DNA of 64,000 nucleotides from NCBI GenBank assembly GCA_024653215.1, contig JANLFU010000005.1:1-64000 (forward strand), in the 5' to 3' direction. Every line of letters starts with the position of its first letter. Position 1 is the first letter of the stretch. The notes under the pieces were generated by a model. That model was not told where the DNA came from. It did not search any database and worked only from the letters and a program-made list of their open reading frames with translations. A program made the translations under genes and the position numbers. The DNA comes from Candidatus Saccharicenans sp. (GTDB taxonomy: Bacteria; Acidobacteriota; Aminicenantia; Aminicenantales; Saccharicenantaceae). Shown here one piece after another: positions 1 to 64,000 of this stretch.

Positions 1-1
1 A

Positions 2-793
2 AAAGAGCTTGACCTATTTGCCAACGTCCGGCCGGTGCGCGTTCCCAAACAGGGCATAGACTGGATCTTCTTCAGGGAAAATACCGAAGACCTGTATGCC
101 CTCGGCCCGTACGGCATCGAGGTCGATGAAGATATCGCCATCGATTTCAAGCTGATTTCAACCCCGGGATCAGACAGAATTATCCGCATGGCCTTTGAAT
201 ATGCCCGCAAGAATAATCGATCCAAAGTTACCTGCGTGACCAAAGCCAACGTGGTCAAGACCACCGATGGAAAATTCCTGGAAATCTTCTACAACATGGC
301 CAAGGAATACCCTGAAATACAGGTTGATGACTGGTACATCGACATCATGACGGCCAAGCTGGTTGACGAAAAACGTCGCCGGGAATTCCAGGTTCTGGTG
401 CTGCCTAACCTGTACGGTGACATTCTGACCGACGAAGCGGCCGAATTTCAGGGCGGTGTGGGCACGGCCGGTGCGGCCAACATCGGCAAACAGTACGCCA
501 TGTTTGAGGCCATCCACGGCTCGGCTCCCAGAATGGTCCAGGAAGGCAGAGCTCAGTATGCTGACCCGGCCAGCATGATCAGGGCCGCGGCCATGCTCAT
601 CAATCACATCGGTTACGTGGAAAAGGCCCGGAAGCTGGAAATGGCCCTCGACATCTGTGGCCAGTATGAGAAAAAGCTGGTCATCACCGGGCGTCCAACC
701 GGGGCTACCGGCAAGGCCTTTACCGACTACCTGATTGAATGGCTGAACAATCCCAAGCTCGAGGAAACATGGGAAGGTTACGTTAAAGGCTGA
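2..793 (+). CDS. icd: isocitrate dehydrogenase, 5' end cut off by window
   Basis: Converts isocitrate to 2-oxoglutarate and CO2 in the TCA cycle, reducing NAD or NADP. The frame is open from base 2 (KELDLFANVRPVR...), so the true start lies before the window. The isocitrate/isopropylmalate dehydrogenase signatures are plain: FRENTEDLYALG, the KANVVKTTDG catalytic-lysine region, LPNLYGDILTDEAAE with the metal-binding aspartates, and HGSAP near the cofactor site. HGSAPRMV differs from the HGTAPKY of the NADP-type E. coli enzyme, so the cofactor cannot be fixed from the sequence. A 67-base gap with no terminator leads to mdh, which suggests one transcript. Confidence 0.93.
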   Translation, partial: KELDLFANVRPVRVPKQGIDWIFFRENTEDLYALGPYGIEVDEDIAIDFKLISTPGSDRIIRMAFEYARKNNRSKVTCVTKANVVKTTDGKFLEIFYNMAKEYPEIQVDDWYIDIMTAKLVDEKRRREFQVLVLPNLYGDILTDEAAEFQGGVGTAGAANIGKQYAMFEAIHGSAPRMVQEGRAQYADPASMIRAAAMLINHIGYVEKARKLEMALDICGQYEKKLVITGRPTGATGKAFTDYLIEWLNNPKLEETWEGYVKG

Positions 794-860
794 TTGCCGT
801 CAAAAATACCCGTTACCGGCAAACAGCAGAAACAAATAATCGCAATTTAAGGAGTACGAA

Positions 861-1793
861 ATGCGTAAGAAGATAGCTTTAATCGGCGGCGGGCAGATCG
901 GCCAGATCCTGGCCATGCTGGCCGCCCAGAAGGAACTGGGAGACATTGTCATCCTCGATGTTCCCGGTTATGCCAACGTTTGCAAAGGCAAAGCCCTGGA
1001 CCTGATGGAAATGGCCCCGCATGGAAACTATGACGCCAATATCATCGGGACCTCTGATTACAAGGATATCGAAGGGGCCGACGTGGTCATCGTTACCGCC
1101 GGCAAGCCCAGAGAGGCCGGCATGACCAGGGAAGACCTGCTCAACGTCAACATCAAGATCATCGCCGAGGTAGCCAACGGGGTCAAGCAGTACGCACCCA
1201 AGGCCTTCTGCATCATCGTCACCAACCCCCTGGATGCCATGGTTTATGTCTTCCATAAGGTCACCGGGTTCCCCAAGCACCAGGTCATCGGCATGGCCGG
1301 CACCCTGGACACCGCTCGCTGGAGAGCCTTTATCGCCATGGAACTCGGGGTTTCAGTGGCTGACGTGGCCGGAACCGTGCTCGGAGGCCATGGTCCGGAC
1401 ATGGTCCCCCTGCCCCGTTTAACCACTGTCGGCGGCGTTCCTCTGACTGAAATTGCCACACCCGAACAGATCGAGAAGCTGGTCAACAGAACCCGGGAAG
1501 CCGGGACTGAAATTGTCAAACTGTTTGGCAAGGGTTCGGCCTTCTTCAGCCCGGCCTGGAGTGCCATCGTCATCGCCGAATCTTACCTCAAGGACAAGAG
1601 ACGCGTACTTCCCTGCGCCGCTCTGTGCGAAGGTGAATACGGAGTCAATGGTCTGTTCATCGGCGTCCCCTGCCTGATCAGCGCCAAGGGCATGGAAAAG
1701 ATCTTCGAAATCAAGCTGACCGAAGAAGAAAAGGCCCAGTTCCAGAAGACGGTAGCCTCGGTTACCAAGACAGTTTCCGAATGTAAGATCTGA
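861..1793 (+). CDS. mdh: malate dehydrogenase, LDH-like type
   Basis: Interconverts malate and oxaloacetate with NAD in the TCA cycle. At 310 residues it has the normal length of the LDH-like family. The N-terminal Rossmann motif GGGQIGQ is at residues 9-15, and an acidic residue (D33) ends the second strand, which points to NAD. Substrate and catalytic elements follow in order: KPREAGMTREDL (substrate arginines), VTNPLDAM, GTLDTARWR and the catalytic histidine in LGGHGPDMVPL. The start is fixed by AAGGAG, 7 bases before the ATG. It follows icd and is closed by a strong hairpin terminator, so icd-mdh is probably a unit separate from sucCD. Confidence 0.95.
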   Translation: MRKKIALIGGGQIGQILAMLAAQKELGDIVILDVPGYANVCKGKALDLMEMAPHGNYDANIIGTSDYKDIEGADVVIVTAGKPREAGMTREDLLNVNIKIIAEVANGVKQYAPKAFCIIVTNPLDAMVYVFHKVTGFPKHQVIGMAGTLDTARWRAFIAMELGVSVADVAGTVLGGHGPDMVPLPRLTTVGGVPLTEIATPEQIEKLVNRTREAGTEIVKLFGKGSAFFSPAWSAIVIAESYLKDKRRVLPCAALCEGEYGVNGLFIGVPCLISAKGMEKIFEIKLTEEEKAQFQKTVASVTKTVSECKI

Positions 1794-1821
1794 ACCGGCC
1801 TATCATTACCGGCAAATAACC

Positions 1822-1855
1822 AGGGCGGAGCCACCGGGCTCCGCCCTTTTCTTTT
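1822..1855 (+). terminator. rho-independent terminator of icd-mdh
   Basis: A perfect 11-base inverted repeat (AGGGCGGAGCC / GGCTCCGCCCT) with a four-base ACCG loop is followed by TTTTCTTTTT. It lies 29 bases after the mdh stop on the same strand. Confidence 0.92.
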
Positions 1856-2014
1856 TATGATAAATTCACAAAGCCAAATCTCAGCCCCATCCTGGAGCAA
1901 TACCCGAACCCTCAGCAGGCAGGAGTCCCGACGGCTTCCAGCCACAAGATTCCAGTGGAATATCGGCCAGAAAATTTATAAAATTGAAAGCCTGAAGATA
2001 CTTAAATTTAAGCC

Positions 2015-3181
2015 ATGCTGATACATGAGTTCCAGGCCAAGAATTTCCTGCGAGAATTAGGCTGGAGAATTCCGGCCTCGGCCCTGGCTGAATCGGCAAA
2101 AGAAGCCAAACGACTGGCCATAGAACTGGGCTGTCCGGTGATGCTTAAAGCCCAGGTTCTGGCCGGTGGCCGGGGCCAGGCTGGAGGTGTGCAAAAGGCT
2201 TCCACCCCGGAAGAAGCCGAAAGGCTGGCCAGCAGGCTGCTGGGCAGCAGGCTGATTACGGCCCAGACAGGAGCCCAGGGCCTTCCGGTTAACAGTCTTC
2301 TGGTAGAAAAGGCCATTGGCCTGAAAAAAGAATATTACTGTGGCCTGGCCGTTGATCGGAGGAATGAAACCCTGGTGGCCATAGTCAGCCGGCAGGGCGG
2401 ACTGAATATCGAAGAACTGTCCGGGTCCAGACCCGAGCTCATCAAAAAAATCTATTTTGATCCCGATGGAGGGTTAAAACAGTTCCAGTCCAGGCAGCTG
2501 GCCTATTTCCTGGAACTTCCAGAAAATCTGGTCAAGGACTTCGTGGCCCGGATGAAACGTCTGTCCGAATTCTTCCTCGAAAAGGACCTTAAACTACTGG
2601 AGATTAACCCTCTGGCCTGGAGCGAGGATGACCAGCTACTGGCGGTGGATGCCAGGATGGACTTTGATGATTGCAGCCTGGCCCGCCACCCCGAACTGGC
2701 TGCTCTCAGGGACGAAAGCCAGGAAAACGAGCTGGAGAAACGGGCCAGAAGATTTGGACTGAACTACCTAAAGATGAACGGAAGCATAGGCTGCCTGGTA
2801 AACGGCGCCGGGCTGGCCATGGCCACCATGGACATCATCCAGCATTTCGGCGGTCAACCGGCTAATTTCCTGGACATCGGAGGCGGGGTAACCGAAGAAG
2901 CCGTCAGCCAGGCCTTTGAGCTATTGCTTTCGGATAGCCAGGTGGTCTCGGCCCTGATAAACATCTTCGGGGGTATAGTACGCTGCGACCTGGTGGCCAG
3001 GGGTGTGCTGGCCGCGGCCAGCCGGATTTCTCTGAATCGGCCGGTGGTGGTCAGGCTGGAGGGAACCAACGTGGCCGAGGGCCGCCGAATCCTGGAAGAG
3101 TCGGGCTTGCCATTTATCTTCGCTGCTGATTTTGAGCAGGCAGCCAGGCTGGCCGTGGAATTAAGCGGGCAACCGAGATGA
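2015..3181 (+). CDS. sucC: succinyl-CoA ligase, beta subunit
   Basis: ADP/GDP-forming succinyl-CoA ligase beta subunit; with SucD it interconverts succinyl-CoA and succinate with nucleotide triphosphate synthesis. The 388 residues match the E. coli protein in length. The N-terminal ATP-grasp part has the nucleotide loop KAQVLAGGRGQAGGV (about residues 45-59) and the metal-binding LEINPLA segment. The C-terminal ligase domain has FLDIGGG and INIFGGIVRCD. The stop overlaps the sucD start by four bases (ATGA), so the subunits are translationally coupled. The ATG has only a weak Shine-Dalgarno sequence, but the N-terminus MLIHEFQAKNFL fits the family start. Confidence 0.95.
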   Translation: MLIHEFQAKNFLRELGWRIPASALAESAKEAKRLAIELGCPVMLKAQVLAGGRGQAGGVQKASTPEEAERLASRLLGSRLITAQTGAQGLPVNSLLVEKAIGLKKEYYCGLAVDRRNETLVAIVSRQGGLNIEELSGSRPELIKKIYFDPDGGLKQFQSRQLAYFLELPENLVKDFVARMKRLSEFFLEKDLKLLEINPLAWSEDDQLLAVDARMDFDDCSLARHPELAALRDESQENELEKRARRFGLNYLKMNGSIGCLVNGAGLAMATMDIIQHFGGQPANFLDIGGGVTEEAVSQAFELLLSDSQVVSALINIFGGIVRCDLVARGVLAAASRISLNRPVVVRLEGTNVAEGRRILEESGLPFIFAADFEQAARLAVELSGQPR

Positions 3182-4059
3182 GCATTCTGATCGACGCCAA
3201 TTCAAGAGTCCTGGTGCAGGGACTGACCGGCAAGGAAGCCACCTTTCATGCCCAGAGAATGCTGGAATATGGAACCAGGCTGGTGGCCGGTGTAACCCCG
3301 GGAAAAGGAGGCCAGGTTCACCTGGGCCTTCCAGTATTCAACACCGTGGAGGAAGCCGTCCGGGCCGAGGCGCCGGAAGTCTCAATAATTTTTGTCCCTC
3401 CCCTGGCCGGGGCGGAAGCCATAATGGAAGCAGCCGAGGCCGGGATTAAGCTCATAGTCTGTATTACCGAGGGAATTCCGCTTCTGGATATGCTCCGGGC
3501 CAGGAGCTGGACAAAAAAATATGGGACCAATCTTATCGGGCCCAATACCCCCGGCCTGATTTCTCCTGGCCAGAGCAAGGTAGGGATAATGCCCGGTCAC
3601 ATTCACCGTACGGGTTCAGTGGGCATCATTTCCCGTTCCGGAACCCTGACCTACGAGGCCGTCAACCAGTTGACGACCATGGGACTCGGCCAGAGCACCG
3701 CTGTTGGCATCGGTGGCGACCCGGTGGTCGGACTGAAATTCGTAGAATTGCTGGAAATGTTCAGGACAGATGAACAGACCAGGGCCGTGGTTATGATAGG
3801 TGAAATTGGCGGCCAGGCTGAGGAGGACGCTGCCGATTACCTCAAAGCTTCAGGCTATCCCAAGCCGGTGCTGGCCTACGTGGCTGGAAGGACTGCTCCG
3901 CCGGGCAAACGGCTGGGTCATGCCGGCGCCATCATAGAAGGCCGGCAGGGTTCGGCCGGAGATAAGATCGACCGCCTCCGAGAGGCCGGAGTTAAAATAA
4001 TTGATAACCCGGCCCGCATCGGGCTTATGACCGCAGAACTTCTGTCGGCCCGTCCTTAA
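3178..4059 (+). CDS. sucD: succinyl-CoA ligase, alpha subunit
   Basis: CoA-binding alpha subunit of succinyl-CoA ligase, which carries the phosphohistidine intermediate. At 293 residues it is close to the usual 289. The N-terminal CoA-binding Rossmann domain includes VQGLTGKEATFHAQRM and VAGVTPGKGG. Next come GPNTPGLISP and the Ser-Gly segment SRSGTLTYEA, and then the active-site histidine in LGHAGAII (about residue 243). It starts inside the sucC stop (ATGA). No clear terminator follows before the convergent gene ending at 4150. Confidence 0.95.
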   Translation: MSILIDANSRVLVQGLTGKEATFHAQRMLEYGTRLVAGVTPGKGGQVHLGLPVFNTVEEAVRAEAPEVSIIFVPPLAGAEAIMEAAEAGIKLIVCITEGIPLLDMLRARSWTKKYGTNLIGPNTPGLISPGQSKVGIMPGHIHRTGSVGIISRSGTLTYEAVNQLTTMGLGQSTAVGIGGDPVVGLKFVELLEMFRTDEQTRAVVMIGEIGGQAEEDAADYLKASGYPKPVLAYVAGRTAPPGKRLGHAGAIIEGRQGSAGDKIDRLREAGVKIIDNPARIGLMTAELLSARP

Positions 4060-4149
4060 AACACTGCCCTTTTCCCGAAGACTTCAAGACAAAACGGTTT
4101 GATAAACCAGAGGTAGAAAATAAGGTCTCCGGAAGAGAACAAACAGGCT

Positions 4150-6315
4150 TTATGGTATCCTGGAAAATCTGATTGTCCAGCTAACCGGACCACTGGTCGT
4201 GGATTTTAGAGTGACTATTCGGAGTGAGCCCTGGCCCCTGGTGCTTTCCAGCTGAGCTCCTTGAACTTTAATTTCACCCGGGTTCCATCCTGGAGTTAGA
4301 TAAATATACAGGTCATAAGGATCTTCGGCCGTCAATTGACTTTTTCCGGACAATTCATCGCCCTCACACCTTAAATCTAAGAGGTCCGGGCCTCCACCGG
4401 TCAAATGGCGGCTGGTGGCCAGAAGCTGGGGATGGGACAGCCTCTCCCTGATTATAAAACATTGAGAGCGGTAAACCGGGTCGAGGGAGCCAGGCTCAAA
4501 TCCCCCGTTAAAACTTCCGACCAGCTGCTTGGACCAGAATTCAAACACAAAATATTCTTTCTGGTCGTCCAGCCCCAGGTCAGAAAACCTGATTTTCTTT
4601 TCGCTCTCTCCGGTCCGACCCAGCACCAGCCAGTTCTCAAAGGGACGAACGATTTCCAGCGACCAGAGGTCGCAGGCCGGTCTCAGCCCGGCGTCAAAGG
4701 GTCTGGGCCCGGAACCGCTGACTTCCTCACCCACCCGGCTGATCAAACTGGACCGTGAGGGGTCAACGTCAAAAATCTGGCCGGGCACCGTCCAGAGAAC
4801 CGGGGCCGCTCTCCGGGCCGGCTCAACGGCCGGGCTGTGATAGACCGCGGGCTTGTCAGTAAGGAGCAGAATGGAACCCGTAAGAGAGGTCACCAGAAGT
4901 GAGCGGTATCTCTCCTCGTCCAGCTGAATATGGTCGGGGTCATTCCTCCAGACCACGTTATTCCAGGAATTGAACTGGGCCAGCCCGGCATAGGAAAAGC
5001 CGTCGGTGCCGATCCGGCAGCCGTCCAGGAGACCCACCAGCTCCGGCCTGATCCCCCAGCAGCCGAGAAGATAAGACTCCGGTCCGATCTCTTCCCGGAT
5101 TACTTCAACATACCTTCTAAAGGCCTTCTCCCGGTCTATCTTTTTTCGACTGAAGTACCCGCTGTGGGCATTGTAACCCTCGTAGCGCAGGTGGCGCAGG
5201 GCATCCACCTTGAAATACTCCCAGCCCTGGTTTCTGAGGGTCCGATAAACCGGACGCACGATTTCATCCAGGGCTTTTTCAACCGAGCCATCGAGGCTGT
5301 ATTCAACCCAGTTGCCCCGACCGGGTTGTCCGGAATCGTCCTGGACAAACCAATCGGGATGAGCCCGGATAAAATCAACCTGTTTGAAAGCCACATTGGT
5401 CCACAGGCCGGGGACCAGTCCTTTTCCCTTGAGGTAAGAAGCCAGGAAAGAAAGCCCGCGGGGAAACTTGTCATTGGCCTGAAGCCAGAGTTCCGGCAGT
5501 CCCTCCCCTCGCTGATAACCGTCATCAATCTGCAAGAGGTTATAACCAAAAGGCAGGAGCTTTTCAACCATGGTCTCAGCCGTTTCCACTATGTCAGCTT
5601 CAGTCACCCGGTCATAGAAGGCAAACCAGGAAATCCACCCGGCCACCGAATCCTGCTTAAGGCGATAAGTCCTGGGTTCATAATATTTCAGGCCGCGATG
5701 AAGGCGATAATATGCCGGCCTGAACCTGAGTATAATCTCACTGCCGTAAGCTTCAATGGCGTAGATTCGCCCCTCAGGATTCTCTTCCAGCGGTGAAACT
5801 TGAACCCGGGGTCCAGAATCAACCGAAAGCACCCAGTCATTCCTGCGGTCATAGACCGCCCGGTTCAGGCGACTGCGGCTCAGTCCGGACACGTGTCTGA
5901 CCACGACCGGTCCCGAATCGCTCCGGTCAGCCTGGCAGGGAAAAGATTCGGCTGAGGCCTTAGCCTGGCCGGTTAGTCTTAACCTGCTTCCCCCGTCTGC
6001 GGTCAGGGCCACAACTCCGGTCAGGGCCTTTCCATCCTGGAAAATATTCCTGGTAACGGAAAAAGTCCCGTTCTCGGTCATGACCTTTCCGGTGAATACC
6101 GGCTCTCCCCTGTATTCGATTATGATTTCATGTCCTTTTAGCTTGATTTCTGGCGCGACATTGTAAGCATCGGTCGGATGGGAAACCCGACCGCAGCCAG
6201 TAAGCAGCCAGCAAAAGGCCAGAAGCAACATGATCAGCCTGATCCGGGTACGGCCGGAAGCATATAGGTAAAAGTTGCTGGTGAAGGTCTTATAGACCAT
6301 AGTCAGTTTTTTCAT
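4150..6315 (-). CDS. clan GH-D (GH36-like) glycoside hydrolase lipoprotein, putative alpha-galactosidase
   Basis: Predicted secreted glycosidase of the alpha-galactosidase superfamily (GH27/GH36/clan D). A basic N-terminus and a hydrophobic stretch lead to lipobox LLTGC with Cys41, so a membrane-anchored lipoprotein is expected. A beta-rich domain occupies roughly residues 50-220, followed by the TIM barrel: LLQIDDGYQ, WTNVAFK, the probable nucleophile D371 in YFKVDAL, and the probable acid/base D438 in RIGTDG. A C-terminal beta domain ends the 721 residues. AAGGAAACC sits about 8 bases before the ATG and supports this start. Substrate is inferred only from clan membership; alpha-galactoside or related sugars are plausible. 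It is divergent from the secreted hydrolase gene at 6602. Confidence 0.8.
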   Translation of the reverse strand: MKKLTMVYKTFTSNFYLYASGRTRIRLIMLLLAFCWLLTGCGRVSHPTDAYNVAPEIKLKGHEIIIEYRGEPVFTGKVMTENGTFSVTRNIFQDGKALTGVVALTADGGSRLRLTGQAKASAESFPCQADRSDSGPVVVRHVSGLSRSRLNRAVYDRRNDWVLSVDSGPRVQVSPLEENPEGRIYAIEAYGSEIILRFRPAYYRLHRGLKYYEPRTYRLKQDSVAGWISWFAFYDRVTEADIVETAETMVEKLLPFGYNLLQIDDGYQRGEGLPELWLQANDKFPRGLSFLASYLKGKGLVPGLWTNVAFKQVDFIRAHPDWFVQDDSGQPGRGNWVEYSLDGSVEKALDEIVRPVYRTLRNQGWEYFKVDALRHLRYEGYNAHSGYFSRKKIDREKAFRRYVEVIREEIGPESYLLGCWGIRPELVGLLDGCRIGTDGFSYAGLAQFNSWNNVVWRNDPDHIQLDEERYRSLLVTSLTGSILLLTDKPAVYHSPAVEPARRAAPVLWTVPGQIFDVDPSRSSLISRVGEEVSGSGPRPFDAGLRPACDLWSLEIVRPFENWLVLGRTGESEKKIRFSDLGLDDQKEYFVFEFWSKQLVGSFNGGFEPGSLDPVYRSQCFIIRERLSHPQLLATSRHLTGGGPDLLDLRCEGDELSGKSQLTAEDPYDLYIYLTPGWNPGEIKVQGAQLESTRGQGSLRIVTLKSTTSGPVSWTIRFSRIP

Positions 6316-6391
6316 CGAAGGTTTCCTTTTTCCGTTAGTATATCTTGACTGGTAGCCGGGAAGACAACCTGTTTACTGATTTTTCCCGCCA

Positions 6392-6421
6392 ATCATAAAA
6401 CATATTTTTCAGAAGTGTCAA
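6392..6421 (-). promoter_or_regulatory. sigma-70-type promoter for the glycosidase gene
   Basis: On the minus strand a consensus TTGACA (6416-6421) lies 18 bases from TATGAT (6392-6397). This predicts a leader of about 70 bases before the ATG at 6315. Confidence 0.6.
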
Positions 6422-6509
6422 TTCAGGCCGGCTGTTTGATTAGAATTGATGATGAGGTCCCGCTCTCCTGCACTGGAGCCGCCCGGCCAGGAAAGGCACT
6501 GCTTAAACT

Positions 6510-6541
6510 TTGAAGACCGGGGCCGTTAATGGATATATAAT
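6510..6541 (+). promoter_or_regulatory. weak candidate promoter region of the MBL gene
   Basis: A -10-like run TATATAAT (6534-6541) lies about 60 bases before the GTG start. The only -35-like element is TTGAAG at 6510-6515, 18 bases from TATATA. The match is modest. Confidence 0.35.
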
Positions 6542-6601
6542 TTTGTCAGGGCCTGTGGTATAAAGAAGAGGCAAGAATAAGAATAATAAAAGGAGGGCTC
6601 T

Positions 6602-7525
6602 GTGAGAGATTTGCGCTCAAAGAAAATTATATTAAAGGGTTCAGTCAGGTTGGTTGCCGCGGCCATGGCCTTTATACTGTGTTTGACCATGGCCACAGGC
6701 CTGACCCTGGCCCAGCAACCCGGCTCCCCACCGCCTCTGGCCATAGAAAAAATCAAGGATAATGTTTACATTATCAAGGGAGGGTCGGGGGCCAATTGTT
6801 TCCTGATAACCGGAAAGAAAACCAACCTGCTGATTGATGCCAAGATGACGCCCGAGTCCTTTAAGGACATGCTGGCCGAAATACAGAAAATCTCAGCCCG
6901 GCCGCTGGGAATGATTATCCTGACCCATAGCGACGGAGACCACGTTAACGGGCTGAGGGGACTACAGGAAAAAGTTAAGATTTTATCTCATCGAAAGACC
7001 TACGAAGAAATGTTGCCGGCGGTGGAACAGACCCCGGAACTCAAGGACATCCTGCCAACCGAAACCTACGAGGGAAAGAAGCTGCTTGATTTTGAGGGCA
7101 CCAGGCTGGAACTCAGGAACTTCGGGCCGGCTCACACCAGCGGTGACACCATCATCTTCATCCCGGGGAGCCGGGTGGCCATCGCCGGCGACCTGATGTT
7201 CTACGGCCGGGACCCGCTGATTCACAAGCACAAGAACGGAACCTTTTACGGTTACCTGAATACCCTGCAGGCCATGCTCGACTACCGGCCAGAAATTGAA
7301 ATCTTCCTGTCCGGTCATGCTGAACCTGCGGGGCGCCAGGAAGTGGCCGGCCTGATCGCCAGCCTGAAAGACAAAGAAGCTAAAATCCGGGAAATGATGG
7401 AACAGGGCAAAACCCTGGATGATATCAAAGCAGCCTTCGGAGTGCAGCCGCCACCATCCGGTTCGCAGGTCAGGCGCCCCCCTCTGGTAGAAATTATTTA
7501 CCAGGAAATCAAAGAAAAAAAATAG
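6602..7525 (+). CDS. secreted metallo-beta-lactamase-fold hydrolase
   Basis: Predicted exported metal-dependent hydrolase of unknown substrate. GTG start, set by AGGAGG six bases upstream. A long basic n-region and hydrophobic core (residues 15-37) end at TLAQQ, a likely signal-peptidase I site. The MBL fold follows: LLIDAK, the metal motif HSDGDH at residues 109-114, H178 in GPAHTSGDT, D197 in AIAGDLMF and H239 in LSGHAEP. The second position of the usual HxHxDH is Asp rather than His, a variant known in some MBL subfamilies. Antibiotic hydrolysis is not implied. It may share a transcript with the DUF5107 gene 89 bases downstream. Confidence 0.85.
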   Translation: MRDLRSKKIILKGSVRLVAAAMAFILCLTMATGLTLAQQPGSPPPLAIEKIKDNVYIIKGGSGANCFLITGKKTNLLIDAKMTPESFKDMLAEIQKISARPLGMIILTHSDGDHVNGLRGLQEKVKILSHRKTYEEMLPAVEQTPELKDILPTETYEGKKLLDFEGTRLELRNFGPAHTSGDTIIFIPGSRVAIAGDLMFYGRDPLIHKHKNGTFYGYLNTLQAMLDYRPEIEIFLSGHAEPAGRQEVAGLIASLKDKEAKIREMMEQGKTLDDIKAAFGVQPPPSGSQVRRPPLVEIIYQEIKEKK

Positions 7526-7614
7526 GCCTTATATAAAATCGCCGGCTCAGGACCTGACCGGGATGATCCCTTTCAGGTTCCGCCATACGGCCGGCCTCAG
7601 TCTGGAGAAATAAC

Positions 7615-10600
7615 ATGAAGGAATTTAAATTATCCGGGTGGAGAAATAACTGGCTTATTCTCTTATTTCTGATATTTCCGATGTGTTTTTTGCTATCCGG
7701 CTGTAATTCCGGGAAGCAACCATCATTTTCCATCAAACGCGAAACCATAACCACCTATCCTTTTTATGACCCGGACCCCGTTCCGGTCTTTGCCCGGTCC
7801 TCCCTCTGGGGTTCCGGCTCCAGGATTTATCCCTACTTTGTTTTCAACGGCTTCAGCCAGGAATCCAGGCCGCAGGACTGGACGGTGATCAGGCTCAAGA
7901 ACAGATACCTGGAGGTCTCCATTTTACCGGAAGTAGGCGGCAAGGTCTGGGGAGCCCGCGACCTGAAAACAGGAAAGGATTTCCTCTACACCAACCGGGT
8001 TCTTAAATTCAGGGAAATCGCCCTGCGCGGTCCCTGGACCTCGGGCGGCATAGAATTCAACTTCGGAGTCATCGGGCACGCCCCCTCCACCGCCACTCCA
8101 GTCGACTATTACCTCGCAAAAAAGGATGATGGCAGCCTGACCTGCACCGTCGGCAACTATGACTGGCCATCCCGAACCCGCTGGCAGGTCACGGTAACCC
8201 TTCATCCCGACCGCGCCTATTTCGAGACGGCTGCCCGCTGGACCAACCCGGGCCCCATACGCCAGTCTTACTATGCCTGGATGTGCGCGGCCGTTCCAGC
8301 CACTTCTGACCTTAAATACATATTCCCGGGAAGATACCAGATAGGTCATGATTATTCGAGTCCCCTTGAACCCTGGCCAATAGATGCCCAGGGCCGTGAC
8401 CTGTCCTTGTATCGAAACAACAATTTCGGCAGCTCCAAGAGTTACTTCGTGGTCGGAACCTACGACCATTTTTACGGTGGCTATTACCAGTCCTCTGACT
8501 TTGGCTTCGGGCACCAGGCCTTTTACTCCGACATGCCGGGCAAGAAGATCTGGATCTGGGACCTTAGCCGGGCCGGAGAAATCTGGGTTGACCTGCTGAC
8601 CGATTCCGACGGCCAGTACACCGAACCCCAGGCCGGAAGGCTTCTGAATCAATCCGACCACGGACCCTTTTTCCCAGGCATATCTGATTCCTGGAAGGAA
8701 ATCTGGTTTCCCTATAGTGGTATTGGCCCCCTGGCCGGGGCCTCCCCAGTTGTTGCCCTAAGCCTGAATCGTGGGCAAGACGGACTGGGACTCGGCCTTT
8801 ATGCCCTGGAAGAAATAAGAGACACGCTGGTGGTGAAAGAAGAAGGTCGGGAAATATTCCGCGGCCAAATAAACCTCAGGCCGGCACAAAATATGGTAAT
8901 CGGGTTAAAAGATGTTTCTTCTCCTGATAACCTGGTCATCTCCATCGGACGAAAAATTATCCATCCAGCCGCTAAGGACAGGGAACTGGATCGTCCTCTT
9001 AAGTTTCACCATCTCTCGGGAGATTCGCCCCAGGCCCTCTTCCTGGCCGCTCAAAACCTGGAAAACGAGAGGAACTACAGCGCCGCCCTGGAAAAATACC
9101 TGGAGGTCATAAAAAAAGAGCCGGAACACCTGCCGGCCCTGAACCGGCTGGCCGAGCTCTATCTTCGCCGGGGGGAATACCAGACAGCCCTAGCTTATGC
9201 CCGGCACGGACTGGAAATTTCCATGTACGACCCTGAAGCCAATTACGTTTATGGACTGATTGCCCGTAAGCTCAACCACTGGAGCGACGCCAAGGAAACC
9301 CTGGGCTGGGCAGCCAGGTCTCCGGCCCTGGCCGGGCCGGCCTATCTTCAACTGGCAGAAATGGCCCTGGCCGAAAAGGATTACTCCGGCGCAGAAGAAT
9401 TTGCCCGCCGGGCTTCTGACCGTGACGGCCAAAATCCCCTGCCCTACGAGCTTCTGGCCTCGGCCCTGCGCCTCCGGGGCAAAGAAAAAGAAGCCCGAAA
9501 GCATATCCGCCAGCTCCTGGAACTGGAGCCCCTGAATCACCTGGCCAGGTATGAGTTATACCTGCTGAAACGGGACTCCAGAAGGCTCCATGATTTTCAA
9601 AATATGATTCGCAATGAATTCCCGGCCGAAACTTACCTGGAGCTGGCTCTTTTTTACTGGAGAACCGGCCAGACCGAGCAGGCAGCTGAACTTCTCTCTC
9701 TCGCCCCCGAAAACCCGGAGGTCCTGGCCTGGCAGTCCTTTGTGCACAGAGACCACGACCAGGAAAAGAGCCTTGTTTTTCTGGACCGGGCGGCCAAGGC
9801 TTCTCCCTGGCTGGTCTTCCCTTTCAGAGAAGAATCAATACCGGTGTTCGAATGGGCAGCCGGCAGAAGACCGGATTGCTGGAAATTCCGTTATTACCTT
9901 GGCCTGATCTACTGGCATAAAGGCCGGTGGTCAGAAGCCAGGAAGATGTTTGCAAGCCTGGATGAAGCCGATTATTATCCGGTGTTTATAGCCAGGGCCC
10001 ACCTCAAACCTGAAGACCCGGGTGCGGCCTACCTGGACCTGCAAAAAGCCAAAGAACTGGCTCCCGAGGCCTGGCGAACCTGGCATCACCTTATAAGCCA
10101 CGAGTTAGCCCGGGGCTATAACCAAAACGCTCTGGAACACTCCCTGCAGGCCTCAGAAAAATTTCCGGATAATATCTACATTCAATCTGATACCGTCAAA
10201 GCTCTTCTGGCCGCCGGTCGCTATCAACAGGCCTCTGCCCTCCTGGACAGAATGCGCGTTCTGCCCTACGAGGGAGCCAGCGAAGTTCATGCCCTCTTTG
10301 AAAGAACCCATCTCCATCTGGCTCTCGACCTGATGCTGGAAAAGAATTGGTCCGCGGCCCTGTCTGAAATTGCCCGTTCCAGGGAATACCCGGAAACCCT
10401 GGGAACCGGGCGTCCTTATGACCCGGACCAGAGAATTCAGGATTTCCTGGAAGCCCTGTGCCTGGAGAAGCTCGGCCGGGCGGCTGAAGCCAGGACTAAA
10501 TACCAGAATATCATCGATTATAGCCAGAAGTTCCCGTCAGGGCCTTACGCTGTTTTCTACGAATTGAGCCTGCCAAGGCTTGGCCAGAAGACCCCTGTTT

Positions 10601-10659
10601 CTTCCACCAGGCAGGCCGGCCCGGCCGAGTTCATGCAAAAAATAAAAATGCTTTTATGA
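7615..10659 (+). CDS. DUF5107 and tetratricopeptide-repeat lipoprotein
   Basis: Large predicted lipoprotein (1014 residues) with lipobox LLSGC at Cys30. Residues of roughly 75-370 match the DUF5107 pattern: RYLEVSILPEVGGKVWGA, a GGIEFNFG-type segment, and PVDYY. From about residue 480 to the end the chain is a series of helical TPR-like repeats (for example AALEKYLEVIKKEPEHLPAL), suited to protein binding or sugar-enzyme assembly. The N-terminal domain resembles sugar-mutarotase-like beta sandwiches, so a carbohydrate role is possible but unproven. RBS CTGGAG lies 8 bases before the ATG. It lies downstream of the MBL hydrolase on the same strand and near the glycosidase, a possible polysaccharide-use context. 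Confidence 0.82.
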   Translation: MKEFKLSGWRNNWLILLFLIFPMCFLLSGCNSGKQPSFSIKRETITTYPFYDPDPVPVFARSSLWGSGSRIYPYFVFNGFSQESRPQDWTVIRLKNRYLEVSILPEVGGKVWGARDLKTGKDFLYTNRVLKFREIALRGPWTSGGIEFNFGVIGHAPSTATPVDYYLAKKDDGSLTCTVGNYDWPSRTRWQVTVTLHPDRAYFETAARWTNPGPIRQSYYAWMCAAVPATSDLKYIFPGRYQIGHDYSSPLEPWPIDAQGRDLSLYRNNNFGSSKSYFVVGTYDHFYGGYYQSSDFGFGHQAFYSDMPGKKIWIWDLSRAGEIWVDLLTDSDGQYTEPQAGRLLNQSDHGPFFPGISDSWKEIWFPYSGIGPLAGASPVVALSLNRGQDGLGLGLYALEEIRDTLVVKEEGREIFRGQINLRPAQNMVIGLKDVSSPDNLVISIGRKIIHPAAKDRELDRPLKFHHLSGDSPQALFLAAQNLENERNYSAALEKYLEVIKKEPEHLPALNRLAELYLRRGEYQTALAYARHGLEISMYDPEANYVYGLIARKLNHWSDAKETLGWAARSPALAGPAYLQLAEMALAEKDYSGAEEFARRASDRDGQNPLPYELLASALRLRGKEKEARKHIRQLLELEPLNHLARYELYLLKRDSRRLHDFQNMIRNEFPAETYLELALFYWRTGQTEQAAELLSLAPENPEVLAWQSFVHRDHDQEKSLVFLDRAAKASPWLVFPFREESIPVFEWAAGRRPDCWKFRYYLGLIYWHKGRWSEARKMFASLDEADYYPVFIARAHLKPEDPGAAYLDLQKAKELAPEAWRTWHHLISHELARGYNQNALEHSLQASEKFPDNIYIQSDTVKALLAAGRYQQASALLDRMRVLPYEGASEVHALFERTHLHLALDLMLEKNWSAALSEIARSREYPETLGTGRPYDPDQRIQDFLEALCLEKLGRAAEARTKYQNIIDYSQKFPSGPYAVFYELSLPRLGQKTPVSSTRQAGPAEFMQKIKMLL

Positions 10660-10662
10660 TAA

Positions 10663-10691
10663 ATGACAATGTTATAAAATATAACTGTCAT
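10663..10691. repeat. inverted repeat between DUF5107 and OmpA genes
   Basis: ATGACA (10663-10668), two bases, GTTATA (10671-10676), AAA, TATAAC (10680-10685), TGTCAT (10686-10691): 12 paired bases interrupted by a two-base bulge. A further TATAAC at 10691-10696 directly follows and could serve as a -10 element. The placement 22 bases before the ompA-like ATG suits an operator. The AT-rich hairpin has no U-tract and is a poor terminator. Confidence 0.5.
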
Positions 10692-10713
10692 ATAACAGAA
10701 AAGGGAGGCCATC

Positions 10714-11382
10714 ATGAAAAAAATTCTTCCCCTAATTCTGGTATTGTGCCTGGTAAGCTTTAATTTCAGGTGCGCCAGCTGGAGCAAGACAGCCAAGGGA
10801 GCGACCATCGGCGCGGCCGGCGGAGCGGTGGCCGGAGCGGTGGTGGGCAAGATAGCCGGCAGCACTCTGGCCGGGGCCATAATCGGGGCGGCCGTGGGCG
10901 GAGCGGCCGGAGCTTACATTGGACGCCAGATGGACAAACAGGCCGAGGAAATGCGCCGGGACCTGGAAGGGGCCAAGGTGGAAAGAATTGGCGAGGGCAT
11001 AAAGATTACCTTCGATTCCGGACTGCTATTCGACGTGGACAAATACGACCTGCGCCCGGCCAGCCAGGAGAATCTTAAGAAGCTGGCGGTCATTTTGAAC
11101 AAGTATCCCGATACCAACATCATAATAGAAGGCCACACCGATTCCACCGGAACCAGGGAATACAACCTGACCCTGTCCGAAAGAAGGGCCAAGGCCGTGG
11201 CCGCCTACCTGGCCCAGCTGGGAGTCCAGTCCTCGCGCTTTTCTGTGATGGGCTACGGTCCGGACCAGCCCATAGCTTCCAACGACACGCCAGAAGGCCG
11301 CCAGCAGAATCGGCGGGTGGACCTGGGCATTATCGCCAACGAAAAGCTCAAAAAAATGGCCCAGGAGCAGGCGGGGAAATAA
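10714..11382 (+). CDS. OmpA/Pal-family outer-membrane protein with glycine-zipper segment
   Basis: Predicted envelope protein that tethers the outer membrane to peptidoglycan (YiaD/Pal-like). The signal peptide ends around FNFRC (Cys20). The lipobox is imperfect because the residue before Cys is Arg, so lipidation is uncertain. Residues 29-70 form a Gly/Ala-rich glycine-zipper (GAAGGAVAGAVVGKIAGS...), probably membrane-inserted. Residues of about 90-205 are the OmpA C-terminal domain with IIIEGHTDSTG, LSERRAKAV and QNRRVDL, the peptidoglycan-binding signature. GGGAGG lies 6 bases before the ATG. It ends four bases from the convergent carboxypeptidase gene with no obvious terminator between. 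Confidence 0.9.
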   Translation: MKKILPLILVLCLVSFNFRCASWSKTAKGATIGAAGGAVAGAVVGKIAGSTLAGAIIGAAVGGAAGAYIGRQMDKQAEEMRRDLEGAKVERIGEGIKITFDSGLLFDVDKYDLRPASQENLKKLAVILNKYPDTNIIIEGHTDSTGTREYNLTLSERRAKAVAAYLAQLGVQSSRFSVMGYGPDQPIASNDTPEGRQQNRRVDLGIIANEKLKKMAQEQAGK

Positions 11383-11386
11383 AGGT

Positions 11387-13072
11387 TTACCAGCCTTTGT
11401 AGTTAACCAGGGGCAGGACCGCGGGAACTTCCACCCGGTAGATAGCAAAATAATCGCCGGCATCGGGAACAAGTTTGAACCTGAAGTACCGGATCAAACC
11501 GTAATCAGACTGGGGTTCGAGCAGGCAGGGAATCAGGTTAGCCCCTGGTTGTTCACAGTTTATATAGAAATCTCCCCGCTTGAAGGGCATCTTAAGCTGT
11601 TCAGACTGAACTTCCAGCTTTTCCGGGGCCAGGTAATCGGCGCTGGCTGGAACCACGGCCGTAACCTTATAGCCGGTCACCTCGACCAGGGCAGCCTTTT
11701 CCAGCATCTGGACCCGAAGGCCATGCTGGACCAGAACCTCAGCCAGGTCAAGCCTTTCGGCCGGGATGATGTACCCGGCCGGCCGCCTGACGGTCAGCCT
11801 GGATTCAACTAAAGGAAACCAGTTTTCCTCCACCCGTTCTACGACTTTAAGTCGGGACGGGCCCTGATAGGGAGAGATATCTTGAGCCAGAAGATAATCT
11901 CCGGCTTTCTTGTCAACTTTTAAAATGCCCCTTATGTTGGAACTGGTCGTTTCAAAGGCTTTGAGCGTAAGCTGCGGCTGCTTAGGGTCCCGGACATAGG
12001 CCATCTTCAGGTGAACCGGGTCGTCGCTGGCCCGCAACCTGGCCCGGACAAGCAGGCTGCCCCTCAGCTCTCTGACCAGTTTCAGCATCTCGGCCGGACG
12101 CTCGGCCACGACCTCCAGCAGGGCCCGCAGACCCTGATACTGCCAGCCGGTCCTGGCTTCCAGGCTGGCCAGGTCGTGCCGGGAAGCGCCTTCCTGAATG
12201 AAGGCCAGGGTTTCATAAATTCCCAGGCTGTTGCGACCGTCGTTCAGGTCAGTCGTGCTGAACCGGAGCATCGTCTCCCTGGTGCCTTCCTGGGCTAACC
12301 TGGCTCCGGAGGAGGTATCCATACCCAGGACATCGCTGACCAGGTACTCGTGAAAAGTTATTCTCTTCCTATCCAGCTTCTTTTCGATCTCTTTCAATAT
12401 GGTGTTCCTGGAATAATCCTGGAGCGATTGGTGGATGTTGAGGTTGGAAACGCAGCCAACCGAAACCCGGTAATAGTCGTCGCCTTTTTCGTGGACATCC
12501 ATGGTAATTTCAGGCTGATATAGACTGAAGACCCGGTGGATGGCTCTGGTGGACTCGCCTTCCAGTTTGACATGGTCGCGGTTCAGGTCCAGGCCGGTTT
12601 CGTTCTGCCGGACATCAAAATAATTCCCGTAAGGATTGGCCTGGGGAATGACCAGGACATTTAGCTTTTTAAGCAGCGGTCTCAAATCTCCGGCCGCCAG
12701 GTCGCGAATCAGCCTCAAAGCCGCTTCCTTGGCCGATTGCTCATTTCCATGCTGGGAAGCAATGAACAAAACGGTAGGCTTGTTACGATTAAGGGCAGCC
12801 GCTTCACTAACCCCTTCCTCGATCAGGACACACAGGAAAAGATCCCGGCCGGGGTAATTCTCAACCTCGGCTGTCCTTCCGGCTATCCTGACTTTGAGTA
12901 CCGGATAGCGGGCAGAGAGCACTGACAGAAACCTGGCCACATCTTCATACTGGCTATACCTGGTATAACGGGTCTCCTCGGCCGGGGTCTTTACTACCTC
13001 GGCCGCCAGGGAAATTGATGACAGTAGCCAGACCGCCAGAATTAACAAGGGCCATTTTTTCCCGGTAGGCAT
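11387..13072 (-). CDS. secreted M14-family zinc carboxypeptidase
   Basis: Predicted exported metallocarboxypeptidase (561 residues). A longer frame reaches 13126, but AAGGAGG sits six bases before the ATG at 13072 and this start gives a clean signal peptide (MPTGKKWPLLILAVWLLSS, cleavage after SLAA). M14 elements in order: zinc ligands H and E in SQHGNEQSAKE, then NPYGNYFD and DLNRDH (substrate-binding Asn-Arg), and the third zinc ligand in DVHEKGDD. The expected catalytic glutamate is likely in the YETLAFIQEG region but is less sure. The C-terminal 200 residues are beta-rich and not recognised. Substrate, peptide or peptidoglycan stem, cannot be told. Confidence 0.85.
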   Translation of the reverse strand: MPTGKKWPLLILAVWLLSSISLAAEVVKTPAEETRYTRYSQYEDVARFLSVLSARYPVLKVRIAGRTAEVENYPGRDLFLCVLIEEGVSEAAALNRNKPTVLFIASQHGNEQSAKEAALRLIRDLAAGDLRPLLKKLNVLVIPQANPYGNYFDVRQNETGLDLNRDHVKLEGESTRAIHRVFSLYQPEITMDVHEKGDDYYRVSVGCVSNLNIHQSLQDYSRNTILKEIEKKLDRKRITFHEYLVSDVLGMDTSSGARLAQEGTRETMLRFSTTDLNDGRNSLGIYETLAFIQEGASRHDLASLEARTGWQYQGLRALLEVVAERPAEMLKLVRELRGSLLVRARLRASDDPVHLKMAYVRDPKQPQLTLKAFETTSSNIRGILKVDKKAGDYLLAQDISPYQGPSRLKVVERVEENWFPLVESRLTVRRPAGYIIPAERLDLAEVLVQHGLRVQMLEKAALVEVTGYKVTAVVPASADYLAPEKLEVQSEQLKMPFKRGDFYINCEQPGANLIPCLLEPQSDYGLIRYFRFKLVPDAGDYFAIYRVEVPAVLPLVNYKGW

Positions 13073-13178
13073 CCCAACCTCCTTCAATATTTTTGGCTTC
13101 TCTTTTTTAATAAATAAAACTTTCAACCATACAATTTTTACCAGCCCGGGCTTTCCTTCAGCCTCAGGATTGGGTCAT

Positions 13179-14447
13179 CTAATCTTTTTTGTCTTTCAGC
13201 AACGACGGGTCCAGCTTCAGGTTGAGAGTGAGCACCTCCCCGCTTCTCAGGACCTTAATCTTAACTTCTTCTCCCCAGTTGAATCCGGCCAGAATCATCC
13301 GAAAGTCATTGACTTCAGAAACCTCTTTTCCGGCAACCGACAGAATCACATCACCCTTTTCCAGACCTGAAGCCCTGGCCAGGGGTTCGGTTGGACGGCT
13401 GGCCACCACCAGGTTGTTCAGCCCTTCTACCTTTTTCAGGTTTATGCTTACTGCCGGATAGGCCGGGTAATCTCTGAATTTTACACCGTAAATAAAGTCA
13501 GCCAGACCACGCGAAACCCTCAGGCTCTGGCCCTCGGCCACCTGGACTCCGATGACCGTAACCTGGGGCAGGCGGCTCAACAGCCCGGCCCGCAGGTTCA
13601 GCCCCAGGCTGTAGAGCATGTGCCCGGAACCAGCCAGGACCACGACCCGCCGGCCGGTGGCTTCGGCCGCCCGGACGGCATTCCGCCCCATGGTTTCATC
13701 CCAGGCCACCTGGGCCCGGTACAGGGCCTCGAACATTGAATCCAGGTTAGCCCCTTTCATCTGGGGCGGGATTTCTTCTGATTCAAAAATGGTCCGGATC
13801 AGCAGGCGGTGCTCCTGTTGGGACAGGTCCAGTGGCGGAATTATCCGTTTTTCTTCATCGCTCAGGGCCTCATAACCCTGCATCCGGACTTTGGATATCA
13901 GGTTCCGGGGAGCATTCAGGGCGAAAATGGGGAGCCTGTGCTCCCGGGCAAAATCAAATATCTTCTGGTAATATTTGAAATTGAAATTCCAGGTTACATA
14001 CCAGCTAATTTCTCTCAGGAAGCTGACCTCGTCCAGCTCACCGGCCACCCAGCGGTCCAGCACCGGCTGGAGGTCCACCGTGACCTGTTCCAGCCCGATG
14101 GCCAGGTTGGGGTCCTGCCGATACAGGGCCTCAATGATCCTGAACTGCATTTCATGCATTTCCAGGTCATCGTGGGTCTCTCCCACGTGAATCAAACGGG
14201 CCTTTTTCATTTCCTTGAGCATGGCCTCGAAGGATACCGGCTTCCCCTTCCTGGCCGAATAAAGTTGTCCGCTCTCCAGCCTGATAAACCGACCCCGGAG
14301 CTGTTTTGGTCCTAGGGGCAGGGTCAGCGTTTTGTCCTCGGTCCGGCCCTGGGACCAGAGGCCGGTCACCAGGAACCCGGCCACGAGAAAAACAGCTATA
14401 CCGTTTTCCAGAATTTTTCTGATCAGCTTCACTCTAAGGTGTTTCAT
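13179..14447 (-). CDS. ChaN-family (haem-binding uptake) protein with C-terminal PDZ domain
   Basis: 422 residues. An N-terminal hydrophobic segment (about 14-31) looks like a signal peptide or anchor. The ChaN/Cofac_haem_bdg domain spans about residues 75-310, with VGETHDDLEMH near its start and VLAGSGHM near its end. In the family this fold binds haem or acts as a thermolabile protease-like unit. Residues of about 340-415 form a PDZ domain (GLEKGDVILSVAGKEVSEV). AAAGGAG lies about 10 bases before the ATG. It sits upstream of the M14 peptidase gene in the same direction, so the two may be co-transcribed and work in periplasmic peptide processing; this is inference. Confidence 0.82.
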   Translation of the reverse strand: MKHLRVKLIRKILENGIAVFLVAGFLVTGLWSQGRTEDKTLTLPLGPKQLRGRFIRLESGQLYSARKGKPVSFEAMLKEMKKARLIHVGETHDDLEMHEMQFRIIEALYRQDPNLAIGLEQVTVDLQPVLDRWVAGELDEVSFLREISWYVTWNFNFKYYQKIFDFAREHRLPIFALNAPRNLISKVRMQGYEALSDEEKRIIPPLDLSQQEHRLLIRTIFESEEIPPQMKGANLDSMFEALYRAQVAWDETMGRNAVRAAEATGRRVVVLAGSGHMLYSLGLNLRAGLLSRLPQVTVIGVQVAEGQSLRVSRGLADFIYGVKFRDYPAYPAVSINLKKVEGLNNLVVASRPTEPLARASGLEKGDVILSVAGKEVSEVNDFRMILAGFNWGEEVKIKVLRSGEVLTLNLKLDPSLLKDKKD

Positions 14448-14543
14448 GACAGTTCACTCCTTTAGCCTGGAAGTTTCGAAAAAATCAATGCGATAATTTT
14501 TTTCTATTTCTTTTTCCAAGTATTTTAATCAAAGCCCGCCCGC

Positions 14544-15794
14544 TTATCTTATATCCGGGAATTCCTGGTAAAGGTTCTGCCTGACAAATTCAGCCAGGGC
14601 TTCCTGAAAGGCCGCCACCCTGGCTGCTGATTCCTTCCTGTTCTCCCAGGCCCGGAGCTGGGCACCGGCTTTTTCCAGGACCTGATTTTCTATCCTCATG
14701 ATCTTGCTGAGAACCCCCTCGCCGCCGTAAGTCCTCAATCGGTTTATATTTAAGTACTGCGGCATCCGGCCCCTCCGGTCGGGATAAAGATACTGAACCA
14801 GTTTTCTGGAAAAGGCATTCAACGGGCAGGTCTCTTTTCCGGGTGCCGAGGCCACCGCGGGCACCTGGCCAGAAGCCGGCCAGACGGGAATGGCCGCTAT
14901 GGTTATGGGCTGCCCCAGAAGGACCCACATGGTGGCCAGGTCGGCACGCTCCGGGGACGGAGCGCCCTCGAAAACCACGGCTGCGGCCGTGCTGTTCCTG
15001 TTTATGGTATCGTTGGTATTTATGTAAAGCGGGCGCGATGGGTCATCGGGCAGAGGCCGGTTCAAAGGAAAAGAATGCAGCTTCTCATGATTCAAATCCC
15101 TGGCAGCTTCCTGCAGGATAAACCGAACTCCCAGCCGGCCCTCGGCCCTGGCCGCTTCGGCCAGGTGAGACATCCTTTCAAACCTGATAAAGCCGCCACC
15201 CTGAAGGTAATCGGGTGAAGTATAGGAAAAATTCGTCCTGACGATATAACCGAACGGGGCCACCTTCTTATCATCGGCATCAAACCGGGTGTAATATTCA
15301 GAAGAGGTTTCAAAGAAACAGGCCCGGCCTTCGGCATCTATCACCCCGAAATTGGCCGCCAGGTCCCACTTGCCCTTTTCCTTCTGGAGCAGTTTTTCAA
15401 AATCATCAACCGTGGCACATAGGCCCAGGGCCAGTTTCATGAAGGCCCCGTTGCCCGACCCGTCATACTTTTTCTCTATGACCGCCAGGTCGTCGGCCTG
15501 GGAATTCATGATGGCCAGCCCCCGGTCGTTAAGACCGGCCCAGATTTCCTTTCCGGCTTCATCATCGGAATCGACGAGGCCGATGAAATTGTATTTTTCG
15601 CCCTTAAAATACATCAGCTTGTTTAAGAGCTGGGCGGTATCTCGGTTCTTCCACATCAGCGGTCGACCGCTGGCCGTGGCCCGGCCCGAGGCCACAATCA
15701 GGGTGCAGGCTGAACTCCTGGAATGTAGAGAAAGTAGCACAAAGAATGAAGCTAAAATTGAGATTAATAAAGATAGTTTCCTAAAGTTTACCAT
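14544..15794 (-). CDS. exported Ntn cysteine hydrolase, C45 acyltransferase-like
   Basis: Predicted N-terminal-nucleophile amidohydrolase (416 residues) of the acyl-CoA:6-aminopenicillanate acyltransferase / C45 type. The signal peptide (residues 1-29) ends SRSSA just before Cys30, in CTLIVASG. Cleavage there would expose the catalytic cysteine. Family-like features follow: PLMWKNRDT, EIWAGLNDRGLAIMNS, and NFGVIDAEGRACFFETS. Real substrates of such enzymes are amides or peptides, and the substrate here is unknown. GGAG lies 7 bases before the ATG. A 519-base non-coding stretch separates it from the upstream EF-G gene. Confidence 0.78.
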   Translation of the reverse strand: MVNFRKLSLLISILASFFVLLSLHSRSSACTLIVASGRATASGRPLMWKNRDTAQLLNKLMYFKGEKYNFIGLVDSDDEAGKEIWAGLNDRGLAIMNSQADDLAVIEKKYDGSGNGAFMKLALGLCATVDDFEKLLQKEKGKWDLAANFGVIDAEGRACFFETSSEYYTRFDADDKKVAPFGYIVRTNFSYTSPDYLQGGGFIRFERMSHLAEAARAEGRLGVRFILQEAARDLNHEKLHSFPLNRPLPDDPSRPLYINTNDTINRNSTAAAVVFEGAPSPERADLATMWVLLGQPITIAAIPVWPASGQVPAVASAPGKETCPLNAFSRKLVQYLYPDRRGRMPQYLNINRLRTYGGEGVLSKIMRIENQVLEKAGAQLRAWENRKESAARVAAFQEALAEFVRQNLYQEFPDIR

Positions 15795-16313
15795 CTTGTC
15801 TCCAGAGACATGTTGAGCATTTCATTGGCCTAATTTTACCTTATCTGCCTGCTATTAAAAAGAAGTTCTGTTTCGCTAATTTCCTGGCAGAAAGGTGCCT
15901 GAACCCAAAAATATCTTCCAGACTTAAGTATTTTACGCCGAAGGCATTTCAAGAAATATCTATCAGGACTCCCATAATTTCTGTCAATACCTCTCTCTGG
16001 CTCACTACTTTTTCATCAGCAGAATATTTTGTTGGTGAGATTTTAGCTAGCTGGAATCCATTTAAATAGCCGCGCATTAATATCCAGTGTTCGTGAAGGT
16101 CGTTCGGGTGGTATGCCAGAGCAGAATAACAGAAAAAATCCGTTGCCTCTAAAAGAAAGTGTCTTGAACTCGAATAAGAAAAACTCCCCGGAATCGCGGT
16201 CTCTGGCTATTTCTTCAGGCCTGGGAACAGAGTCCGAATCGGTAAGCGACCTGAACTTAAGACCGCCTCAACATGAATCAGCGATTAAAAATTCTGCCGG
16301 GTCCGGGCCAGCT
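15795..16313. other. 519-base intergenic region without a supported gene
   Basis: It lies between the EF-G stop and the Ntn-hydrolase start, both genes reading leftward. On the minus strand just after the EF-G stop there is a weak CTGGCC/CGGCAG hairpin followed by TTTTT, a possible terminator. A TAAAAT box lies about 40 bases before the hydrolase ATG without a good -35. A plus-strand frame from 16113 runs into the EF-G gene antisense, has no proper ribosome site and matches nothing known. Confidence 0.5.
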
Positions 16314-18407
16314 CTATTCTTCTTCGGGCTTCACCCGGCCTTCCTTGATGGCCTCGGCGATTATCTTCTGCTGGATTTGAGCGGGCACCTCTTCGTAATG
16401 GGAAAATTCCATGATGAAGGAGCCACGGCCTCCGGTGATGGAGGTCAGGGTCGGCTCAAAATCAAGCATTTCGGCCATCGGCACCTGGGCCTTCAGGATT
16501 CTCATATTTCCCTTTTGTTCCATGCCCTGGACTTTGCCGCGGCGGCCGTTGAGAGCACCCATGATATCGCCCATGTAGGCTTCGGGCGTATAAATCTCAA
16601 CGTTCATCACCGGCTCCAGCAGGGTCGGCTTGGCTTCCTTCATTCCTTTCTTGAAAGCCATGGAGGCGGCTATCTTGAAGGCGATATCGGAGGAGTCCAC
16701 TTCATGATAGGAACCGTCGTAGAGTATGACCTTGAAATCGACCACCGGATATCCGGCCAGGACTCCCTTCTTCCGGGCCTCCTGAATCCCCTTTTCTATG
16801 GAAGGAATGAAGTTCTTGGGAATGGCGCCACCGAAGATTTTATCCTCGAATTCAAAATCCTTGCCGCGGGGCAGGGGTTCCATCTTGATCTTGCAATCGC
16901 CGTACTGGCCGCGTCCTCCGGTCTGTTTCTTGTACTTGCCCTGGACGTCGGACCGGCCCTTGATCGTTTCCCGGTAAGGAATCTTGGGCGGCTTGAGGTC
17001 GACATCGACGTTGTAGCGCTTCTTGAGCTTGTCGGTAATGATCCGGACATGGAGTTCACCGTTTCCGGAAATCAGTAACTGGTTGGTCTCCGGGTCTCTC
17101 TCTATTCTCACGGTCGGGTCCTCTTCCGTTACCCGGTGGGTGGCCTGGGATATCTTGTCCTCGTCGGCCCTGGTCTTTGGTTCTATGGCAAAGGAAATGG
17201 AAGGCTCGGGGAACTTGATCGGCTCGAATTCAATTTCGGCTCCCTTGGCACACAGGGTGTCACCGGTCAGGGTGGCCTTGAGCTTGGCCGTGGCCACGAT
17301 GTCGCCAGCCTTGACCTGGCCGGCCGGCACCTGCTCTTTACCCTGCAGGAAGAAGATACCCCCGAGTTTTTCCTCGGTATCCTTGGTGGTGTTGCTGACA
17401 ACGGCATCACCGCTGACCTTGCCCGAAAAAACTCTAAGCAGCGAAATGCGCCCGGTATAGGGGTCGGAAATGGTCTTGAAGACCAGGGCGGCAAAGGGAC
17501 CATCGACATTGAGCGGCAGGGCCTGTTCCTGGCCTTTAATCCTGGCCTTAACGCTTCCCCTTTCTACCGGAGAGGGCATGAAATCCACGATCCCGTCCAG
17601 CACCTGCTGGACTCCGATATTGGTCAAAGCCGAGGCGGCAAAGATGGGGAAAATCTGGTGCGATAGAATACTCTTCTTCAATCCCTGGAGGAGCTCTTCA
17701 GCCGCCAGCTCTCCCTGCTCAAAATATTTTTCCATCAGCTTTTCGTCGCTCTCGGCCACGATCTCCACCAGCTGGGTATATCTCTTTTCGACTTCTTCCT
17801 TGAGGCTGGCCGGAATTTCGGCTTCCTGGAACTTTCCGCTCTCGTCTTTCTCGTAAAGATAGGCTTTCTTCTTGATCAGGTCCACCACCCCGGAGAAGTC
17901 CTTTTCTTCACCGACCGGTATCTGCACGGGTATGGCCTGGCGTCCGAAAAACTGCTGGATTTCTTCAACCGTGCGCTTGAAGCTGGAATTTTCCCGGTCC
18001 AGCTTGTTGACTACCAGCATCCTGGGGAGCTTAAGCTCTTCCAGCATTTCCCAGACTTTTTCCGTACCCACTTCCACCCCGGCCACCCCGCAAACCAGGA
18101 CCAGGGCAGAATCCACCGCCCGGAGGCTGGCCCTGGTATCCCAGAGAAAGCTGCTGTAACCGGGCGTATCTATTATGTTAATCTTGTTTCCTTTCCATTC
18201 AACGAAACAGGGAGCTGAATTGATGGATATCTTTCTCTCTATTTCTTCTGGGTCATAGTCGGTGACAGTGTTTCCCTTGTCCACCTTGGTCAGCCTGGTG
18301 GTTACCCCGCCGTCAAACAGGACGGCCGCCGTCAGCGAGGTTTTTCCGGACGAACCATGTCCTATGAAGGCAATGTTCCTGAGCTTATCCGGGCTGTAAT
18401 CGGCCAT
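16314..18407 (-). CDS. fusA2: elongation factor G-like GTPase (EF-G2 type)
   Basis: Translational GTPase of 697 residues with the five-domain EF-G layout. G1 is GHGSSGKT (residues 16-23), unlike the AHIDAGKT of canonical EF-G and like the GHxxSGKT of the EF-G2/FusA2 group. Other GTPase motifs are DTPGYSSF and NKLD. The C-terminal domains carry GGRGQYGDCKI, YPVVDFKV and GRRGKVQGME, where domain IV contacts the decoding region. Its role (translocation, ribosome recycling or a stress form) is not settled in this group. GGAGG lies 7 bases before the ATG, and it has its own promoter in the gap after rluD. Confidence 0.9.
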   Translation of the reverse strand: MADYSPDKLRNIAFIGHGSSGKTSLTAAVLFDGGVTTRLTKVDKGNTVTDYDPEEIERKISINSAPCFVEWKGNKINIIDTPGYSSFLWDTRASLRAVDSALVLVCGVAGVEVGTEKVWEMLEELKLPRMLVVNKLDRENSSFKRTVEEIQQFFGRQAIPVQIPVGEEKDFSGVVDLIKKKAYLYEKDESGKFQEAEIPASLKEEVEKRYTQLVEIVAESDEKLMEKYFEQGELAAEELLQGLKKSILSHQIFPIFAASALTNIGVQQVLDGIVDFMPSPVERGSVKARIKGQEQALPLNVDGPFAALVFKTISDPYTGRISLLRVFSGKVSGDAVVSNTTKDTEEKLGGIFFLQGKEQVPAGQVKAGDIVATAKLKATLTGDTLCAKGAEIEFEPIKFPEPSISFAIEPKTRADEDKISQATHRVTEEDPTVRIERDPETNQLLISGNGELHVRIITDKLKKRYNVDVDLKPPKIPYRETIKGRSDVQGKYKKQTGGRGQYGDCKIKMEPLPRGKDFEFEDKIFGGAIPKNFIPSIEKGIQEARKKGVLAGYPVVDFKVILYDGSYHEVDSSDIAFKIAASMAFKKGMKEAKPTLLEPVMNVEIYTPEAYMGDIMGALNGRRGKVQGMEQKGNMRILKAQVPMAEMLDFEPTLTSITGGRGSFIMEFSHYEEVPAQIQQKIIAEAIKEGRVKPEEE

Positions 18408-18473
18408 TGTAATTCCTCCAGTTAGGTTTATTCAGACCAAGAAAGAGATTCTTGGAAAGCAAAACGAGTATAT

Positions 18474-18502
18474 ATAATAGTAAAAAAAGGCGATTTACTC
18501 AA
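18474..18502 (-). promoter_or_regulatory. promoter of the EF-G2 gene
   Basis: Minus strand TTGAGT (18497-18502), 17 bases, TATTAT (18474-18479). It predicts a leader of about 60 bases before the ATG at 18407 and lies between rluD and the EF-G2 gene, so the latter need not depend on the ileS operon. Confidence 0.55.
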
Positions 18503-18516
18503 GGTAAGCCAGCCAA

Positions 18517-19437
18517 TTACTTTAGCCCCGGCTCTTTCTCAAGGATTTCCTTCAGTTCCGGGGGCAGAGGGCTCTCGAATTCCATATCCCGGCCGCTACC
18601 GGGATGCCGCAGCTGGAGCTTCCAGGCATGCAGGAACAGGCGCGGGCACCCGGGCTTCTGGCGGCCACTTCCCCCGTACCTGGTGTCCCCGAGGAGCGGA
18701 TGCCCGATAGCTGATAAATGAACCCGCAGTTGATGGGTCCGCCCGGTCACCGGACGCAGAGCCAGGAATGTAGTTTCCCTGAATTCCCTCAGGACTTCAT
18801 AATGGGTAATGGCCACCCGCGGCTTCCTGGTCCGGACCGATATTTTTTCCCGGTGGTGGACGTGGCGACCCAGGGGCAGGTCGATTATGCCCTTTTTCTG
18901 CCTGAACCGGCCCCGGGCCAGGGCCAGGTAGGTCTTGTGAATCGTCCTGTCTTCAAACTGCTGCCTGAGCGACTGGTAGGCAAGATTGGTCCGGGCCACC
19001 ACCATCACCCCCGAGGTATCCTTATCCAGACGGTGAACTATTCCCGGGCGGGCCGCAGAACCCACGGCCGCTATTTCTGGATAGCTGTACAACAACCCGT
19101 GAACCAGGGTCCCCCGCCTGACACCAGCTCCCGGATGGACCACCAGACCGGACGGCTTGTCCAGCACCACGATATGTTCATCCTCGTAGATAAGGTGAAG
19201 GTCAATCGGCTCGGGTTGAAGCCTATCTTCTGGACGGGGATCGGGAAGGCGCAGCTCGATCCTGTCCCCTTCTTTGAGTTTCTGTCCCGGCCTAACCTTT
19301 CTTCCGTTGACCAGAACCAGGCCTTCCTTTATGGCTTTCTGAACCTGGGCCCGGCTCAGCTCCGGTAACCTGGCTTTCAGGAACAGGTCCAGGCGGATAT
19401 TTTCAGCTGAGTCAACCAGGAATTCTTTCTCAATCAC
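18517..19437 (-). CDS. rluD: RluD-type rRNA pseudouridine synthase
   Basis: Isomerises specific uridines of 23S rRNA to pseudouridine (RluA/RluD family). The N-terminal S4 RNA-binding domain covers residues 14-65 (RLDLFLKARLPELSRAQVQ). The catalytic domain has DKPSGLVVHPG, the signature GIVHRLDKDTSG with catalytic D138, and GRTHQLRVHLSAIGHP. 306 residues is normal. The start overlaps the lgt stop by eight bases, making it the last gene of ileS-lspA-lgt-rluD. Which uridines are modified cannot be read from sequence. Confidence 0.92.
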   Translation of the reverse strand: MIEKEFLVDSAENIRLDLFLKARLPELSRAQVQKAIKEGLVLVNGRKVRPGQKLKEGDRIELRLPDPRPEDRLQPEPIDLHLIYEDEHIVVLDKPSGLVVHPGAGVRRGTLVHGLLYSYPEIAAVGSAARPGIVHRLDKDTSGVMVVARTNLAYQSLRQQFEDRTIHKTYLALARGRFRQKKGIIDLPLGRHVHHREKISVRTRKPRVAITHYEVLREFRETTFLALRPVTGRTHQLRVHLSAIGHPLLGDTRYGGSGRQKPGCPRLFLHAWKLQLRHPGSGRDMEFESPLPPELKEILEKEPGLK

Positions 19438-20227
19438 TTTTTCTGCGTCTCATCACTAAGAACAGGATGATCCCGGCCACCAGCCCGGCCAGGCAGTAGA
19501 GCTGGGGCAGGGACAGGCTGCCGAGGGCTGTGTCCCCTCTCAGGATGTAGGCCTTGTCTTCATGGTCTCCCCGGAAGTACTCGGTGAAAAAACGGATGAT
19601 CGAGTAGTTAATTATGTAAAGGCTGAAAACCTGGCCGTAAAATTTGCGCCGTTTAAGAACAGAGAACAGAATGATGAAATTGAGAAAATTAAGGCCGGCT
19701 TCATACAGCTGAACCGGATGCAATGGTGTGTTGAGCGGAATGCCGGTCAGCTCATGGGCATACTCATTCTTGAAGACCACGGCCCAGGGCAGCGAACACT
19801 CGCGGCCGTAGCAGCAGCTGGCAGAAAAACATCCCAGCCGGCCAAAGCCATGCCCCAGGGCCACGGCCGGGGCCACCAGGTCGGCCGTCGGCCACAGCGG
19901 TATTTTCTTTTTTCGAAAATAGATGATGGCAAAAATCACCCCGAAGGTCAGTCCCCCCTGGAAGACGCCTCCCGACCTGGCCAGCGACAGGAGTTCACCC
20001 GGGTTTTCCAGGTAATACGAAAAATGGCTGAAAAAGAGGATCAGCTTGGCTCCGACGAGTGAAATCAGGATTATCCAGAAAGCGGCATCGAGCAACTTGT
20101 TGGTATCGTAGCCGAGCTTCCTGGCCTGCACATAGATGAACCAGAGGGCCGCGGCCACCCCCAGGGCCATGAAGAAGCCGTAGGTATGAACCGTTATCGG
20201 GCCGACTCGGAAGAGGATGGGGAACAT
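19430..20227 (-). CDS. lgt: prolipoprotein diacylglyceryl transferase
   Basis: Transfers diacylglycerol from phosphatidylglycerol to the lipobox cysteine, the first step of lipoprotein maturation, in the inner membrane. 265 residues with about seven hydrophobic segments and the N-terminal HTYGFFMALG. The signature loop is GRLGCFSASCCYGREC rather than the GRIGNFINGE of E. coli; a cysteine-rich GxxGCF form is known in other phyla. HPVQLYEAGLNF and the C-terminal RFFTEYFRGD region are also present. The start lies inside lspA (34-base overlap) with CAGGAG 9 bases before the ATG. The coupling to lspA fits their consecutive reactions. Confidence 0.9.
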   Translation of the reverse strand: MFPILFRVGPITVHTYGFFMALGVAAALWFIYVQARKLGYDTNKLLDAAFWIILISLVGAKLILFFSHFSYYLENPGELLSLARSGGVFQGGLTFGVIFAIIYFRKKKIPLWPTADLVAPAVALGHGFGRLGCFSASCCYGRECSLPWAVVFKNEYAHELTGIPLNTPLHPVQLYEAGLNFLNFIILFSVLKRRKFYGQVFSLYIINYSIIRFFTEYFRGDHEDKAYILRGDTALGSLSLPQLYCLAGLVAGIILFLVMRRRKSD

Positions 20228-20709
20228 TTCTTCTGACTCCTGAATAGGTTAAAGACCAGCAGGGCCGCCCCGACGGTGATGCAGCTATCGGCCAGGTTGA
20301 AGAACGGCCAGTGAAACCTTCCAACATAGAAATCAAGGAAATCGATCACATAGCCCCTTAAGATCCGGTCCAGAATATTGCCCATGGCCCCGCTGATAAT
20401 CAGGGCGAAGGAAATCCTGGTCAGAAACATCTCCGGCGGGGTTTTCAGAAAATAATAGGTAACCACGGCAAAGGCCAGCAGGGCTCCGACATTTAAGATT
20501 ACCAGGGCCAGGGAACTGCTGCTGTTGCCCAGGAAACCGAAGATGGCTCCCCGGTTATGAACCCTGGTCAGGTTGAAGAAGCCAGGGATTACCTCCACCA
20601 CCTGGTAGAGGCCCAGCGACCTGGCCACCAGGAACTTGGTCAGCTGGTCCAGGGCCAGCCAGAACAGGATGAAAATGAAATAAAAATAGTTCTTCCTGAA
20701 AATGCTCAT
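20194..20709 (-). CDS. lspA: lipoprotein signal peptidase (signal peptidase II)
   Basis: Aspartyl protease that removes the signal peptide from diacylglyceryl-prolipoproteins in the inner membrane. 171 residues with four hydrophobic spans. Catalytic aspartates are D114 in GNILDR and D141 in FNLADSC, and the conserved LDQLTK and NRGAIFG segments are present. It starts three bases after the ileS stop and overlaps lgt. The ileS-lspA order is common in bacteria. Several lipobox proteins in this window (at 4150, 7615 and 43978) are its probable substrates. Confidence 0.95.
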   Translation of the reverse strand: MSIFRKNYFYFIFILFWLALDQLTKFLVARSLGLYQVVEVIPGFFNLTRVHNRGAIFGFLGNSSSSLALVILNVGALLAFAVVTYYFLKTPPEMFLTRISFALIISGAMGNILDRILRGYVIDFLDFYVGRFHWPFFNLADSCITVGAALLVFNLFRSQKKCSPSSSESAR

Positions 20710-20712
20710 GGC

Positions 20713-23496
20713 TTAATTAAATTTCATTTCAGACTTGAGCACCCGGGCACAGCGCTCACAGACCGCCGGATAGTCCCGGTCCTGGCCAACGCTCGATGAA
20801 TAGTTCCAGCACCGTTCGCATTTCTGGCCGCCAGCACGCTCCACGGACACAACCAGCTCCCCGTCCCCCACTGGACTGACCGCAACCTCTGAAACTATGA
20901 ACAGCGATGGCAGGTCGTCCTTAAATTCTTCCAGAAGGTCAAAGACTTCACCCGGAGCCCGGAAAACCAGACGGGCTTCCAGGGAATTACCTATCAGTTT
21001 GGCTTCCCGGGCCTTCTCCATTTCTTTCTGGACCTGCTCTCTTATTTCCAGCAAGCGTTCGACCTTCTGCATCAATTCCGGCTCCAGCCAGGGCTGGCTG
21101 TCCTCGGGAAATGAACAGAGGTGCACCGAACCGGCCTTATCCTTGAAATCAGGCATGGCCTCCCAGGCCTCGTCGGTCGTGAAAGGCAGAATCGGGGCCA
21201 TCAGCCTGAGGGTGTTCTCCAGCACCAGGAACATGGCCGTCTGTCCGGACCGGCGCAACTTTGAGGCCGGACCGGAACAGTACATCCGGTCCTTGATCAC
21301 GTCCAGGTAAAAAGCACTTAGGTCGACGGTAAAAAAGTTATAGAGAGAGTGAAAGACGATGTGAAATTCATAGTCCTCGTAGGCCTTCACCACCCTCTGC
21401 CGCACCTGGCGGGCCCTCTCCAGGATCCAGCGGTCGAGCCAGAGCAGCTCTTCCGGCCGCAGCTGGTCGGTATCGGGATGAAAATCATAAAGATTACCCA
21501 GCAGAAAACGCCAGGTATTGCGAATCTTACGGTAGGCCTCGACCAGCCGCTGCAGGATTTCCTGGCCGAAGCGGGCATCTTCCTTGTAGTTGAGCATGGC
21601 CACCCAGAGGCGCAGGATTTCAGCGCCGTGCTTGGAAATAATCTCCTCGGGCTCGATAATATTGCCCAGGGACTTGGACATGGCCCGGCCCTGTTCGTCC
21701 AGGACAAAACCGTGGGTCAGACAGGTCCGGTAGGGCGAACCATTTCTGGCCCCGACCCCGATCACCAGGGAGCTGTTGAACCAGCCCCGGTACTGGTCAT
21801 GTCCTTCAACATAGAGGTCAGCCGGCCAGGGTAATTCTGGACTCTTGCCCAGGATGCCATGGCTGGCCCCTGATTCAAACCAGACATCCAGGATGTTATT
21901 TTCTTTTTTGAATCTCTGGCCACCGCAGCTCGGGCATTTTTGTCCCGGCGGAAGCAACTCTGAAGCCGGCTTTTCAAACCAGGAATTGGAACCGTGTTTT
22001 TCAAAGATATCGGCCACCCTCCTGGTGATATGCTCATCGGCCAGGATGTAGCCGCAATTTTCACAATAAAAGGCCGGGATGGGTACACCCCAGGACCGCT
22101 GGCGCGAGATGCACCAGTCGGGCCGGCTCTGCATCATGTTGGCTATTCTCTCTTCGCCCCAGTATGGAATCCAGCGGATTTTCTTGATTTCTTCCAGGGT
22201 CTTTTCCCGCAGGCCGTTCTTGTCCATGGAGATGAACCACTGTTCGGTGGCTCTGAAGATGACCGGCTGTTTGCAGCGCCAGCAGTGCGGGTAGGAATGG
22301 CTGACTTCGGCCTGCTTGAGCAGGGTCCCTTCCTTCTGCATATCCGACACTATCTTCGGATTGGCCTCGAAGACATTCAGTCCGCCGTAACGTTCAACCT
22401 GGGCCAGGAACCGGCCTTCTTCGTCGACCGGGGTATAAATATCCAGGCCGTAGGCCAGGCCGGTCAGGTAATCGTCATAGCCATGGCCCGGGGCGGTGTG
22501 GACACAACCGGTCCCGTCCTCCAGGGTGACATAATCGGCCAGGACAAAAACAGATTCCCGGTTGATAAAAGGATGGCGGGCTTTCAGGCCTTCCAGGTCG
22601 CGGCCGGTCAGGACGGCCAGTTCCCGGTAGCCCGCCCAGCCCAGTTCCTCGGCCACCACCGGCAGCAGCCGCCTGGCCAGGATGAAGGCTTCGTTTCCGA
22701 CCTCGGCCACCGAGTATTCATAATCCGGATGGAAGGCGATGGCCAGGTTGGCCGGCAGGGTCCAGGGAGTTGTGGTCCAGATGATTACCGAAACCTTTTT
22801 TCCCCGCAGCTGCGGCCATTTCTCCGACAGGTCCGAGAGCAGTGGGAACTTGACATATATTGAGGGTGATTTCTTTTCCTTGTATTCAATCTCGGCCTCG
22901 GCCAGGGCGGTCTGGCAGTGAAGACACCAGTGAACCGGTCTCTTTCCCTTGTAAATATTACCCGAAGCAAAAAATTCAGCCAGGAATCTCAATATGTCGG
23001 CTTCGTAACCCGGGTTCATGGTCAGGTAGGGATTCTTCCAGTCGCCGAAAACGCCCAGCCGCCGGAATTCCTCCCTCTGGATATCGATGAATTTCAGGGC
23101 ATACTTACGGCATTCTTCCCTGATGTCGATGACCGTCATCTCCTTTTTCCTGGCTCCAAGCAGCTGGTCAACCCTGATTTCAATGGGCAGGCCATGGCAG
23201 TCCCAGCCCGGTATATAAGGAGACAGGTAGCCCATCATGGTCCTGGACTTGACGATGAAATCCTTGAGTATCTTGTTGAGGGCCGTACCCAGGTGGATAT
23301 GGCCATTGGCATAGGGCGGGCCATCATGCAGGACAAAGGTCGGCCGGTCCTTCCTGCTCTGTATGATCCTTTCGTAAAGATTCATACCGTCCCACTTCTT
23401 GATTATTTCCGGCTCTTTCTGGGCCAGCTGGGCCTTCATGGCAAAAGAAGTCTGGGGCAGGTTCAGGCTCTTTTTGAGGTCAAGCGGTTCAGACAT
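20713..23496 (-). CDS. ileS: isoleucyl-tRNA synthetase
   Basis: Charges tRNA-Ile; class I synthetase of 927 residues. The HIGH motif is PYANGHIHLG near residues 61-70 and the KMSKS motif is AMSKS. A CP1 editing insert lies between, and a C-terminal zinc finger (CERCWN...CERC) is present as in bacterial-type IleRS. A second Cys pair (CENC/CPSCGG) occurs in the middle. The frame allows an ATG at 23502, but GGTGGAG would then touch the start. The next ATG at 23496 has correct spacing and is preferred. First gene of ileS-lspA-lgt-rluD. Confidence 0.95.
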   Translation of the reverse strand: MSEPLDLKKSLNLPQTSFAMKAQLAQKEPEIIKKWDGMNLYERIIQSRKDRPTFVLHDGPPYANGHIHLGTALNKILKDFIVKSRTMMGYLSPYIPGWDCHGLPIEIRVDQLLGARKKEMTVIDIREECRKYALKFIDIQREEFRRLGVFGDWKNPYLTMNPGYEADILRFLAEFFASGNIYKGKRPVHWCLHCQTALAEAEIEYKEKKSPSIYVKFPLLSDLSEKWPQLRGKKVSVIIWTTTPWTLPANLAIAFHPDYEYSVAEVGNEAFILARRLLPVVAEELGWAGYRELAVLTGRDLEGLKARHPFINRESVFVLADYVTLEDGTGCVHTAPGHGYDDYLTGLAYGLDIYTPVDEEGRFLAQVERYGGLNVFEANPKIVSDMQKEGTLLKQAEVSHSYPHCWRCKQPVIFRATEQWFISMDKNGLREKTLEEIKKIRWIPYWGEERIANMMQSRPDWCISRQRSWGVPIPAFYCENCGYILADEHITRRVADIFEKHGSNSWFEKPASELLPPGQKCPSCGGQRFKKENNILDVWFESGASHGILGKSPELPWPADLYVEGHDQYRGWFNSSLVIGVGARNGSPYRTCLTHGFVLDEQGRAMSKSLGNIIEPEEIISKHGAEILRLWVAMLNYKEDARFGQEILQRLVEAYRKIRNTWRFLLGNLYDFHPDTDQLRPEELLWLDRWILERARQVRQRVVKAYEDYEFHIVFHSLYNFFTVDLSAFYLDVIKDRMYCSGPASKLRRSGQTAMFLVLENTLRLMAPILPFTTDEAWEAMPDFKDKAGSVHLCSFPEDSQPWLEPELMQKVERLLEIREQVQKEMEKAREAKLIGNSLEARLVFRAPGEVFDLLEEFKDDLPSLFIVSEVAVSPVGDGELVVSVERAGGQKCERCWNYSSSVGQDRDYPAVCERCARVLKSEMKFN

Positions 23497-23529
23497 CGGC
23501 ATTCTCCACCGGGTAAATCAATTTTTCCT

Positions 23530-23535
23530 ATTATA
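23530..23535 (-). promoter_or_regulatory. candidate -10 element of the ileS operon
   Basis: A consensus TATAAT on the minus strand lies about 33 bases before the ileS start in the 82-base gap after nadB. No convincing -35 hexamer is visible at 16-18 bases. Confidence 0.35.
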
Positions 23536-23584
23536 GAACAGCTCCACCCGATCTGCCACTGCCCGTGGCCAATTTTTCGGGGTT

Positions 23585-25171
23585 TCAGTCCTGGCGGAAA
23601 TGGCAGCCCCGGCTCTCGGTGTTGGCCAGGGCGGCCTGGGTAATCATCAGGGCCACCTGGATACCGTGCCGGAGGTCGACGATTTCCGGATCCATGGGAG
23701 CTTCCTTATAAAATTTATCAATCCGGTGCTTTAGGTATTCCAGGTCAGCCCGGGCCCTCTCCAGCCTCTTGGCCGTCCTGATGATGCCAGCATAATTCCA
23801 CATGGTACTCCGGATGGTGGCCCAATCCTGATGAATCAGGGCCGGGTCGATGTCCTCCTCGTTCTCAGGATAATACCAGGGACGAATGAGTGATGGATCG
23901 TAAGGGAAGCCCGGCTGGAAATGATCAGAAATATGCCTGACTGCCCGGATAGCCCAGACCAGGCCTTCCAGCAGCGAGGTGGAAGCCAGCCGGTTGGCAC
24001 CATGCACTCCACTGCAGGCCACCTCTCCCACGGCATACAGGCCATTCAGGGAACTTCTTCCCCAGGTGTCGACCAGCACCCCGCCGCAGCAGAAATGGGC
24101 GGCCGGCACAACTGGAATCGGCTCCCTGGTAATGTCTATACCGTACTGCAGGCAGGTTTTATAAATATAGGGAAACCTTTTCTTGATATCCACCCTGGCA
24201 TAGCTGGCCAGGTCCAGCAGAACGAAGCTGGAATTGGTATTGATCATTTCCTGGTATATGGCCCTGGCCACCTCATCGCGCGGGGCCAGTTCCTTCTGCG
24301 GACTGTATTTCTCCATGAAGGTCCGGCCGTCCCTGGTCTTGAGCCTGGCTCCTTCTCCCCTGACCGACTCCGAAATCAGAAAACCGTCGGCCTCGCGGTG
24401 ATAGAGGGAGGTCGGATGGAACTGGATGTACTCCATGTTCACTATTCTGGCTCCGGCCCGGAGGGCCATGGCGTAGCCCGCCCCGATTGTAGTTCTTGGA
24501 TTAGAGGTAAACTGGTACACGGCCCCGCAACCGCCGGTGGCCAGGATGGTATGGGGTGCCAGGAACTTTTTTACCTTCCTGCTCCGGTTGTCAAGCACAT
24601 AGGCTCCCAGGCAACAGGGCTCCCGGTAATAGCTGAGCGGGCTGGTGGAATGATGCGGAACGGTCAGCAGGTCAACGGCCGTATGGTCAAAAAAGAGATG
24701 AACATTGGGAAGCTGCCGGAGCCTGTCCATGAGGGCGGTGGAAATCCTCCGCCCGGTAGCATCCTCCACGTGAAGAATCCGGCGCCGGGAATGGCCTCCC
24801 TCCAGGGCATAATCCAGTTTCTCGGGTGAAGACCGGGCAAATGGTATCTTCAATTCGTTAATCAGGATTCGCTCGATGGCCCGCTGGCCTTCGCTGACGA
24901 GCACTTCGACCGCTTCAGGATTATTGATCTGGTCGCCAGCCTTAAGGATGTCAGCCCTGAGCAATTCGGGGTCGTCATCATCTCCGAAGGAGACTATGCC
25001 ACCCTGGGCCCAGTAAGTGTTGGAGCCTTCAGGACCGGAAGACTTGATAACCAGATTTACTTCCAGCCCCAGGCCGGCGGCTTCCAGGGCCGCCGTGGCC
25101 CCGGCTATGCCTCCGCCTATAATTAACAGGTCTGAAAAATATTCTTCTTGTTCGGGTTTCTGTTTCAGCAT
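23585..25171 (-). CDS. nadB: L-aspartate oxidase
   Basis: FAD enzyme that oxidises L-aspartate to iminoaspartate, the first step of de novo NAD synthesis. 528 residues. The N-terminal FAD Rossmann motif is GGGIAG (residues 19-24) and WAQGG follows near residue 53. The flavin/substrate region has GGHSRRRILH and ATGRRI. The succinate dehydrogenase/fumarate reductase-type signature RGEGARLKTRDG and HGANRLASTSLLEG are clear, and a C-terminal helical domain ends the chain. It starts 13 bases after nadC. The partner nadA (quinolinate synthase) is not in the window. Confidence 0.94.
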   Translation of the reverse strand: MLKQKPEQEEYFSDLLIIGGGIAGATAALEAAGLGLEVNLVIKSSGPEGSNTYWAQGGIVSFGDDDDPELLRADILKAGDQINNPEAVEVLVSEGQRAIERILINELKIPFARSSPEKLDYALEGGHSRRRILHVEDATGRRISTALMDRLRQLPNVHLFFDHTAVDLLTVPHHSTSPLSYYREPCCLGAYVLDNRSRKVKKFLAPHTILATGGCGAVYQFTSNPRTTIGAGYAMALRAGARIVNMEYIQFHPTSLYHREADGFLISESVRGEGARLKTRDGRTFMEKYSPQKELAPRDEVARAIYQEMINTNSSFVLLDLASYARVDIKKRFPYIYKTCLQYGIDITREPIPVVPAAHFCCGGVLVDTWGRSSLNGLYAVGEVACSGVHGANRLASTSLLEGLVWAIRAVRHISDHFQPGFPYDPSLIRPWYYPENEEDIDPALIHQDWATIRSTMWNYAGIIRTAKRLERARADLEYLKHRIDKFYKEAPMDPEIVDLRHGIQVALMITQAALANTESRGCHFRQD

Positions 25172-25184
25172 TGGCTACACGTTC

Positions 25185-26027
25185 TCAAAGAAATTCAAGA
25201 GAAATATCGGCCGACTTAAAGGAATGGGTCAGCGCCCCGACCGATATGTAATCAACACCGGTCAGGGCCACTTCGCGGACATTCTGAAGGTTGACCCGAC
25301 CCGAGGCTTCCAGCGGCACCCGGCCTGAAACCAGTTCCACGGCCGCCCTGATTGCTTCAACCGTCATGTTGTCCAGCATAATCCAGTCGGCTCCGTTGTC
25401 CAGCGCTTCCCGGACTTCGGCCAGGCTGGTGGCCTCGACTTCAATTTTTACCTCCGGCAGGGCACGGGCCAGGAGATACTCCCTGGCTTTCTTCAGGGCC
25501 GGAGCAATGCCCCCGGCCTGCCTTAGATGGTTATCCTTGATCAACATCATGTCGGACAGACTCATCCGGTGGTTGGTCCCGCCGCCCATCCTGACGGCAT
25601 ATTTCTCAAGCTGCCGCCAGCCGGGAGTGGTTTTCCTGGTATCCAGGATCCTGGCCCTTGTTCCCCTGGTGGCTTCAACAAACAACCTGGTCAGGCTGGC
25701 TACCCCGGATAACCGCTGGAGAAAATTAAGAGCTGTCCTCTCCCCTTTTAGCAGCGAGGCGGCCCGGCCGCTGACCTCGGCCAGGACCTGGCCGGGCTGG
25801 AACTCCTGGCCATCTTCTAATCTTTTTATGAATTCAACCTTCGGGTCCAGGCGGAAAAACACCCTGGCCGCCACCTCAATTCCGGCCAGCACCCCGACCT
25901 GCTTGGCCTGGAACACCGCCCTGGCCAGTTCCTCTTCCGGGATTATGGCTTCGGTGGTGATGTCGCCGGCCGGCAGGTCTTCGGCCAGGGCCAGGTCTAT
26001 CAGGTGGTCAATTCTTTGCCAGTCCAT
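25185..26027 (-). CDS. nadC: nicotinate-nucleotide pyrophosphorylase (carboxylating)
   Basis: Makes nicotinate mononucleotide from quinolinate and phosphoribosyl pyrophosphate in NAD synthesis. 280 residues, normal length. Signature segments: ILDTRKTTPGWRQLEKYAV, GGGTNHRMSL and MLIKDNHL, which bind quinolinate and PRPP, then EVEATSLAEV and a C-terminal GVDYISVGALTHS. It precedes nadB in a two-gene operon. A near-consensus promoter lies only eight bases before the ATG and no Shine-Dalgarno sequence is present, so the mRNA is probably leaderless or nearly so. Confidence 0.95.
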   Translation of the reverse strand: MDWQRIDHLIDLALAEDLPAGDITTEAIIPEEELARAVFQAKQVGVLAGIEVAARVFFRLDPKVEFIKRLEDGQEFQPGQVLAEVSGRAASLLKGERTALNFLQRLSGVASLTRLFVEATRGTRARILDTRKTTPGWRQLEKYAVRMGGGTNHRMSLSDMMLIKDNHLRQAGGIAPALKKAREYLLARALPEVKIEVEATSLAEVREALDNGADWIMLDNMTVEAIRAAVELVSGRVPLEASGRVNLQNVREVALTGVDYISVGALTHSFKSADISLEFL

Positions 26028-26035
26028 TGGAATTG

Positions 26036-26064
26036 ATTATATGAGTTTGAAATAATAGCGTCAA
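26036..26064 (-). promoter_or_regulatory. promoter of nadC-nadB
   Basis: Minus strand TTGACG (26059-26064), exactly 17 bases, consensus TATAAT (26036-26041). The expected transcription start falls within about two bases of the nadC ATG at 26027. Confidence 0.75.
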
Positions 26065-26172
26065 CCTTATGGCCAGCCCTGTTGTTAGAAATAATTCCTT
26101 CCGGCATCTTGCCCATGGACCTGTTTTGTGGCAAAATTCTTCCTAATTTTTCACCGGGCAAAGGACCAAGTC

Positions 26173-27609
26173 ATGACAGAAAGAAGAGAGACTAGTCAAC
26201 CGGGTGATTTTCAACTGCAGCTGGCAGACCTGAAAAGAGTTCTATCTCTGGCCCTGGCCCGGGGCGGAGATTTCGCCGATATCTTCCTGGAATACCGGAC
26301 TTCCCTGTCCATTCTCATGGAAGAAGACATTATCAAGGAATCCTCTGAAACGGTCACCCTGGGCCTGGGACTCCGGGTTATCCGCAAAGATAGAACCGGT
26401 TACGCCTATACCAATGACCTATCAGAAGAAAAGCTCAGGTCGGTAGCCCTGACCGCCTCGGCCATTGCCAGTGCCAGGGCCGGTCAGAAGTTTCCGTTTC
26501 CTCGCGTCAGGAATCTGCGGGCGGATAAAGATGTCGCCAGGGCCGGGCTGGTAGCTAACTTTCGTCCACTCAAGGACAAAATCCAGCTGGTGGAAAGGGC
26601 TTACCGCTCCGCACTGAACCATGACCAGGCTATCAAGAAGGTCCAGGTCGCCTATGGAGAATCTCTGCAGCACATCAAGATCTTGAACTCGGAGGGGTTG
26701 CTGGTTGAGGACAGAAGGCCGATGGTTAAACTGGTGGTTATGGCCCTGGCCGAAAAAAACGGGCGCCGGGAATCAGGTTTCTGCGGCGGGGGCGGCAGGG
26801 TTGGTCTGGAATACTTCAAGCGAGAGCTGACCCCGGAAACCATCGGACAGGAAGCGGCCCGAGAAGCCTGCCTGCTGCTTGAAGCCGTTGACCCGCCGGC
26901 CGGCGAGATGCCGGTGGTTCTGTCACCGGGCCACAGCGGCGTGCTCATCCACGAAGCGGTGGGGCACCTGCTGGAGGCCGATTTCATCCGCAAGAAAACT
27001 TCAGTCCTCTGGAACAAACTTGGGAAAAAGGTTGGCTCTGAACAGCTCAACATCTACGACGACCCCACCCGGCCGGGCTTCCGCGGTTCCTACAATTTTG
27101 ACGACGAGGGCAGTCGTCCGCATAAGACCCTGCTGGTGGAGAAAGGCGTGGTCCGGGGTTTCCTTCAGGATTTGCTCTCAGCCCGCCTGATGAAAAAGGA
27201 GCCAACCGGGCACGGCCGCCGGGAGGATTTTTCCTGCTGGCCGCTGCCGCGAATGGCCAATACCTATATCGACCGGGGGGAATACGACCCGGAAGAAATC
27301 ATCCGGAGCGTGAGAAAAGGCTTTTATGTCAGCCGCCTGTCGGGTGGTCAGGTCGAGGACTCTGGCCAGTTCACCTTTTCGGTAACTCTTGGCTATCTGA
27401 TAGAAGACGGCCGGCTGGGACGGCCGGTTAGACAGGCCACCCTGATCGGAACCAACCTTGATATCCTTCAAAAGGTGGAGATGGTCGGCCATGACCTGGA
27501 GTTTGGCTGGCAGACCGGGACCTGCTCCAAGGAGGGCCAGGACGTGCCGGTAGCCGATGGCTGCCCGACCATGAAAATTTCCAGGATGACCGTGGGAGGG
27601 CTTAGATGA
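26173..27609 (+). CDS. tldD: TldD metalloprotease subunit
   Basis: Catalytic subunit of the TldD/TldE protease, which degrades unfolded peptides and matures some modified peptides. The start is set at ATG 26173 by AAAGGA seven bases upstream; a longer frame from 26128 has no ribosome site. 478 residues. The zinc motif HEAVGH is at about residues 260-265, followed by LLEADF and the conserved YDDPTRPG, FDDEG and MANTYID segments. The stop overlaps the tldE start by four bases, so the heterodimer partners are translationally coupled. Confidence 0.93.
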   Translation: MTERRETSQPGDFQLQLADLKRVLSLALARGGDFADIFLEYRTSLSILMEEDIIKESSETVTLGLGLRVIRKDRTGYAYTNDLSEEKLRSVALTASAIASARAGQKFPFPRVRNLRADKDVARAGLVANFRPLKDKIQLVERAYRSALNHDQAIKKVQVAYGESLQHIKILNSEGLLVEDRRPMVKLVVMALAEKNGRRESGFCGGGGRVGLEYFKRELTPETIGQEAAREACLLLEAVDPPAGEMPVVLSPGHSGVLIHEAVGHLLEADFIRKKTSVLWNKLGKKVGSEQLNIYDDPTRPGFRGSYNFDDEGSRPHKTLLVEKGVVRGFLQDLLSARLMKKEPTGHGRREDFSCWPLPRMANTYIDRGEYDPEEIIRSVRKGFYVSRLSGGQVEDSGQFTFSVTLGYLIEDGRLGRPVRQATLIGTNLDILQKVEMVGHDLEFGWQTGTCSKEGQDVPVADGCPTMKISRMTVGGLR

Positions 27610-28946
27610 AAGCGGCCAGCCATGACCTCAGAAAACTGGCTGAAAAGCTGGTCCAGTACGGACGGAAGCTGGGTGCGGATGAAATGGAAGTCACCCTGTA
27701 CGATGGCCGCGAGTTCAATGTTGATGTTAGACTCGGCCGGATTGAAAACCTGGTTGAGGCCGACTCCCGCTATTGTGCTTTCCGGCTATTCAAGGATAAG
27801 AAGGTGGCCTCGGCCAGTTCCTCCGACCTGAACCTGTCCACGCTTCAGGCCCTGGTCCGGAAGGCTCTGACCAGGGCCAGCCTGACCCATGCTGACGAGT
27901 TTGCCGGCCTGCCGGCTCCGGCCCGATTCAAGGTCACCGAGGACTCTCTCAAACTCTATGACCCTGAAGTGGCCGCACTTAAACCCCAGGAAAAAATTAA
28001 AATGGCCCTGACCACCGAAAGAATAGCCCTCGAGGATAGAAGAATAACCAATTCTTTCGGGGCCAGCTTTGTCAGCAACGAGCTGAGAACCATCCTGGTC
28101 AACTCCAGCGGCTTCAGTGGCGAATATCTTCAGACCTATTGCAGCCTCAGCCTGGGATTGCAGGCCGGTCACGGCGATCACCTGGTGGAAGATTACTGGT
28201 TCTCTTCCAAAAGGCATCTACGGGACCTGGCCACACCGGAAGAGGTGGCCAGGACGGCGGTCGAAAGGACAGTCCGTCAACTGAACCCCCGGAAGATCAA
28301 GACCCAGAACGTCCCGGTAATTTTTGAGCCGACCATGACCTCCTGGCTGCTGGCTTTCCTCTTTTCCTGCGTTTCCGGTACCGCCGTTTATCAGCAGACC
28401 ACCTTTCTGGCCGGGCGCCTGGGTGAAAAGATCGGAAACGACCTGGTAACCGTGATCGATGACGGTTTGCTGCCTGGCCGCCTTGGCTCCCGACCCTTTG
28501 ACTCGGAAGGGGTGCCCACCCAGCGGACGGTGATCATAGAAAATGGAGTGCTGAGGAACTACCTCTGCAACACTTACGCCGCCAGGAAATTGAACCTTCC
28601 GGCCACCGGCAACGGCAACGGCCGGGGGGTGGTTCCGAATAACTTCTATCTGGAACCGGGAACAACCACACCCGACGAAATTATCAAATCAACCAGAAAA
28701 GGCTTCCTGCTGACCAGGGTCATCGGACACGGGCTTAATTCGGTAACCGGCGACATCTCGCGCGGGGCCTCCGGGCTGTGGATTGAGGACGGCCAGGCAG
28801 TCTACCCTGTTTCCGAGGTGACCATCGCCGGCAACCTGGGAAAGATGCTCCAGAACATCGAACTGGTGGGCAACGATATTCGGTTTGAAAGCCCGGTCTG
28901 CGGTCCGACCATCAGGGTGGGAGAAATGACCGTGGCCGGGAAATAA
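27606..28946 (+). CDS. tldE: TldE/PmbA subunit of TldD/E protease
   Basis: Partner of TldD. 446 residues, same fold but without the HExxxH zinc motif, as expected for TldE/PmbA. Family segments include LGADEMEVTLYDGREFNVDVR at the N-terminus, PVIFEP, SRPFDSEGVPTQR, the cysteine in NYLCNTYAARKL, and GVVPNNFYLEPGT toward the C-terminus. It starts inside the tldD stop (ATGA). No peptide-precursor gene is visible nearby, so a general proteolytic role is more likely than maturation of a local peptide. Confidence 0.93.
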   Translation: MKAASHDLRKLAEKLVQYGRKLGADEMEVTLYDGREFNVDVRLGRIENLVEADSRYCAFRLFKDKKVASASSSDLNLSTLQALVRKALTRASLTHADEFAGLPAPARFKVTEDSLKLYDPEVAALKPQEKIKMALTTERIALEDRRITNSFGASFVSNELRTILVNSSGFSGEYLQTYCSLSLGLQAGHGDHLVEDYWFSSKRHLRDLATPEEVARTAVERTVRQLNPRKIKTQNVPVIFEPTMTSWLLAFLFSCVSGTAVYQQTTFLAGRLGEKIGNDLVTVIDDGLLPGRLGSRPFDSEGVPTQRTVIIENGVLRNYLCNTYAARKLNLPATGNGNGRGVVPNNFYLEPGTTTPDEIIKSTRKGFLLTRVIGHGLNSVTGDISRGASGLWIEDGQAVYPVSEVTIAGNLGKMLQNIELVGNDIRFESPVCGPTIRVGEMTVAGK

Positions 28947-28954
28947 GTTCGTTC

Positions 28955-29551
28955 TTAACCTTTTATTCTCCGACCGAATCGATTCAGGTGAACAACATCG
29001 GCCAACTCTCTTTTGGGCACATGCAGGGTTTCGTTTTCATCCTTCCAGTATTTGACCGAGCCCTGAAAATTTTCAACTACCGGGCTCTCGGCCGGATAGC
29101 CCAGAGCCAGGACCGAATCGATTCTATATTCTTCCGGAATTTCCAGGATATTATTCAACCGTTCTCGGTCAACCGAAATCAACCAGCAGCTGCCCAGCCC
29201 CTGGGTTAAAGCTCCCAGGATGATATTCTCGGCAGCGGCCCCGACATCATATTCGTAGCCCTTCTGCCTGATTCCGGTATTGACCACTATCACGATGTAA
29301 GCCGCCGGCTCCTGCCCCGGCTTGGGATTACCGGCCGGGTTGATGTAGGCCGCCCAGCGCAGCCAGGGGAAGACCTGCCTTCTAACTTCAGGGTCCTGGA
29401 CTATTATGAATTCCAGTGGCTGCAGGTTGGCGGCCGAAGGTGCCAGCCGGCCCAGGTCGGCCAGCTCCAGCAGGACATTCGCCGGTATTTCTTCGGCGCG
29501 AAACTGACGGATGGTCCTTCTCTTTCTGATGAGCTCCAGGAAATCTTCCAT
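28955..29551 (-). CDS. nitroreductase-family FMN oxidoreductase
   Basis: NAD(P)H-dependent flavin reductase of the nitroreductase fold, about 198 residues. The N-terminal FMN-binding motif RKRRTIRQF and APSAANLQPLEFIIV are typical. A GAAAENIILGALTQGLGSCW segment follows, with the dimer interface near the C-terminus. AAGGAGG is six bases before the ATG at 29551; a GTG two codons earlier overlaps the MFS stop and is a less likely start. It follows the MFS transporter gene by two bases, so the two are coupled. The natural electron acceptor is unknown. Confidence 0.88.
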   Translation of the reverse strand: MEDFLELIRKRRTIRQFRAEEIPANVLLELADLGRLAPSAANLQPLEFIIVQDPEVRRQVFPWLRWAAYINPAGNPKPGQEPAAYIVIVVNTGIRQKGYEYDVGAAAENIILGALTQGLGSCWLISVDRERLNNILEIPEEYRIDSVLALGYPAESPVVENFQGSVKYWKDENETLHVPKRELADVVHLNRFGRRIKG

Positions 29552-29553
29552 GT

Positions 29554-30765
29554 TCACCCTCCTTCGGTTCGAATCCAGGCCGGTCGTCTGATATCCGGCG
29601 CCTTTATCTTAAAAATAATCGTGAAGGAAAGCAATATGATTCCGGCCACCAGGTACATTGGCTGAAGCCCGGCCAGCTCGGAAATCCAGCCATAGAAGAT
29701 GGAACCCAGCCCCATGCCCACATCGAACAGGGAATTGTAAAGACTTATGGCCAGGCCCTTGTTCTCCCTTCCCATAAAATATATTAAATAGGTGCTGAGG
29801 GCGGGGAAGATCAATCCCTGCCCGAAGCCTCCGATAAAGCCGGTCAGCCATAGCCCGGCCATCGACTTTATCTGCCAGATCAGAAAGAGGTTAAGCCCGA
29901 TGATCACCGCCGATATCAAGACCACCTTTTTCGGGCCAAAACGATCGGGCAGACCGCCCAGCCGGAACCTGGACATAATGGCCGCGGCCGAGAAAATGAT
30001 AAAGAAGGGCCCAACCCGCCCCAGGCTCAGGGCTTTAACCAGAAGAGGTATGAAATAAATCATCGCCCCCCTGACCGACCCGTGGACTACCGGCATGGAA
30101 CCGATGATCAGCAGCACAGCCAGTGAGGCTGAACCCATAATACCAGAGAGGGGTGAAGACCGGCCGGGTTCCCGGTCTTCCTTGGGCAGCTCCCGGGTCA
30201 GGGTAACCAGGAGAAATGATAACAACAGGAAAACCAGGCTGCAGTTAAACAGACCGGCAAAACCGGCCCGCCTGATTATTTCTTCTCCCAGCGTAGGGCC
30301 AACCGCATTGGCAATCAGCCCGGCCACGCCGACGATACCTATGGAACGGGCCATGCTCTGAACCGGGGCCAGGTCGGTACACATGGTTATGGTCGCGGTC
30401 ATACTAATTCCCCAGCCAATCCCGGTCAGGGCCCTGAGCAGAACCGGCAGGACTCCGGCCCCGTTGACCAGATGAAAGAGTGGAACACTCAAGATAAGGA
30501 TGGCTATGCCCAGCAGCGATATTTTTTTCCCGCCCTGTTGGTCAATCAGTCTGCCAAAAAACGGCCGGATGGCAATGGCGGTCAGGCTGTGAATGCCCAT
30601 TATCAACCCGACCTGACTGCCGCTGAACTGGAACTGTTTCAGGAATAGCGGCAAGAGGAAGAAAAGACTGACCGAAAGGAAGAGAAAAAAATAGGCAGTC
30701 AGGCCGAGCAGGAAATCCCGGCTCCAGAGTCCGTTCTTTCGATTGAGTGCGGATTTTTCGGCCAT
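29554..30765 (-). CDS. MFS transporter, probable drug or metabolite exporter
   Basis: Twelve-span major facilitator superfamily protein, 403 residues. After the second span a motif A-like loop GRLIDQQGGKK is seen, and the equivalent in the second half is GGLPDRFGPKK. A basic cytoplasmic loop lies between spans 6 and 7 (TRELPKEDREPGR). The family includes many exporters, but no substrate can be named. Linked to the nitroreductase gene downstream, which suggests a joint role in handling a redox-active or toxic compound; this is inference. The ribosome site (CTGGA) is weak. Confidence 0.85.
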   Translation of the reverse strand: MAEKSALNRKNGLWSRDFLLGLTAYFFLFLSVSLFFLLPLFLKQFQFSGSQVGLIMGIHSLTAIAIRPFFGRLIDQQGGKKISLLGIAILILSVPLFHLVNGAGVLPVLLRALTGIGWGISMTATITMCTDLAPVQSMARSIGIVGVAGLIANAVGPTLGEEIIRRAGFAGLFNCSLVFLLLSFLLVTLTRELPKEDREPGRSSPLSGIMGSASLAVLLIIGSMPVVHGSVRGAMIYFIPLLVKALSLGRVGPFFIIFSAAAIMSRFRLGGLPDRFGPKKVVLISAVIIGLNLFLIWQIKSMAGLWLTGFIGGFGQGLIFPALSTYLIYFMGRENKGLAISLYNSLFDVGMGLGSIFYGWISELAGLQPMYLVAGIILLSFTIIFKIKAPDIRRPAWIRTEGG

Positions 30766-30999
30766 CGATTATTCCAGCCGGCCAGACAAATTGAAATAGA
30801 AAAATAGCTTAATTCAGGTTGTTTGTAAACAGGGTGCTGGCTGTTGGGGTTAGGGGAAAATCTCATATAAGGGGATGATTGAAGGAGGGTATCCTTTGAC
30901 TCTGCCCAGCCAGCACAACAGAGTCCGATATAATATTATCACAGACCGCAAAAAAATCAACTCCGTTATAAAATATCAATTCCTTCCGGCTCCGACCGG

Positions 31000-31028
31000 T
31001 TGACACACCCGGCGGCTTGTGTTAGAAA
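31000..31028 (+). promoter_or_regulatory. promoter of the YitT-family gene
   Basis: Consensus TTGACA (31000-31005), 17 bases, TAGAAA (31023-31028). It predicts a leader of roughly 20 bases and shows that the longer frame starting with TTG at 31000 is not the true start. Confidence 0.6.
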
Positions 31029-31056
31029 ATCAAAAATATTCTGGTCGAGGGCAAAG

Positions 31057-31941
31057 ATGACTACCAGGTTTCTATTCCCAAGGGAATCTTTAAAAAAAAT
31101 CAGCCAGAACCTTTTTCTGGTGCTGGCCGGTTCGGCCATTATGGGGCTCGGCTACGCGCTTTTCTTAATCCCCTACCACCTGGTTCCGGGTGGGGTTTCC
31201 GGCATCTCGATCATACTCAATTACCTGTTCAAGCTACCCGTTGGCCTGCTGATAATCGCCCTCAACATCCCGGTTTTTCTGCTGAGTTATAAATTCCTGG
31301 GGAAAAAATACCTCCTGACCACTTTACTGGGCATGACCATTTCTTCGCTGCTGATTGACTTCTTCAATGAAATAATCAGACTGCCCCGGGGAACAGAAAA
31401 TCCCCTGCTGGCCGCCATCTACGGCGGGTTGATGCTGGGGCTGGGGCTGGGCCTGGTTTTCCGGGGACAGGCCTCCACCGGGGGCTCGGACGTCATCGGC
31501 CTGATCCTGAACAAGTACACCGGCCTGACCGTGGGCATCAGCATCATGCTGACCGATTTCGTTATCATCTCGGCCTCGGGACTGGTCTTCAGGAACCTGG
31601 AAGCTCCGCTCTATGGTTACATCGTTCTTTTCATCTCCTCCAAGGTAATAGACCTGGTCCTGGAAGGCTGGAGCTTCTCCAAGCTGGTGTTCATCACCTC
31701 CACCCGGGCCGACCAGATCGCCCACTTTATAATCAATCAGCTCGACCGCAGCGGCAGTGCCCTCAAGTCCCGCTCCCTGTATCTCAACCGCGAGGGGGAA
31801 ATCATCATCACCGTCATCCACCGCAAACAGCTGCCCGAGCTGAAAGCCTTTATCAAGAAGACCGACCCCCAGGCCTTTGTCATCATTAACGACACCTATG
31901 AGGTCCTGGGGAAGGGCTTCAAACCCATCCATTCCAGCTGA
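31057..31941 (+). CDS. YitT-family membrane protein (DUF161/DUF2179)
   Basis: Integral membrane protein of unknown function, 294 residues from the ATG at 31057. GAGGG lies 6 bases upstream, and the alternative TTG at 31000 is the promoter -35 box. Residues of about 20-200 hold five to six hydrophobic spans with the family segments YHLVPGGVSGISIIL and GQASTGGSDVIGLI. The C-terminal DUF2179 domain (from about residue 220) is soluble with a ferredoxin-like pattern: RSLYLNREGEIIITVIHRKQ and ITSTRADQIA. The family is often linked to transport or signalling, but without a proven role. Confidence 0.88.
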   Translation: MTTRFLFPRESLKKISQNLFLVLAGSAIMGLGYALFLIPYHLVPGGVSGISIILNYLFKLPVGLLIIALNIPVFLLSYKFLGKKYLLTTLLGMTISSLLIDFFNEIIRLPRGTENPLLAAIYGGLMLGLGLGLVFRGQASTGGSDVIGLILNKYTGLTVGISIMLTDFVIISASGLVFRNLEAPLYGYIVLFISSKVIDLVLEGWSFSKLVFITSTRADQIAHFIINQLDRSGSALKSRSLYLNREGEIIITVIHRKQLPELKAFIKKTDPQAFVIINDTYEVLGKGFKPIHSS

Positions 31942-31950
31942 ACCTGGCAA

Positions 31951-31982
31951 GCGGGCCCAATGCCCGGTTCGTCCGGGCCCGC
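31951..31982 (+). terminator. GC-rich hairpin after the YitT-family gene, candidate terminator
   Basis: GCGGGCCC (31951-31958) and GGGCCCGC (31975-31982) form an eight-base perfect stem nine bases after the stop. There is no run of T immediately after it, so termination is uncertain. Confidence 0.4.
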
Positions 31983-32064
31983 AGTAACCCTAAGGCCGAT
32001 TCCGTTTGAATTTTTTCCCGAGGTGTGGTAGTTAAAAGCAATCAGGCAAGCCAAGAGGTGGAGA

Positions 32065-33045
32065 ATGCTTAACTTTGAGATAACTTTCATGGACTTTCTC
32101 CTGGAACACCAGGAACGGCACGGCCGGACCTATCACTTTCTGATCCTGATGAACAGCATCCTCAACGCGGCCAAGCGGATCCAGCACTATTACCTGACCG
32201 GAGCCCTGAAGGGCAATCTGGGACTGAGTGGCCTGGTCAATATCCAGGGGGAAAAGGTCATGAAACTCGACCAGATAGCCAACGAGGTGGTCAAGCATTA
32301 CCTGGCCCGCTCCGGCCGGGTCATTTATGCCGTCAGCGAAGAAGAGGACGAAATAATTCCCATGAATGCCGCCGGTCGTTACTTCGTTTACTACGACCCG
32401 ATGGATGGCTCGTCCAACATACCCCATAACCTGCCGGTTGGCTTTCTGTTCGGCATAGCCAAGAGAAACCTGGAAGGACCGGAGGACGGTCACCTCAGGG
32501 CCGGGCAGGAGTTCATCGCCTCCGGGATGTTCGTCATACCCACCGGGACCTTTACCATAGCCCTGAAAGAGGCCGGCTGCTGGCGCTTCCACATCGATGA
32601 AACCATGAACTTCGTCAAGCCAACCCGCATGCAACTGCCTGAAGACAGGAAGAGCTGGGAGCTGTCGTTTAACTCGGCCCACCGGGAGTATTTTGCCCCG
32701 GCCGTACGTGACTGGCTAAACCAGAACGAAACTAAATACCAGTTCCGTTACCTCGGGGCTCTGGCCGGCGATTTTCACCGCATCCTGAGCAATGGCGGAT
32801 TATTTCTCTATCCGGCCATCGTCAACCACCCCGACCCCAAAAAAAATTATCCCCAGGGCAAGCTCCGGCTGATGTACGAGGCGGCCGTGGTCAGTTTTAT
32901 GTGCCGGGAGGCAGGAGGCCAGGCCATTGATGAAAACGGCCAGTCCATTTTGGAAATCAAGCCCGAGCATCTCCACCAGAGAACGGCCCTGTACCTGGGT
33001 TCTTCTGAACTGGTAGCTGAAATCAAAGAGGTTCTTAAAAAATAG
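32065..33045 (+). CDS. fbp: fructose-1,6-bisphosphatase, class I
   Basis: Hydrolyses fructose 1,6-bisphosphate to fructose 6-phosphate in gluconeogenesis. 326 residues, typical of class I. The metal site is EEEDEII and DPMDGSSNI, followed by PTGTFTIAL. The substrate site has YLGALAGDFHRILSNGG and GKLRLMYEAAVVSFM, and the C-terminal EAGGQAIDENG matches the family AGG.A motif. GAGGTGGAG runs up to the ATG. No clear AMP-site signature can be judged by eye. It is separate from neighbouring operons and ends 22 bases before a convergent gene. Confidence 0.92.
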   Translation: MLNFEITFMDFLLEHQERHGRTYHFLILMNSILNAAKRIQHYYLTGALKGNLGLSGLVNIQGEKVMKLDQIANEVVKHYLARSGRVIYAVSEEEDEIIPMNAAGRYFVYYDPMDGSSNIPHNLPVGFLFGIAKRNLEGPEDGHLRAGQEFIASGMFVIPTGTFTIALKEAGCWRFHIDETMNFVKPTRMQLPEDRKSWELSFNSAHREYFAPAVRDWLNQNETKYQFRYLGALAGDFHRILSNGGLFLYPAIVNHPDPKKNYPQGKLRLMYEAAVVSFMCREAGGQAIDENGQSILEIKPEHLHQRTALYLGSSELVAEIKEVLKK

Positions 33046-33067
33046 CGGTCAAGGACCTGACCTGTCC

Positions 33068-34894
33068 TCAAAAGCCGAGTTCTTTGATTTGGTCGATAAC
33101 CTGCTCAAACCTTTCCACCCGGCCCTGGCCATAGGCCTGTTCCAGTTCGGTCAGCAGCCGGGCCAGTTTCCAGGCCCGGTCCGAGCTCAGCGGTTCGGAC
33201 ACCCTTTTCGGGTCCCGGAAAACCCGCGGATGGAGGTCGCCCACGGGCAGCCCTTCCCTATCCTGTGAAAGTTCCTGGAAAAGAGTCTGGTTGGTAATGG
33301 CCAGAAGGTGATCTCTAAGATTAATGAAAAACAGCAGGCCATAAATCTCGAGCAGGTAACTCTTCTCCCCGGCCGTTGCCCTTTCCAGGGCGGCCTGCAG
33401 GCCTGGTGGCTGGTCATAGGAATAAATCTTCTTCATGGCCCTAAGGTATGACTCATTCCTGGCCAGGGCCGCCGGCAGCACTTCCCCGGAATAAAACTCA
33501 GATAGCTGATTCAAATCAAGAGGCAAATTCCGGTTGCTGTCCTCGGCCAGGGGCAGAATTAAAACCGGCCTGGCGCTACTGGTCAGAAATATTTCCCGGC
33601 GGTCAAAATAGCCGTTGCCATTGGTATCATAATAACGGATTTCTCCAACCCGGGGCAGACCGGCCAGGTAGCCCAGCGGCAGCCAGCCCTCTTCTGCCCG
33701 GAACAGATGAATCCTGTTGTCAACCTCGTTGTAGTAGAATTCCACCCGGTCCGCAGAAGAAGCAATTTCTCTTCTGACATTCCATTTCTGCATACAGCGG
33801 GAGGCCGAATCCAGTTGCCGTCGTTCCCCGGTCCAGCCTATCCCCTGACCTTCCTGTTCCTTCCAGTTTGCATTTTTCTCCAGGCTCTCATCGCGGTATT
33901 CCCTCCAGGAAAAACCGGCTTGGGACACAGCCAGTTCCTTGATGAGGCCGTTGATTTTGTCATAGGGGACGGTAAAGACTTCCTGGGGCGGTCTCCTCTT
34001 TTGGGAAAACATCCTGTACTCATCGAGGATAAAGGGAGCCCGGCCGGACAGGGTCAGACCCAAATCATAGTGGAAGGGCGCATCCTGGCTGTTGCCGCGG
34101 TCGACGTCGTAACTTATCTCCAGCGAGCCTATGGCCGGGACGGTGGCCTCTTCCACCACGTTGACCCGGACCAGCAGGTCAGTCAATCCGTCATCATTCA
34201 GGTCCAGGCTGGCCACCGGGCAGATTCCAGAAGGTCGCCAGCTTCTCAGGGCCTGATGGTATATGTTCTGGAAGTGGAGTTTTTTCCCGCTGAGGTTCTG
34301 GGTGAATATTTCGGCCATCAGTTCCAGGGGATTCTTGAACTTGATTATCTCCCCGATGTCTTCAAAGTCATAGCCGATCCAGGCCCGGGACAGATATCCC
34401 CTTTCAAAGTACCTAACCTCCATGAAATCCGCCTGGCCATTCTCATTTTCATCGGCATAATCAACCATCAGGTCAACCTGGCCATCCCGGTTAAGGTCAT
34501 ACAGGTAACAATCGTCGTGGTAGTCGCCTCCGGATTTGAGGCTTTCGTTTCCGTCGTCATCAATGGCCCAGACCAGGATTTCAACCTGCCGGCCATCATC
34601 CAGCCCGTGGCTTTCCAGCCTGACCGCCATCCGCTCCCTGGCCTCACCGCCTTCTTCCAGCATCAGCGTTTCGCCCGGCTTGAGCTCCAGTGTTTTCTTC
34701 CACCATTTGCGGGATTTCAGCCCGGGCAGACGTCCCTCGGGGGTCAGGGCAGTGGCCTTCATCCACCACGGCCCACGACCTTCCTCCCCGGGTTTCAGCG
34801 GCCGGACAGCCCTTTTCTGCGGCTCGAGGGAAAAAGGAGATAAGCAGACCAGGAACATCAGCAGCAATAGCGACAGCACATATTTATTCTTCAT
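33068..34894 (-). CDS. exported protein with EF-hand-like Asp-rich loops, function unknown
   Basis: Not recognised as a named family. About 608 residues from the ATG at 34894, giving a signal peptide (MKNKYVLSLLLLMFLVCLS). An ATG at 34933 adds 13 residues but lies four bases from a predicted -10 box. The protein contains repeated calcium-loop-like motifs: DLNRDGQVD, DENENGQADF, DLNDDGLTD and DTNGNGYFDRRE, similar to EF-hand, dockerin or FG-GAP/VCBS loops. The C-terminal 150 residues are helical. Likely periplasmic or surface located and calcium binding. It stands alone, with fbp convergent and the ROK-like gene divergent. Confidence 0.6.
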   Translation of the reverse strand: MKNKYVLSLLLLMFLVCLSPFSLEPQKRAVRPLKPGEEGRGPWWMKATALTPEGRLPGLKSRKWWKKTLELKPGETLMLEEGGEARERMAVRLESHGLDDGRQVEILVWAIDDDGNESLKSGGDYHDDCYLYDLNRDGQVDLMVDYADENENGQADFMEVRYFERGYLSRAWIGYDFEDIGEIIKFKNPLELMAEIFTQNLSGKKLHFQNIYHQALRSWRPSGICPVASLDLNDDGLTDLLVRVNVVEEATVPAIGSLEISYDVDRGNSQDAPFHYDLGLTLSGRAPFILDEYRMFSQKRRPPQEVFTVPYDKINGLIKELAVSQAGFSWREYRDESLEKNANWKEQEGQGIGWTGERRQLDSASRCMQKWNVRREIASSADRVEFYYNEVDNRIHLFRAEEGWLPLGYLAGLPRVGEIRYYDTNGNGYFDRREIFLTSSARPVLILPLAEDSNRNLPLDLNQLSEFYSGEVLPAALARNESYLRAMKKIYSYDQPPGLQAALERATAGEKSYLLEIYGLLFFINLRDHLLAITNQTLFQELSQDREGLPVGDLHPRVFRDPKRVSEPLSSDRAWKLARLLTELEQAYGQGRVERFEQVIDQIKELGF

Positions 34895-34937
34895 TCTCAA
34901 CCCATGTCCATCAATCTTTAACAACCATTTCATTGTA

Positions 34938-34966
34938 ATCCTATTTTAAGGCGCCCGGCCTGTCAA
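34938..34966 (-). promoter_or_regulatory. promoter of the EF-hand-like protein gene
   Basis: Minus strand consensus TTGACA (34961-34966), 17 bases, TAGGAT (34938-34943). The -10 box lies four bases before the ATG at 34933, so either that ATG is leaderless or translation begins at 34894. Confidence 0.55.
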
Positions 34967-35091
34967 TCCGCAAAATGGCGGGCTGGCTCGAACCGGGACA
35001 GGGAAGGTTCGGGTCCGATCGCTGATGATGATCATCTTTAGGGCAGGAATCATAGCCTGCAATCATCCTGCCTCTGCAGAGAAATTTGCAA

Positions 35092-35120
35092 TCGTCATTA
35101 AGTCCAAATCCTGTTATAAT
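35092..35120 (+). promoter_or_regulatory. promoter of the ROK-like kinase and nagB
   Basis: TCGTCA (35092-35097), 17 bases, TATAAT (35115-35120) preceded by TGT, giving an extended -10. It predicts a leader of about 13 bases that contains GAGGTG before the ATG at 35140. Confidence 0.6.
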
Positions 35121-35139
35121 TTTCAATCTGAGGTGAAAA

Positions 35140-36555
35140 ATGTGCGGCCAGGCTTTCCAGTCCATCGAAAAAGAAATCGGACCACATCTTAAACCCGTCT
35201 TTGACCCCGGCTTCCTGCCGCTGGGCAAATTCATTTCCTGGTACCGGAAACTGGCGGCCGGCAGCGACCAGGAAATCGGACTGGCCATGGAAAGAGAAAA
35301 CGGGCTCACGGCCACCTGGAAAACAAAGATTCTTCCGCTTTCTCCGGAGACCCGGCCCCTGACCCTGGCCTACGTCGAAAGACTGGTCAAGTTCCTGCTC
35401 TGGCAGAAAGGTGGCTGGAAAATATATTTTCAGGGACCCGTAGAAATTTTTCAGCAGCTGCGGGAGCTTTATTCAATCGGGGGTGAAAGGCAATTCGATG
35501 TGAACCTGATGAGCACCGTCTATGAGCGGCCGTTTGAGGTGGTCCTGGTCGGAGCCGGGGAATTACCAGCCGAGCGAGATAACCCCCTGGTCCTGGGAGG
35601 ACACCTGGACGGCTGCCGTCTTGGTTTTGACCTGGGCGCCAGTGATTTCAAGGTGGCCGCATTGCAGGACGGCCAGGTGGTCTTCAGCCAGGAGCTCCCC
35701 TGGAACCCCCAGGAACAGGCCGACCCGGAATACCACCGGCAGCACCTGCAACATGGCCTGAAGCTGGCTGCCTCTCACCTGCCCCGGGTTGAGGCCATCG
35801 GTGGCAGCGCGGCTGGAATTTACATTAACAACCAGGTCAGGATTGCCTCCCTCTTTCGCTCGGTACCAAGGGAACTGTTCGAGAAAAAAGTTAAGAACCT
35901 TTTCCTGGAAATGCAGGCAGAATGGCGCGTGCCATTCGAGGTCATTAACGACGGAGAGGTTACGGCCCTGGCCGGATACCTCAGCCTCAACCGGACCGCC
36001 GTCCTGGGAATTGCCATGGGTTCCAGCGAAGCCGGCGGTTATCTCAACCGCCAGGGGCATCTGCCGGGCTGGCTGGACGAGCTGGCCTTCGCCCCGGTTG
36101 ACCTGAACCCGCAGGCCGCAGTGGATGAATGGTCCGGCGACCGAGGGGTCGGAGCCATGTATTTTTCCCAGCAGGCCGTCAATAAACTGGCCCTGGCGGC
36201 CGGCTTCACCTTCCCGCCTGAAGCCAAGCTTCCGGAAAGGCTCAAGCAGGTCCAGGCCCTGGCCGAAAAGGGAGAAGAAAGGGCCACCAGGATTTTCAGG
36301 GACATAGGAATATACCTGGGCTATACCGCCCAGCTATATTCCCTGTTCTATGATTATGAAACCCTGATGATCCTGGGCCGGGTTACCTCTGGCGCCGGTG
36401 GTGAACTGATCAAGCAGGAAGCCGAGCGGGTCCTGGCCCTGGAATTTCCGGAACTTAGGGAAAAAATCGAAATCCACCTGACAGATGAAAAAAGCCGCCG
36501 GGTAGGTCAGGCCGTGGCCGCGGCCACCCTGCCCCAGATAACAAAAAAGGAATAA
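35140..36555 (+). CDS. ROK-like sugar kinase with unusual N-terminal extension
   Basis: Probable actin-fold (ROK/hexokinase-like) sugar kinase, 471 residues, longer than the usual 300-330. Phosphate-1 loop GFDLGASDFKVA starts at residue 162 and the presumed catalytic base is D271 in VINDGEVTAL. A later Gly-rich turn is AMGSSEAGGY. The zinc-binding CxCGxxGCxE motif of typical ROK proteins is absent. The first 160 residues are a separate domain that I do not recognise. GAGGTG precedes the ATG. It lies seven bases before nagB, so phosphorylation of an amino sugar is a reasonable guess. Substrate unknown. Confidence 0.7.
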   Translation: MCGQAFQSIEKEIGPHLKPVFDPGFLPLGKFISWYRKLAAGSDQEIGLAMERENGLTATWKTKILPLSPETRPLTLAYVERLVKFLLWQKGGWKIYFQGPVEIFQQLRELYSIGGERQFDVNLMSTVYERPFEVVLVGAGELPAERDNPLVLGGHLDGCRLGFDLGASDFKVAALQDGQVVFSQELPWNPQEQADPEYHRQHLQHGLKLAASHLPRVEAIGGSAAGIYINNQVRIASLFRSVPRELFEKKVKNLFLEMQAEWRVPFEVINDGEVTALAGYLSLNRTAVLGIAMGSSEAGGYLNRQGHLPGWLDELAFAPVDLNPQAAVDEWSGDRGVGAMYFSQQAVNKLALAAGFTFPPEAKLPERLKQVQALAEKGEERATRIFRDIGIYLGYTAQLYSLFYDYETLMILGRVTSGAGGELIKQEAERVLALEFPELREKIEIHLTDEKSRRVGQAVAAATLPQITKKE

Positions 36556-36562
36556 GCACAAA

Positions 36563-37345
36563 ATGGAAGTAATCATCCAACCCGACAGCCAACAGGCAAG
36601 CTGGCTGGCCGCCAGGCTGGTTAGAAAACTTATTCTGGAAAAACCCCGCCCGGTTCTGGGCCTGGCCACTGGTAATACGCCCCTGCAGCTTTATAAATAT
36701 CTGGTAACCATGCACCGGGAAGAAGGCCTGGATTTCAGCCGGGTTATAACCTTCAACCTGGATGAATACGTCGGGCTCTCGCCCGACCATCCCGCTTCCT
36801 TTCATCATTTCATGTGGACCAACCTTTTCAGCCAGGTCAACATCCGACCGGAAAACGTGCACATCCCGAATGGGCTGGCCCCTGACATCCCGGCCTGCTG
36901 TGAAAAATATGAACAGGAGATCAAGGCCGCAGGCGGCATTGACCTCCAGGTCCTGGGCCTGGGAACCAACGGCCACATTGGCTTCAACGAGCCCTCGTCT
37001 TCTTTGAGCTCTCGGACCAGAATCAAGACCCTAACCGACCAGACCAGGAAAAATAATGCCGTCTTTTTTGGCGGTGAAGAAAATGTCCCCTATCACGCCA
37101 TAACCATGGGCATCGGGACAATTCTCGAAGCCCGGACCTGCCTGCTGATGGCCTTCGGCAAGAAAAAGGCCCGGGCCATCGCCCTGGCAGTGGAAGGCCC
37201 CATCACCGCCTCGGTTCCGGCCTCAGCCCTGCAGCTTCATCCCCGGGCCATAATTCTTCTTGACCGAGAAGCCGCTTCCGAGCTCAAGAACCAGGATTAT
37301 TACCGCTGGGTGTTTGAACACAAGCCCGAGTGGCAGAAGGTCTGA
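36563..37345 (+). CDS. nagB: glucosamine-6-phosphate deaminase
   Basis: Converts glucosamine 6-phosphate to fructose 6-phosphate and ammonia, feeding amino sugars into glycolysis. 260 residues, close to NagB. Motifs: LGLATGNTPLQLYK (phosphate loop), FNLDEYVGL with the catalytic Asp/Glu region, and LGLGTNGHIGFNEP with the catalytic histidine. In the family this segment is followed by a SR.R..LT substrate site, here SSRTRIKTLTDQT. Seven bases after the ROK-like gene, so an operon. The fbp gene upstream and the NamZ gene downstream fit a wider amino-sugar theme. Confidence 0.92.
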   Translation: MEVIIQPDSQQASWLAARLVRKLILEKPRPVLGLATGNTPLQLYKYLVTMHREEGLDFSRVITFNLDEYVGLSPDHPASFHHFMWTNLFSQVNIRPENVHIPNGLAPDIPACCEKYEQEIKAAGGIDLQVLGLGTNGHIGFNEPSSSLSSRTRIKTLTDQTRKNNAVFFGGEENVPYHAITMGIGTILEARTCLLMAFGKKKARAIALAVEGPITASVPASALQLHPRAIILLDREAASELKNQDYYRWVFEHKPEWQKV

Positions 37346-37363
37346 GCTGGCCGAAGCTCTATT

Positions 37364-37393
37364 TTGACTTGTTTTTCCCGCCTGTGATATAAG
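37364..37393 (+). promoter_or_regulatory. promoter of the symporter-FGGY kinase pair
   Basis: TTGACT (37364-37369), 18 bases, TATAAG (37388-37393) with TGA directly before it (extended -10). It lies 35 bases before the ATG at 37428. Confidence 0.55.
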
Positions 37394-37427
37394 ATTCTAA
37401 CCTTAATTTAGGTCAAAGGATTGAGCC

Positions 37428-39215
37428 ATGCATCTGACCACCCTTGACTGGATTATCGTCATAGTTTCCATCAGCATCTGTTTCCTACCTCCCCTGATCC
37501 TGAGTCGCCGGGCCGGAAAGAACACGGCCGAATTCTTCACCTCCGGGCGGGCTGCCCCCTGGTGGCTGATCGGCATTTCCATGGTGGCCACCACCTTCAG
37601 CACCGATACCCCCAACCTGGTTACCAACATCGTTCGCAATAATGGCGTGGCCGGTAACTGGGTGTGGTGGGCCTTTCTCCTGACCGGGATGATGACCGTC
37701 TTTTTCTATGCCAGGCTCTGGCGGCGGTCGCGGGTTCTGACCGACCTGGAATTTTACGAGCTGCGCTATTCGGGCAAGCCGGCTTCCTTTGTCCGCGGCT
37801 TCCGGGCCATTTACCTCGGGCTTTTTTTCAACTGCGTGATCATGGCCTCGGTCAACCTGGCCGCGGCCAAGATTGCCAACGTCATCCTGGGCTGGCCCAT
37901 GGCCAGAACTCTCATCATCTGCAGTATCATCAATGTTACCTTCGCCGCCCTGGCCGGGCTGTGGGGCGTGCTGGTGGTCGACCTGATCCAGTTCGGAATC
38001 GCCATGACCGGGGCCTTCTCCGCGGCCATTTTCGCCCTCAAGCAGCCTGAAATTGGCGGTCTATCCGGACTGTTTTCCAAGCTTGATGCCAGAACCATCG
38101 GTCTTTTGCCGGACTTTGGCAACTGGACCATAGCCCTGTCCATATTCATTATCCCGGTAGTGGTTCAATGGTGGTCAGTCTGGTATCCTGGGGCCGAGCC
38201 GGGCGGCGGCAGCTACATCGCCCAGAGAATGCTGGCGGCCAAGAGCGAGAAGGATGCTCTCTCCGGCACCCTGTTTTTTAATTTTGCTCACTATGCCCTA
38301 AGGCCCTGGCCCTGGATCCTGGTGGCTCTCTGCTCTTTTATCATCTACCCCGAGCTGTCCGATATCCAGAAAGCTTTTCCGGGAGTGGACCCCAGGTTAA
38401 TCGGCAACGACATGGCTTATCCGGCCATGTTGAGGTTTTTGCCTTCCGGCTTTCTCGGGATCATGGTAGCCGGACTGCTGGCCGCCTATGTTTCCACCCT
38501 GGTCACCCACCTGAACTGGGGCAGTTCTTACGTGGTCCACGATTTCTACCGTCGCTTCATCAAGCCGGGGGCAGATGAAAAGCATTATGTCACAGCCGGG
38601 CGCATCATGACGGTAATCCTGATGGTCCTGGCCAGCCTGCTGACCTTCGTCCTGGAGTCGGCCAAGGCCAGTTTTGACCTGATGCTGTCAATCGGAGCCG
38701 GAACCGGCCTGATATACCTGCTGCGCTGGTTCTGGTGGCGCATAAATGCCTGGTCGGAAATAGCGGCCATGGCCAGCTCGTTTACGGTGGCCGTTTTCTT
38801 CTTCCTGCGCGGTAAGATGGGCCATCCGGTCCCACAGCATATTTCATTGCTGGTGACCATTGCTTTTACCACCGTGGTCTGGCTGGTGGTCACCTACCTG
38901 ACCAGGCCTGTTGACCGGGATAAACTCCTGTCCTTCTACCGCCTGGTCAGACCGGCCGGGCCCGGCTGGAAAAAACTCAGGCTGGAATCAGGGCTGGAAG
39001 GCTCTCCCGACAGCCTGACCCTGTCTTTTGCCGGCTGGGTGGCCGGATGTATTTTTGTTTATTCGGCACTGTTCGGGACTGGCGCTTATATCTACGGTCG
39101 CTGGCCACTGGCCGTTTTCTGGACCGTGCTTTTCGTGGTCAGCACTTTTGCCCTGATAAAAATAATCGGAAAAATCTGGGCCGGGGCCGGCCAGGAAGCT
39201 CAGGCCGGAGGCTGA
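37428..39215 (+). CDS. sodium/solute symporter (SSS family)
   Basis: Predicted Na+-coupled uptake protein of the inner membrane, 595 residues with about thirteen to fourteen hydrophobic segments. Family features: RRAGKNTAEFFTSGR and PWWLIGISMVATTFSTDTP in the first spans (Na+-site region), and AGLWGVLVVDLIQFGIAM in the middle. AAAGGA lies seven bases before the ATG. Only one base separates its stop from the downstream FGGY kinase, so the imported solute is probably the kinase substrate: a sugar, ketose or polyol. This pairing is the best evidence for substrate class. Confidence 0.88.
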   Translation: MHLTTLDWIIVIVSISICFLPPLILSRRAGKNTAEFFTSGRAAPWWLIGISMVATTFSTDTPNLVTNIVRNNGVAGNWVWWAFLLTGMMTVFFYARLWRRSRVLTDLEFYELRYSGKPASFVRGFRAIYLGLFFNCVIMASVNLAAAKIANVILGWPMARTLIICSIINVTFAALAGLWGVLVVDLIQFGIAMTGAFSAAIFALKQPEIGGLSGLFSKLDARTIGLLPDFGNWTIALSIFIIPVVVQWWSVWYPGAEPGGGSYIAQRMLAAKSEKDALSGTLFFNFAHYALRPWPWILVALCSFIIYPELSDIQKAFPGVDPRLIGNDMAYPAMLRFLPSGFLGIMVAGLLAAYVSTLVTHLNWGSSYVVHDFYRRFIKPGADEKHYVTAGRIMTVILMVLASLLTFVLESAKASFDLMLSIGAGTGLIYLLRWFWWRINAWSEIAAMASSFTVAVFFFLRGKMGHPVPQHISLLVTIAFTTVVWLVVTYLTRPVDRDKLLSFYRLVRPAGPGWKKLRLESGLEGSPDSLTLSFAGWVAGCIFVYSALFGTGAYIYGRWPLAVFWTVLFVVSTFALIKIIGKIWAGAGQEAQAGG

Positions 39216-39216
39216 A

Positions 39217-40737
39217 ATGTTTGCCCTGGGGATTGATTCCGGTACTCAGGGCACCAAGGCCCTGGTGGTAAAAATAGACTCGGGCCAGGTGATGGGCCGG
39301 GGCTATGCCCGCCATCAATTCATTTCCGGACTAAAGCCGGGAGAATCCGAGCAGGACCCCAGGGGCTGGGTCCGGGCCATGGAAGAGGCCATCATCCAGG
39401 CCCTTAAGACAGCGGCCATAAATCCCCGGGAGGTGGTCTGCCTGGGTATTTCTGGCCAGCAGCATGGATTTGTGCCGCTGGACTCAAGCCACAATCCCCT
39501 GCGGCCAGCCAAGCTCTGGAACGACACCTCAACTGTAGGCGAAACCGAGGAAATCATCCAGGCCCTGGGCGGGCGAAAAGCTTTCATCGAAAAACTCGGC
39601 ATAAGCCTGGCGGTGGGTTACACCGCCTCCAAGATTCTCTGGCTGAAAAAAAATGAGCCGGAGAATTACGCCCGGTTGAGCCTGATACTGCTTCCTCACA
39701 ATTACCTGAATCTCTATCTCACCGGAAAGGCCCACATGGAATACGGCGATGCCTCGGGCACCGGGCTGATGGACATCAGGAAACGGTGCTGGCACTCTGA
39801 AGCCATCCGGGCCATAGACCCGGAACTTGAGAACAAACTGCCACCGATATCCCATCCGGCAGAACCCGTGGGCCTGGTGAGAAAAGAGATTGCCGCTAAG
39901 TTCGGCCTGGAACGGGTCCTGGTGGCAGCCGGGGGCGGGGACAACATGATGGCGGCCATTGGCACGGGCAACGTGACCGAGGGAATCTGTACTGTCAGCC
40001 TGGGAACTTCGGGCACAGTTTTTTCTTTTTCCGCCCGACCATTTATCGACCCGGAGGGCGAAATTGCTGCCTTCTGCGACAGCACCGGTGGCTGGCTGCC
40101 ACTCCTCTGCACCATGAATGTCACCAACACCACCGAGCTCCTGAAGGAACTTCTGCTGATAGACAACCAGGAGCTGGAAAACCTAGCCGCCGAAGCCGGA
40201 GCCGGGGCGGCCGGTCTGATTTTTCTACCCTTCATCGACGGAGAAAGGGTCCCGGTGTTGCCCGAAGCCTCCGGGGTCTTTTTCGGACTGAACCGGCAGA
40301 ACTTCAGCCGCCGGCACCTGGCCCGGGCGGTGATGGAAGGAACAGTGCTCAACCTGGGTTACGGCTTTTCCCGGATGAAAGACCTGGGCCTTCGGCCCTC
40401 AGAAATCAGGGCCACCGGCGGAGGGGCCAGAAGCCGGACCTGGTTGCAGGTGGTATCCGACGTGCTGGAAGCCCCGGTGGTAACCCTGAAAGAACCGGAA
40501 TCGGCCGCTTACGGGGCAGCCCTGCAGTCCATCTGGTGCCTGCGGAGGCAGGAAGAGCCCGGACTTGAAATTTCTGACCTGGCCAGGGACCTGGTTCAGA
40601 AGGACAGTCTGGCCGCTGGCCCGGACCCAGAAAATTCAGAGCTTTACCGCGAACTGCAGGCCAGGTTTAACTCTCTCTGGCAGAAACTGTCCCCGGAGTT
40701 CTCCGAGCAGCGGCGACTGGTCAGGCACAGATTTTAA
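39217..40737 (+). CDS. xylB: FGGY-family carbohydrate kinase, xylulokinase-like
   Basis: ATP-dependent sugar kinase of the FGGY family, 506 residues, most similar in pattern to xylulokinase. The N-terminal phosphate loop is GIDSGTQGTKALVV, followed by GISGQQHGFVPLD and LWNDTST (substrate region). The second domain has GGGDNMMAAIGTGNV, SLGTSGTVF and ATGGGARSRTWLQVVSDVL (adenosine site). It directly follows the symporter gene. Xylulose is the likely substrate, but related ketoses or polyols are not excluded, and no isomerase gene is next to it. Its stop overlaps the convergent glutamine synthetase gene by four bases. Confidence 0.82.
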   Translation: MFALGIDSGTQGTKALVVKIDSGQVMGRGYARHQFISGLKPGESEQDPRGWVRAMEEAIIQALKTAAINPREVVCLGISGQQHGFVPLDSSHNPLRPAKLWNDTSTVGETEEIIQALGGRKAFIEKLGISLAVGYTASKILWLKKNEPENYARLSLILLPHNYLNLYLTGKAHMEYGDASGTGLMDIRKRCWHSEAIRAIDPELENKLPPISHPAEPVGLVRKEIAAKFGLERVLVAAGGGDNMMAAIGTGNVTEGICTVSLGTSGTVFSFSARPFIDPEGEIAAFCDSTGGWLPLLCTMNVTNTTELLKELLLIDNQELENLAAEAGAGAAGLIFLPFIDGERVPVLPEASGVFFGLNRQNFSRRHLARAVMEGTVLNLGYGFSRMKDLGLRPSEIRATGGGARSRTWLQVVSDVLEAPVVTLKEPESAAYGAALQSIWCLRRQEEPGLEISDLARDLVQKDSLAAGPDPENSELYRELQARFNSLWQKLSPEFSEQRRLVRHRF

Positions 40738-42296
40738 TGCTTGTGGAGGTCCTTGTGCATTATCCTGCGGGCCAGCGTCTGTCTTTCTTCCGTCGACAAT
40801 AACATCAGTTGTTCCCTGAGATTATCGTCTCCCTCTTCTTCCAGCATCCGGGCCACGTATTCAATGATACTGGAGGGAAAGACCAGGTCCCGCTCGTAGA
40901 GGCCGCGTTTCTCCCTGAGAATCCGGGCTGATTCCTGGCAGCTCCGCGGAAGCTCCTGAAGGCTATCCAGAAGTTTCCTGTCACGGAAGATGTTTCCGCT
41001 GACGTATAACTTTTCAGCCAGTTCTGCGGCCTCTTTCCCCCAGATGCCGGCCGTTTCAGGACTCAGGGCCCAATCGGCAGCCATGGTCAGGCCGGCCAGG
41101 AAAAGGTGAATCAGGGCACTGCCGTCGGCAGTCCGCATCTCCACCGTCTGCCGGCTCTCGGGTGCCTCGAACGATTCCATCTCCCTCGGGTTGACCAGGG
41201 CGGCCAGATTGCTGACCCTGGTCCAGCCCAGGGGAACCCTGATCATGGCGCTGCGATTTAGGTCGCTCCAGCAGATCCGGGTCGGGGCCTCCTGGTTGGG
41301 CACCAGCCGGAAATAGGAGGAAGCCACCGTGTTGCCGAAGGCGGTCAGAGAATCGGCGTAATGACAAAGCCCGCCGATGAGCAACCTGGCCTCCTGGCTC
41401 AGGCTGCCATCAGGGTTGGTCATGATATTGCGCCCTTCCCGTTTCAGTTCCAGATGGAAATGGAGTCCATTTCCGGCCACTCCCTCCTCGAGCTTCGGGG
41501 TGAAGGTGGCCACCATGCCGTGTCTGAAGGCCACGTTCCTGATTATCCAGCGGGCCAGGACCAGGTGCTCGGCACATTCCTCAACCGGCTCGGGCAGAAA
41601 TTCAATTTCCATCTGCTCGGCCGTCTTCCCTTTAATTTCTTCAACCTCGCTTTCCACCTTATCCAGGTAGCCGACTTCGCTGTGAGCGTACTTGACCGCT
41701 CCCGACAGCTGGCTTATCAGCCGGACCATCTCGTCCAGGACAGGTCCCGTCTTCACATAGGGAGAAGCGGCATGATAACCGCGCTGTTTCTGGGCCGGGT
41801 AGATGGCCGGCTGATCGCTCAATAAGAAAAATTCGAGCTCGCCCAGAGCCCGGAGTTCCAGGCCGGTATGCTCCCTGAAAATCTGGTGGGCTCTCATCAG
41901 AATATTATCCACCGTAAAACGAACCGGTAGGCCCTCGCTGTCAAGGTAGCGGCAGATGAAATCCAGGCTGCGGTCGTCAAAAGGATTGAGAAAGGCCGAG
42001 CGGTAAACGGGAACGACATAAAGATCTGACAGGCCCATGTCCACCAGGCCCTTATAGAGCGAAGAACCATCAACTCTTTCTCCCTCGGCCAGGATGGTTT
42101 CAGCCTGCAGAGGGTTTACCACCGGTATTTTTAGTTCTTTTAACTTGCCGTCCAGCCCGACGTAATGAAAGGTGATTTTTTCGAGTTTCCTGTCCTCTAT
42201 CAGCTTTAGAAAGTCCTGCCTCTTGAAGTCCTTGGGCTCCTTGTCCAGCAGAGCGGCCACCGGGTTGGCCAGGGTATAAGATCTTCTCGATACCAT
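40734..42296 (-). CDS. glutamine synthetase family protein
   Basis: ATP-dependent glutamate-ammonia ligase or gamma-glutamyl ligase, 520 residues. N-terminal beta-grasp part has VDGSSLYKGLVD, and the metal and substrate sites are GELEFFLLS, NGLHFHLEL, PNQEAPTRICWS, NRSAMIRVP and EMRTADGSA. The C-terminal region has SGNIFRDRK where GSI-beta enzymes carry the adenylylated tyrosine (NLYDLP), so this enzyme should not be adenylylated. AAGGAAGG lies just before the ATG. The ammonia released by NagB could be a substrate, but glutamylation of other amines is also possible for this subgroup. Confidence 0.8.
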   Translation of the reverse strand: MVSRRSYTLANPVAALLDKEPKDFKRQDFLKLIEDRKLEKITFHYVGLDGKLKELKIPVVNPLQAETILAEGERVDGSSLYKGLVDMGLSDLYVVPVYRSAFLNPFDDRSLDFICRYLDSEGLPVRFTVDNILMRAHQIFREHTGLELRALGELEFFLLSDQPAIYPAQKQRGYHAASPYVKTGPVLDEMVRLISQLSGAVKYAHSEVGYLDKVESEVEEIKGKTAEQMEIEFLPEPVEECAEHLVLARWIIRNVAFRHGMVATFTPKLEEGVAGNGLHFHLELKREGRNIMTNPDGSLSQEARLLIGGLCHYADSLTAFGNTVASSYFRLVPNQEAPTRICWSDLNRSAMIRVPLGWTRVSNLAALVNPREMESFEAPESRQTVEMRTADGSALIHLFLAGLTMAADWALSPETAGIWGKEAAELAEKLYVSGNIFRDRKLLDSLQELPRSCQESARILREKRGLYERDLVFPSSIIEYVARMLEEEGDDNLREQLMLLSTEERQTLARRIMHKDLHKH

Positions 42297-42346
42297 GTCA
42301 ACCTTCCTTATAGTTTATTTCTTGGCTCCTAAGCGGAAGAGCCAAT

Positions 42347-42376
42347 ATTCTATGTTAAATCAAGCAGTTCTGACAA
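42347..42376 (-). promoter_or_regulatory. promoter of the glutamine synthetase homologue
   Basis: Minus strand TTGTCA (42371-42376), 18 bases, TAGAAT (42347-42352). It predicts a leader of about 45 bases. Confidence 0.55.
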
Positions 42377-42443
42377 GTGTCCGGGCCATTCTTAATTCAT
42401 GTCCCCATATATTTAGTCGTCTGGCCAGCCTGAAGCGGGCTGT

Positions 42444-43781
42444 TCAATATAACAGATAAGGCTGGCGCAGTTTCTCAAACTCTTTCAGACCGGTTTCCAG
42501 TTCCCTGACAATTTCCTGAGGTGAACGCCCTTGCTCCAGGGCCAGGCGGACCTCGGAATTGCCCATAATCTTATCGAAATAGTCGGGATGAAAGGCAAAT
42601 TTATCGGGGTACATGTCCCTGATGGTAGCCATGATCCAGAGGGCTGTCAGAAACGGTCGGTAGGCCAGGCGGTCAGTTACATGCAGCTGGCAGCCACCGC
42701 ACAGCTCGCCCCGGAACTTGGAAAAGCTCGGGGTGAACCAGGCTTCCCGGAAGATGACGCCGGGCAGAGCCAGCCTGTTCAGGCGTTCGCTCAGGTCGTA
42801 ACCGTCTATCCAGGGAGCACCGAACAACTCAAAAGGCCGGGTGGTCCCCCTGCCTTCTGAGATATTGGTCCCTTCCAGGTAAACCTGGCCCGGATAGACC
42901 GCGGCCGTCTCGGGCGTTGGCATGTTGGGCGAAGGCATGACCCAGGGCAGGCCGGTCTGGTCAAACCACATTTCTCTCTTCCAGCCTTCCATGGGAACAA
43001 CGGTCAGTCTGGCCTTCTTTTTAAGAAAGCGGTCGTTGAACAGCCTGGCCAGCTCCCCCACGGTCATCCCATGGCGCTGGGGAATCGGGTAGAGCCCGAC
43101 AAACGAACTGAACTCCGGGTACTTGAGAACCGCTCCTTCCATGACCACACCTGTAATTGGGTTGGGTCGATCCAGCACAATAAAGTCGATGCCCAGCTCG
43201 GCGCACATTTCCATGGCATAGGCCATGGTGGCCACGTAAGTATAAACCCTGGTGCCCACGTCCTGAATGTCGAAAATCATCACCTCGATGTTTTCGACCA
43301 TGGCCTTTTCCGGAACCTTCCCGACTGCCTGGGTGTCGAAACTTCTCATGTATTCATCAATGTTTTTTAGCATTCCCGGTTCGGGCCTGAAAGACTGGCC
43401 GTAGAGACTGAACACCGGAAGCCCGTACTTATCATCAAAATAAAAAGGCACGTATTCGCCGGCCTGGGCATTACCCCGGATACCATGCTCGGGTCCATAC
43501 AGGGCAACCAGGTTGACCTGGCCATGCTCCTTCAGCAATCTGGCCGTCGAACGCAACTGGCGGTCCACGCCCGAAGGATTGGTGATCAGGCCGACCCTTT
43601 TACCCTGCAGGAGGTCCAGCCTTTTTTCCAGCAGAACCTCTACCCCGGGTTTTACCTTCAGAGCAACCGGTCTCTCTTTTTCCCCTTTCCGACAGGAAGC
43701 ACCGGTGAGAAAAATCAGCAAAATGAACAGGCTCATGGTCAACAGCCAGCTCATTTTTAGCCTGAATCGGGGAGAATTCAT
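42444..43781 (-). CDS. namZ: NamZ-type exo-beta-N-acetylmuramidase (DUF1343)
   Basis: Predicted exported glycosidase that releases MurNAc from the non-reducing end of peptidoglycan fragments. The start at 43781 is set by GGAGG five bases upstream; the earlier in-frame ATG overlaps this ribosome site. A signal peptide precedes SC at Cys30, an imperfect lipobox. Strong DUF1343 motifs: LITNPSGVD, YGPEHGIRG, IFDIQDVGTRVYTYV, LDRPNPI, SPNMPTPETAAVYPG and GTNISEGRGTTRPFE. About 445 residues, the usual length. With nagB and the ROK-like kinase nearby it suggests cell-wall sugar recovery. Not in an operon with them. Confidence 0.87.
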   Translation of the reverse strand: MNSPRFRLKMSWLLTMSLFILLIFLTGASCRKGEKERPVALKVKPGVEVLLEKRLDLLQGKRVGLITNPSGVDRQLRSTARLLKEHGQVNLVALYGPEHGIRGNAQAGEYVPFYFDDKYGLPVFSLYGQSFRPEPGMLKNIDEYMRSFDTQAVGKVPEKAMVENIEVMIFDIQDVGTRVYTYVATMAYAMEMCAELGIDFIVLDRPNPITGVVMEGAVLKYPEFSSFVGLYPIPQRHGMTVGELARLFNDRFLKKKARLTVVPMEGWKREMWFDQTGLPWVMPSPNMPTPETAAVYPGQVYLEGTNISEGRGTTRPFELFGAPWIDGYDLSERLNRLALPGVIFREAWFTPSFSKFRGELCGGCQLHVTDRLAYRPFLTALWIMATIRDMYPDKFAFHPDYFDKIMGNSEVRLALEQGRSPQEIVRELETGLKEFEKLRQPYLLY

Positions 43782-43913
43782 CTGAACCTCCATTTAGCTT
43801 GAAACTTTCCTTCCCGGAAAGATTATATTCAAGCGGGCAATAATTAGAAAGAATAATTATGAAATCAATCAAATCTTATCCGGCTTGTCTTACCCGGCGA
43901 GCTGGCCTGGCGC

Positions 43914-43942
43914 TTGATATTAACACCCCCGGATTATAAAAT
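43914..43942 (+). promoter_or_regulatory. promoter of the transglutaminase-like lipoprotein gene
   Basis: TTGATA (43914-43919), 17 bases, TAAAAT (43937-43942), with the ATG 35 bases further on at 43978 after AGGAACGG. Confidence 0.5.
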
Positions 43943-43977
43943 CGAATCTGGCCTTAACAAGAAACAGGAACGGAAAC

Positions 43978-46644
43978 ATGAAAAACAAGAATTTATTATT
44001 CACAAGGATTCTTGCACTGATCCTTATTTCTGGTTGCTGCTGGTTGACCTCAGCCTGCAGCCGCCAGGAACATTTCCTTCAGGATTCGTCCTACCGCCAG
44101 CTGGTTCACAGGCAGTACCTGAAAAGAGTCGAACTGGCCCGGGGCCGGCAGCAGGAGCTATTTTTAGTTATGAAGGGCCTGGGCACCAGAGAAAAAGAAG
44201 CCATGGAATTTCTCTATGCCTTCATGCCCCTGAGCGACCTGGCCAACCTGGATGGCCAGTATTTCCTGGAGCAGGTCAGGACCGCTTTTGAGGCCAGGGA
44301 GTTTTTCAGCTGGGGCCGGGAGATTCCCGAGGATATTTTCCGGCACTTCGTTCTCCCCTACCGGGTCAACAACGAAAACCCGGACCGGGCCCGCCAGGTG
44401 TTTTTTGAAGAACTGAAACCGAGAATCAAGGACCTGGACATGTACCGGGCCGCCCTGGAAGTCAATCACTGGTGCCACGAAAAGGTGACCTACCGTCCCA
44501 CAGATGAACGTACTTCTGCCCCCCTGGCCACGGTCAAAACTGCCTTCGGCCGGTGCGGTGAAGAATCGACCTTCACCGTGGCTGCCCTGCGGGCGGTCAG
44601 CATTCCGGCCCGCCAGGTCTATACCCCCCGCTGGGCCCATACCGATGACAACCACGCCTGGGTGGAAGTCTGGGTTAACGGTCGCTGGTACTACCTGGGA
44701 GCCTGCGAGCCGGAACCCGAGCTGAACATGGGCTGGTTCTCCGGCCCGGCCAAGAGGGCCATGATGGTCCACACCACGGTTTTTGGTCAATACCAGGGGC
44801 CGGAGGAAACACTGGCCCGAACCGAACTTTTCACCCGGATCAACCAGTTGGCCCTGTATGCCCCGACGGCCCGGCTGACGGTGGAGGTCAGGGACAGGGC
44901 CGGAGCCCCGGTCTCCGGAGCCACCGTTGAGTTCTGCCTCTATAATTACGCCGAGTTCTATCCGGTGGCCGTCAAATCGACCGACGAGAAAGGCCTGGCT
45001 TCCATCCTCACCGGCCTGGGAGACCTGATGGTCATCGCTTACAAAGAAAATCTCATGGCCTGGCAGAAAGTGACGGCCGGCAGCCTTGAAAAACTTACCT
45101 TGACCCTATCCGAACCCGACCTGTCCGAAAGAGAAATCGACCTGGACATTATTCCTCCGGTGGCCCGGTCGGTGGAACCGGCTGACCCGGCCCGGGCCGA
45201 GGAGAACAACCGGCGCCTGAGGCTGGAAGACATCATCAGGGCCACATATGAATCATCATTCATAAATAGAGATATCGCCAGCATCTTTGCCCGGGAAAAG
45301 GGCTTACCCGAAGACTTGACCTGGAAGTACCTGGAAGCCAGTCGCGGCAACTGGCTGGAGATCCTCGACTATCTCCACCTTCTGAAACCGGAAGAATTCC
45401 AAACCGGGCTCGGCCTGCTGGGAGCAATTACTGCCAAGGACCTGCGTGATACCCCGGCCGCCGTTCTGCTCCACCACCTGCGGGAAGCCCCGGCCAGGAA
45501 CGAAGGACTGGACGAGGAAACCTATATAAACTTTGTTGTCTCCCCTCGAATCGGCCGGGAGTTGCTGACCCCCTGGCGAAAAGACCTCAAAGAAAAATTC
45601 AAAGAAGCGGAAGCCGCTTTCAGGGAAAACCCTGATAGAATAGCCGACTGGATTAAGGCGAATATCGAGACTGATGACAGCAACTATTACAACGTGCCCC
45701 TCTTCCCTCACCGGGTCGTACAGCTCGGACGGGCAGACCTCTATTCCATGAAAATCCTGTATGTGGCCATAGCCAGGAGCCTGGGGATTCCGGCCAGAAT
45801 TGACCGGGCTACCGGCCGGCCCTGCTACCTGGCCCGGGGCCAATGGCGAGAAGTATTTTTCGGAGACGAGGACCCCCTGCCAGCTGTCCTGACCAAGTCC
45901 AGTCTGACCCTTAATTACGAACCCATACCCGGGCTGCCCAGGCCAGTCTATTACACCCACTTCACCCTGGGCCGCCTCAGCCAGGGAAAATACCGGACCC
46001 TGGATTATGAGAACGAACCGGCCCTTAATTCCTTTCCCTGCCGGCTACAGGTTGACCCCGGCCACTATCTCCTGGTCAGCGGCAACCGGCAGCCCGACGG
46101 CAGCGTTCTCTGCCGCCTTAAGTTCTTCGAGGTTCCTCCCGAAAAAGAAACTGCGGTTAATATTACCCTGAGAACCAGGTTACGGGAACCGGAGATCCTG
46201 GGCCAGCTAAATCCGGAAGCTCGGGTTTACGACCTGAAAAGGCAGACCGGGCTCAACCTGTCCACGATTACCGAAGGCCGGAATTTTATTCTGATGCTGG
46301 TCGAGCCGGACAGGGAGCCAACCAAGCATCTCCTGGAAGAGGTCCAGGCTCTGGCCGGCCAATTCGCCGCCTGGCCGGGGTTGCTGGCGGTGGTGGTGGC
46401 CAGGGATACCCTGCCGGCCGGGTTTGAACTGGCCAGCTACCGGGGGCTGCCCGACTCAGTTAGATTGCTCTACGATTCCGAAGGCGAGCTCAAGAAAGCG
46501 ATTCTCCGGGCCCTGGGAAAGGAATCTCCCGGCCTGCCCCTGGTTCTGGCCTGTCGCCCCGGGGGCCAGGTAATTTTTTATTCTGAAGGTTACCGGATTG
46601 GCACCGGAGAGCAACTGGTCAGGACCCTGGCCTGGTTGAAGTAA
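43978..46644 (+). CDS. lipoprotein with two transglutaminase-like modules and thioredoxin-like C-terminus
   Basis: Predicted membrane-anchored protein of 888 residues; lipobox LTSAC with Cys27. The first transglutaminase core has C193 in GRCGEESTF and H226 in DNHAWVEVW, and where the triad Asp is expected the chain reads GACEPEPE (E244). Residues of about 300-370 form a carboxypeptidase-regulatory-like beta domain (VSGATVEF). A second transglutaminase-like segment (SMKILYVAIARSLGIPARID) lacks the Cys/His pattern and looks inactive. The last 130 residues resemble a thioredoxin fold without a CxxC motif. A role in peptide or cell-wall cross-link processing is inference. Confidence 0.72.
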   Translation: MKNKNLLFTRILALILISGCCWLTSACSRQEHFLQDSSYRQLVHRQYLKRVELARGRQQELFLVMKGLGTREKEAMEFLYAFMPLSDLANLDGQYFLEQVRTAFEAREFFSWGREIPEDIFRHFVLPYRVNNENPDRARQVFFEELKPRIKDLDMYRAALEVNHWCHEKVTYRPTDERTSAPLATVKTAFGRCGEESTFTVAALRAVSIPARQVYTPRWAHTDDNHAWVEVWVNGRWYYLGACEPEPELNMGWFSGPAKRAMMVHTTVFGQYQGPEETLARTELFTRINQLALYAPTARLTVEVRDRAGAPVSGATVEFCLYNYAEFYPVAVKSTDEKGLASILTGLGDLMVIAYKENLMAWQKVTAGSLEKLTLTLSEPDLSEREIDLDIIPPVARSVEPADPARAEENNRRLRLEDIIRATYESSFINRDIASIFAREKGLPEDLTWKYLEASRGNWLEILDYLHLLKPEEFQTGLGLLGAITAKDLRDTPAAVLLHHLREAPARNEGLDEETYINFVVSPRIGRELLTPWRKDLKEKFKEAEAAFRENPDRIADWIKANIETDDSNYYNVPLFPHRVVQLGRADLYSMKILYVAIARSLGIPARIDRATGRPCYLARGQWREVFFGDEDPLPAVLTKSSLTLNYEPIPGLPRPVYYTHFTLGRLSQGKYRTLDYENEPALNSFPCRLQVDPGHYLLVSGNRQPDGSVLCRLKFFEVPPEKETAVNITLRTRLREPEILGQLNPEARVYDLKRQTGLNLSTITEGRNFILMLVEPDREPTKHLLEEVQALAGQFAAWPGLLAVVVARDTLPAGFELASYRGLPDSVRLLYDSEGELKKAILRALGKESPGLPLVLACRPGGQVIFYSEGYRIGTGEQLVRTLAWLK

Positions 46645-46670
46645 TTCCTGGTTGGAAGCTTGATAGTCAA

Positions 46671-47351
46671 ATGAACAAACCTTTCCAGCTGGATTCGATC
46701 ATAGAGTGGCTTCCCCGTCGGTTGAGCCAGGAAAAGCCCGGGCTGCCGGCCCAGCTGAGATTGAGTCCTCTTCCTCCTCCCTCCACCCTGACCTACCAGG
46801 ATGTCCTGGAAACCTGCCTTAAGGCGGCGGTCCTTATTCTGCTCTATCCTAAAGGGTCAGAACCACACCTGGTCTTTATCCACAGAACCGGGCTGGGCAA
46901 CCATCACCAGAACCAGATTTCATTCCCCGGGGGTGGACTCCAGCCCGACGAGAGCATCGAGCAGGCGGCCCGGCGCGAAGCCAGGGAAGAACTCGGAATT
47001 GAAACTGAAGAGATCACAGTGGTCGGCCAGCTGACACCACTTTATGTTCAGCCCAGCAACTACTGCGTTTTTCCAATGGTGGCCATAAGCCTGACCGAGA
47101 TGAAGTTCAGCCCCTGCCCGGGCGAAGTGGCTTCTGTTATCGAGGTGCCGCTCTCCCATCTTCTCGACGAAAACAACCTGAAGCAGGAACGATGGCTGCT
47201 CCGGGGCCGGGAGGTTCTGGTCCCCTTCTATCAATTTGAACAACATAAAATCTGGGGGGCCACGGCCATGATCCTGAGCGAGTTTCTGGAAATAATGAAG
47301 AATATGCAGAGTCCGGATCTGGCCCCTGGCTCACGATCGGACAGCAATTGA
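46671..47351 (+). CDS. CoA-type Nudix pyrophosphatase
   Basis: Hydrolyses a nucleoside-diphosphate derivative, most likely CoA or its derivatives. The Nudix box GGGLQPDESIEQAARREA continues as REELGIE and binds Mg2+. It is preceded by NHHQNQISFPGG, the UPF0035 segment that marks the CoA-specific subfamily. 226 residues. The N-terminal 60 residues contain a Pro-rich linker. The start ATG at 46671 has only a weak ribosome site, and it lies 26 bases after the transglutaminase-like gene, so the two may share a transcript without functional linkage. Confidence 0.88.
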   Translation: MNKPFQLDSIIEWLPRRLSQEKPGLPAQLRLSPLPPPSTLTYQDVLETCLKAAVLILLYPKGSEPHLVFIHRTGLGNHHQNQISFPGGGLQPDESIEQAARREAREELGIETEEITVVGQLTPLYVQPSNYCVFPMVAISLTEMKFSPCPGEVASVIEVPLSHLLDENNLKQERWLLRGREVLVPFYQFEQHKIWGATAMILSEFLEIMKNMQSPDLAPGSRSDSN

Positions 47352-47406
47352 CGAGGTGTTATAGTCTGGGTGTTCTCTGAATCTTTACATAAATCGGGAG
47401 GTCAAA

Positions 47407-47610
47407 ATGCCACTGGTGGAAATACACCTGCTGGAAGGCCGGACCAAGGAACAGAAAAAAGCCCTGCTGGAAGCTGTCACCAGGGCTGTCCAGGAATCCA
47501 TCCAGGCTCCGCTGGAGACCATCCGGGTCTGGATCCAGGAAATGCCCCTGGATGAATTCATGACAGCCGGTGTCCTGGCCTCCGAAAAATACCGAAAAGA
47601 CACCAAATAA
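47407..47610 (+). CDS. 4-oxalocrotonate tautomerase family protein
   Basis: Small tautomerase, 67 residues, the normal size. After removal of Met the N-terminal Pro (MPLVEIHLLEGRT) would be the catalytic base. The helix KEQKKALLEAVTRAV and strand ETIRVWIQEMP follow the 4-OT pattern. The usual Arg11 position corresponds to R12 in EGRT. GGGAGG is six bases before the ATG. Its pathway cannot be told, because no catabolic genes for aromatic compounds are nearby. A strong hairpin terminator begins at the stop codon. Confidence 0.88.
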   Translation: MPLVEIHLLEGRTKEQKKALLEAVTRAVQESIQAPLETIRVWIQEMPLDEFMTAGVLASEKYRKDTK

Positions 47611-47636
47611 AAAGGGGGCACGATTGTGCCCCCTTT
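47611..47636. terminator. bidirectional terminator between the tautomerase and TonB-receptor genes
   Basis: A perfect 11-base stem AAAGGGGGCAC / GTGCCCCCTTT with loop GATT starts right after the tautomerase stop. The minus strand has a further TTTTTATTT tail, so it also serves the receptor gene that ends at 47682. Confidence 0.85.
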
Positions 47637-47681
47637 AAGTTGCCCTGACCGGGCTATTTTCTTTCCCGGCCCGGTCTTTCT

Positions 47682-50432
47682 TTAATAATTCAAGTAGAAG
47701 GTCAGGGCGAAGGTCCTGGGCGGAGCGTAAGAAGTCGGCATCATGTAGCTGGGCTGGTCACCGCGAACATCAATTCTCAGGGCAGTCTGGGCATTGAAGA
47801 CGTTCATCATCCTGGCTTCCAGGATGGCCCGGAAGCGAGACAGAGGAATCTCGTAGCTGATCTGCATGTCGCAGTTGACCCAGGTCTTCAGCCGGTGGCT
47901 GCCGGCCGGTTCCAAATAGCGATAATAGTTGCCATAGTAATCGCGGCCTCTCATTTCCCAGGGAGCTCCACTCTGTACCCGGAGGTAACCGCCAAAGGTG
48001 GTCCTCTTCAGGAATTGCCAGGTGCCGAACAGCTTAAAGACGTGGGTCCTGTCCCCGGACAGAATGCCCTCGCGGTTGGGGTCGCTGAGGTACAACCCGG
48101 GTGCGTCCTCAATGTAGGACGAAGCATAGAACAGGGCTGTGCCCGGAGCATAGTCCAGGTCCCAGTTGCCGCTCATCCGGCTCAGGGTGTACATGGCCGT
48201 CAGCGACCACTTGTCGGAATATTGTTTTTTCAATTCGATATTGACTGATTTATAGACCCGGCGAGCCTTGGAAGCAAAAAACGGGCTGAACCCGCTCTGG
48301 GGTATCTTGGCCTGGATGTCAGGCGGCAGGAAATACCAGGAAATCAGCTGCCCGTCCAGATTGTGGTAGATGTAGCTCCCGGGAGAGGTCTCGCGGTTCC
48401 TGGTCGGGAAATCCTCAATTATATGCCTGACATAGCGATACTGTCCCCAGACCTCAACCGTCCAGTCCTTGTTGAGCGGACGGCTGTAACCGGCCACTAC
48501 CTCGTCGGTGTAGGTCGGCTTGACATCCGGATGGATTATCTTGCCGGTTTCATTGGCCTGGATGACATCAGCAATCTTGGTCCCATCGGTCCGCGAGAAG
48601 TAGGTATCCGTCCTGAAAATACGCACCGGGGCGGCCGCCCTGGCCAGCGAGCGGTTATCCATGTTGTTGTAGCGGCCAAAGCTGGCAAAAACCTTGTCGC
48701 CGGCCTTGGGGTCCAAGACATAGGTAAAGCCAAAGCGCGGCTGGATTTCCTTGTCAAAATTGAAGGTCAGGAACTTGATTTTCTCCGCGGTCTTGACGCT
48801 GAACTCGTCCCGGTTCAGCAGGAAGCCCAGGGTGAGCGTAAACCGCTCACCGATGCTGATGTTGTCCTGCAGAAAGATTCCATAGGTCCGGCCACGGGAA
48901 TCCTGGGGCGGCTGCTCCGAGTAATAGCGGCAGCGAAAGACGGGCTGCCCGCTGTAAGTAGTGACGATGATGCTGCCCCAGCCGTTGGCCAGCCGTTCCA
49001 GGTACTCGCCGCCGTCATCATAACTGAACCCGGCCTTGATGACGTGGGAATGCCCGGTGAAATCCAGGTACTTGGTAAAGACCAGCTTGAACTCATCCCG
49101 GAAAAAGTTCTGGGTGTTGTACTCGGAAGCCCCGCCGACGTATTGACCGGAAGCCGTGGCCGGCGGGATGATGTAACCGGTAGCGGTCTGGAAATACCCC
49201 ATCTTGTCCAGGTTGTTGATATCAAACGGGGGCAGGTAGCCGAGCTCGTTGATGGGGACGCTCTTGTAGTTTTCGTTCACGTGGTCGTACTTGACTTCCA
49301 GCAGGGTGGACTGGGTTATGGTCCAGACCCAGGAAGCATAGATGATCCGGGACAGGCCATTTCCATTAACGGCCACGCTGGGAGCGTCATTAACCCCGAT
49401 ACCGGAATTCTTGTTGGTATAATCATTGTTCCTGAAGCTCACCGAGAAAATATGGGCCCGCCAGGGGTTGGCCGTAATCTTGGCAAACAGCTCGTTGGAA
49501 GTGCTCTTGGCATCGGGCACCGGACCGAGGTTGTTGACCCGGCCGGTCGTCCTTGAGTAAGGCAGGTTGCCGGAAACATACCACCACAGCCTGTCCTTGA
49601 TAATGGGCCCGCCTATGCCAATGGACGGAGCATAGCGGTCGTACTTGGTGATGATGTTCGGGTCATGGCTCTTCCAGGTAAATTCTGAGGGTTCAAAGAC
49701 GAATCTCAAGGAACCGGAGATCTGGTTGGAACCGGACTTGGTGATGGCATTGGTCACCATTCCGGCCGAGCGCCCGAACTCGGCACTGATGCCGCCCCTC
49801 TTGATATTCACTTCCTGGATGTCCATTTCCGAAAAATTGGAACCGAGGTAACCAAAGAAGGGGTTGGTGATGTTGGAACCGTCGTAGAGATAGACGTTAT
49901 CCTGCTTGCCACCGCCAGCCGCCGGGGCAAAGTCGCGGTTATCGGCCACACCGGGGGCCAGCTGGAACAGCGAAGCGTAGGAACGTCCCAGGGGCAACTT
50001 CTGGAGAGTATCGGACACCCAGTTGGCCGAGACTTCTGTTGATTTCAGGTCAATAGCAGGTATCGCCGCAACTACCGTCACCTCCTCCGAGATTTTGCCA
50101 ACGGGCTGCATGACTGCATTGACAAAGGTCTGACGGTCAACGGCCACAACTACTTCGGCGGTGAAATCAATCATCTCCGGGTGCGTCACCACCAGGGTGT
50201 ACTTGCCCGGTGGCAGGGCCTGGAACAAAAAGCCCCCGTCCTTTCCGGTGATGTATTCCTTGCCCAGGGGCAGGGGCTTACCGGAAATGATGACCGTGGC
50301 CCCCTCCAGAATCCGGCCGTCGGCGGTTTTAACCAGTCCGCGGACCGAACCTCTCTCCTGCGCCAGGGCCAGGCCGGAAACCAGGAGAATGATAAATAAA
50401 AACAGTAAACTGAGTTTTAATAACTTTGGCAT
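47682..50432 (-). CDS. Oar-like TonB-dependent outer-membrane receptor
   Basis: Predicted outer-membrane transporter, 916 residues. The signal peptide ends at LALAQ. A carboxypeptidase-regulatory-like domain follows (about 27-105, GSVRGLVKTADGRILEGATV). A plug domain then carries EEVTVVA and the VYLYDGSNITNPF and KRGGISAEFGRSAGMV signatures typical of Oar/CarbopepD receptors. The rest is a beta barrel ending in the aromatic FALTFYLNY. AAAGGAGGG precedes the ATG. No SusD-like partner is adjacent. Substrate unknown; related proteins import peptides, polysaccharides or export components. Confidence 0.9.
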   Translation of the reverse strand: MPKLLKLSLLFLFIILLVSGLALAQERGSVRGLVKTADGRILEGATVIISGKPLPLGKEYITGKDGGFLFQALPPGKYTLVVTHPEMIDFTAEVVVAVDRQTFVNAVMQPVGKISEEVTVVAAIPAIDLKSTEVSANWVSDTLQKLPLGRSYASLFQLAPGVADNRDFAPAAGGGKQDNVYLYDGSNITNPFFGYLGSNFSEMDIQEVNIKRGGISAEFGRSAGMVTNAITKSGSNQISGSLRFVFEPSEFTWKSHDPNIITKYDRYAPSIGIGGPIIKDRLWWYVSGNLPYSRTTGRVNNLGPVPDAKSTSNELFAKITANPWRAHIFSVSFRNNDYTNKNSGIGVNDAPSVAVNGNGLSRIIYASWVWTITQSTLLEVKYDHVNENYKSVPINELGYLPPFDINNLDKMGYFQTATGYIIPPATASGQYVGGASEYNTQNFFRDEFKLVFTKYLDFTGHSHVIKAGFSYDDGGEYLERLANGWGSIIVTTYSGQPVFRCRYYSEQPPQDSRGRTYGIFLQDNISIGERFTLTLGFLLNRDEFSVKTAEKIKFLTFNFDKEIQPRFGFTYVLDPKAGDKVFASFGRYNNMDNRSLARAAAPVRIFRTDTYFSRTDGTKIADVIQANETGKIIHPDVKPTYTDEVVAGYSRPLNKDWTVEVWGQYRYVRHIIEDFPTRNRETSPGSYIYHNLDGQLISWYFLPPDIQAKIPQSGFSPFFASKARRVYKSVNIELKKQYSDKWSLTAMYTLSRMSGNWDLDYAPGTALFYASSYIEDAPGLYLSDPNREGILSGDRTHVFKLFGTWQFLKRTTFGGYLRVQSGAPWEMRGRDYYGNYYRYLEPAGSHRLKTWVNCDMQISYEIPLSRFRAILEARMMNVFNAQTALRIDVRGDQPSYMMPTSYAPPRTFALTFYLNY

Positions 50433-50492
50433 TACGCCCTCCTTTCTTTAATTTGCCATTCCCTGTCTATCGCTTAATTTTGATTCAGCTAT

Positions 50493-50521
50493 TATCTATA
50501 ACTTTTAAAATGTAAAGTCAA
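50493..50521 (-). promoter_or_regulatory. candidate promoter of the first TonB-receptor gene
   Basis: Minus strand TTGACT (50516-50521), 17 bases, TAGATA (50493-50498). The -10 match is modest. Confidence 0.4.
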
Positions 50522-50687
50522 CTTCTGACCAATAATCTTAAGGCAGCTTGGGTGGCACCGGGCAGTTAGGAATCCCTGGCCAATAAATTTATCATCAGTG
50601 AGCAATCAAATATCTCATCTGATAAAACTAGGCTAAATCACCATTAATTGGCTTCTTATGACACATTATCTGGCCTGCATATAAATA

Positions 50688-50724
50688 TAAAAAAGAGAGC
50701 CTCTTCCCCGAAGGGAAGAGGCTC
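50688..50724 (-). terminator. terminator of the second TonB-receptor gene
   Basis: A perfect 12-base stem (GAGCCTCTTCCC / GGGAAGAGGCTC) with a four-base loop lies 25 bases after the stop of the leftward gene. On that strand it is followed by TCTTTTTTAT. Confidence 0.9.
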
Positions 50725-50748
50725 CAAAAAAACTGCTGAGATGTCAGC

Positions 50749-53700
50749 TCAGAAGGAAAATCTGAGGCCCAGCCTGGCCGACCAGGTGCCAAATCTGGTT
50801 GACCACCAGCCGAAGGCCGGGTGCGGGTCGCCGTCAGAGGCTACCCAGCTAAGATAGTTGGCGGCCAGTGTTCCATCCAGAATTTCAGCATCATCAGCCC
50901 AGATAGCCGTGCGGTTGAGGTCGGTAATCTTGCTCTGAATGGTCTTGGTGTTGAAGACGTTGTTCACCTGCAGATTGACGGCAACCGAGTACTTCTGGGC
51001 GAACTTATGGACATATTCCACGAAGACATCGGCCCAGACGGTGAAGGGCAGGCGACCCAGGTCAGCCCGGTTTTCCGGGTAGATGTAACGGTTGTTCATG
51101 TACAGCCTGGTGGTCAGGGGCAGACCGCTTCTTCCGTAAGCGGTCACACCAACGGTCAGGCCGAAGGGGAAGACATAGGAACCGTAGGCCTTGATGTAAT
51201 GGGTGCGGTCGTGGGGCATGGGTCCCTTGAGCACATTGCCATAGACGTCGTAGGCCATGAACCAGTCATCGTAGTACAGGGTAACGTTGGGGGCGTTACG
51301 GCCATCTTCGTCAGCGCTGCTCAACCCGGAATAGTTGCCCTGGACCCGGCTCAGGGTGTAGTTAATTCCACCCTGCCAGTTATTGCTGAACCTCTTTTCC
51401 AGCGAAACGTTGAGGCCGTAATAATCTCTCTTGGCCTTGGGAACCGGCCAGTATTCATCGGCAAACTTGCCGCCCTGGGAAACGGGCAGAGAATAGCCAT
51501 AACCGGGGTTGCAGATGTAGAAGATTTCCTGAAGGGTATCGCCAACCCATTCCAGGGCTCCGACGTCTTCGATGGTCCGAATCAGGTGTTTATGGACCAG
51601 GCGCACCGACAGCGACAGGTCTTCCATCAGCTTTTTCTCGGCACCAAACGATATTTCGCTCTGGGCCGCCGGCTTCAGGTTGGGGTCAACCCGGTCAAAG
51701 GAAGGCGGCAGGTAGTCCAGGGTGCCGGCATAGGTGTTGTTGTATTCCTGGCTGGCCCGGTCGTCCAGCAGGCCGCTGGCCGCGATCTGAGTCCAATCAG
51801 GGTCCTTCAAAGCGTAGAAATCGCGTTTGTGCTTCCAGCCGCCAAAGCTCAGAACGGCAATGTAGAGCTTCATAACATCATAGTAAATTCCGTAGCTGCC
51901 GAAGATCTTCAGGCTGGAATCCCCGAAAACGTCATAGACCAGGCCGATTCTGGGCGCGATCTTGTCGGCAAAGCCAAAATTGACCGGTTTCTTGACGCTG
52001 GCATAAAGCGGGTCGTCGGTAAAGGAAGGAATGTATTCGTTTTCGGCCCTGATGCCAAAATTCAGGGTCAGGCGGTCCTTGATGGTCCAGGAATCCTGCA
52101 GGTAAAGCGCCCAGTTGTTGCTGCGGGCATTCCAGACACCGCCATAAGGCGAAGTCCAGCCGCTCCGGATGTAATAGTATCCGTAGCGTCCGTAGTAGGG
52201 ACTATCCGTGGGTGCCCCGACGCCGACCGGAAAACCGAGAGCGTAGGATGTCCTGTTCCAGTATATATAGACTCTGGGATATGGAGAATAATCCAGGACA
52301 TCTTCATGCAGCTGAATGAACTGTACCCCGGCTTTCCAGGCATGCTCGCCAGCCAGGGTGAGATAGTAGGTAAAGTCCAAGTTGGCGCTAATCTTTTCGT
52401 ACAGCCGCTTCTTAGTTTCCAGATAAATTGAGGAATCGGTCCAGTAGGCATAATGCAGCAGCTCGGGGTGGGCCTGGAAAAACGGGTCGGTCTGGAAGAC
52501 ATAGTTGGAAGTATAAAAATAGAAAGTGGAATGCGGCGGAGGCTGGATCTGCTGGTTGGTGGTATTCTGACGGTGCCAGCCGGCCCGCAGGCTTACCAGG
52601 AAATTATTGCTGGTGGAATAGTCGGCCATGAAGGATGTGGAATAATCCGGATAATCATAACCTTCTTTGAACCACTCATAGGTTGAAGACGACGTGCCTC
52701 CGATGCTGGGCAGGGCCCCGCGGTACTTGTAGAAGTTGTTAACAAAGCTGGCCGAAAGCCGGAGCCCCTGAATCGGAGCTGCGGTCAGCTTGGCCGAACC
52801 GTTGTAATAATAATCAGCCGTTGGGAACTGGTAGAAAGGCCCCTGGCGCGAATTGAAATCCCGGAGAGCCGTCCGCTGGGCGTAAATCGGATTGAAAGAA
52901 CCAAAGAACCACAGCTTGTCCTTCAGTATGTAGCCCCCCAGATTGAAGGCTCCTTCCAGGCGGTAGTATCTATCCCGGTTCTTTCCGCCACCGTAGTACA
53001 GGTCATCCTCATTAACATATTCATAAACATCAACATCATAAGGGCTCTGCCGCAGGTAATCCCGGGCCTTACCCTGCATATAGGTCTTATTATTTTCATA
53101 AAAGCCGATAAAATCACCATGAAAAGTATTACCGCCAGACCTGGTGATGACGTTGACCACACCGCCCATGGAGCCGCCGAATTCAGCGTTATAGCCCGAG
53201 GCCACCACCTTGACCTCATCCAGCAGTTCCAGGACCACGTTCTGGGCCCTGGTCCCGACGTGGATGCTGGTGACATCGGTACCATCCACGTGCCAGACGT
53301 TCTCCGCCCCCGAAGCTCCGTCCATGCTGAAACCACCCACCTTGCTTTCGTAGTTGACTCCGGGCACGGTGCTGATCAGGGAATCGAAGCTCCGGCCGCG
53401 GGGCAGGGTCATAAAAAATTCCTTGCTCATCGTCTGGCCCTTGACCGTGCTCTTGACATCGATCAAGGGGGACTGTCCCACCACGGTAACCTCTTCCTCG
53501 ATGGCCGCCGGTTCCAGGCTGACGTTGAGAACCAGGCTCTGGGACAGAGCCAGGTAAATATCCTTCCGGACGAGTTTTTTGAACCCCGGAAGACTGAAAG
53601 TAATTTCATAGTTGCCGGAAGGCAGGGCCATCAGGCGGTAAACACCGTTGGCGTCGGTTACGGCGGTAGCTTTTCCCACCAGCTTGGGGCTGGTAGCTTC

Positions 53701-53841
53701 CACGTTAACTCCCGGCAGCGGGCTGCCCTGGTCATCTACTACCCTGCCGGTAATCATTCCCTCCGGGTTGATCTGCCCGAAGGTCAGTCCGGCTGTCAGG
53801 AGCAACATGGAGAGAATTGCGGTTAAGTAAAGTTTTTTCAT
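50749..53841 (-). CDS. Oar-like TonB-dependent outer-membrane receptor
   Basis: Predicted outer-membrane transporter of 1030 residues, same architecture as its neighbour at 47682. Signal peptide ending GLTFGQ, then a carboxypeptidase-regulatory-like domain (GRVVDDQGSPLPGVNVEATS), the EEVTVVGQSPLIDVKS linker, a plug with VWHVDGTDVTS and GYNAEFGGSMGGVVNVIT, and a large Tyr-rich beta barrel ending LGLRFSF. GGGAGG lies 7 bases before the ATG. It has its own terminator and a long leader with a mini-ORF. The two receptors share only domain layout by eye, not close identity, so a recent duplication is unlikely. Confidence 0.9.
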   Translation of the reverse strand: MKKLYLTAILSMLLLTAGLTFGQINPEGMITGRVVDDQGSPLPGVNVEATSPKLVGKATAVTDANGVYRLMALPSGNYEITFSLPGFKKLVRKDIYLALSQSLVLNVSLEPAAIEEEVTVVGQSPLIDVKSTVKGQTMSKEFFMTLPRGRSFDSLISTVPGVNYESKVGGFSMDGASGAENVWHVDGTDVTSIHVGTRAQNVVLELLDEVKVVASGYNAEFGGSMGGVVNVITRSGGNTFHGDFIGFYENNKTYMQGKARDYLRQSPYDVDVYEYVNEDDLYYGGGKNRDRYYRLEGAFNLGGYILKDKLWFFGSFNPIYAQRTALRDFNSRQGPFYQFPTADYYYNGSAKLTAAPIQGLRLSASFVNNFYKYRGALPSIGGTSSSTYEWFKEGYDYPDYSTSFMADYSTSNNFLVSLRAGWHRQNTTNQQIQPPPHSTFYFYTSNYVFQTDPFFQAHPELLHYAYWTDSSIYLETKKRLYEKISANLDFTYYLTLAGEHAWKAGVQFIQLHEDVLDYSPYPRVYIYWNRTSYALGFPVGVGAPTDSPYYGRYGYYYIRSGWTSPYGGVWNARSNNWALYLQDSWTIKDRLTLNFGIRAENEYIPSFTDDPLYASVKKPVNFGFADKIAPRIGLVYDVFGDSSLKIFGSYGIYYDVMKLYIAVLSFGGWKHKRDFYALKDPDWTQIAASGLLDDRASQEYNNTYAGTLDYLPPSFDRVDPNLKPAAQSEISFGAEKKLMEDLSLSVRLVHKHLIRTIEDVGALEWVGDTLQEIFYICNPGYGYSLPVSQGGKFADEYWPVPKAKRDYYGLNVSLEKRFSNNWQGGINYTLSRVQGNYSGLSSADEDGRNAPNVTLYYDDWFMAYDVYGNVLKGPMPHDRTHYIKAYGSYVFPFGLTVGVTAYGRSGLPLTTRLYMNNRYIYPENRADLGRLPFTVWADVFVEYVHKFAQKYSVAVNLQVNNVFNTKTIQSKITDLNRTAIWADDAEILDGTLAANYLSWVASDGDPHPAFGWWSTRFGTWSARLGLRFSF

Positions 53842-53912
53842 CCGCTTACCTCCCTCTTATAAAACCCCATCCCTGGATGAAAAAATTCATCCGACCAATA
53901 GACTTTCAGATT

Positions 53913-53939
53913 TTACGGGCCCTCTTTTTTGCCGGTCAT
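53913..53939 (-). CDS. possible leader mini-ORF upstream of the TonB receptor
   Basis: ATG at 53939 reads eight codons (MTGKKEGP) and a stop, all in the long leader of the receptor gene. A perfect AGGAGG lies four bases before the ATG, so initiation is possible. It ends 72 bases before the receptor start. Either a translated regulatory leader or chance; it is too short to judge by composition. Confidence 0.3.
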   Translation of the reverse strand: MTGKKEGP

Positions 53940-53999
53940 TGAACCTCCTGAGTGAGATGCCGGGCGATAACAGGTCAAGGTGTTATGCCATTTGATATA

Positions 54000-54029
54000 T
54001 TTTTAAATCTTCTGGTTATTTTCTGTCAA
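54000..54029 (-). promoter_or_regulatory. promoter of the second TonB-receptor gene
   Basis: Minus strand consensus TTGACA (54024-54029), 18 bases, TAAAAA (54000-54005). It implies a 5' leader of about 150 bases. Confidence 0.5.
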
Positions 54030-54421
54030 GAAAAAAAAATCATCCAGCCCCGAACCTGAAAGTGGGCAAAAACCCTGTTCGGGTAAGCCAAATTCCAGCA
54101 GGCAAAATCAGTTAGTTATCCAGGGTTTACCGAGGGAATTAACTGTTTATTGGACTGGATTTTCCTGCTATAAAAGATGGCTTCCGTCGCCTGGAGTTGT
54201 CCGCCAGTCACAAGGCAAAAACAGTAAGGGCTGATCACGGTCAGACCAAGGAACAACTAGGCCGGCCTGCTCCTAATGTGTTTTAATTTGGAGTACGCCC
54301 GCGCCCTTAAAAATAAATATAGAAATGATTTCCAGCAGGATGGGAGGCATCAAACAGGATTGATTTACCTAACGGGCGAGCCCTCAATTTAGGACGCGAC
54401 TTGAATTCTTAAAATAAAGAA

Positions 54422-54507
54422 TGCCGGAGGAGGGAGTCGAACCCACACCCGAAGTGAATCGGACTGGATTTTGAGTCCAGCGCGTCTGCCAATTCCGCCA
54501 CTCCGGC
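54422..54507 (-). tRNA. tRNA-Leu(CAA)
   Basis: 86 bases with a seven-pair acceptor stem GCCGGAG / CTCCGGC and discriminator A. The anticodon loop CTCAAAA lies between CTGGA and TCCAG, giving anticodon CAA (reads UUG). A long variable arm (CCGATTCACTTCGGG) is as expected for a class II tRNA-Leu, followed by a TTCGACT T-loop. CCA is not encoded; the sequence after the discriminator is TTCTT. Confidence 0.96.
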
Positions 54508-54524
54508 AGGCCTTGAGCCTCTTA

Positions 54525-54553
54525 ACTATAGAAAAATCCGTTTCTTTTTTCAA
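54525..54553 (-). promoter_or_regulatory. promoter of tRNA-Leu
   Basis: Minus strand TTGAAA (54548-54553), 17 bases, TATAGT (54525-54530), 17 bases from the mature tRNA 5' end. Confidence 0.7.
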
Positions 54554-54929
54554 GGCTCCCGGACCCGCGCTGAGATCGGTTCTCCGGCTGAAAACGGGGT
54601 TGTCCGAGCCTGGCTGCCCGGAAGCGATTTTGCCTTCTCCCCTGCCCACTGAGAAATGGCCAAGGCTATCACCTTCAATATCAGGCGCCGCATTGTGGCG
54701 GCAGGCCGGCAGGTGGTCGGCAATATCTACCCTGCCAACGAAACATAGTAGAGGCTGGATCATTAAATCCCGGCTTCCTGCTGCCCGGGGACAGACTGAC
54801 AGGATAGGGGCAAGACTGTCAATCTTTTTCCGCTAATGGTATATTCGCATGTTATTTTCCTTCAAATTTTTCAAATTAAGTCTTAGAGCGGGCTACGGCC
54901 GGAGGGTCGACCTCCGTCAATCCTGATGA

Positions 54930-54958
54930 TTGCCAATCACCCGCCCATCTGTTATAAA
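54930..54958 (+). promoter_or_regulatory. promoter of trmH
   Basis: TTGCCA (54930-54935), 17 bases, TATAAA (54953-54958). The predicted transcription start coincides with the GTG at 54965, and the ATG at 54926 lies before the promoter. Confidence 0.6.
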
Positions 54959-54964
54959 TCTACT

Positions 54965-55579
54965 GTGCCTACGGAGAAAAGACGCGAGCGAATTGAATCT
55001 GTTCTGTCCAGGCGCCAGCCCGACCTGCGGGTGGTCCTGGAGGATGTGGCCATCACCCACAATGCCAGCGCCGTGGCCCGGACCTGCGAGGCCACCGGGG
55101 CCTTCAACCTTCACATCATAACCAGCCAGCCCGACCAGGTTGCCTTCAACGAGGCCATCTCAACCAGGGCCGAGAAATGGCTGGCCATCCATTTCCACCA
55201 GACAACGGAAGAATGCCTATCCCTTCTTAAGACCCGGGGGTTTAAGATCGCCGTTACCACCCTGGCCGGCCAGACCATTCCTTACACCGAAATCGATTAC
55301 TGCCAGCCGCTGGCCATCGTTTTCGGGAACGAATCCGAAGGGGTTTCGGGCCGGGCCCTGGAATTCGCAGATTACCGAATCAGGATCCCTATGGTGGGCA
55401 TGGTCCAGAGCCTGAACCTTTCGGTATCGGTGGGCATCATCCTCTACGAGGCTTTCCGCCAGAGACAGGCCAGGGGATTTTACGACACCTGTCGACTCTC
55501 ACCGCAGGAATACGAGCAGTGGCTGAACCACTGGCTTGGAAATCCCAGGCCCCGCCGGCCCTTCACCCGGAAAAAATAA
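54965..55579 (+). CDS. trmH: tRNA (guanosine-18) 2'-O-methyltransferase, SpoU family
   Basis: Methylates the ribose of G18 in the tRNA D-loop; SPOUT (knotted) methyltransferase. RRQPDLRVVLEDV and HNASAVARTCEATG near the N-terminus are the TrmH signature. The SAM-binding knot has IVFGNESEGVS and IPMVGMVQSLNLSVSVGI. 204 residues from GTG 54965, which aligns with family N-termini. The longer ATG frame (54926) overlaps the -35 and -10 boxes and has no ribosome site. No Shine-Dalgarno sequence precedes the GTG, so a leaderless message is suggested. It could also act on other RNA, but TrmH is the best fit. Confidence 0.88.
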   Translation: MPTEKRRERIESVLSRRQPDLRVVLEDVAITHNASAVARTCEATGAFNLHIITSQPDQVAFNEAISTRAEKWLAIHFHQTTEECLSLLKTRGFKIAVTTLAGQTIPYTEIDYCQPLAIVFGNESEGVSGRALEFADYRIRIPMVGMVQSLNLSVSVGIILYEAFRQRQARGFYDTCRLSPQEYEQWLNHWLGNPRPRRPFTRKK

Positions 55580-55601
55580 AAGGGCGGGATAACTCCCGCC
55601 C
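55570..55601 (-). terminator. terminator of the pseudoprotease operon
   Basis: An eight-base stem GGGCGGGA / TCCCGCCC with four-base loop, 26 bases after the stop of the leftward gene. On that strand it is followed by TTTTATTTTTT, a strong tail. The plus strand has no T-run, but the hairpin sits just after the trmH stop. Confidence 0.85.
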
Positions 55602-55627
55602 GCGGTATGGAGAATGGAGCAGGTCTC

Positions 55628-57304
55628 TCAGATTCTTCTCATGGATTCAGGGTTCAAGGTCTGGAGTTGCCGCCCCAGTTCCCTGCTCTCTTCATAAAGT
55701 TTCTTGGCCTTTTCTTCAAGCTCGGGTTTAAGCCTGGTCATTTCTTCCTGCAACTTCTTCAACTGCTCCTCATGTTCCTTCTGCCAGGTTTCGTAGTTCT
55801 GCTTCAATTGTTCCTGGTATTCGCTGGAAGCCTCCTGCATTTCTTCCGAAAAACGCCCGAGGTCCGGCCAGTTTCTTCTCTGCTCTTCGGCCACCTCCAC
55901 TTCGGTCTTCACCTTTTTCTTTTCACGGAGAATCTCCAGGGAAATCTTCTCTCCCTTTTTCTTTTTCTGAATCTGGTCGGTCAGAGCTTCGAGAGTTTCT
56001 ACCCGCCGGCCATCGGCGGCCACGATCACATCGCCCACCTTGATCCCGGCTTTCTCGGCCGGGCTGCCGGGATTCACCCTGGCCACCAGTAAGCCGCGAC
56101 CATCCGGTACTCCAAAATACTTGGAAAGTTCCGGGTTGAGTTGCTCCAGGGCCACCCCGATGAAGCGGTAATGCTCGAAGCCAAACTCAAACTCGAACTT
56201 CTCCCCTTCTGGCAAATCCGGGAGCACCGGCCTGGCAGGCATCCCCGGCAAACGCTGAAAGAGTCCCGGAAATCGCAATTCCAGCTCCCGGCGGGCTTCT
56301 TCTTCCGGCACCGCTCCCAGCTTGACCTTAATTTCCTGGGTTTTGCCCTCTGTTTCAACGGTCAGGTTGAGATCCTGGCCGGGCCGCCTGGTCCTGATTT
56401 CCGAGACCAGCTGGTCGGAAGTGGCGATTTCTTTACCGTCAATCTTCAGTATCCTGTCACCAGGTTTCAGCTTGGCCAGCTCGGCCGGGCTTTTTTCTTC
56501 CACCCTGGTAACTATTACCCGGCCTTCGCGGTCCTCGGCAATGGAAATACCCAGCCAGCCTCTTTCCACCCGGCCCTTGGCCTTTATTTCCTGGAACACA
56601 TATTGAACCACTTCAACGGGCATGGCCATGGCCATGCCGGCAGCCGGAGCCTCGGCCTGGCTGTAAACATAGCCGGTCCCGGTGGCTTCCCTATCCCTGA
56701 ACCTGAAGACAATAGGGCTCTCCTCTGAATAGACGCCACGCAGCAACCCTACCAGTTGCCCCTTTTCATCCAGGACCGGACCTCCGCTCATGCCCGGGGT
56801 TATCCACAGGTTAAGGCGAAGACGGTCCGGGGCCGCCGAGCTGACAATGCCCTGGGTAACAGTTACGCCGGAATCGGGTGCAATTCCCAGGGCGCAGACC
56901 CAGGAACCGGGCACCAGGTTCTTGGTGGACCCAGCGGTCACAGCTGGCAATTTTTTATCCTTGACCTGAACAATGGCTATTCTGGTTTCAGGGTCAAATC
57001 CCAGAAAATTAGCTTCATAGCGGTTGCCGTTGTTATCAACCACCGCCAGCTTTTCACCCCGGGGTGAAATAAGGGCGGTGGTGGCAATATAACCTTCTTT
57101 GTCAATGACCACCCCGGTGGCCACCCTTCTCAGGCCGTCGCGCACTTCAACCCTGACCACGGCTGGCGAAACCTTCTTCACTATGTCGCTGGCATCGCGG
57201 TCAGGTTCCGGCCGAGCGCCAGAATAGGCCAGGCCAGATAAGCCTGCCAGCAAGACCAGCAGGCTGCTCAGGACCAAGCTGAACAATCTTCCTTTTCCGC
57301 TCAT
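55628..57304 (-). CDS. HtrA-like two-PDZ protein with incomplete catalytic triad (pseudoprotease)
   Basis: 558 residues, exported (signal peptide about 1-28). Residues of about 36-235 are a trypsin-like HtrA fold: SPAVVRVEV, GVVIDKEGYIATT, and TPGMSGGPVLDEKG with Ser173. At the catalytic His site the chain reads GYIATTALIS, aligned to GYVLTNNHVI of DegP, so His is Leu78. At the Asp site it reads ETRIAIVQV (Arg108) against SDIALLQI. PDZ1 spans about 245-335 and PDZ2 about 375-465, and a charged coiled coil (about 475-550) ends the protein. Peptide or folding-state sensing rather than proteolysis is inferred. Last gene of the ECF sigma operon, 11 bases after the small membrane protein gene. Confidence 0.82.
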   Translation of the reverse strand: MSGKGRLFSLVLSSLLVLLAGLSGLAYSGARPEPDRDASDIVKKVSPAVVRVEVRDGLRRVATGVVIDKEGYIATTALISPRGEKLAVVDNNGNRYEANFLGFDPETRIAIVQVKDKKLPAVTAGSTKNLVPGSWVCALGIAPDSGVTVTQGIVSSAAPDRLRLNLWITPGMSGGPVLDEKGQLVGLLRGVYSEESPIVFRFRDREATGTGYVYSQAEAPAAGMAMAMPVEVVQYVFQEIKAKGRVERGWLGISIAEDREGRVIVTRVEEKSPAELAKLKPGDRILKIDGKEIATSDQLVSEIRTRRPGQDLNLTVETEGKTQEIKVKLGAVPEEEARRELELRFPGLFQRLPGMPARPVLPDLPEGEKFEFEFGFEHYRFIGVALEQLNPELSKYFGVPDGRGLLVARVNPGSPAEKAGIKVGDVIVAADGRRVETLEALTDQIQKKKKGEKISLEILREKKKVKTEVEVAEEQRRNWPDLGRFSEEMQEASSEYQEQLKQNYETWQKEHEEQLKKLQEEMTRLKPELEEKAKKLYEESRELGRQLQTLNPESMRRI

Positions 57305-57315
57305 TTCAAACCTCC

Positions 57316-57681
57316 TCAGTAGCTGATTTGCTGAATCAAGTTATCGGACACCTGCTCCAGGATGAAGACCGTCTGAGAATCGTCGGACGAACGGCGCATT
57401 TCCCTCCTGAGGTCCAGCGGCTCGACCACGTGTACCACCTGGCCCGGACGCTCTCCCTGGTTTGTGCTGGCCATGGTGCCTACGGGCGATTTCCTGGCTG
57501 ACGGTGAGAAAATGATTATTGCGGCCAGGACCAGAGCTGCCGCCCCGGCCAGGCTGAATTCCAGCCGCCGCCACCTTAGGCTGGCCTTTTTCCTTTCGGC
57601 CAGCCGGGTCAGCACCGCCTGTTCAAAGCCCGGCGGGGCAGAGACCCGGTCCAGCCCCTGAAGGTATCTTTCAACGTCCAT
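57316..57681 (-). CDS. small single-span membrane protein, probable anti-sigma factor
   Basis: 121 residues. A cytosolic N-terminus of about 40 residues (APPGFEQAVLTRLAERKK) resembles the helical part of some anti-sigma factors. One transmembrane span lies at about 43-60 (FSLAGAAALVLAAIIIF), with a periplasmic tail of about 60 residues. It has no zinc-finger HxxxCxxC. ACGGAG precedes the ATG. Position between an ECF sigma gene (17 bases upstream) and an HtrA-like gene (11 bases downstream) is the main argument for an anti-sigma role; the family itself is not recognised. Confidence 0.6.
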   Translation of the reverse strand: MDVERYLQGLDRVSAPPGFEQAVLTRLAERKKASLRWRRLEFSLAGAAALVLAAIIIFSPSARKSPVGTMASTNQGERPGQVVHVVEPLDLRREMRRSSDDSQTVFILEQVSDNLIQQISY

Positions 57682-57698
57682 CTCAGCTCTCCGTATAT

Positions 57699-58304
57699 TT
57701 ATAATTCCAGATTTTCGTTTTCCGTTTCATTTTCTTTTCCATCTTTTCTGTTTCTTATTTCCCGGCCTTCTTCCAGCCATCGCCTCAGGTACTCGCGGCC
57801 CCGGCTGATCCTGGCCTTGACAGTGCCCAGCGGCAGCTTCAGCAGGCTGGCAATCTCCTCCTGGGAAAATCCTTCAACATCCTTTAAGATAACCGGTATC
57901 CGGTAACGGGGATGAAGCCGCCCCAGGGCCATCCTGACATTCCTCATCAAACCGGGGTCGTTATGGTCCAGAGAATAACTGCCCGAGGAATAATCGTTGG
58001 TTATTTCTTCCAGTGGAACCACCGGGTGGCGGCCGATCTTTTTCTTCTCGGTTCGGGCCAGGTTGGACGCTATGGAATAAATCCAGGCCGAAACCGGGGC
58101 AATCGGCCGGTACTTTCTGGCCTTAAAATAGACCCGCATGAAGGTTTCCTGGGCCAGGTCGACCGCCAGCTGGTAATCCCCGGTAACCTGGTACAGGAAA
58201 TTGACTATCCTGTCCTTGTAAATGGTCATGAGCTGGGCGAAGGCAGACTCGTCCCCCTCTTTCACTCTTTCCATGAGTGCCTGCTCATCCATCCTGGTAT
58301 TCAT
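57699..58304 (-). CDS. ECF-type RNA polymerase sigma factor
   Basis: Sigma-70-family alternative factor, 201 residues. Region 2 (about 20-85) has YQLAVDLAQETFMRVYFKA and the -10-reading helix WIYSIASNLART. Region 4 (about 130-185) ends with a helix-turn-helix, FSQEEIASLLKLPLGTVKARISRGREYL, whose GTVK-RxxRG core is typical. The C-terminus is a short charged tail (KDGKENETENENLEL). First gene of a three-gene operon with a membrane protein and an HtrA-like protein, so probably an envelope-stress or cell-surface regulon. It has its own housekeeping-type promoter. Confidence 0.93.
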   Translation of the reverse strand: MNTRMDEQALMERVKEGDESAFAQLMTIYKDRIVNFLYQVTGDYQLAVDLAQETFMRVYFKARKYRPIAPVSAWIYSIASNLARTEKKKIGRHPVVPLEEITNDYSSGSYSLDHNDPGLMRNVRMALGRLHPRYRIPVILKDVEGFSQEEIASLLKLPLGTVKARISRGREYLRRWLEEGREIRNRKDGKENETENENLEL

Positions 58305-58350
58305 TAACCACCCGGCTTAAGAAAAGTTGCATCCTGTCCTTTATTCCTTA

Positions 58351-58378
58351 ATAATATAGCCAAGCCTGAGAATTTCAA
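58351..58378 (-). promoter_or_regulatory. promoter of the leftward ECF sigma operon
   Basis: Minus strand TTGAAA (58373-58378), 16 bases, TATTAT (58351-58356), giving a leader of about 40 bases before the ATG at 58304. Confidence 0.55.
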
Positions 58379-58460
58379 AGCCCTGAGGGAAACCGTGCCG
58401 CCTGTCCTGGCCCGGAAAGGTGGCCAGGGAACTTTTTCACGGAAAATTTCGTCTACCGGG

Positions 58461-59024
58461 ATGACGTGCGTGGAAGTGAAAGAAATAGTCAGAAATTGCC
58501 TGAAAGGAGAGGCGGAAGCCTGGAAAATGCTGGTTGACCTTTATTCCCGGAAAATCTTCAACCTGGCCTACCAGTTCGCCGGCAGCCCGCAGGAAGCCGA
58601 GGACCTGACCCAGGAGATCTTCCTGAAGCTCTATAACTCCCTCGGTAAGTATGATTTCGAGCGGGACTTCAGCGCCTGGTTTCTGACCCTGGCCAGGAAT
58701 TTCCTGATTGATGAATTCCGCAGAACCAGGCTGGAGAAATCGCAACGGGCTGATTTTGAAGAACTTACAACCGCAGCCGCCGAAGCCGATGGCCCGGAAA
58801 ACCGGCTGTTGAGCCAGGAAAAAGCCGAACTGGTTAGGGAAGCCCTACTCCAGCTTTCGCCGGAATTGAGAACAGTCCTGGTACTCAGGGAAATTGAAGG
58901 ATTCAGCTACGAGGAAATCGCCCAGAAGATGAAGCTTCCTCTGGGCACGGTCAAGAGCCGGGTCAACCGGGGCCGGATCCAGATAGCTCAGGCCATCCTG
59001 GAAAAGACCGGAGGTAAGCCATGA
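58461..59024 (+). CDS. ECF-type RNA polymerase sigma factor
   Basis: Second sigma factor of the ECF type, about 187 residues from ATG 58461. A GTG at 58395 would add 22 residues that do not fit the family, and the ribosome site is weak for both, so the start is uncertain. Region 2: SPQEAEDLTQEIFLKLYNS and FSAWFLTLARNFLIDEFRR. Region 4: FSYEEIAQKMKLPLGTVKSRVNRG. Its stop overlaps the anti-sigma gene by four bases (ATGA). It is divergent from the first ECF gene across about 150 bases, so both may be regulated together. Confidence 0.92.
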   Translation: MTCVEVKEIVRNCLKGEAEAWKMLVDLYSRKIFNLAYQFAGSPQEAEDLTQEIFLKLYNSLGKYDFERDFSAWFLTLARNFLIDEFRRTRLEKSQRADFEELTTAAAEADGPENRLLSQEKAELVREALLQLSPELRTVLVLREIEGFSYEEIAQKMKLPLGTVKSRVNRGRIQIAQAILEKTGGKP

Positions 59025-59530
59025 ACTGTGACCGGGTCCAACTGCTGTTTTCGGACTATCTCGAAGGCGAGCTCCAGCCTGAGGTTAAGAAAGAACTGGA
59101 GGCCCACCTGGCCGCCTGCCCGGACTGCTCCCGCCTGCTGGAAGCCACCCGGAGCCTGGCCTCAGAGTGGCCGAGGCTGCCCGAAATGGAACCGCCAGCC
59201 GGCTTGATCCAGAAGCTTTATCTCATCCCGGAAACCGCTTCAGGGCGCAAGAAAGCCTGGTCATTCGGCTGGAAATTCTGGCTGAGCCCGGCCTTCCAGC
59301 CTGTCCTGACTTCCCTGACCGTGGTCATGGTGGTTTTCTCCCTCCTGACCTTCACCACGCCGGGCCGGAGCCTTAAAAAATCAGCGGCCCTGGAACTGCG
59401 CCGCACCTACAGCCTGGCCCAGAAAACCCTGGTCCGGGCCGGAGTTCTCAAGGACAAGCTACAGGGCTACCGCGAAAATTTCATAGCTTCTCTCGAAGCT
59501 AAGAATATCTATAAATCTGACAAGAACTAA
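59021..59530 (+). CDS. zinc-finger anti-sigma factor with one membrane span
   Basis: 169 residues. The N-terminal zf-HC2/ZAS zinc finger has C3, H29, C33 and C36 (HLAACPDC). One membrane span lies at about residues 93-113 (VLTSLTVVMVVFSLLTF). The periplasmic tail is short and helical. ATGA overlap with the sigma gene couples the pair, the standard arrangement for ECF sigma and anti-sigma. It should hold the sigma factor at the inner membrane until a signal arrives. The tail is shorter than in RseA-type anti-sigmas, so how it is inactivated is unclear. Confidence 0.88.
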   Translation: MNCDRVQLLFSDYLEGELQPEVKKELEAHLAACPDCSRLLEATRSLASEWPRLPEMEPPAGLIQKLYLIPETASGRKKAWSFGWKFWLSPAFQPVLTSLTVVMVVFSLLTFTTPGRSLKKSAALELRRTYSLAQKTLVRAGVLKDKLQGYRENFIASLEAKNIYKSDKN

Positions 59531-59542
59531 TGGAGGTTTAAC

Positions 59543-60046
59543 TTGGAAGAAAAAATCAAGATCGAACAAAAACCAGCCAAGTCACCGGTACTGGCCGGAA
59601 TCTTCTCGGCCATCTTTCCCGGGACGGGAGCCATCTACAACGGGAGTTACCTCAAGGGCATCCTGTACATCATCATCTTTGCCGGCCTGATTTCCATTCA
59701 GGGCCGCGGCGGGCAACCGTTCGTCGGCCTGATGCTGGCCGGCTTCTACTTTTTCCAGATCATAGATGCCGTAAACGAGGCCAGGAGAATATCCACAGCC
59801 GGCCAGCCTGAACCCTCTCCGGGAACCAGGCTGTCGGTAGAAGCCGAGGTGGACATTTCCCGGCCCTCAGGTTCCATCTCCTGGGGAATCATACTCATTC
59901 TCCTGGGCGGCCTGTTCCTTCTGGCCAACTACGAGGTCATCAGCTACGACGCCCTGATCGATTACTGGCCGCTGGCCCTGATCGGCCTGGGCCTGAAGTT
60001 GCTGGCCGATTATTTTATTGGCAAGAAATCAGCCAAGAAATCATGA
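59543..60046 (+). CDS. membrane protein with LiaI/LiaF-like C-terminal domain
   Basis: 167 residues, TTG start set by TGGAGG with correct spacing. The N-terminal half (FSAIFPGTGAIYNGSYLKGILYII) has two to three hydrophobic spans like DUF5683/TM2 proteins. The C-terminal half (GIILILLGGLFLLANYEVI, WPLALIGLGLKLL) matches the LiaI/LiaF-type DUF5668 pattern of two short spans. Such proteins work with envelope-stress sensors. It follows the anti-sigma gene by 12 bases and precedes another DUF5668 protein gene by 12 bases. Confidence 0.75.
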   Translation: MEEKIKIEQKPAKSPVLAGIFSAIFPGTGAIYNGSYLKGILYIIIFAGLISIQGRGGQPFVGLMLAGFYFFQIIDAVNEARRISTAGQPEPSPGTRLSVEAEVDISRPSGSISWGIILILLGGLFLLANYEVISYDALIDYWPLALIGLGLKLLADYFIGKKSAKKS

Positions 60047-60058
60047 GGAGGAAAAACC

Positions 60059-60307
60059 ATGTCAAGAAGACATAGAGACAACTTAATCTGGGGTTTAATC
60101 CTGGTGGTAATCGGGGCCATTTTCCTTCTGGAAAACATCGGCTACGATGCCTGGCGGTACCTGTTCAAGCTCTGGCCCCTGATCCTAATCTTCTGGGGAG
60201 CTTCCAAGCTGTACTACGGAATCAAGGCCCGGAGCCAGGCTTCAGAACCTAAAGCCGGGGTCATCGAAGCGGAGATACTTCCCGGGGACAAAAAAGATGA
60301 AAGCTAA
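60059..60307 (+). CDS. small DUF5668 (LiaI/LiaF-like) membrane protein
   Basis: 82 residues with two hydrophobic spans, WGLILVVIGAIFLLENIGY and WPLILIFWGASKLYYG, the DUF5668 pattern, then a short charged tail. AGGAGG is 7 bases before the ATG. It overlaps the downstream DUF4097 gene by 11 bases, so expression of the two is coupled. Its C-terminal half repeats the domain of the gene just upstream, which suggests they interact or arose by duplication. No enzyme activity is expected. Confidence 0.78.
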   Translation: MSRRHRDNLIWGLILVVIGAIFLLENIGYDAWRYLFKLWPLILIFWGASKLYYGIKARSQASEPKAGVIEAEILPGDKKDES

Positions 60308-61592
60308 GGAAGTCCTGCTCCTGATTCTTATCGTCGTGGTCGGAGTCGGTTTGCATTACCTGGATAACCTGAAACTGACGATAGATGACTGGGAAGTCGG
60401 CTCTATCTTCCGAGGCGAGTCCTTTCTTTTTGAGGAAGTTAAGACCGAAGCTCCGGCCGGCACCCTGGAAATCGTCAACAGCCACGGCAGCATCCAGATT
60501 GAGGGCGTGGAAACACAGGCAATAGAAATTGCCTTCGAAAAGAGAGTCTGGAGAAAGACCGAGCAGGAGGCCAGGGAGATAGCCGACCAGATAAAATTAC
60601 TGGCCACCAGGGACAGCCAGAGACTCCTCCTGACCACCAACCGCGATACCTTCCGCAAAAAAAATTTCACCACCAGTTATCGGGTGCGAGTTCCAAGAGA
60701 CACCTCGATCTCTGTCAGGAATTCATACGGCCTGGTCCGCATCGCCGGGGTCAAAGAGGTTGAACTGGAAAACCGGCAGGGCCGGGTGGATATAGTCGAA
60801 GTTTCGGGCCCGGTCCGGGTTCAAAATTCCTACGAAAAAGTTTCCATAATGGACGTCGAAGGGGAATGCCGCCTGGAAACAAAGCATTCTTCGGCCCTGC
60901 TCAGCCGGATTGCCGGCCCGGTCCTGGTGAATTGCGCCTACGAGAACCTGGAACTTTTCGACCTCAAGAGCAGTCTCGACCTGGAATCCAGGCATACTAG
61001 GATCAAGGCGGTCAGAATCGCCGGCCCTTCAAAAATCTCCGGTTCCTACGAGCAAATCAGCCTGAGCGAAACCGGCCCGACCATCATAAGGGGTCATCAT
61101 TCGCCGGTGGAAGTTGACACGGCCCGGGGACAGCTGGAAATAGAAACCAGTTACGAAAGAATCAGGCTGGCCGACCTCGAGGGCGACCTGGTGATCAGGG
61201 CCAGGAGCTCAAGAGTTGATGTGACCGGGGCCAGGGCCGCCCGCCTGCAGGTTGAAACCTCTTACGAGCCGGTCAACCTGGAGGACTTCAGCGGCCAGCT
61301 CGAGCTTAAATTAAAACACGCCAACCTGACCCTGTCTCCGCTCAACCTGGATTACCCGATTCTGGCCACCACCGAATACGGCAACATAAAGTTCTTCTGG
61401 CCCGAAAACCAGACGGCCCGGCTGGAGGCCAGCAGCAAGGGCGGGCGCATATCCTGGCAGCTCCCCTTCTCCCCCGATGAAAACACCACAAACGGCCTGG
61501 CCGTGGTCAGGGCCTATAGCGGGGCTGCTAACCGGCCAGAGATCAAGCTGAGCACCAGTTATGGAAATATTGATATTCTAAGGAAGGAATGA
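60297..61592 (+). CDS. DUF4097-type beta-repeat protein, membrane anchored
   Basis: 431 residues. A short hydrophobic segment at residues 5-20 is a likely signal anchor. The rest is beta-strand repeats of the DUF4097 (putative adhesin / LiaF C-terminal) type. Tyr of an S-Y-[EG] motif recurs at 144, 179, 215, 251, 286, 323 and 361, every 35-38 residues, with a His/Arg-type strand between each pair, which predicts a beta solenoid. Last gene of the second ECF operon, overlapping the DUF5668 gene. Likely exposed outside the inner membrane as a sensor or structural part; function inferred from family and position. Confidence 0.8.
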   Translation: MKAKEVLLLILIVVVGVGLHYLDNLKLTIDDWEVGSIFRGESFLFEEVKTEAPAGTLEIVNSHGSIQIEGVETQAIEIAFEKRVWRKTEQEAREIADQIKLLATRDSQRLLLTTNRDTFRKKNFTTSYRVRVPRDTSISVRNSYGLVRIAGVKEVELENRQGRVDIVEVSGPVRVQNSYEKVSIMDVEGECRLETKHSSALLSRIAGPVLVNCAYENLELFDLKSSLDLESRHTRIKAVRIAGPSKISGSYEQISLSETGPTIIRGHHSPVEVDTARGQLEIETSYERIRLADLEGDLVIRARSSRVDVTGARAARLQVETSYEPVNLEDFSGQLELKLKHANLTLSPLNLDYPILATTEYGNIKFFWPENQTARLEASSKGGRISWQLPFSPDENTTNGLAVVRAYSGAANRPEIKLSTSYGNIDILRKE

Positions 61593-61613
61593 TTCGTCGG
61601 GCGTTCGGCCGGT

Positions 61614-62513
61614 TCAGGAGTGCTTGAACTTGTAGGTGGAGATCCTGTAGCCCAGCACCCCGTTGATCTTGATGTTCAGGAAGGAGATCAGGTTGGTCAG
61701 GTCTTTCTTGAACTTGGTCACATAACGAACGAAATCAGCTTCCTTCTTGAACCGGAGCAGGTTCTCGAACTCGTCCACCTCGTCCCGCAGTTCAACCAAA
61801 AAGTGGGTTATCTCCCGGTACTGGCTGTTGATGTCGATGAGTTCCTTGCCGGACAGCTTGTCCAGGTCCGGGTAAGGCGGCAGCGACTGCAGGATGAGCA
61901 GGCTCTCGTTGTAGGCCTCGTTGACCGATTCCTTTATCTCCTGGAAGAAGGAGCTGTATTCCAGGGGGTTCTTGATCCTGGCCTCGGCCTTATCCAGCAA
62001 CCGGTCGTACTGTTCCTTGACCGAGATGATAAAGTCCTTGACGCCCCAGTACTTCCGCTTGAAATTCAGCAGGTCGATAAAATCCCGGCCGATATAAATC
62101 TTGTCCTTGTAATTATTCAGTAGCTCTTTGGGCTCGTGGGTGTAAAATTTTAACTCGAATTTACGGCCGTCGCCGCTCTTCTCCCTGAACCTGGCCAGCA
62201 CCAGGTAATTATTCTGCTCGATGAAGTAGCTGCTCATTTCCAGGATGACTGTGTAGAGGGACAGGTTCTGGATGATGTATTCCTTGAGGTAATTCAGCAG
62301 GTTTTCTTTCTTGTTCAGGAAATCGACCACCGGCTCGGTGGGCATGGTATTCAGCACCGAGTAAGAAGGAGAAATGAGATACAGGACCGGTCCACTGCCC
62401 AGCTCCAGGTGCAGGTTCTTCAGGACATTCTGGTGCAGGTCGTCATAGAGCATGGGCTGAAGGGGCGGCAGGTTGTTAACTTCAACCTTCATCAATTCTT
62501 CGATTTCATTCAT
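61614..62513 (-). CDS. conserved-looking cytosolic protein, function unknown
   Basis: 299 residues, not recognised. No signal peptide or membrane span. The first 150 residues read as an alpha/beta domain (PVLYLISPSYSVLNTMP, YLVLARFRE, KFELKFYTH). The second half is mostly helical and charged, with a probable coiled coil at about 210-265 (YREITHFLVELRDEVDEF). Asn, Tyr, Leu and Lys are frequent, unlike the Ala/Gly-rich neighbours, while the codons remain GC-ending, so it is not obviously foreign. AAGGAG lies about 6 bases before the ATG. It is convergent with the DUF4097 gene and follows the LipM-like gene on the same strand by 47 bases. Confidence 0.65.
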   Translation of the reverse strand: MNEIEELMKVEVNNLPPLQPMLYDDLHQNVLKNLHLELGSGPVLYLISPSYSVLNTMPTEPVVDFLNKKENLLNYLKEYIIQNLSLYTVILEMSSYFIEQNNYLVLARFREKSGDGRKFELKFYTHEPKELLNNYKDKIYIGRDFIDLLNFKRKYWGVKDFIISVKEQYDRLLDKAEARIKNPLEYSSFFQEIKESVNEAYNESLLILQSLPPYPDLDKLSGKELIDINSQYREITHFLVELRDEVDEFENLLRFKKEADFVRYVTKFKKDLTNLISFLNIKINGVLGYRISTYKFKHS

Positions 62514-62560
62514 GGCCAGCTCCTTCCTTCAAGTACAGTCTAATGTTAACACCCGGCCCC

Positions 62561-63373
62561 CTAAAAATCAAACCCGGACGGCTCTGCCTTCTCTCCCGTC
62601 CAGTTCCAGCTGGCATACTTCATTGTTTCTAATCTGGCAACTATTTTTCTTTCTTCAGGCGTGAGCTGGCGCTCGGTCAGTTCGACCTGGAATTTCTGCT
62701 TGAAACCCTCAACCAGGTGGTCCACAGCCAGGGCATAGCTCACCGGTTTTCCCAGCTCGTCCGAAAGAGAGGTCATGCTCTCAGCCCGGGCCGGGTCCAG
62801 GCCGTAGGAAATGGCCGACAGCAGCTCGACCTCCTTGACCAGGGGTATCGAGCCGTGCTGCAAGAAAGAAAGGCCGCTCCTTTTCTGGGCGCTGCCTATG
62901 GCCTTCTTCCCGTTTATCTCCACCTCGTTCCGGGCCGGGTAAGCAAAACAGGGCAGATGGCTGCGGGCGTAAGCAGCCGGCGTGCTGGCGGCCAGTTCGG
63001 CCGGAAGCCCCAGCAGTCTCAAGCCGCGAACCAGGGCTTCTGAAATCAAGCGGTAAGAACCGTCCAGGGTGGCCGTGAAAAGGTCAGCCCGGGCCGAGGC
63101 CACCGAGTAGGTCACCTCCAGGTGGTGCAGGACCAGTTTGCCCCCGGTCATCCGCCGGACGACATCGACTCCCCTTCTCCGGCATTCTTCCAGGTTCAGG
63201 ACCTTGTTTATATCCTGGCTGCAGCCCAGGGAGGCGGTGGGTCTTAGCCAGGTATAAAACCGCAGATAGGTCTTTTTGCTCCTCTGAGCCAGGAGGAAAA
63301 GGTATTCGTCAACGGCCATGTTCCAGGAGCCCGGGAGAGGCTCGCGGTCGTAAATCAGTTCCCAGTCGGTCAT
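62561..63373 (-). CDS. lipM: LipM-like octanoyltransferase / lipoate-protein ligase family
   Basis: Attaches octanoyl or lipoyl groups to carrier proteins such as GcvH or the E2 subunits of 2-oxoacid dehydrogenases. 270 residues, BPL/LplA/LipB fold. WNMAVDEYL at the N-terminus, RRMTGGKLVLH (substrate loop), CFAYPARNEVEINGKKAIG with C142 at the LipM catalytic-cysteine position, SAQKRSGLSFLQHGSI. The cysteine favours an octanoyltransferase of the LipM type over a true LplA ligase, though the distinction is not certain. AAGG lies about 9 bases before the ATG. It follows tRNA-Gly by 39 bases. Confidence 0.82.
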   Translation of the reverse strand: MTDWELIYDREPLPGSWNMAVDEYLFLLAQRSKKTYLRFYTWLRPTASLGCSQDINKVLNLEECRRRGVDVVRRMTGGKLVLHHLEVTYSVASARADLFTATLDGSYRLISEALVRGLRLLGLPAELAASTPAAYARSHLPCFAYPARNEVEINGKKAIGSAQKRSGLSFLQHGSIPLVKEVELLSAISYGLDPARAESMTSLSDELGKPVSYALAVDHLVEGFKQKFQVELTERQLTPEERKIVARLETMKYASWNWTGEKAEPSGFDF

Positions 63374-63412
63374 CGGCTAACCTTCAAATCGTTTCCGCAG
63401 AAATAAAAAAAG

Positions 63413-63484
63413 AGCGGGCAACGGGATTCGAACCCGCAACTCCGAGCTTGGGAAGCTCGCACTCTACCGTTGAGTTATGCCCGC
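63413..63484 (-). tRNA. tRNA-Gly(CCC)
   Basis: 72 bases. Acceptor GCGGGCA / TGCCCGC, D-stem ACTC / GAGT, anticodon stem CGAGC / GCTCG around loop TTCCCAA (anticodon CCC, reads GGG), T-arm with TTCGAAT, discriminator T. CCA is not encoded; the sequence after the discriminator is CTTTTTTTATTT, which may also help termination. Confidence 0.95.
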
Positions 63485-63515
63485 TCGCTTCAAGAGAGCT
63501 ACCAACTCTTCCTGC

Positions 63516-63536
63516 AGATTGATAGACTATCAATCT
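63516..63536. repeat. perfect 21-base palindrome in the tRNA-Gly / bactofilin intergenic region
   Basis: AGATTGATAG (63516-63525), one central base, CTATCAATCT (63527-63536). It covers about +1 to +21 of the predicted tRNA-Gly transcript and lies about 64 bases before the bactofilin promoter -35. It looks like an operator or a 5' RNA hairpin. Confidence 0.6.
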
Positions 63537-63542
63537 ACCTGA

Positions 63543-63570
63543 ATTTTATCAAATAGCCTCTGTCTGTCAA
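63543..63570 (-). promoter_or_regulatory. promoter of tRNA-Gly
   Basis: Minus strand consensus TTGACA (63565-63570), 16 bases, TAAAAT (63543-63548). The predicted start abuts the 21-base palindrome. Confidence 0.7.
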
Positions 63571-63600
63571 TGGAAAGCAACAGCCGTTGATTAATTTCAG

Positions 63601-63628
63601 TTGACTGCCGCCCCGAATAAAATATAAT
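63601..63628 (+). promoter_or_regulatory. promoter of the bactofilin gene
   Basis: TTGACT (63601-63606), 16 bases, consensus TATAAT (63623-63628), 26 bases before the ATG at 63655. Confidence 0.72.
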
Positions 63629-63654
63629 TGATGAAAACGGAGAGAGCGTGAGAG

Positions 63655-64000
63655 ATGAGCCCGGATGATAAAAAAATCAACCAGGAAGCCGGCCTGACCC
63701 GGGTCGTCAGTCGGCTCGGCCAGACGGTAACTCTGGAAGGCAAACTCAACGGTCACGAGGACCTGGAAATCCAGGGCACCTTCAGCGGCCCGATCGACCT
63801 GGCCCTGCATGATTTAACCATCGGCAAGACGGCCAGCGTCAAGTCTGAACAGGTCAGGGCCAAGAATCTCTTTCTCTATGGCCAGCTTGAAGGCAAGGTC
63901 CGGGCTGAAAGGGTGGTCATCAGCGATACCGGCCGCTTTACCGGAGATATCGTGGCCTGCAAGATTTCAGTCCAGAACGGGGCCAAGTTCAAGGGCACCA
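63655..64000 (+). CDS. bactofilin family protein, 3' end cut off by window
   Basis: Polymer-forming cytoskeletal protein (DUF583) that builds membrane-linked filaments and helps local cell-wall synthesis. The frame runs open from ATG 63655 past the window end: MSPDDKKINQEAGL, then the beta-helix repeats VTLEGKLNGHEDLEIQGTFS, ASVKSEQVRAKNLFLYG and RFTGDIVACKISVQNGAKFK, with the regular glycine/strand spacing of bactofilins. GGAGAG lies 8 bases before the ATG. 115 residues are visible; the usual full length is 110-200. It is the only shape-related gene in the window. Confidence 0.88.
   Translation, partial: MSPDDKKINQEAGLTRVVSRLGQTVTLEGKLNGHEDLEIQGTFSGPIDLALHDLTIGKTASVKSEQVRAKNLFLYGQLEGKVRAERVVISDTGRFTGDIVACKISVQNGAKFKGT

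Follow-up and report, generated by a model that had tools for sequence, protein, structure and literature searches.

A conserved ECF sigma operon of the Aminicenantia pairs an HtrA-like protein lacking catalytic His and Asp with a probable anti-sigma factor that carries a candidate ligand tail

Signalling through a cascade of proteases has its textbook example in the envelope stress systems of the sigma-E type. In the DegS-RseA-RseB-RpoE system of E. coli and the AlgW-MucA-MucB-AlgU system of P. aeruginosa, an ECF sigma factor and a one-pass anti-sigma factor are joined by an envelope HtrA-type PDZ protein, which cuts the anti-sigma factor; the ligands are the free tails of outer-membrane proteins or of MucE, and the activating peptides are described as ending YxF or WVF. 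A sigE-rseA-htrA operon is also known from mycobacteria and their relatives. CnrYXH of Cupriavidus metallidurans, as described, combines an ECF sigma factor and a short class II membrane anti-sigma factor with a periplasmic sensor, CnrX, which binds metal and is thought to act by conformational change. CnrX is not known to be HtrA-like. Anti-sigma factors of class II (CnrY-like) wrap sigma2 and sigma4 with two helices. HtrA-derived pseudoproteases have been described too, among them MamO of the magnetosome, which has Thr for Ser and binds metal, and PflC of the Campylobacter flagellar motor, which lacks the triad, has two PDZ-like domains and serves as a structural scaffold. As far as these descriptions go, HtrA pseudoproteases, ECF switches with an active HtrA and an ECF switch with a conformational sensor are each already known. 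Searching open-licence literature by title and the start of the abstract, a scope that most subscription papers fall outside, we found no description of an ECF operon with both a dead HtrA and a ligand-bearing anti-sigma factor.

The window analysed here is a stretch of 64,000 nucleotides from a genome of Candidatus Saccharicenans sp. (contig JANLFU010000005.1). It holds a three-gene operon that runs from an ECF sigma factor through a 121-aa one-pass membrane protein to an HtrA-like protein, here called the pseudo-HtrA (Table 1). The original prediction, made from sequence alone, had placed the last gene in an ECF sigma operon, which is what we find, with the gene for the 121-aa protein lying between it and the sigma gene. 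Like the DegS and AlgW systems, the locus brings together an ECF sigma factor, a one-pass (putative) anti-sigma factor and an envelope HtrA-type PDZ protein. In contrast to those systems, the protein in the HtrA slot has neither the catalytic His nor the Asp, and the anti-sigma factor that we infer would itself carry the candidate tail. The likeness to CnrYXH, drawn from its description, lies in the ECF sigma factor, the short membrane anti-sigma factor (here putative) and the proposed extracytoplasmic partner. Unlike the pseudo-HtrA, MamO and PflC are not tied to a sigma factor in their descriptions.

Table 1 Features of the sigma operon and its surroundings, in positions of the window.
Feature	Position	Strand	Basis
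TrmH-like methyltransferase gene, converging on the operon from downstream	54926-55579	+	Pfam, NCBIfam
Pseudo-HtrA, 558 aa	55628-57304	-	ATG start; likely export signal, trypsin fold (no His/Asp), PDZ pair, helical C-terminus
N-terminal hydrophobic segment, likely Sec signal, residues 1-30	57215-57304	-	Sequence; model helix 4-25; signal judged by eye
Degenerate trypsin-like domain, about residues 40-236	56597-57187	-	Pfam Trypsin_2 62-187; AF2 model; Foldseek to DegQ, DegP, DegS, AlgW
Leu78 codon CTT, catalytic His position	57071-57073	-	Codon read by eye; alignment
Arg108 codon AGA, catalytic Asp position	56981-56983	-	Codon read by eye; alignment
Ser173 codon AGC, in GMSGGP, retained	56786-56788	-	Codon read by eye; alignment
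Loop 191-222, insertion relative to aligned canonical HtrAs, near former substrate cleft	56639-56734	-	Alignment; pLDDT <50
PDZ1, residues 250-329, RGWLGI loop just before	56318-56557	-	Pfam; alignment
PDZ2, about residues 377-473, FIGV loop kept	55886-56176	-	Pfam; alignment
C-terminal helical region, residues 487-558	55631-55846	-	AF2 model
Membrane protein of 121 aa, one pass; putative minimal anti-sigma factor, no zinc motif	57316-57681	-	
Anti-sigma-like N-terminus (APPGFE...VL..L..RK), residues 1-36	57574-57681	-	(Near-)invariant residues; also in proteins that follow ECF sigma genes in other parts of the phylum
Transmembrane segment, about residues 40-58	57508-57564	-	Hydropathy 2.35, 19-residue window; model helix 19-58
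Conserved C-terminal tail TVFILEQVSDNLIQQISY, candidate pseudo-HtrA ligand	57319-57372	-	Conservation; tail comparison
ECF sigma factor, first gene of the operon	57699-58304	-	Pfam, NCBIfam; neighbourhood scan
Second, divergent ECF sigma gene	58395-59024	+	Pfam
Divergent second ECF operon: sigma, zf-HC2 anti-sigma, two LiaI/LiaF-like membrane proteins, DUF4097 protein	58395-61592	+	Pfam

The order of the three genes is conserved. A sigma gene and an intervening small ORF were present at 81/81 orthologues with at least 800 nt of upstream DNA, the remaining 5 of the 86 orthologues lying close to contig ends. With the window protein as query (phmmer, E up to 1e-3), the small protein itself was found upstream of 84/86; the two loci with no match, L086 and L125, have 100 and 0 nt of upstream DNA. 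In the sister orders of the class, 26 of 34 pseudo-HtrAs have a sigma gene within 700 nt, 25 of these with a small ORF, and eight have no sigma gene detected within this distance (L155, L160, L174, L179, L180, L183, L184 and L186). At five of those eight (L174, L179, L180, L183 and L186) a large upstream ORF ends IWYYY. None of the 28 canonical HtrAs with enough DNA, which come mostly from other phyla, has a sigma gene within 700 nt. Five actinobacterial ones, from Williamsia and Gordonia (L050-L053 and L061), have a sigma gene that ends 1242-1335 nt upstream in the same direction, leaving room for another gene, as in the sigE-rseA-htrA arrangement. These five HtrAs keep H, D and S, fall on the canonical side of our tree, unlike the pseudo-HtrA, and have an aligned part of about 340 residues, which by its length has room for one PDZ domain. 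As for the wider surroundings, among the 31 loci of the order and G153 (a genome of another order) with at least 3.5 kb upstream, the convergent TrmH-like gene recurs in 30 and the divergent second ECF operon in 14; the 21 sister-order loci examined showed neither of them.

Pfam matches over the cut-offs place a Trypsin_2 domain (2.5e-23) and two PDZ_2 stretches (1.6e-38) in the pseudo-HtrA, so that both PDZ domains named in the original prediction stand. Across the family the RGWLG[VI] loop is kept and the IGV loop mostly kept. The nearest NCBIfam family is Do/DegP, although TIGR02037 scores 230 bits against a cut-off of 416.2; the DegS model TIGR02038 also falls short (160.7 against 422.95 bits), and the two PDZ stretches differ from the single PDZ domain that is a feature of DegS. 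The AF2 model (30 rows; mean pLDDT 73.5, pTM 0.50) has a beta-rich protease-like domain, with block means of 71-91 over residues 41-190; it also shows both PDZ domains and a long helix near the C-terminus (487-550). Comparison with DegS and DegP had been proposed as a check, and the model is HtrA-like in fold: chains of DegQ, DegP, AlgW, MucD and DegS are among its top 50 Foldseek matches, at E values of 2.0e-30 to 3.8e-22 and query TM-scores of 0.35-0.46. The protein thus has the trypsin fold followed by PDZ domains of the HtrA/Do family (Pfam; Foldseek E 2.0e-30 to DegQ), and does not have its His-Asp-Ser triad, with Leu78, Arg108 and Ser173 in these positions. A separate observation concerns the pseudo-HtrA's own C-terminus (window 55631-55639), which is I or V in 57/83 proteins, often as RRI or IKV, some of the 83 being cut by contig ends; it is possible that this end is a self-ligand for the PDZ domains that would compete with the tail described below.

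To place the triad we aligned 86 orthologues (from 85 genomes of the order and G153) with 36 relatives that belong to sister orders in the class, and with 32 HtrAs of the canonical kind, after merging identical trimmed proteins. The canonical group is defined by H, D and S at the triad positions; it comprises the remaining aligned HtrAs besides L008 and the pseudo-HtrA family. Outside the three groups are L008, which is a further Trypsin_2 protein encoded in the genome, and L134, a second contig piece of the G093 gene. Because the canonical HtrAs place H, D and S in the three columns, we take the register to be right. In this MAFFT register residues 78, 108 and 173 of the window protein are L, R and S, which agrees with the earlier placement of Leu78 and Arg108 at the catalytic His and Asp positions. 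The His column is Leu in 86/86 orthologues. The Asp column holds no Asp in any of them (H34 R26 Q15 G7 N3 S1). Ser173 in GMSGGP, also noted before, is present in 86/86, as are Gly171, Gly174 and Pro176. A misplacement of the catalytic His or Asp by the alignment can be ruled out, since the canonical HtrAs are in register and no protease-domain column except 108 shows His in over 30% of the 86 orthologues. The conserved Asp104 was considered as catalytic Asp and rejected: it corresponds to the Asp of GxDP, four positions before the catalytic Asp in most of the aligned canonical HtrAs.

The same changes reach well beyond one genome. Strong pseudo-HtrA matches were found in 19/19 genomes of the genus, 32/34 of the family and 85/94 of the order, including 45/45 of the good-quality ones; class-wide, 125/142 genomes match at 1e-20, a count that takes in some ordinary HtrAs (L187 and L188). 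The nearest named records are metagenome-assembled genomes of Candidatus Aminicenantes and Candidatus Saccharicenans, at 93-94% identity, and nearly all the named records that we met for this class are metagenome-assembled. In the 36 sister-order relatives the His column is V19 I13 L3 with one gap, the Asp column G18 S14 A3 R1, and the Ser column A18 S15 T2 I1, with Ser replaced in 21. A search for homologues with triad changes beside ECF sigma genes, as had been suggested, finds 86 orthologues lacking His and Asp, with a sigma gene at 81/81 of the loci that have at least 800 nt upstream. Sequencing error or decay in a single genome can be ruled out, the loss being fixed in 86/86. A maximum-likelihood tree was built from 97 rows, comprising 29 orthologues out of the 86, all 36 relatives and all 32 canonical HtrAs, with long-branch warnings for some rows. 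One branch with support of 100/100 separates the canonical from the pseudo rows, as expected for a single origin. Together with the column patterns, the tree indicates that the loss of His and Asp probably predates the split of the orders, and that Ser disappeared afterwards in part of one side. On these comparisons the triad loss is an old lineage trait and not decay in one genome. As in HtrA-derived pseudoproteases of the MamO and PflC kind, a degenerate triad appears to have been kept by selection, with the fold motifs conserved across the 86 orthologues.

The loss of His and Asp fixed across the order, joined by the loss of Ser in 21/36 sister-order relatives, strongly supports the reading of the original prediction that the pseudo-HtrA is catalytically dead. 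One might still propose that Ser173 remains nucleophilic, its base having moved elsewhere or a partner activating it, as would suit the invariance of Ser173 and its GxSGxP loop in 86/86 orthologues and the His found in the Asp column of 34/86. We consider such a cryptic enzyme very improbable. Apart from 108, His does not exceed 30% of the 86 in any column of the protease domain, Ser has given way to Ala, Thr or Ile in 21/36 sister-order relatives, 18 of them beside a sigma gene, and 0/22 pseudo-HtrAs of the same operon type in other parts of the phylum have a GxSGG-type loop. Simple decay would not predict the invariance of Ser173, Gly171, Gly174 and Pro176, which points to a loop that something still uses, in a retained structural or binding role. 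With no His or Asp, cutting of its own anti-sigma factor by the pseudo-HtrA is unlikely.

The 121-aa protein has a conserved N-terminus, a transmembrane segment, a variable linker and a conserved end. Among 83 small proteins of the order and G153, A15 and P16 are present in 100% and F19 and E20 in 98%, and E87, L108 and E109 in 100%. The AF2 model of the single chain (mean pLDDT 60.4) has helices at 3-8 and 19-58, with the tail modelled at low confidence. The window protein matches no Pfam family. Pfam searches with 50 small proteins gave scattered weak matches to 35 families; among the 25 of these families listed, the only anti-sigma one was Sigma_reg_N, in one member at E 0.11. An identity as a zinc (ZAS) anti-sigma factor was ruled out, as the protein has no Cys and hence no HxxxCxxC.

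We then ran a profile of 50 small proteins (A2) on 297 genomes of the phylum. It gave 20 full-length matches, all in the class, and 59 weaker ones, mostly over the N-terminal half. Of the weaker matches, 57 places in 56 genomes were fetched, one of them in the class (G349, L261); the remaining two (G210 and G228) are class members already included. An ECF sigma gene lies upstream in 56/57 of the fetched places, and 32/57 of the proteins there have the HxxxCxxC pattern. Two HxxxCxxC proteins were scanned, one reaching 21.4 bits with zf-HC2 (cut-off 22.2) and the other giving no match. The 121-aa protein is therefore very probably an anti-sigma factor, given that its N-terminal half resembles proteins whose genes directly follow those of ECF sigma factors: like ECF anti-sigma factors it is a one-pass membrane protein encoded directly after an ECF sigma gene, and the A2 matches relate its sequence to known or probable anti-sigma factors. 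Among the matched anti-sigma-like proteins without HxxxCxxC that are encoded after ECF sigma genes, several (L207, L210 and L211, and by eye also L216) carry a C-terminal PDZ-like domain of their own; three were scanned, each giving a PDZ match at E 1e-5 or better, of which two exceed the Pfam cut-off and that of L207 lies just below it.

The extreme C-terminus of the small protein is strongly conserved. Its last residue is Y in 81 and F in 2 of the 83 proteins, so that all end in an aromatic residue, and I or V stands two residues before the end in 72/83. A [YF][IL]LE motif is found in 83/83, in 77 of them 16 residues from the end. As a control, Y or F is the last residue in 10/83 of the sigma proteins encoded at these loci, so that the aromatic tail does not reflect an overall bias there. 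In the sister orders the last residue of 26 small proteins is I21 L4 Y1, and in 24 that were aligned one Tyr before the end is invariant, with RYxLEPV as the majority sequence; L185 gave no small ORF.

A similar pairing was found elsewhere in the phylum. At 22/57 of the fetched places a pseudo-HtrA-like gene directly follows the small protein, and all 22 small proteins carry HxxxCxxC. Neighbours not counted as pseudo-HtrAs were those of L217 (overlapping-frame noise), of L222, L240 and L250 (one PDZ domain) and of L254 (no protease region aligned). From the 22 we built two profiles, A5 with 15 and A6 with 5 members, L205 and L212 being left out. Both match the window family with hhalign probability 100, at E 1.7e-47 (window residues 40-478) and 7.5e-42 (60-477). 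A5 matches 277/297 genomes, many over the PDZ part only, and exceeds 200 bits in 27/297, which include the genomes of its 15 members. In all 22 the triad columns are free of His and Asp and a GxSGG-type motif is missing, with Ser aligned in two; these proteins are very divergent, which makes the MAFFT placement of their triad columns uncertain.

The tails of the anti-sigma-like proteins differ with the neighbour. They end in F, W, Y or H in 22/22 places with a pseudo-HtrA next to them and in 4/35 without one (Fisher p 4e-12, uncorrected for relatedness, the loci being related by descent). If the four doubtful loci (L222, L240, L250 and L254) are taken as partners, the counts become 22/26 and 4/31 (Fisher p 4e-8), and if H is not counted as aromatic, 6/22 and 2/35. 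The grouping was made after the tails had been seen, H is counted, the loci are related and three of the 35 (L215, L233 and L259) end at or near a contig end, where the neighbour is not visible, which makes the p-value descriptive. A Y/F...V/I-S-H/Y pattern, as in EYFIRNVSH, fits 17/22 tails, and the remaining ones end QHVF, QHIF, TVSF, VVIF and SRVW. The xVF and xIF ends among them resemble YVF and WVF, given as activating peptides of DegS and AlgW (PMC8545111).

The earlier suggestion that the pseudo-HtrA works by binding gains from this a candidate ligand that it had not named, the conserved anti-sigma tail; the binding itself is what we infer. The means of cutting are lost, the PDZ domains are kept and the neighbouring protein exposes a conserved C-terminus, for which docking is the simplest account. 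On the strength of these sequence comparisons we think it probable that the exported, dead HtrA-like protein is a dedicated non-cutting partner that binds the anti-sigma tail and gates the release of the sigma factor. That the tail binds the pseudo-HtrA is likely, and the cell may in this way sense envelope damage by binding rather than cutting. The short cytoplasmic segment of the anti-sigma factor would hold the ECF sigma factor at the membrane, and its extracytoplasmic tail, with the hydrophobic-x-aromatic C-terminus, would dock on the pseudo-HtrA. The most likely site is a PDZ groove, perhaps together with the former substrate cleft, and the docked tail would be held or shielded. Under envelope stress, competing C-termini such as those of unfolded outer-membrane proteins might release the tail, and the anti-sigma factor would then change state or become open to the active HtrA and RseP proteases of the genome, freeing the sigma factor.

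In the window, FYLNY and RFSF are the ends of two TonB-type proteins encoded upstream of trmH; these ends are close to the I-x-Y of the tail, which suggests that unfolded outer-membrane proteins may compete with it. Such competition fits less well in the sister orders, where 25/26 tails end in I or L. These non-aromatic tails and the 8/34 sister-order loci with no detected sigma neighbour count against the docking reading, as does the invariance of the Ser173 loop in the 86 orthologues. We hold more tentatively to a wider proposal, which we would put at somewhat below even, that this Acidobacteriota lineage senses envelope damage by tail competition, with a dead HtrA as the reversible, non-cutting receptor for an anti-sigma tail that resembles an outer-membrane protein end, and that the pairing recurs outside the class with more eroded protease domains.

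The genome also encodes two HtrAs with H, D and S and an RseP homologue (322.7 bits), and their presence leaves a protected-then-cut scheme like that of RseB and RseA equally open. In this special form of the docking explanation the sigma factor would still be released by cutting, with another protease: the pseudo-HtrA would protect the tail from an active HtrA acting at site 1, stress would remove the pseudo-HtrA, and RseP would cut second. RseB has a fold different from that of HtrA, and the pseudo-HtrA has the HtrA fold, not that of RseB. The precedent is that RseB and MucB are described as acting so for RseA and MucA (PMC4598750, PMC8545111), and with these points on both sides we regard such a shield as a possible but doubtful account.

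HtrA proteins can act as chaperones, and a further alternative makes the pseudo-HtrA a DegP-like holdase of the regulon, which would sit beside the sigma gene only through autoregulation and make no contact with the anti-sigma factor. The conserved loops and C-terminal helix of the pseudo-HtrA would suit such a protein, as would the eight sister-order members with no adjoining sigma gene detected. This alternative leaves unexplained the conserved anti-sigma tail, the co-occurrence of such tails with pseudo-HtrAs across the phylum and the PDZ-anti-sigma fusions, and we judge it unlikely. If the pseudo-HtrA is the non-cutting partner that we favour, a conserved operon with a dead sensor protease would show that the reading of peptides by PDZ domains is separable from cutting, and would add transcriptional control to the roles described for HtrA pseudoproteases such as MamO and PflC.

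Two more degenerate Trypsin_2 proteins are encoded in the same genome (C11:67969-68334, L193, and C22:268843-269232, L194). By eye, one of them lacks His and Asp and has GNSGAP, and the other has a likely His and Asp but a Cys close to where Ser would stand, and is rich in repeats in its C-terminal part. With the pseudo-HtrA included, three of the five Trypsin_2 domains of this genome look altered.
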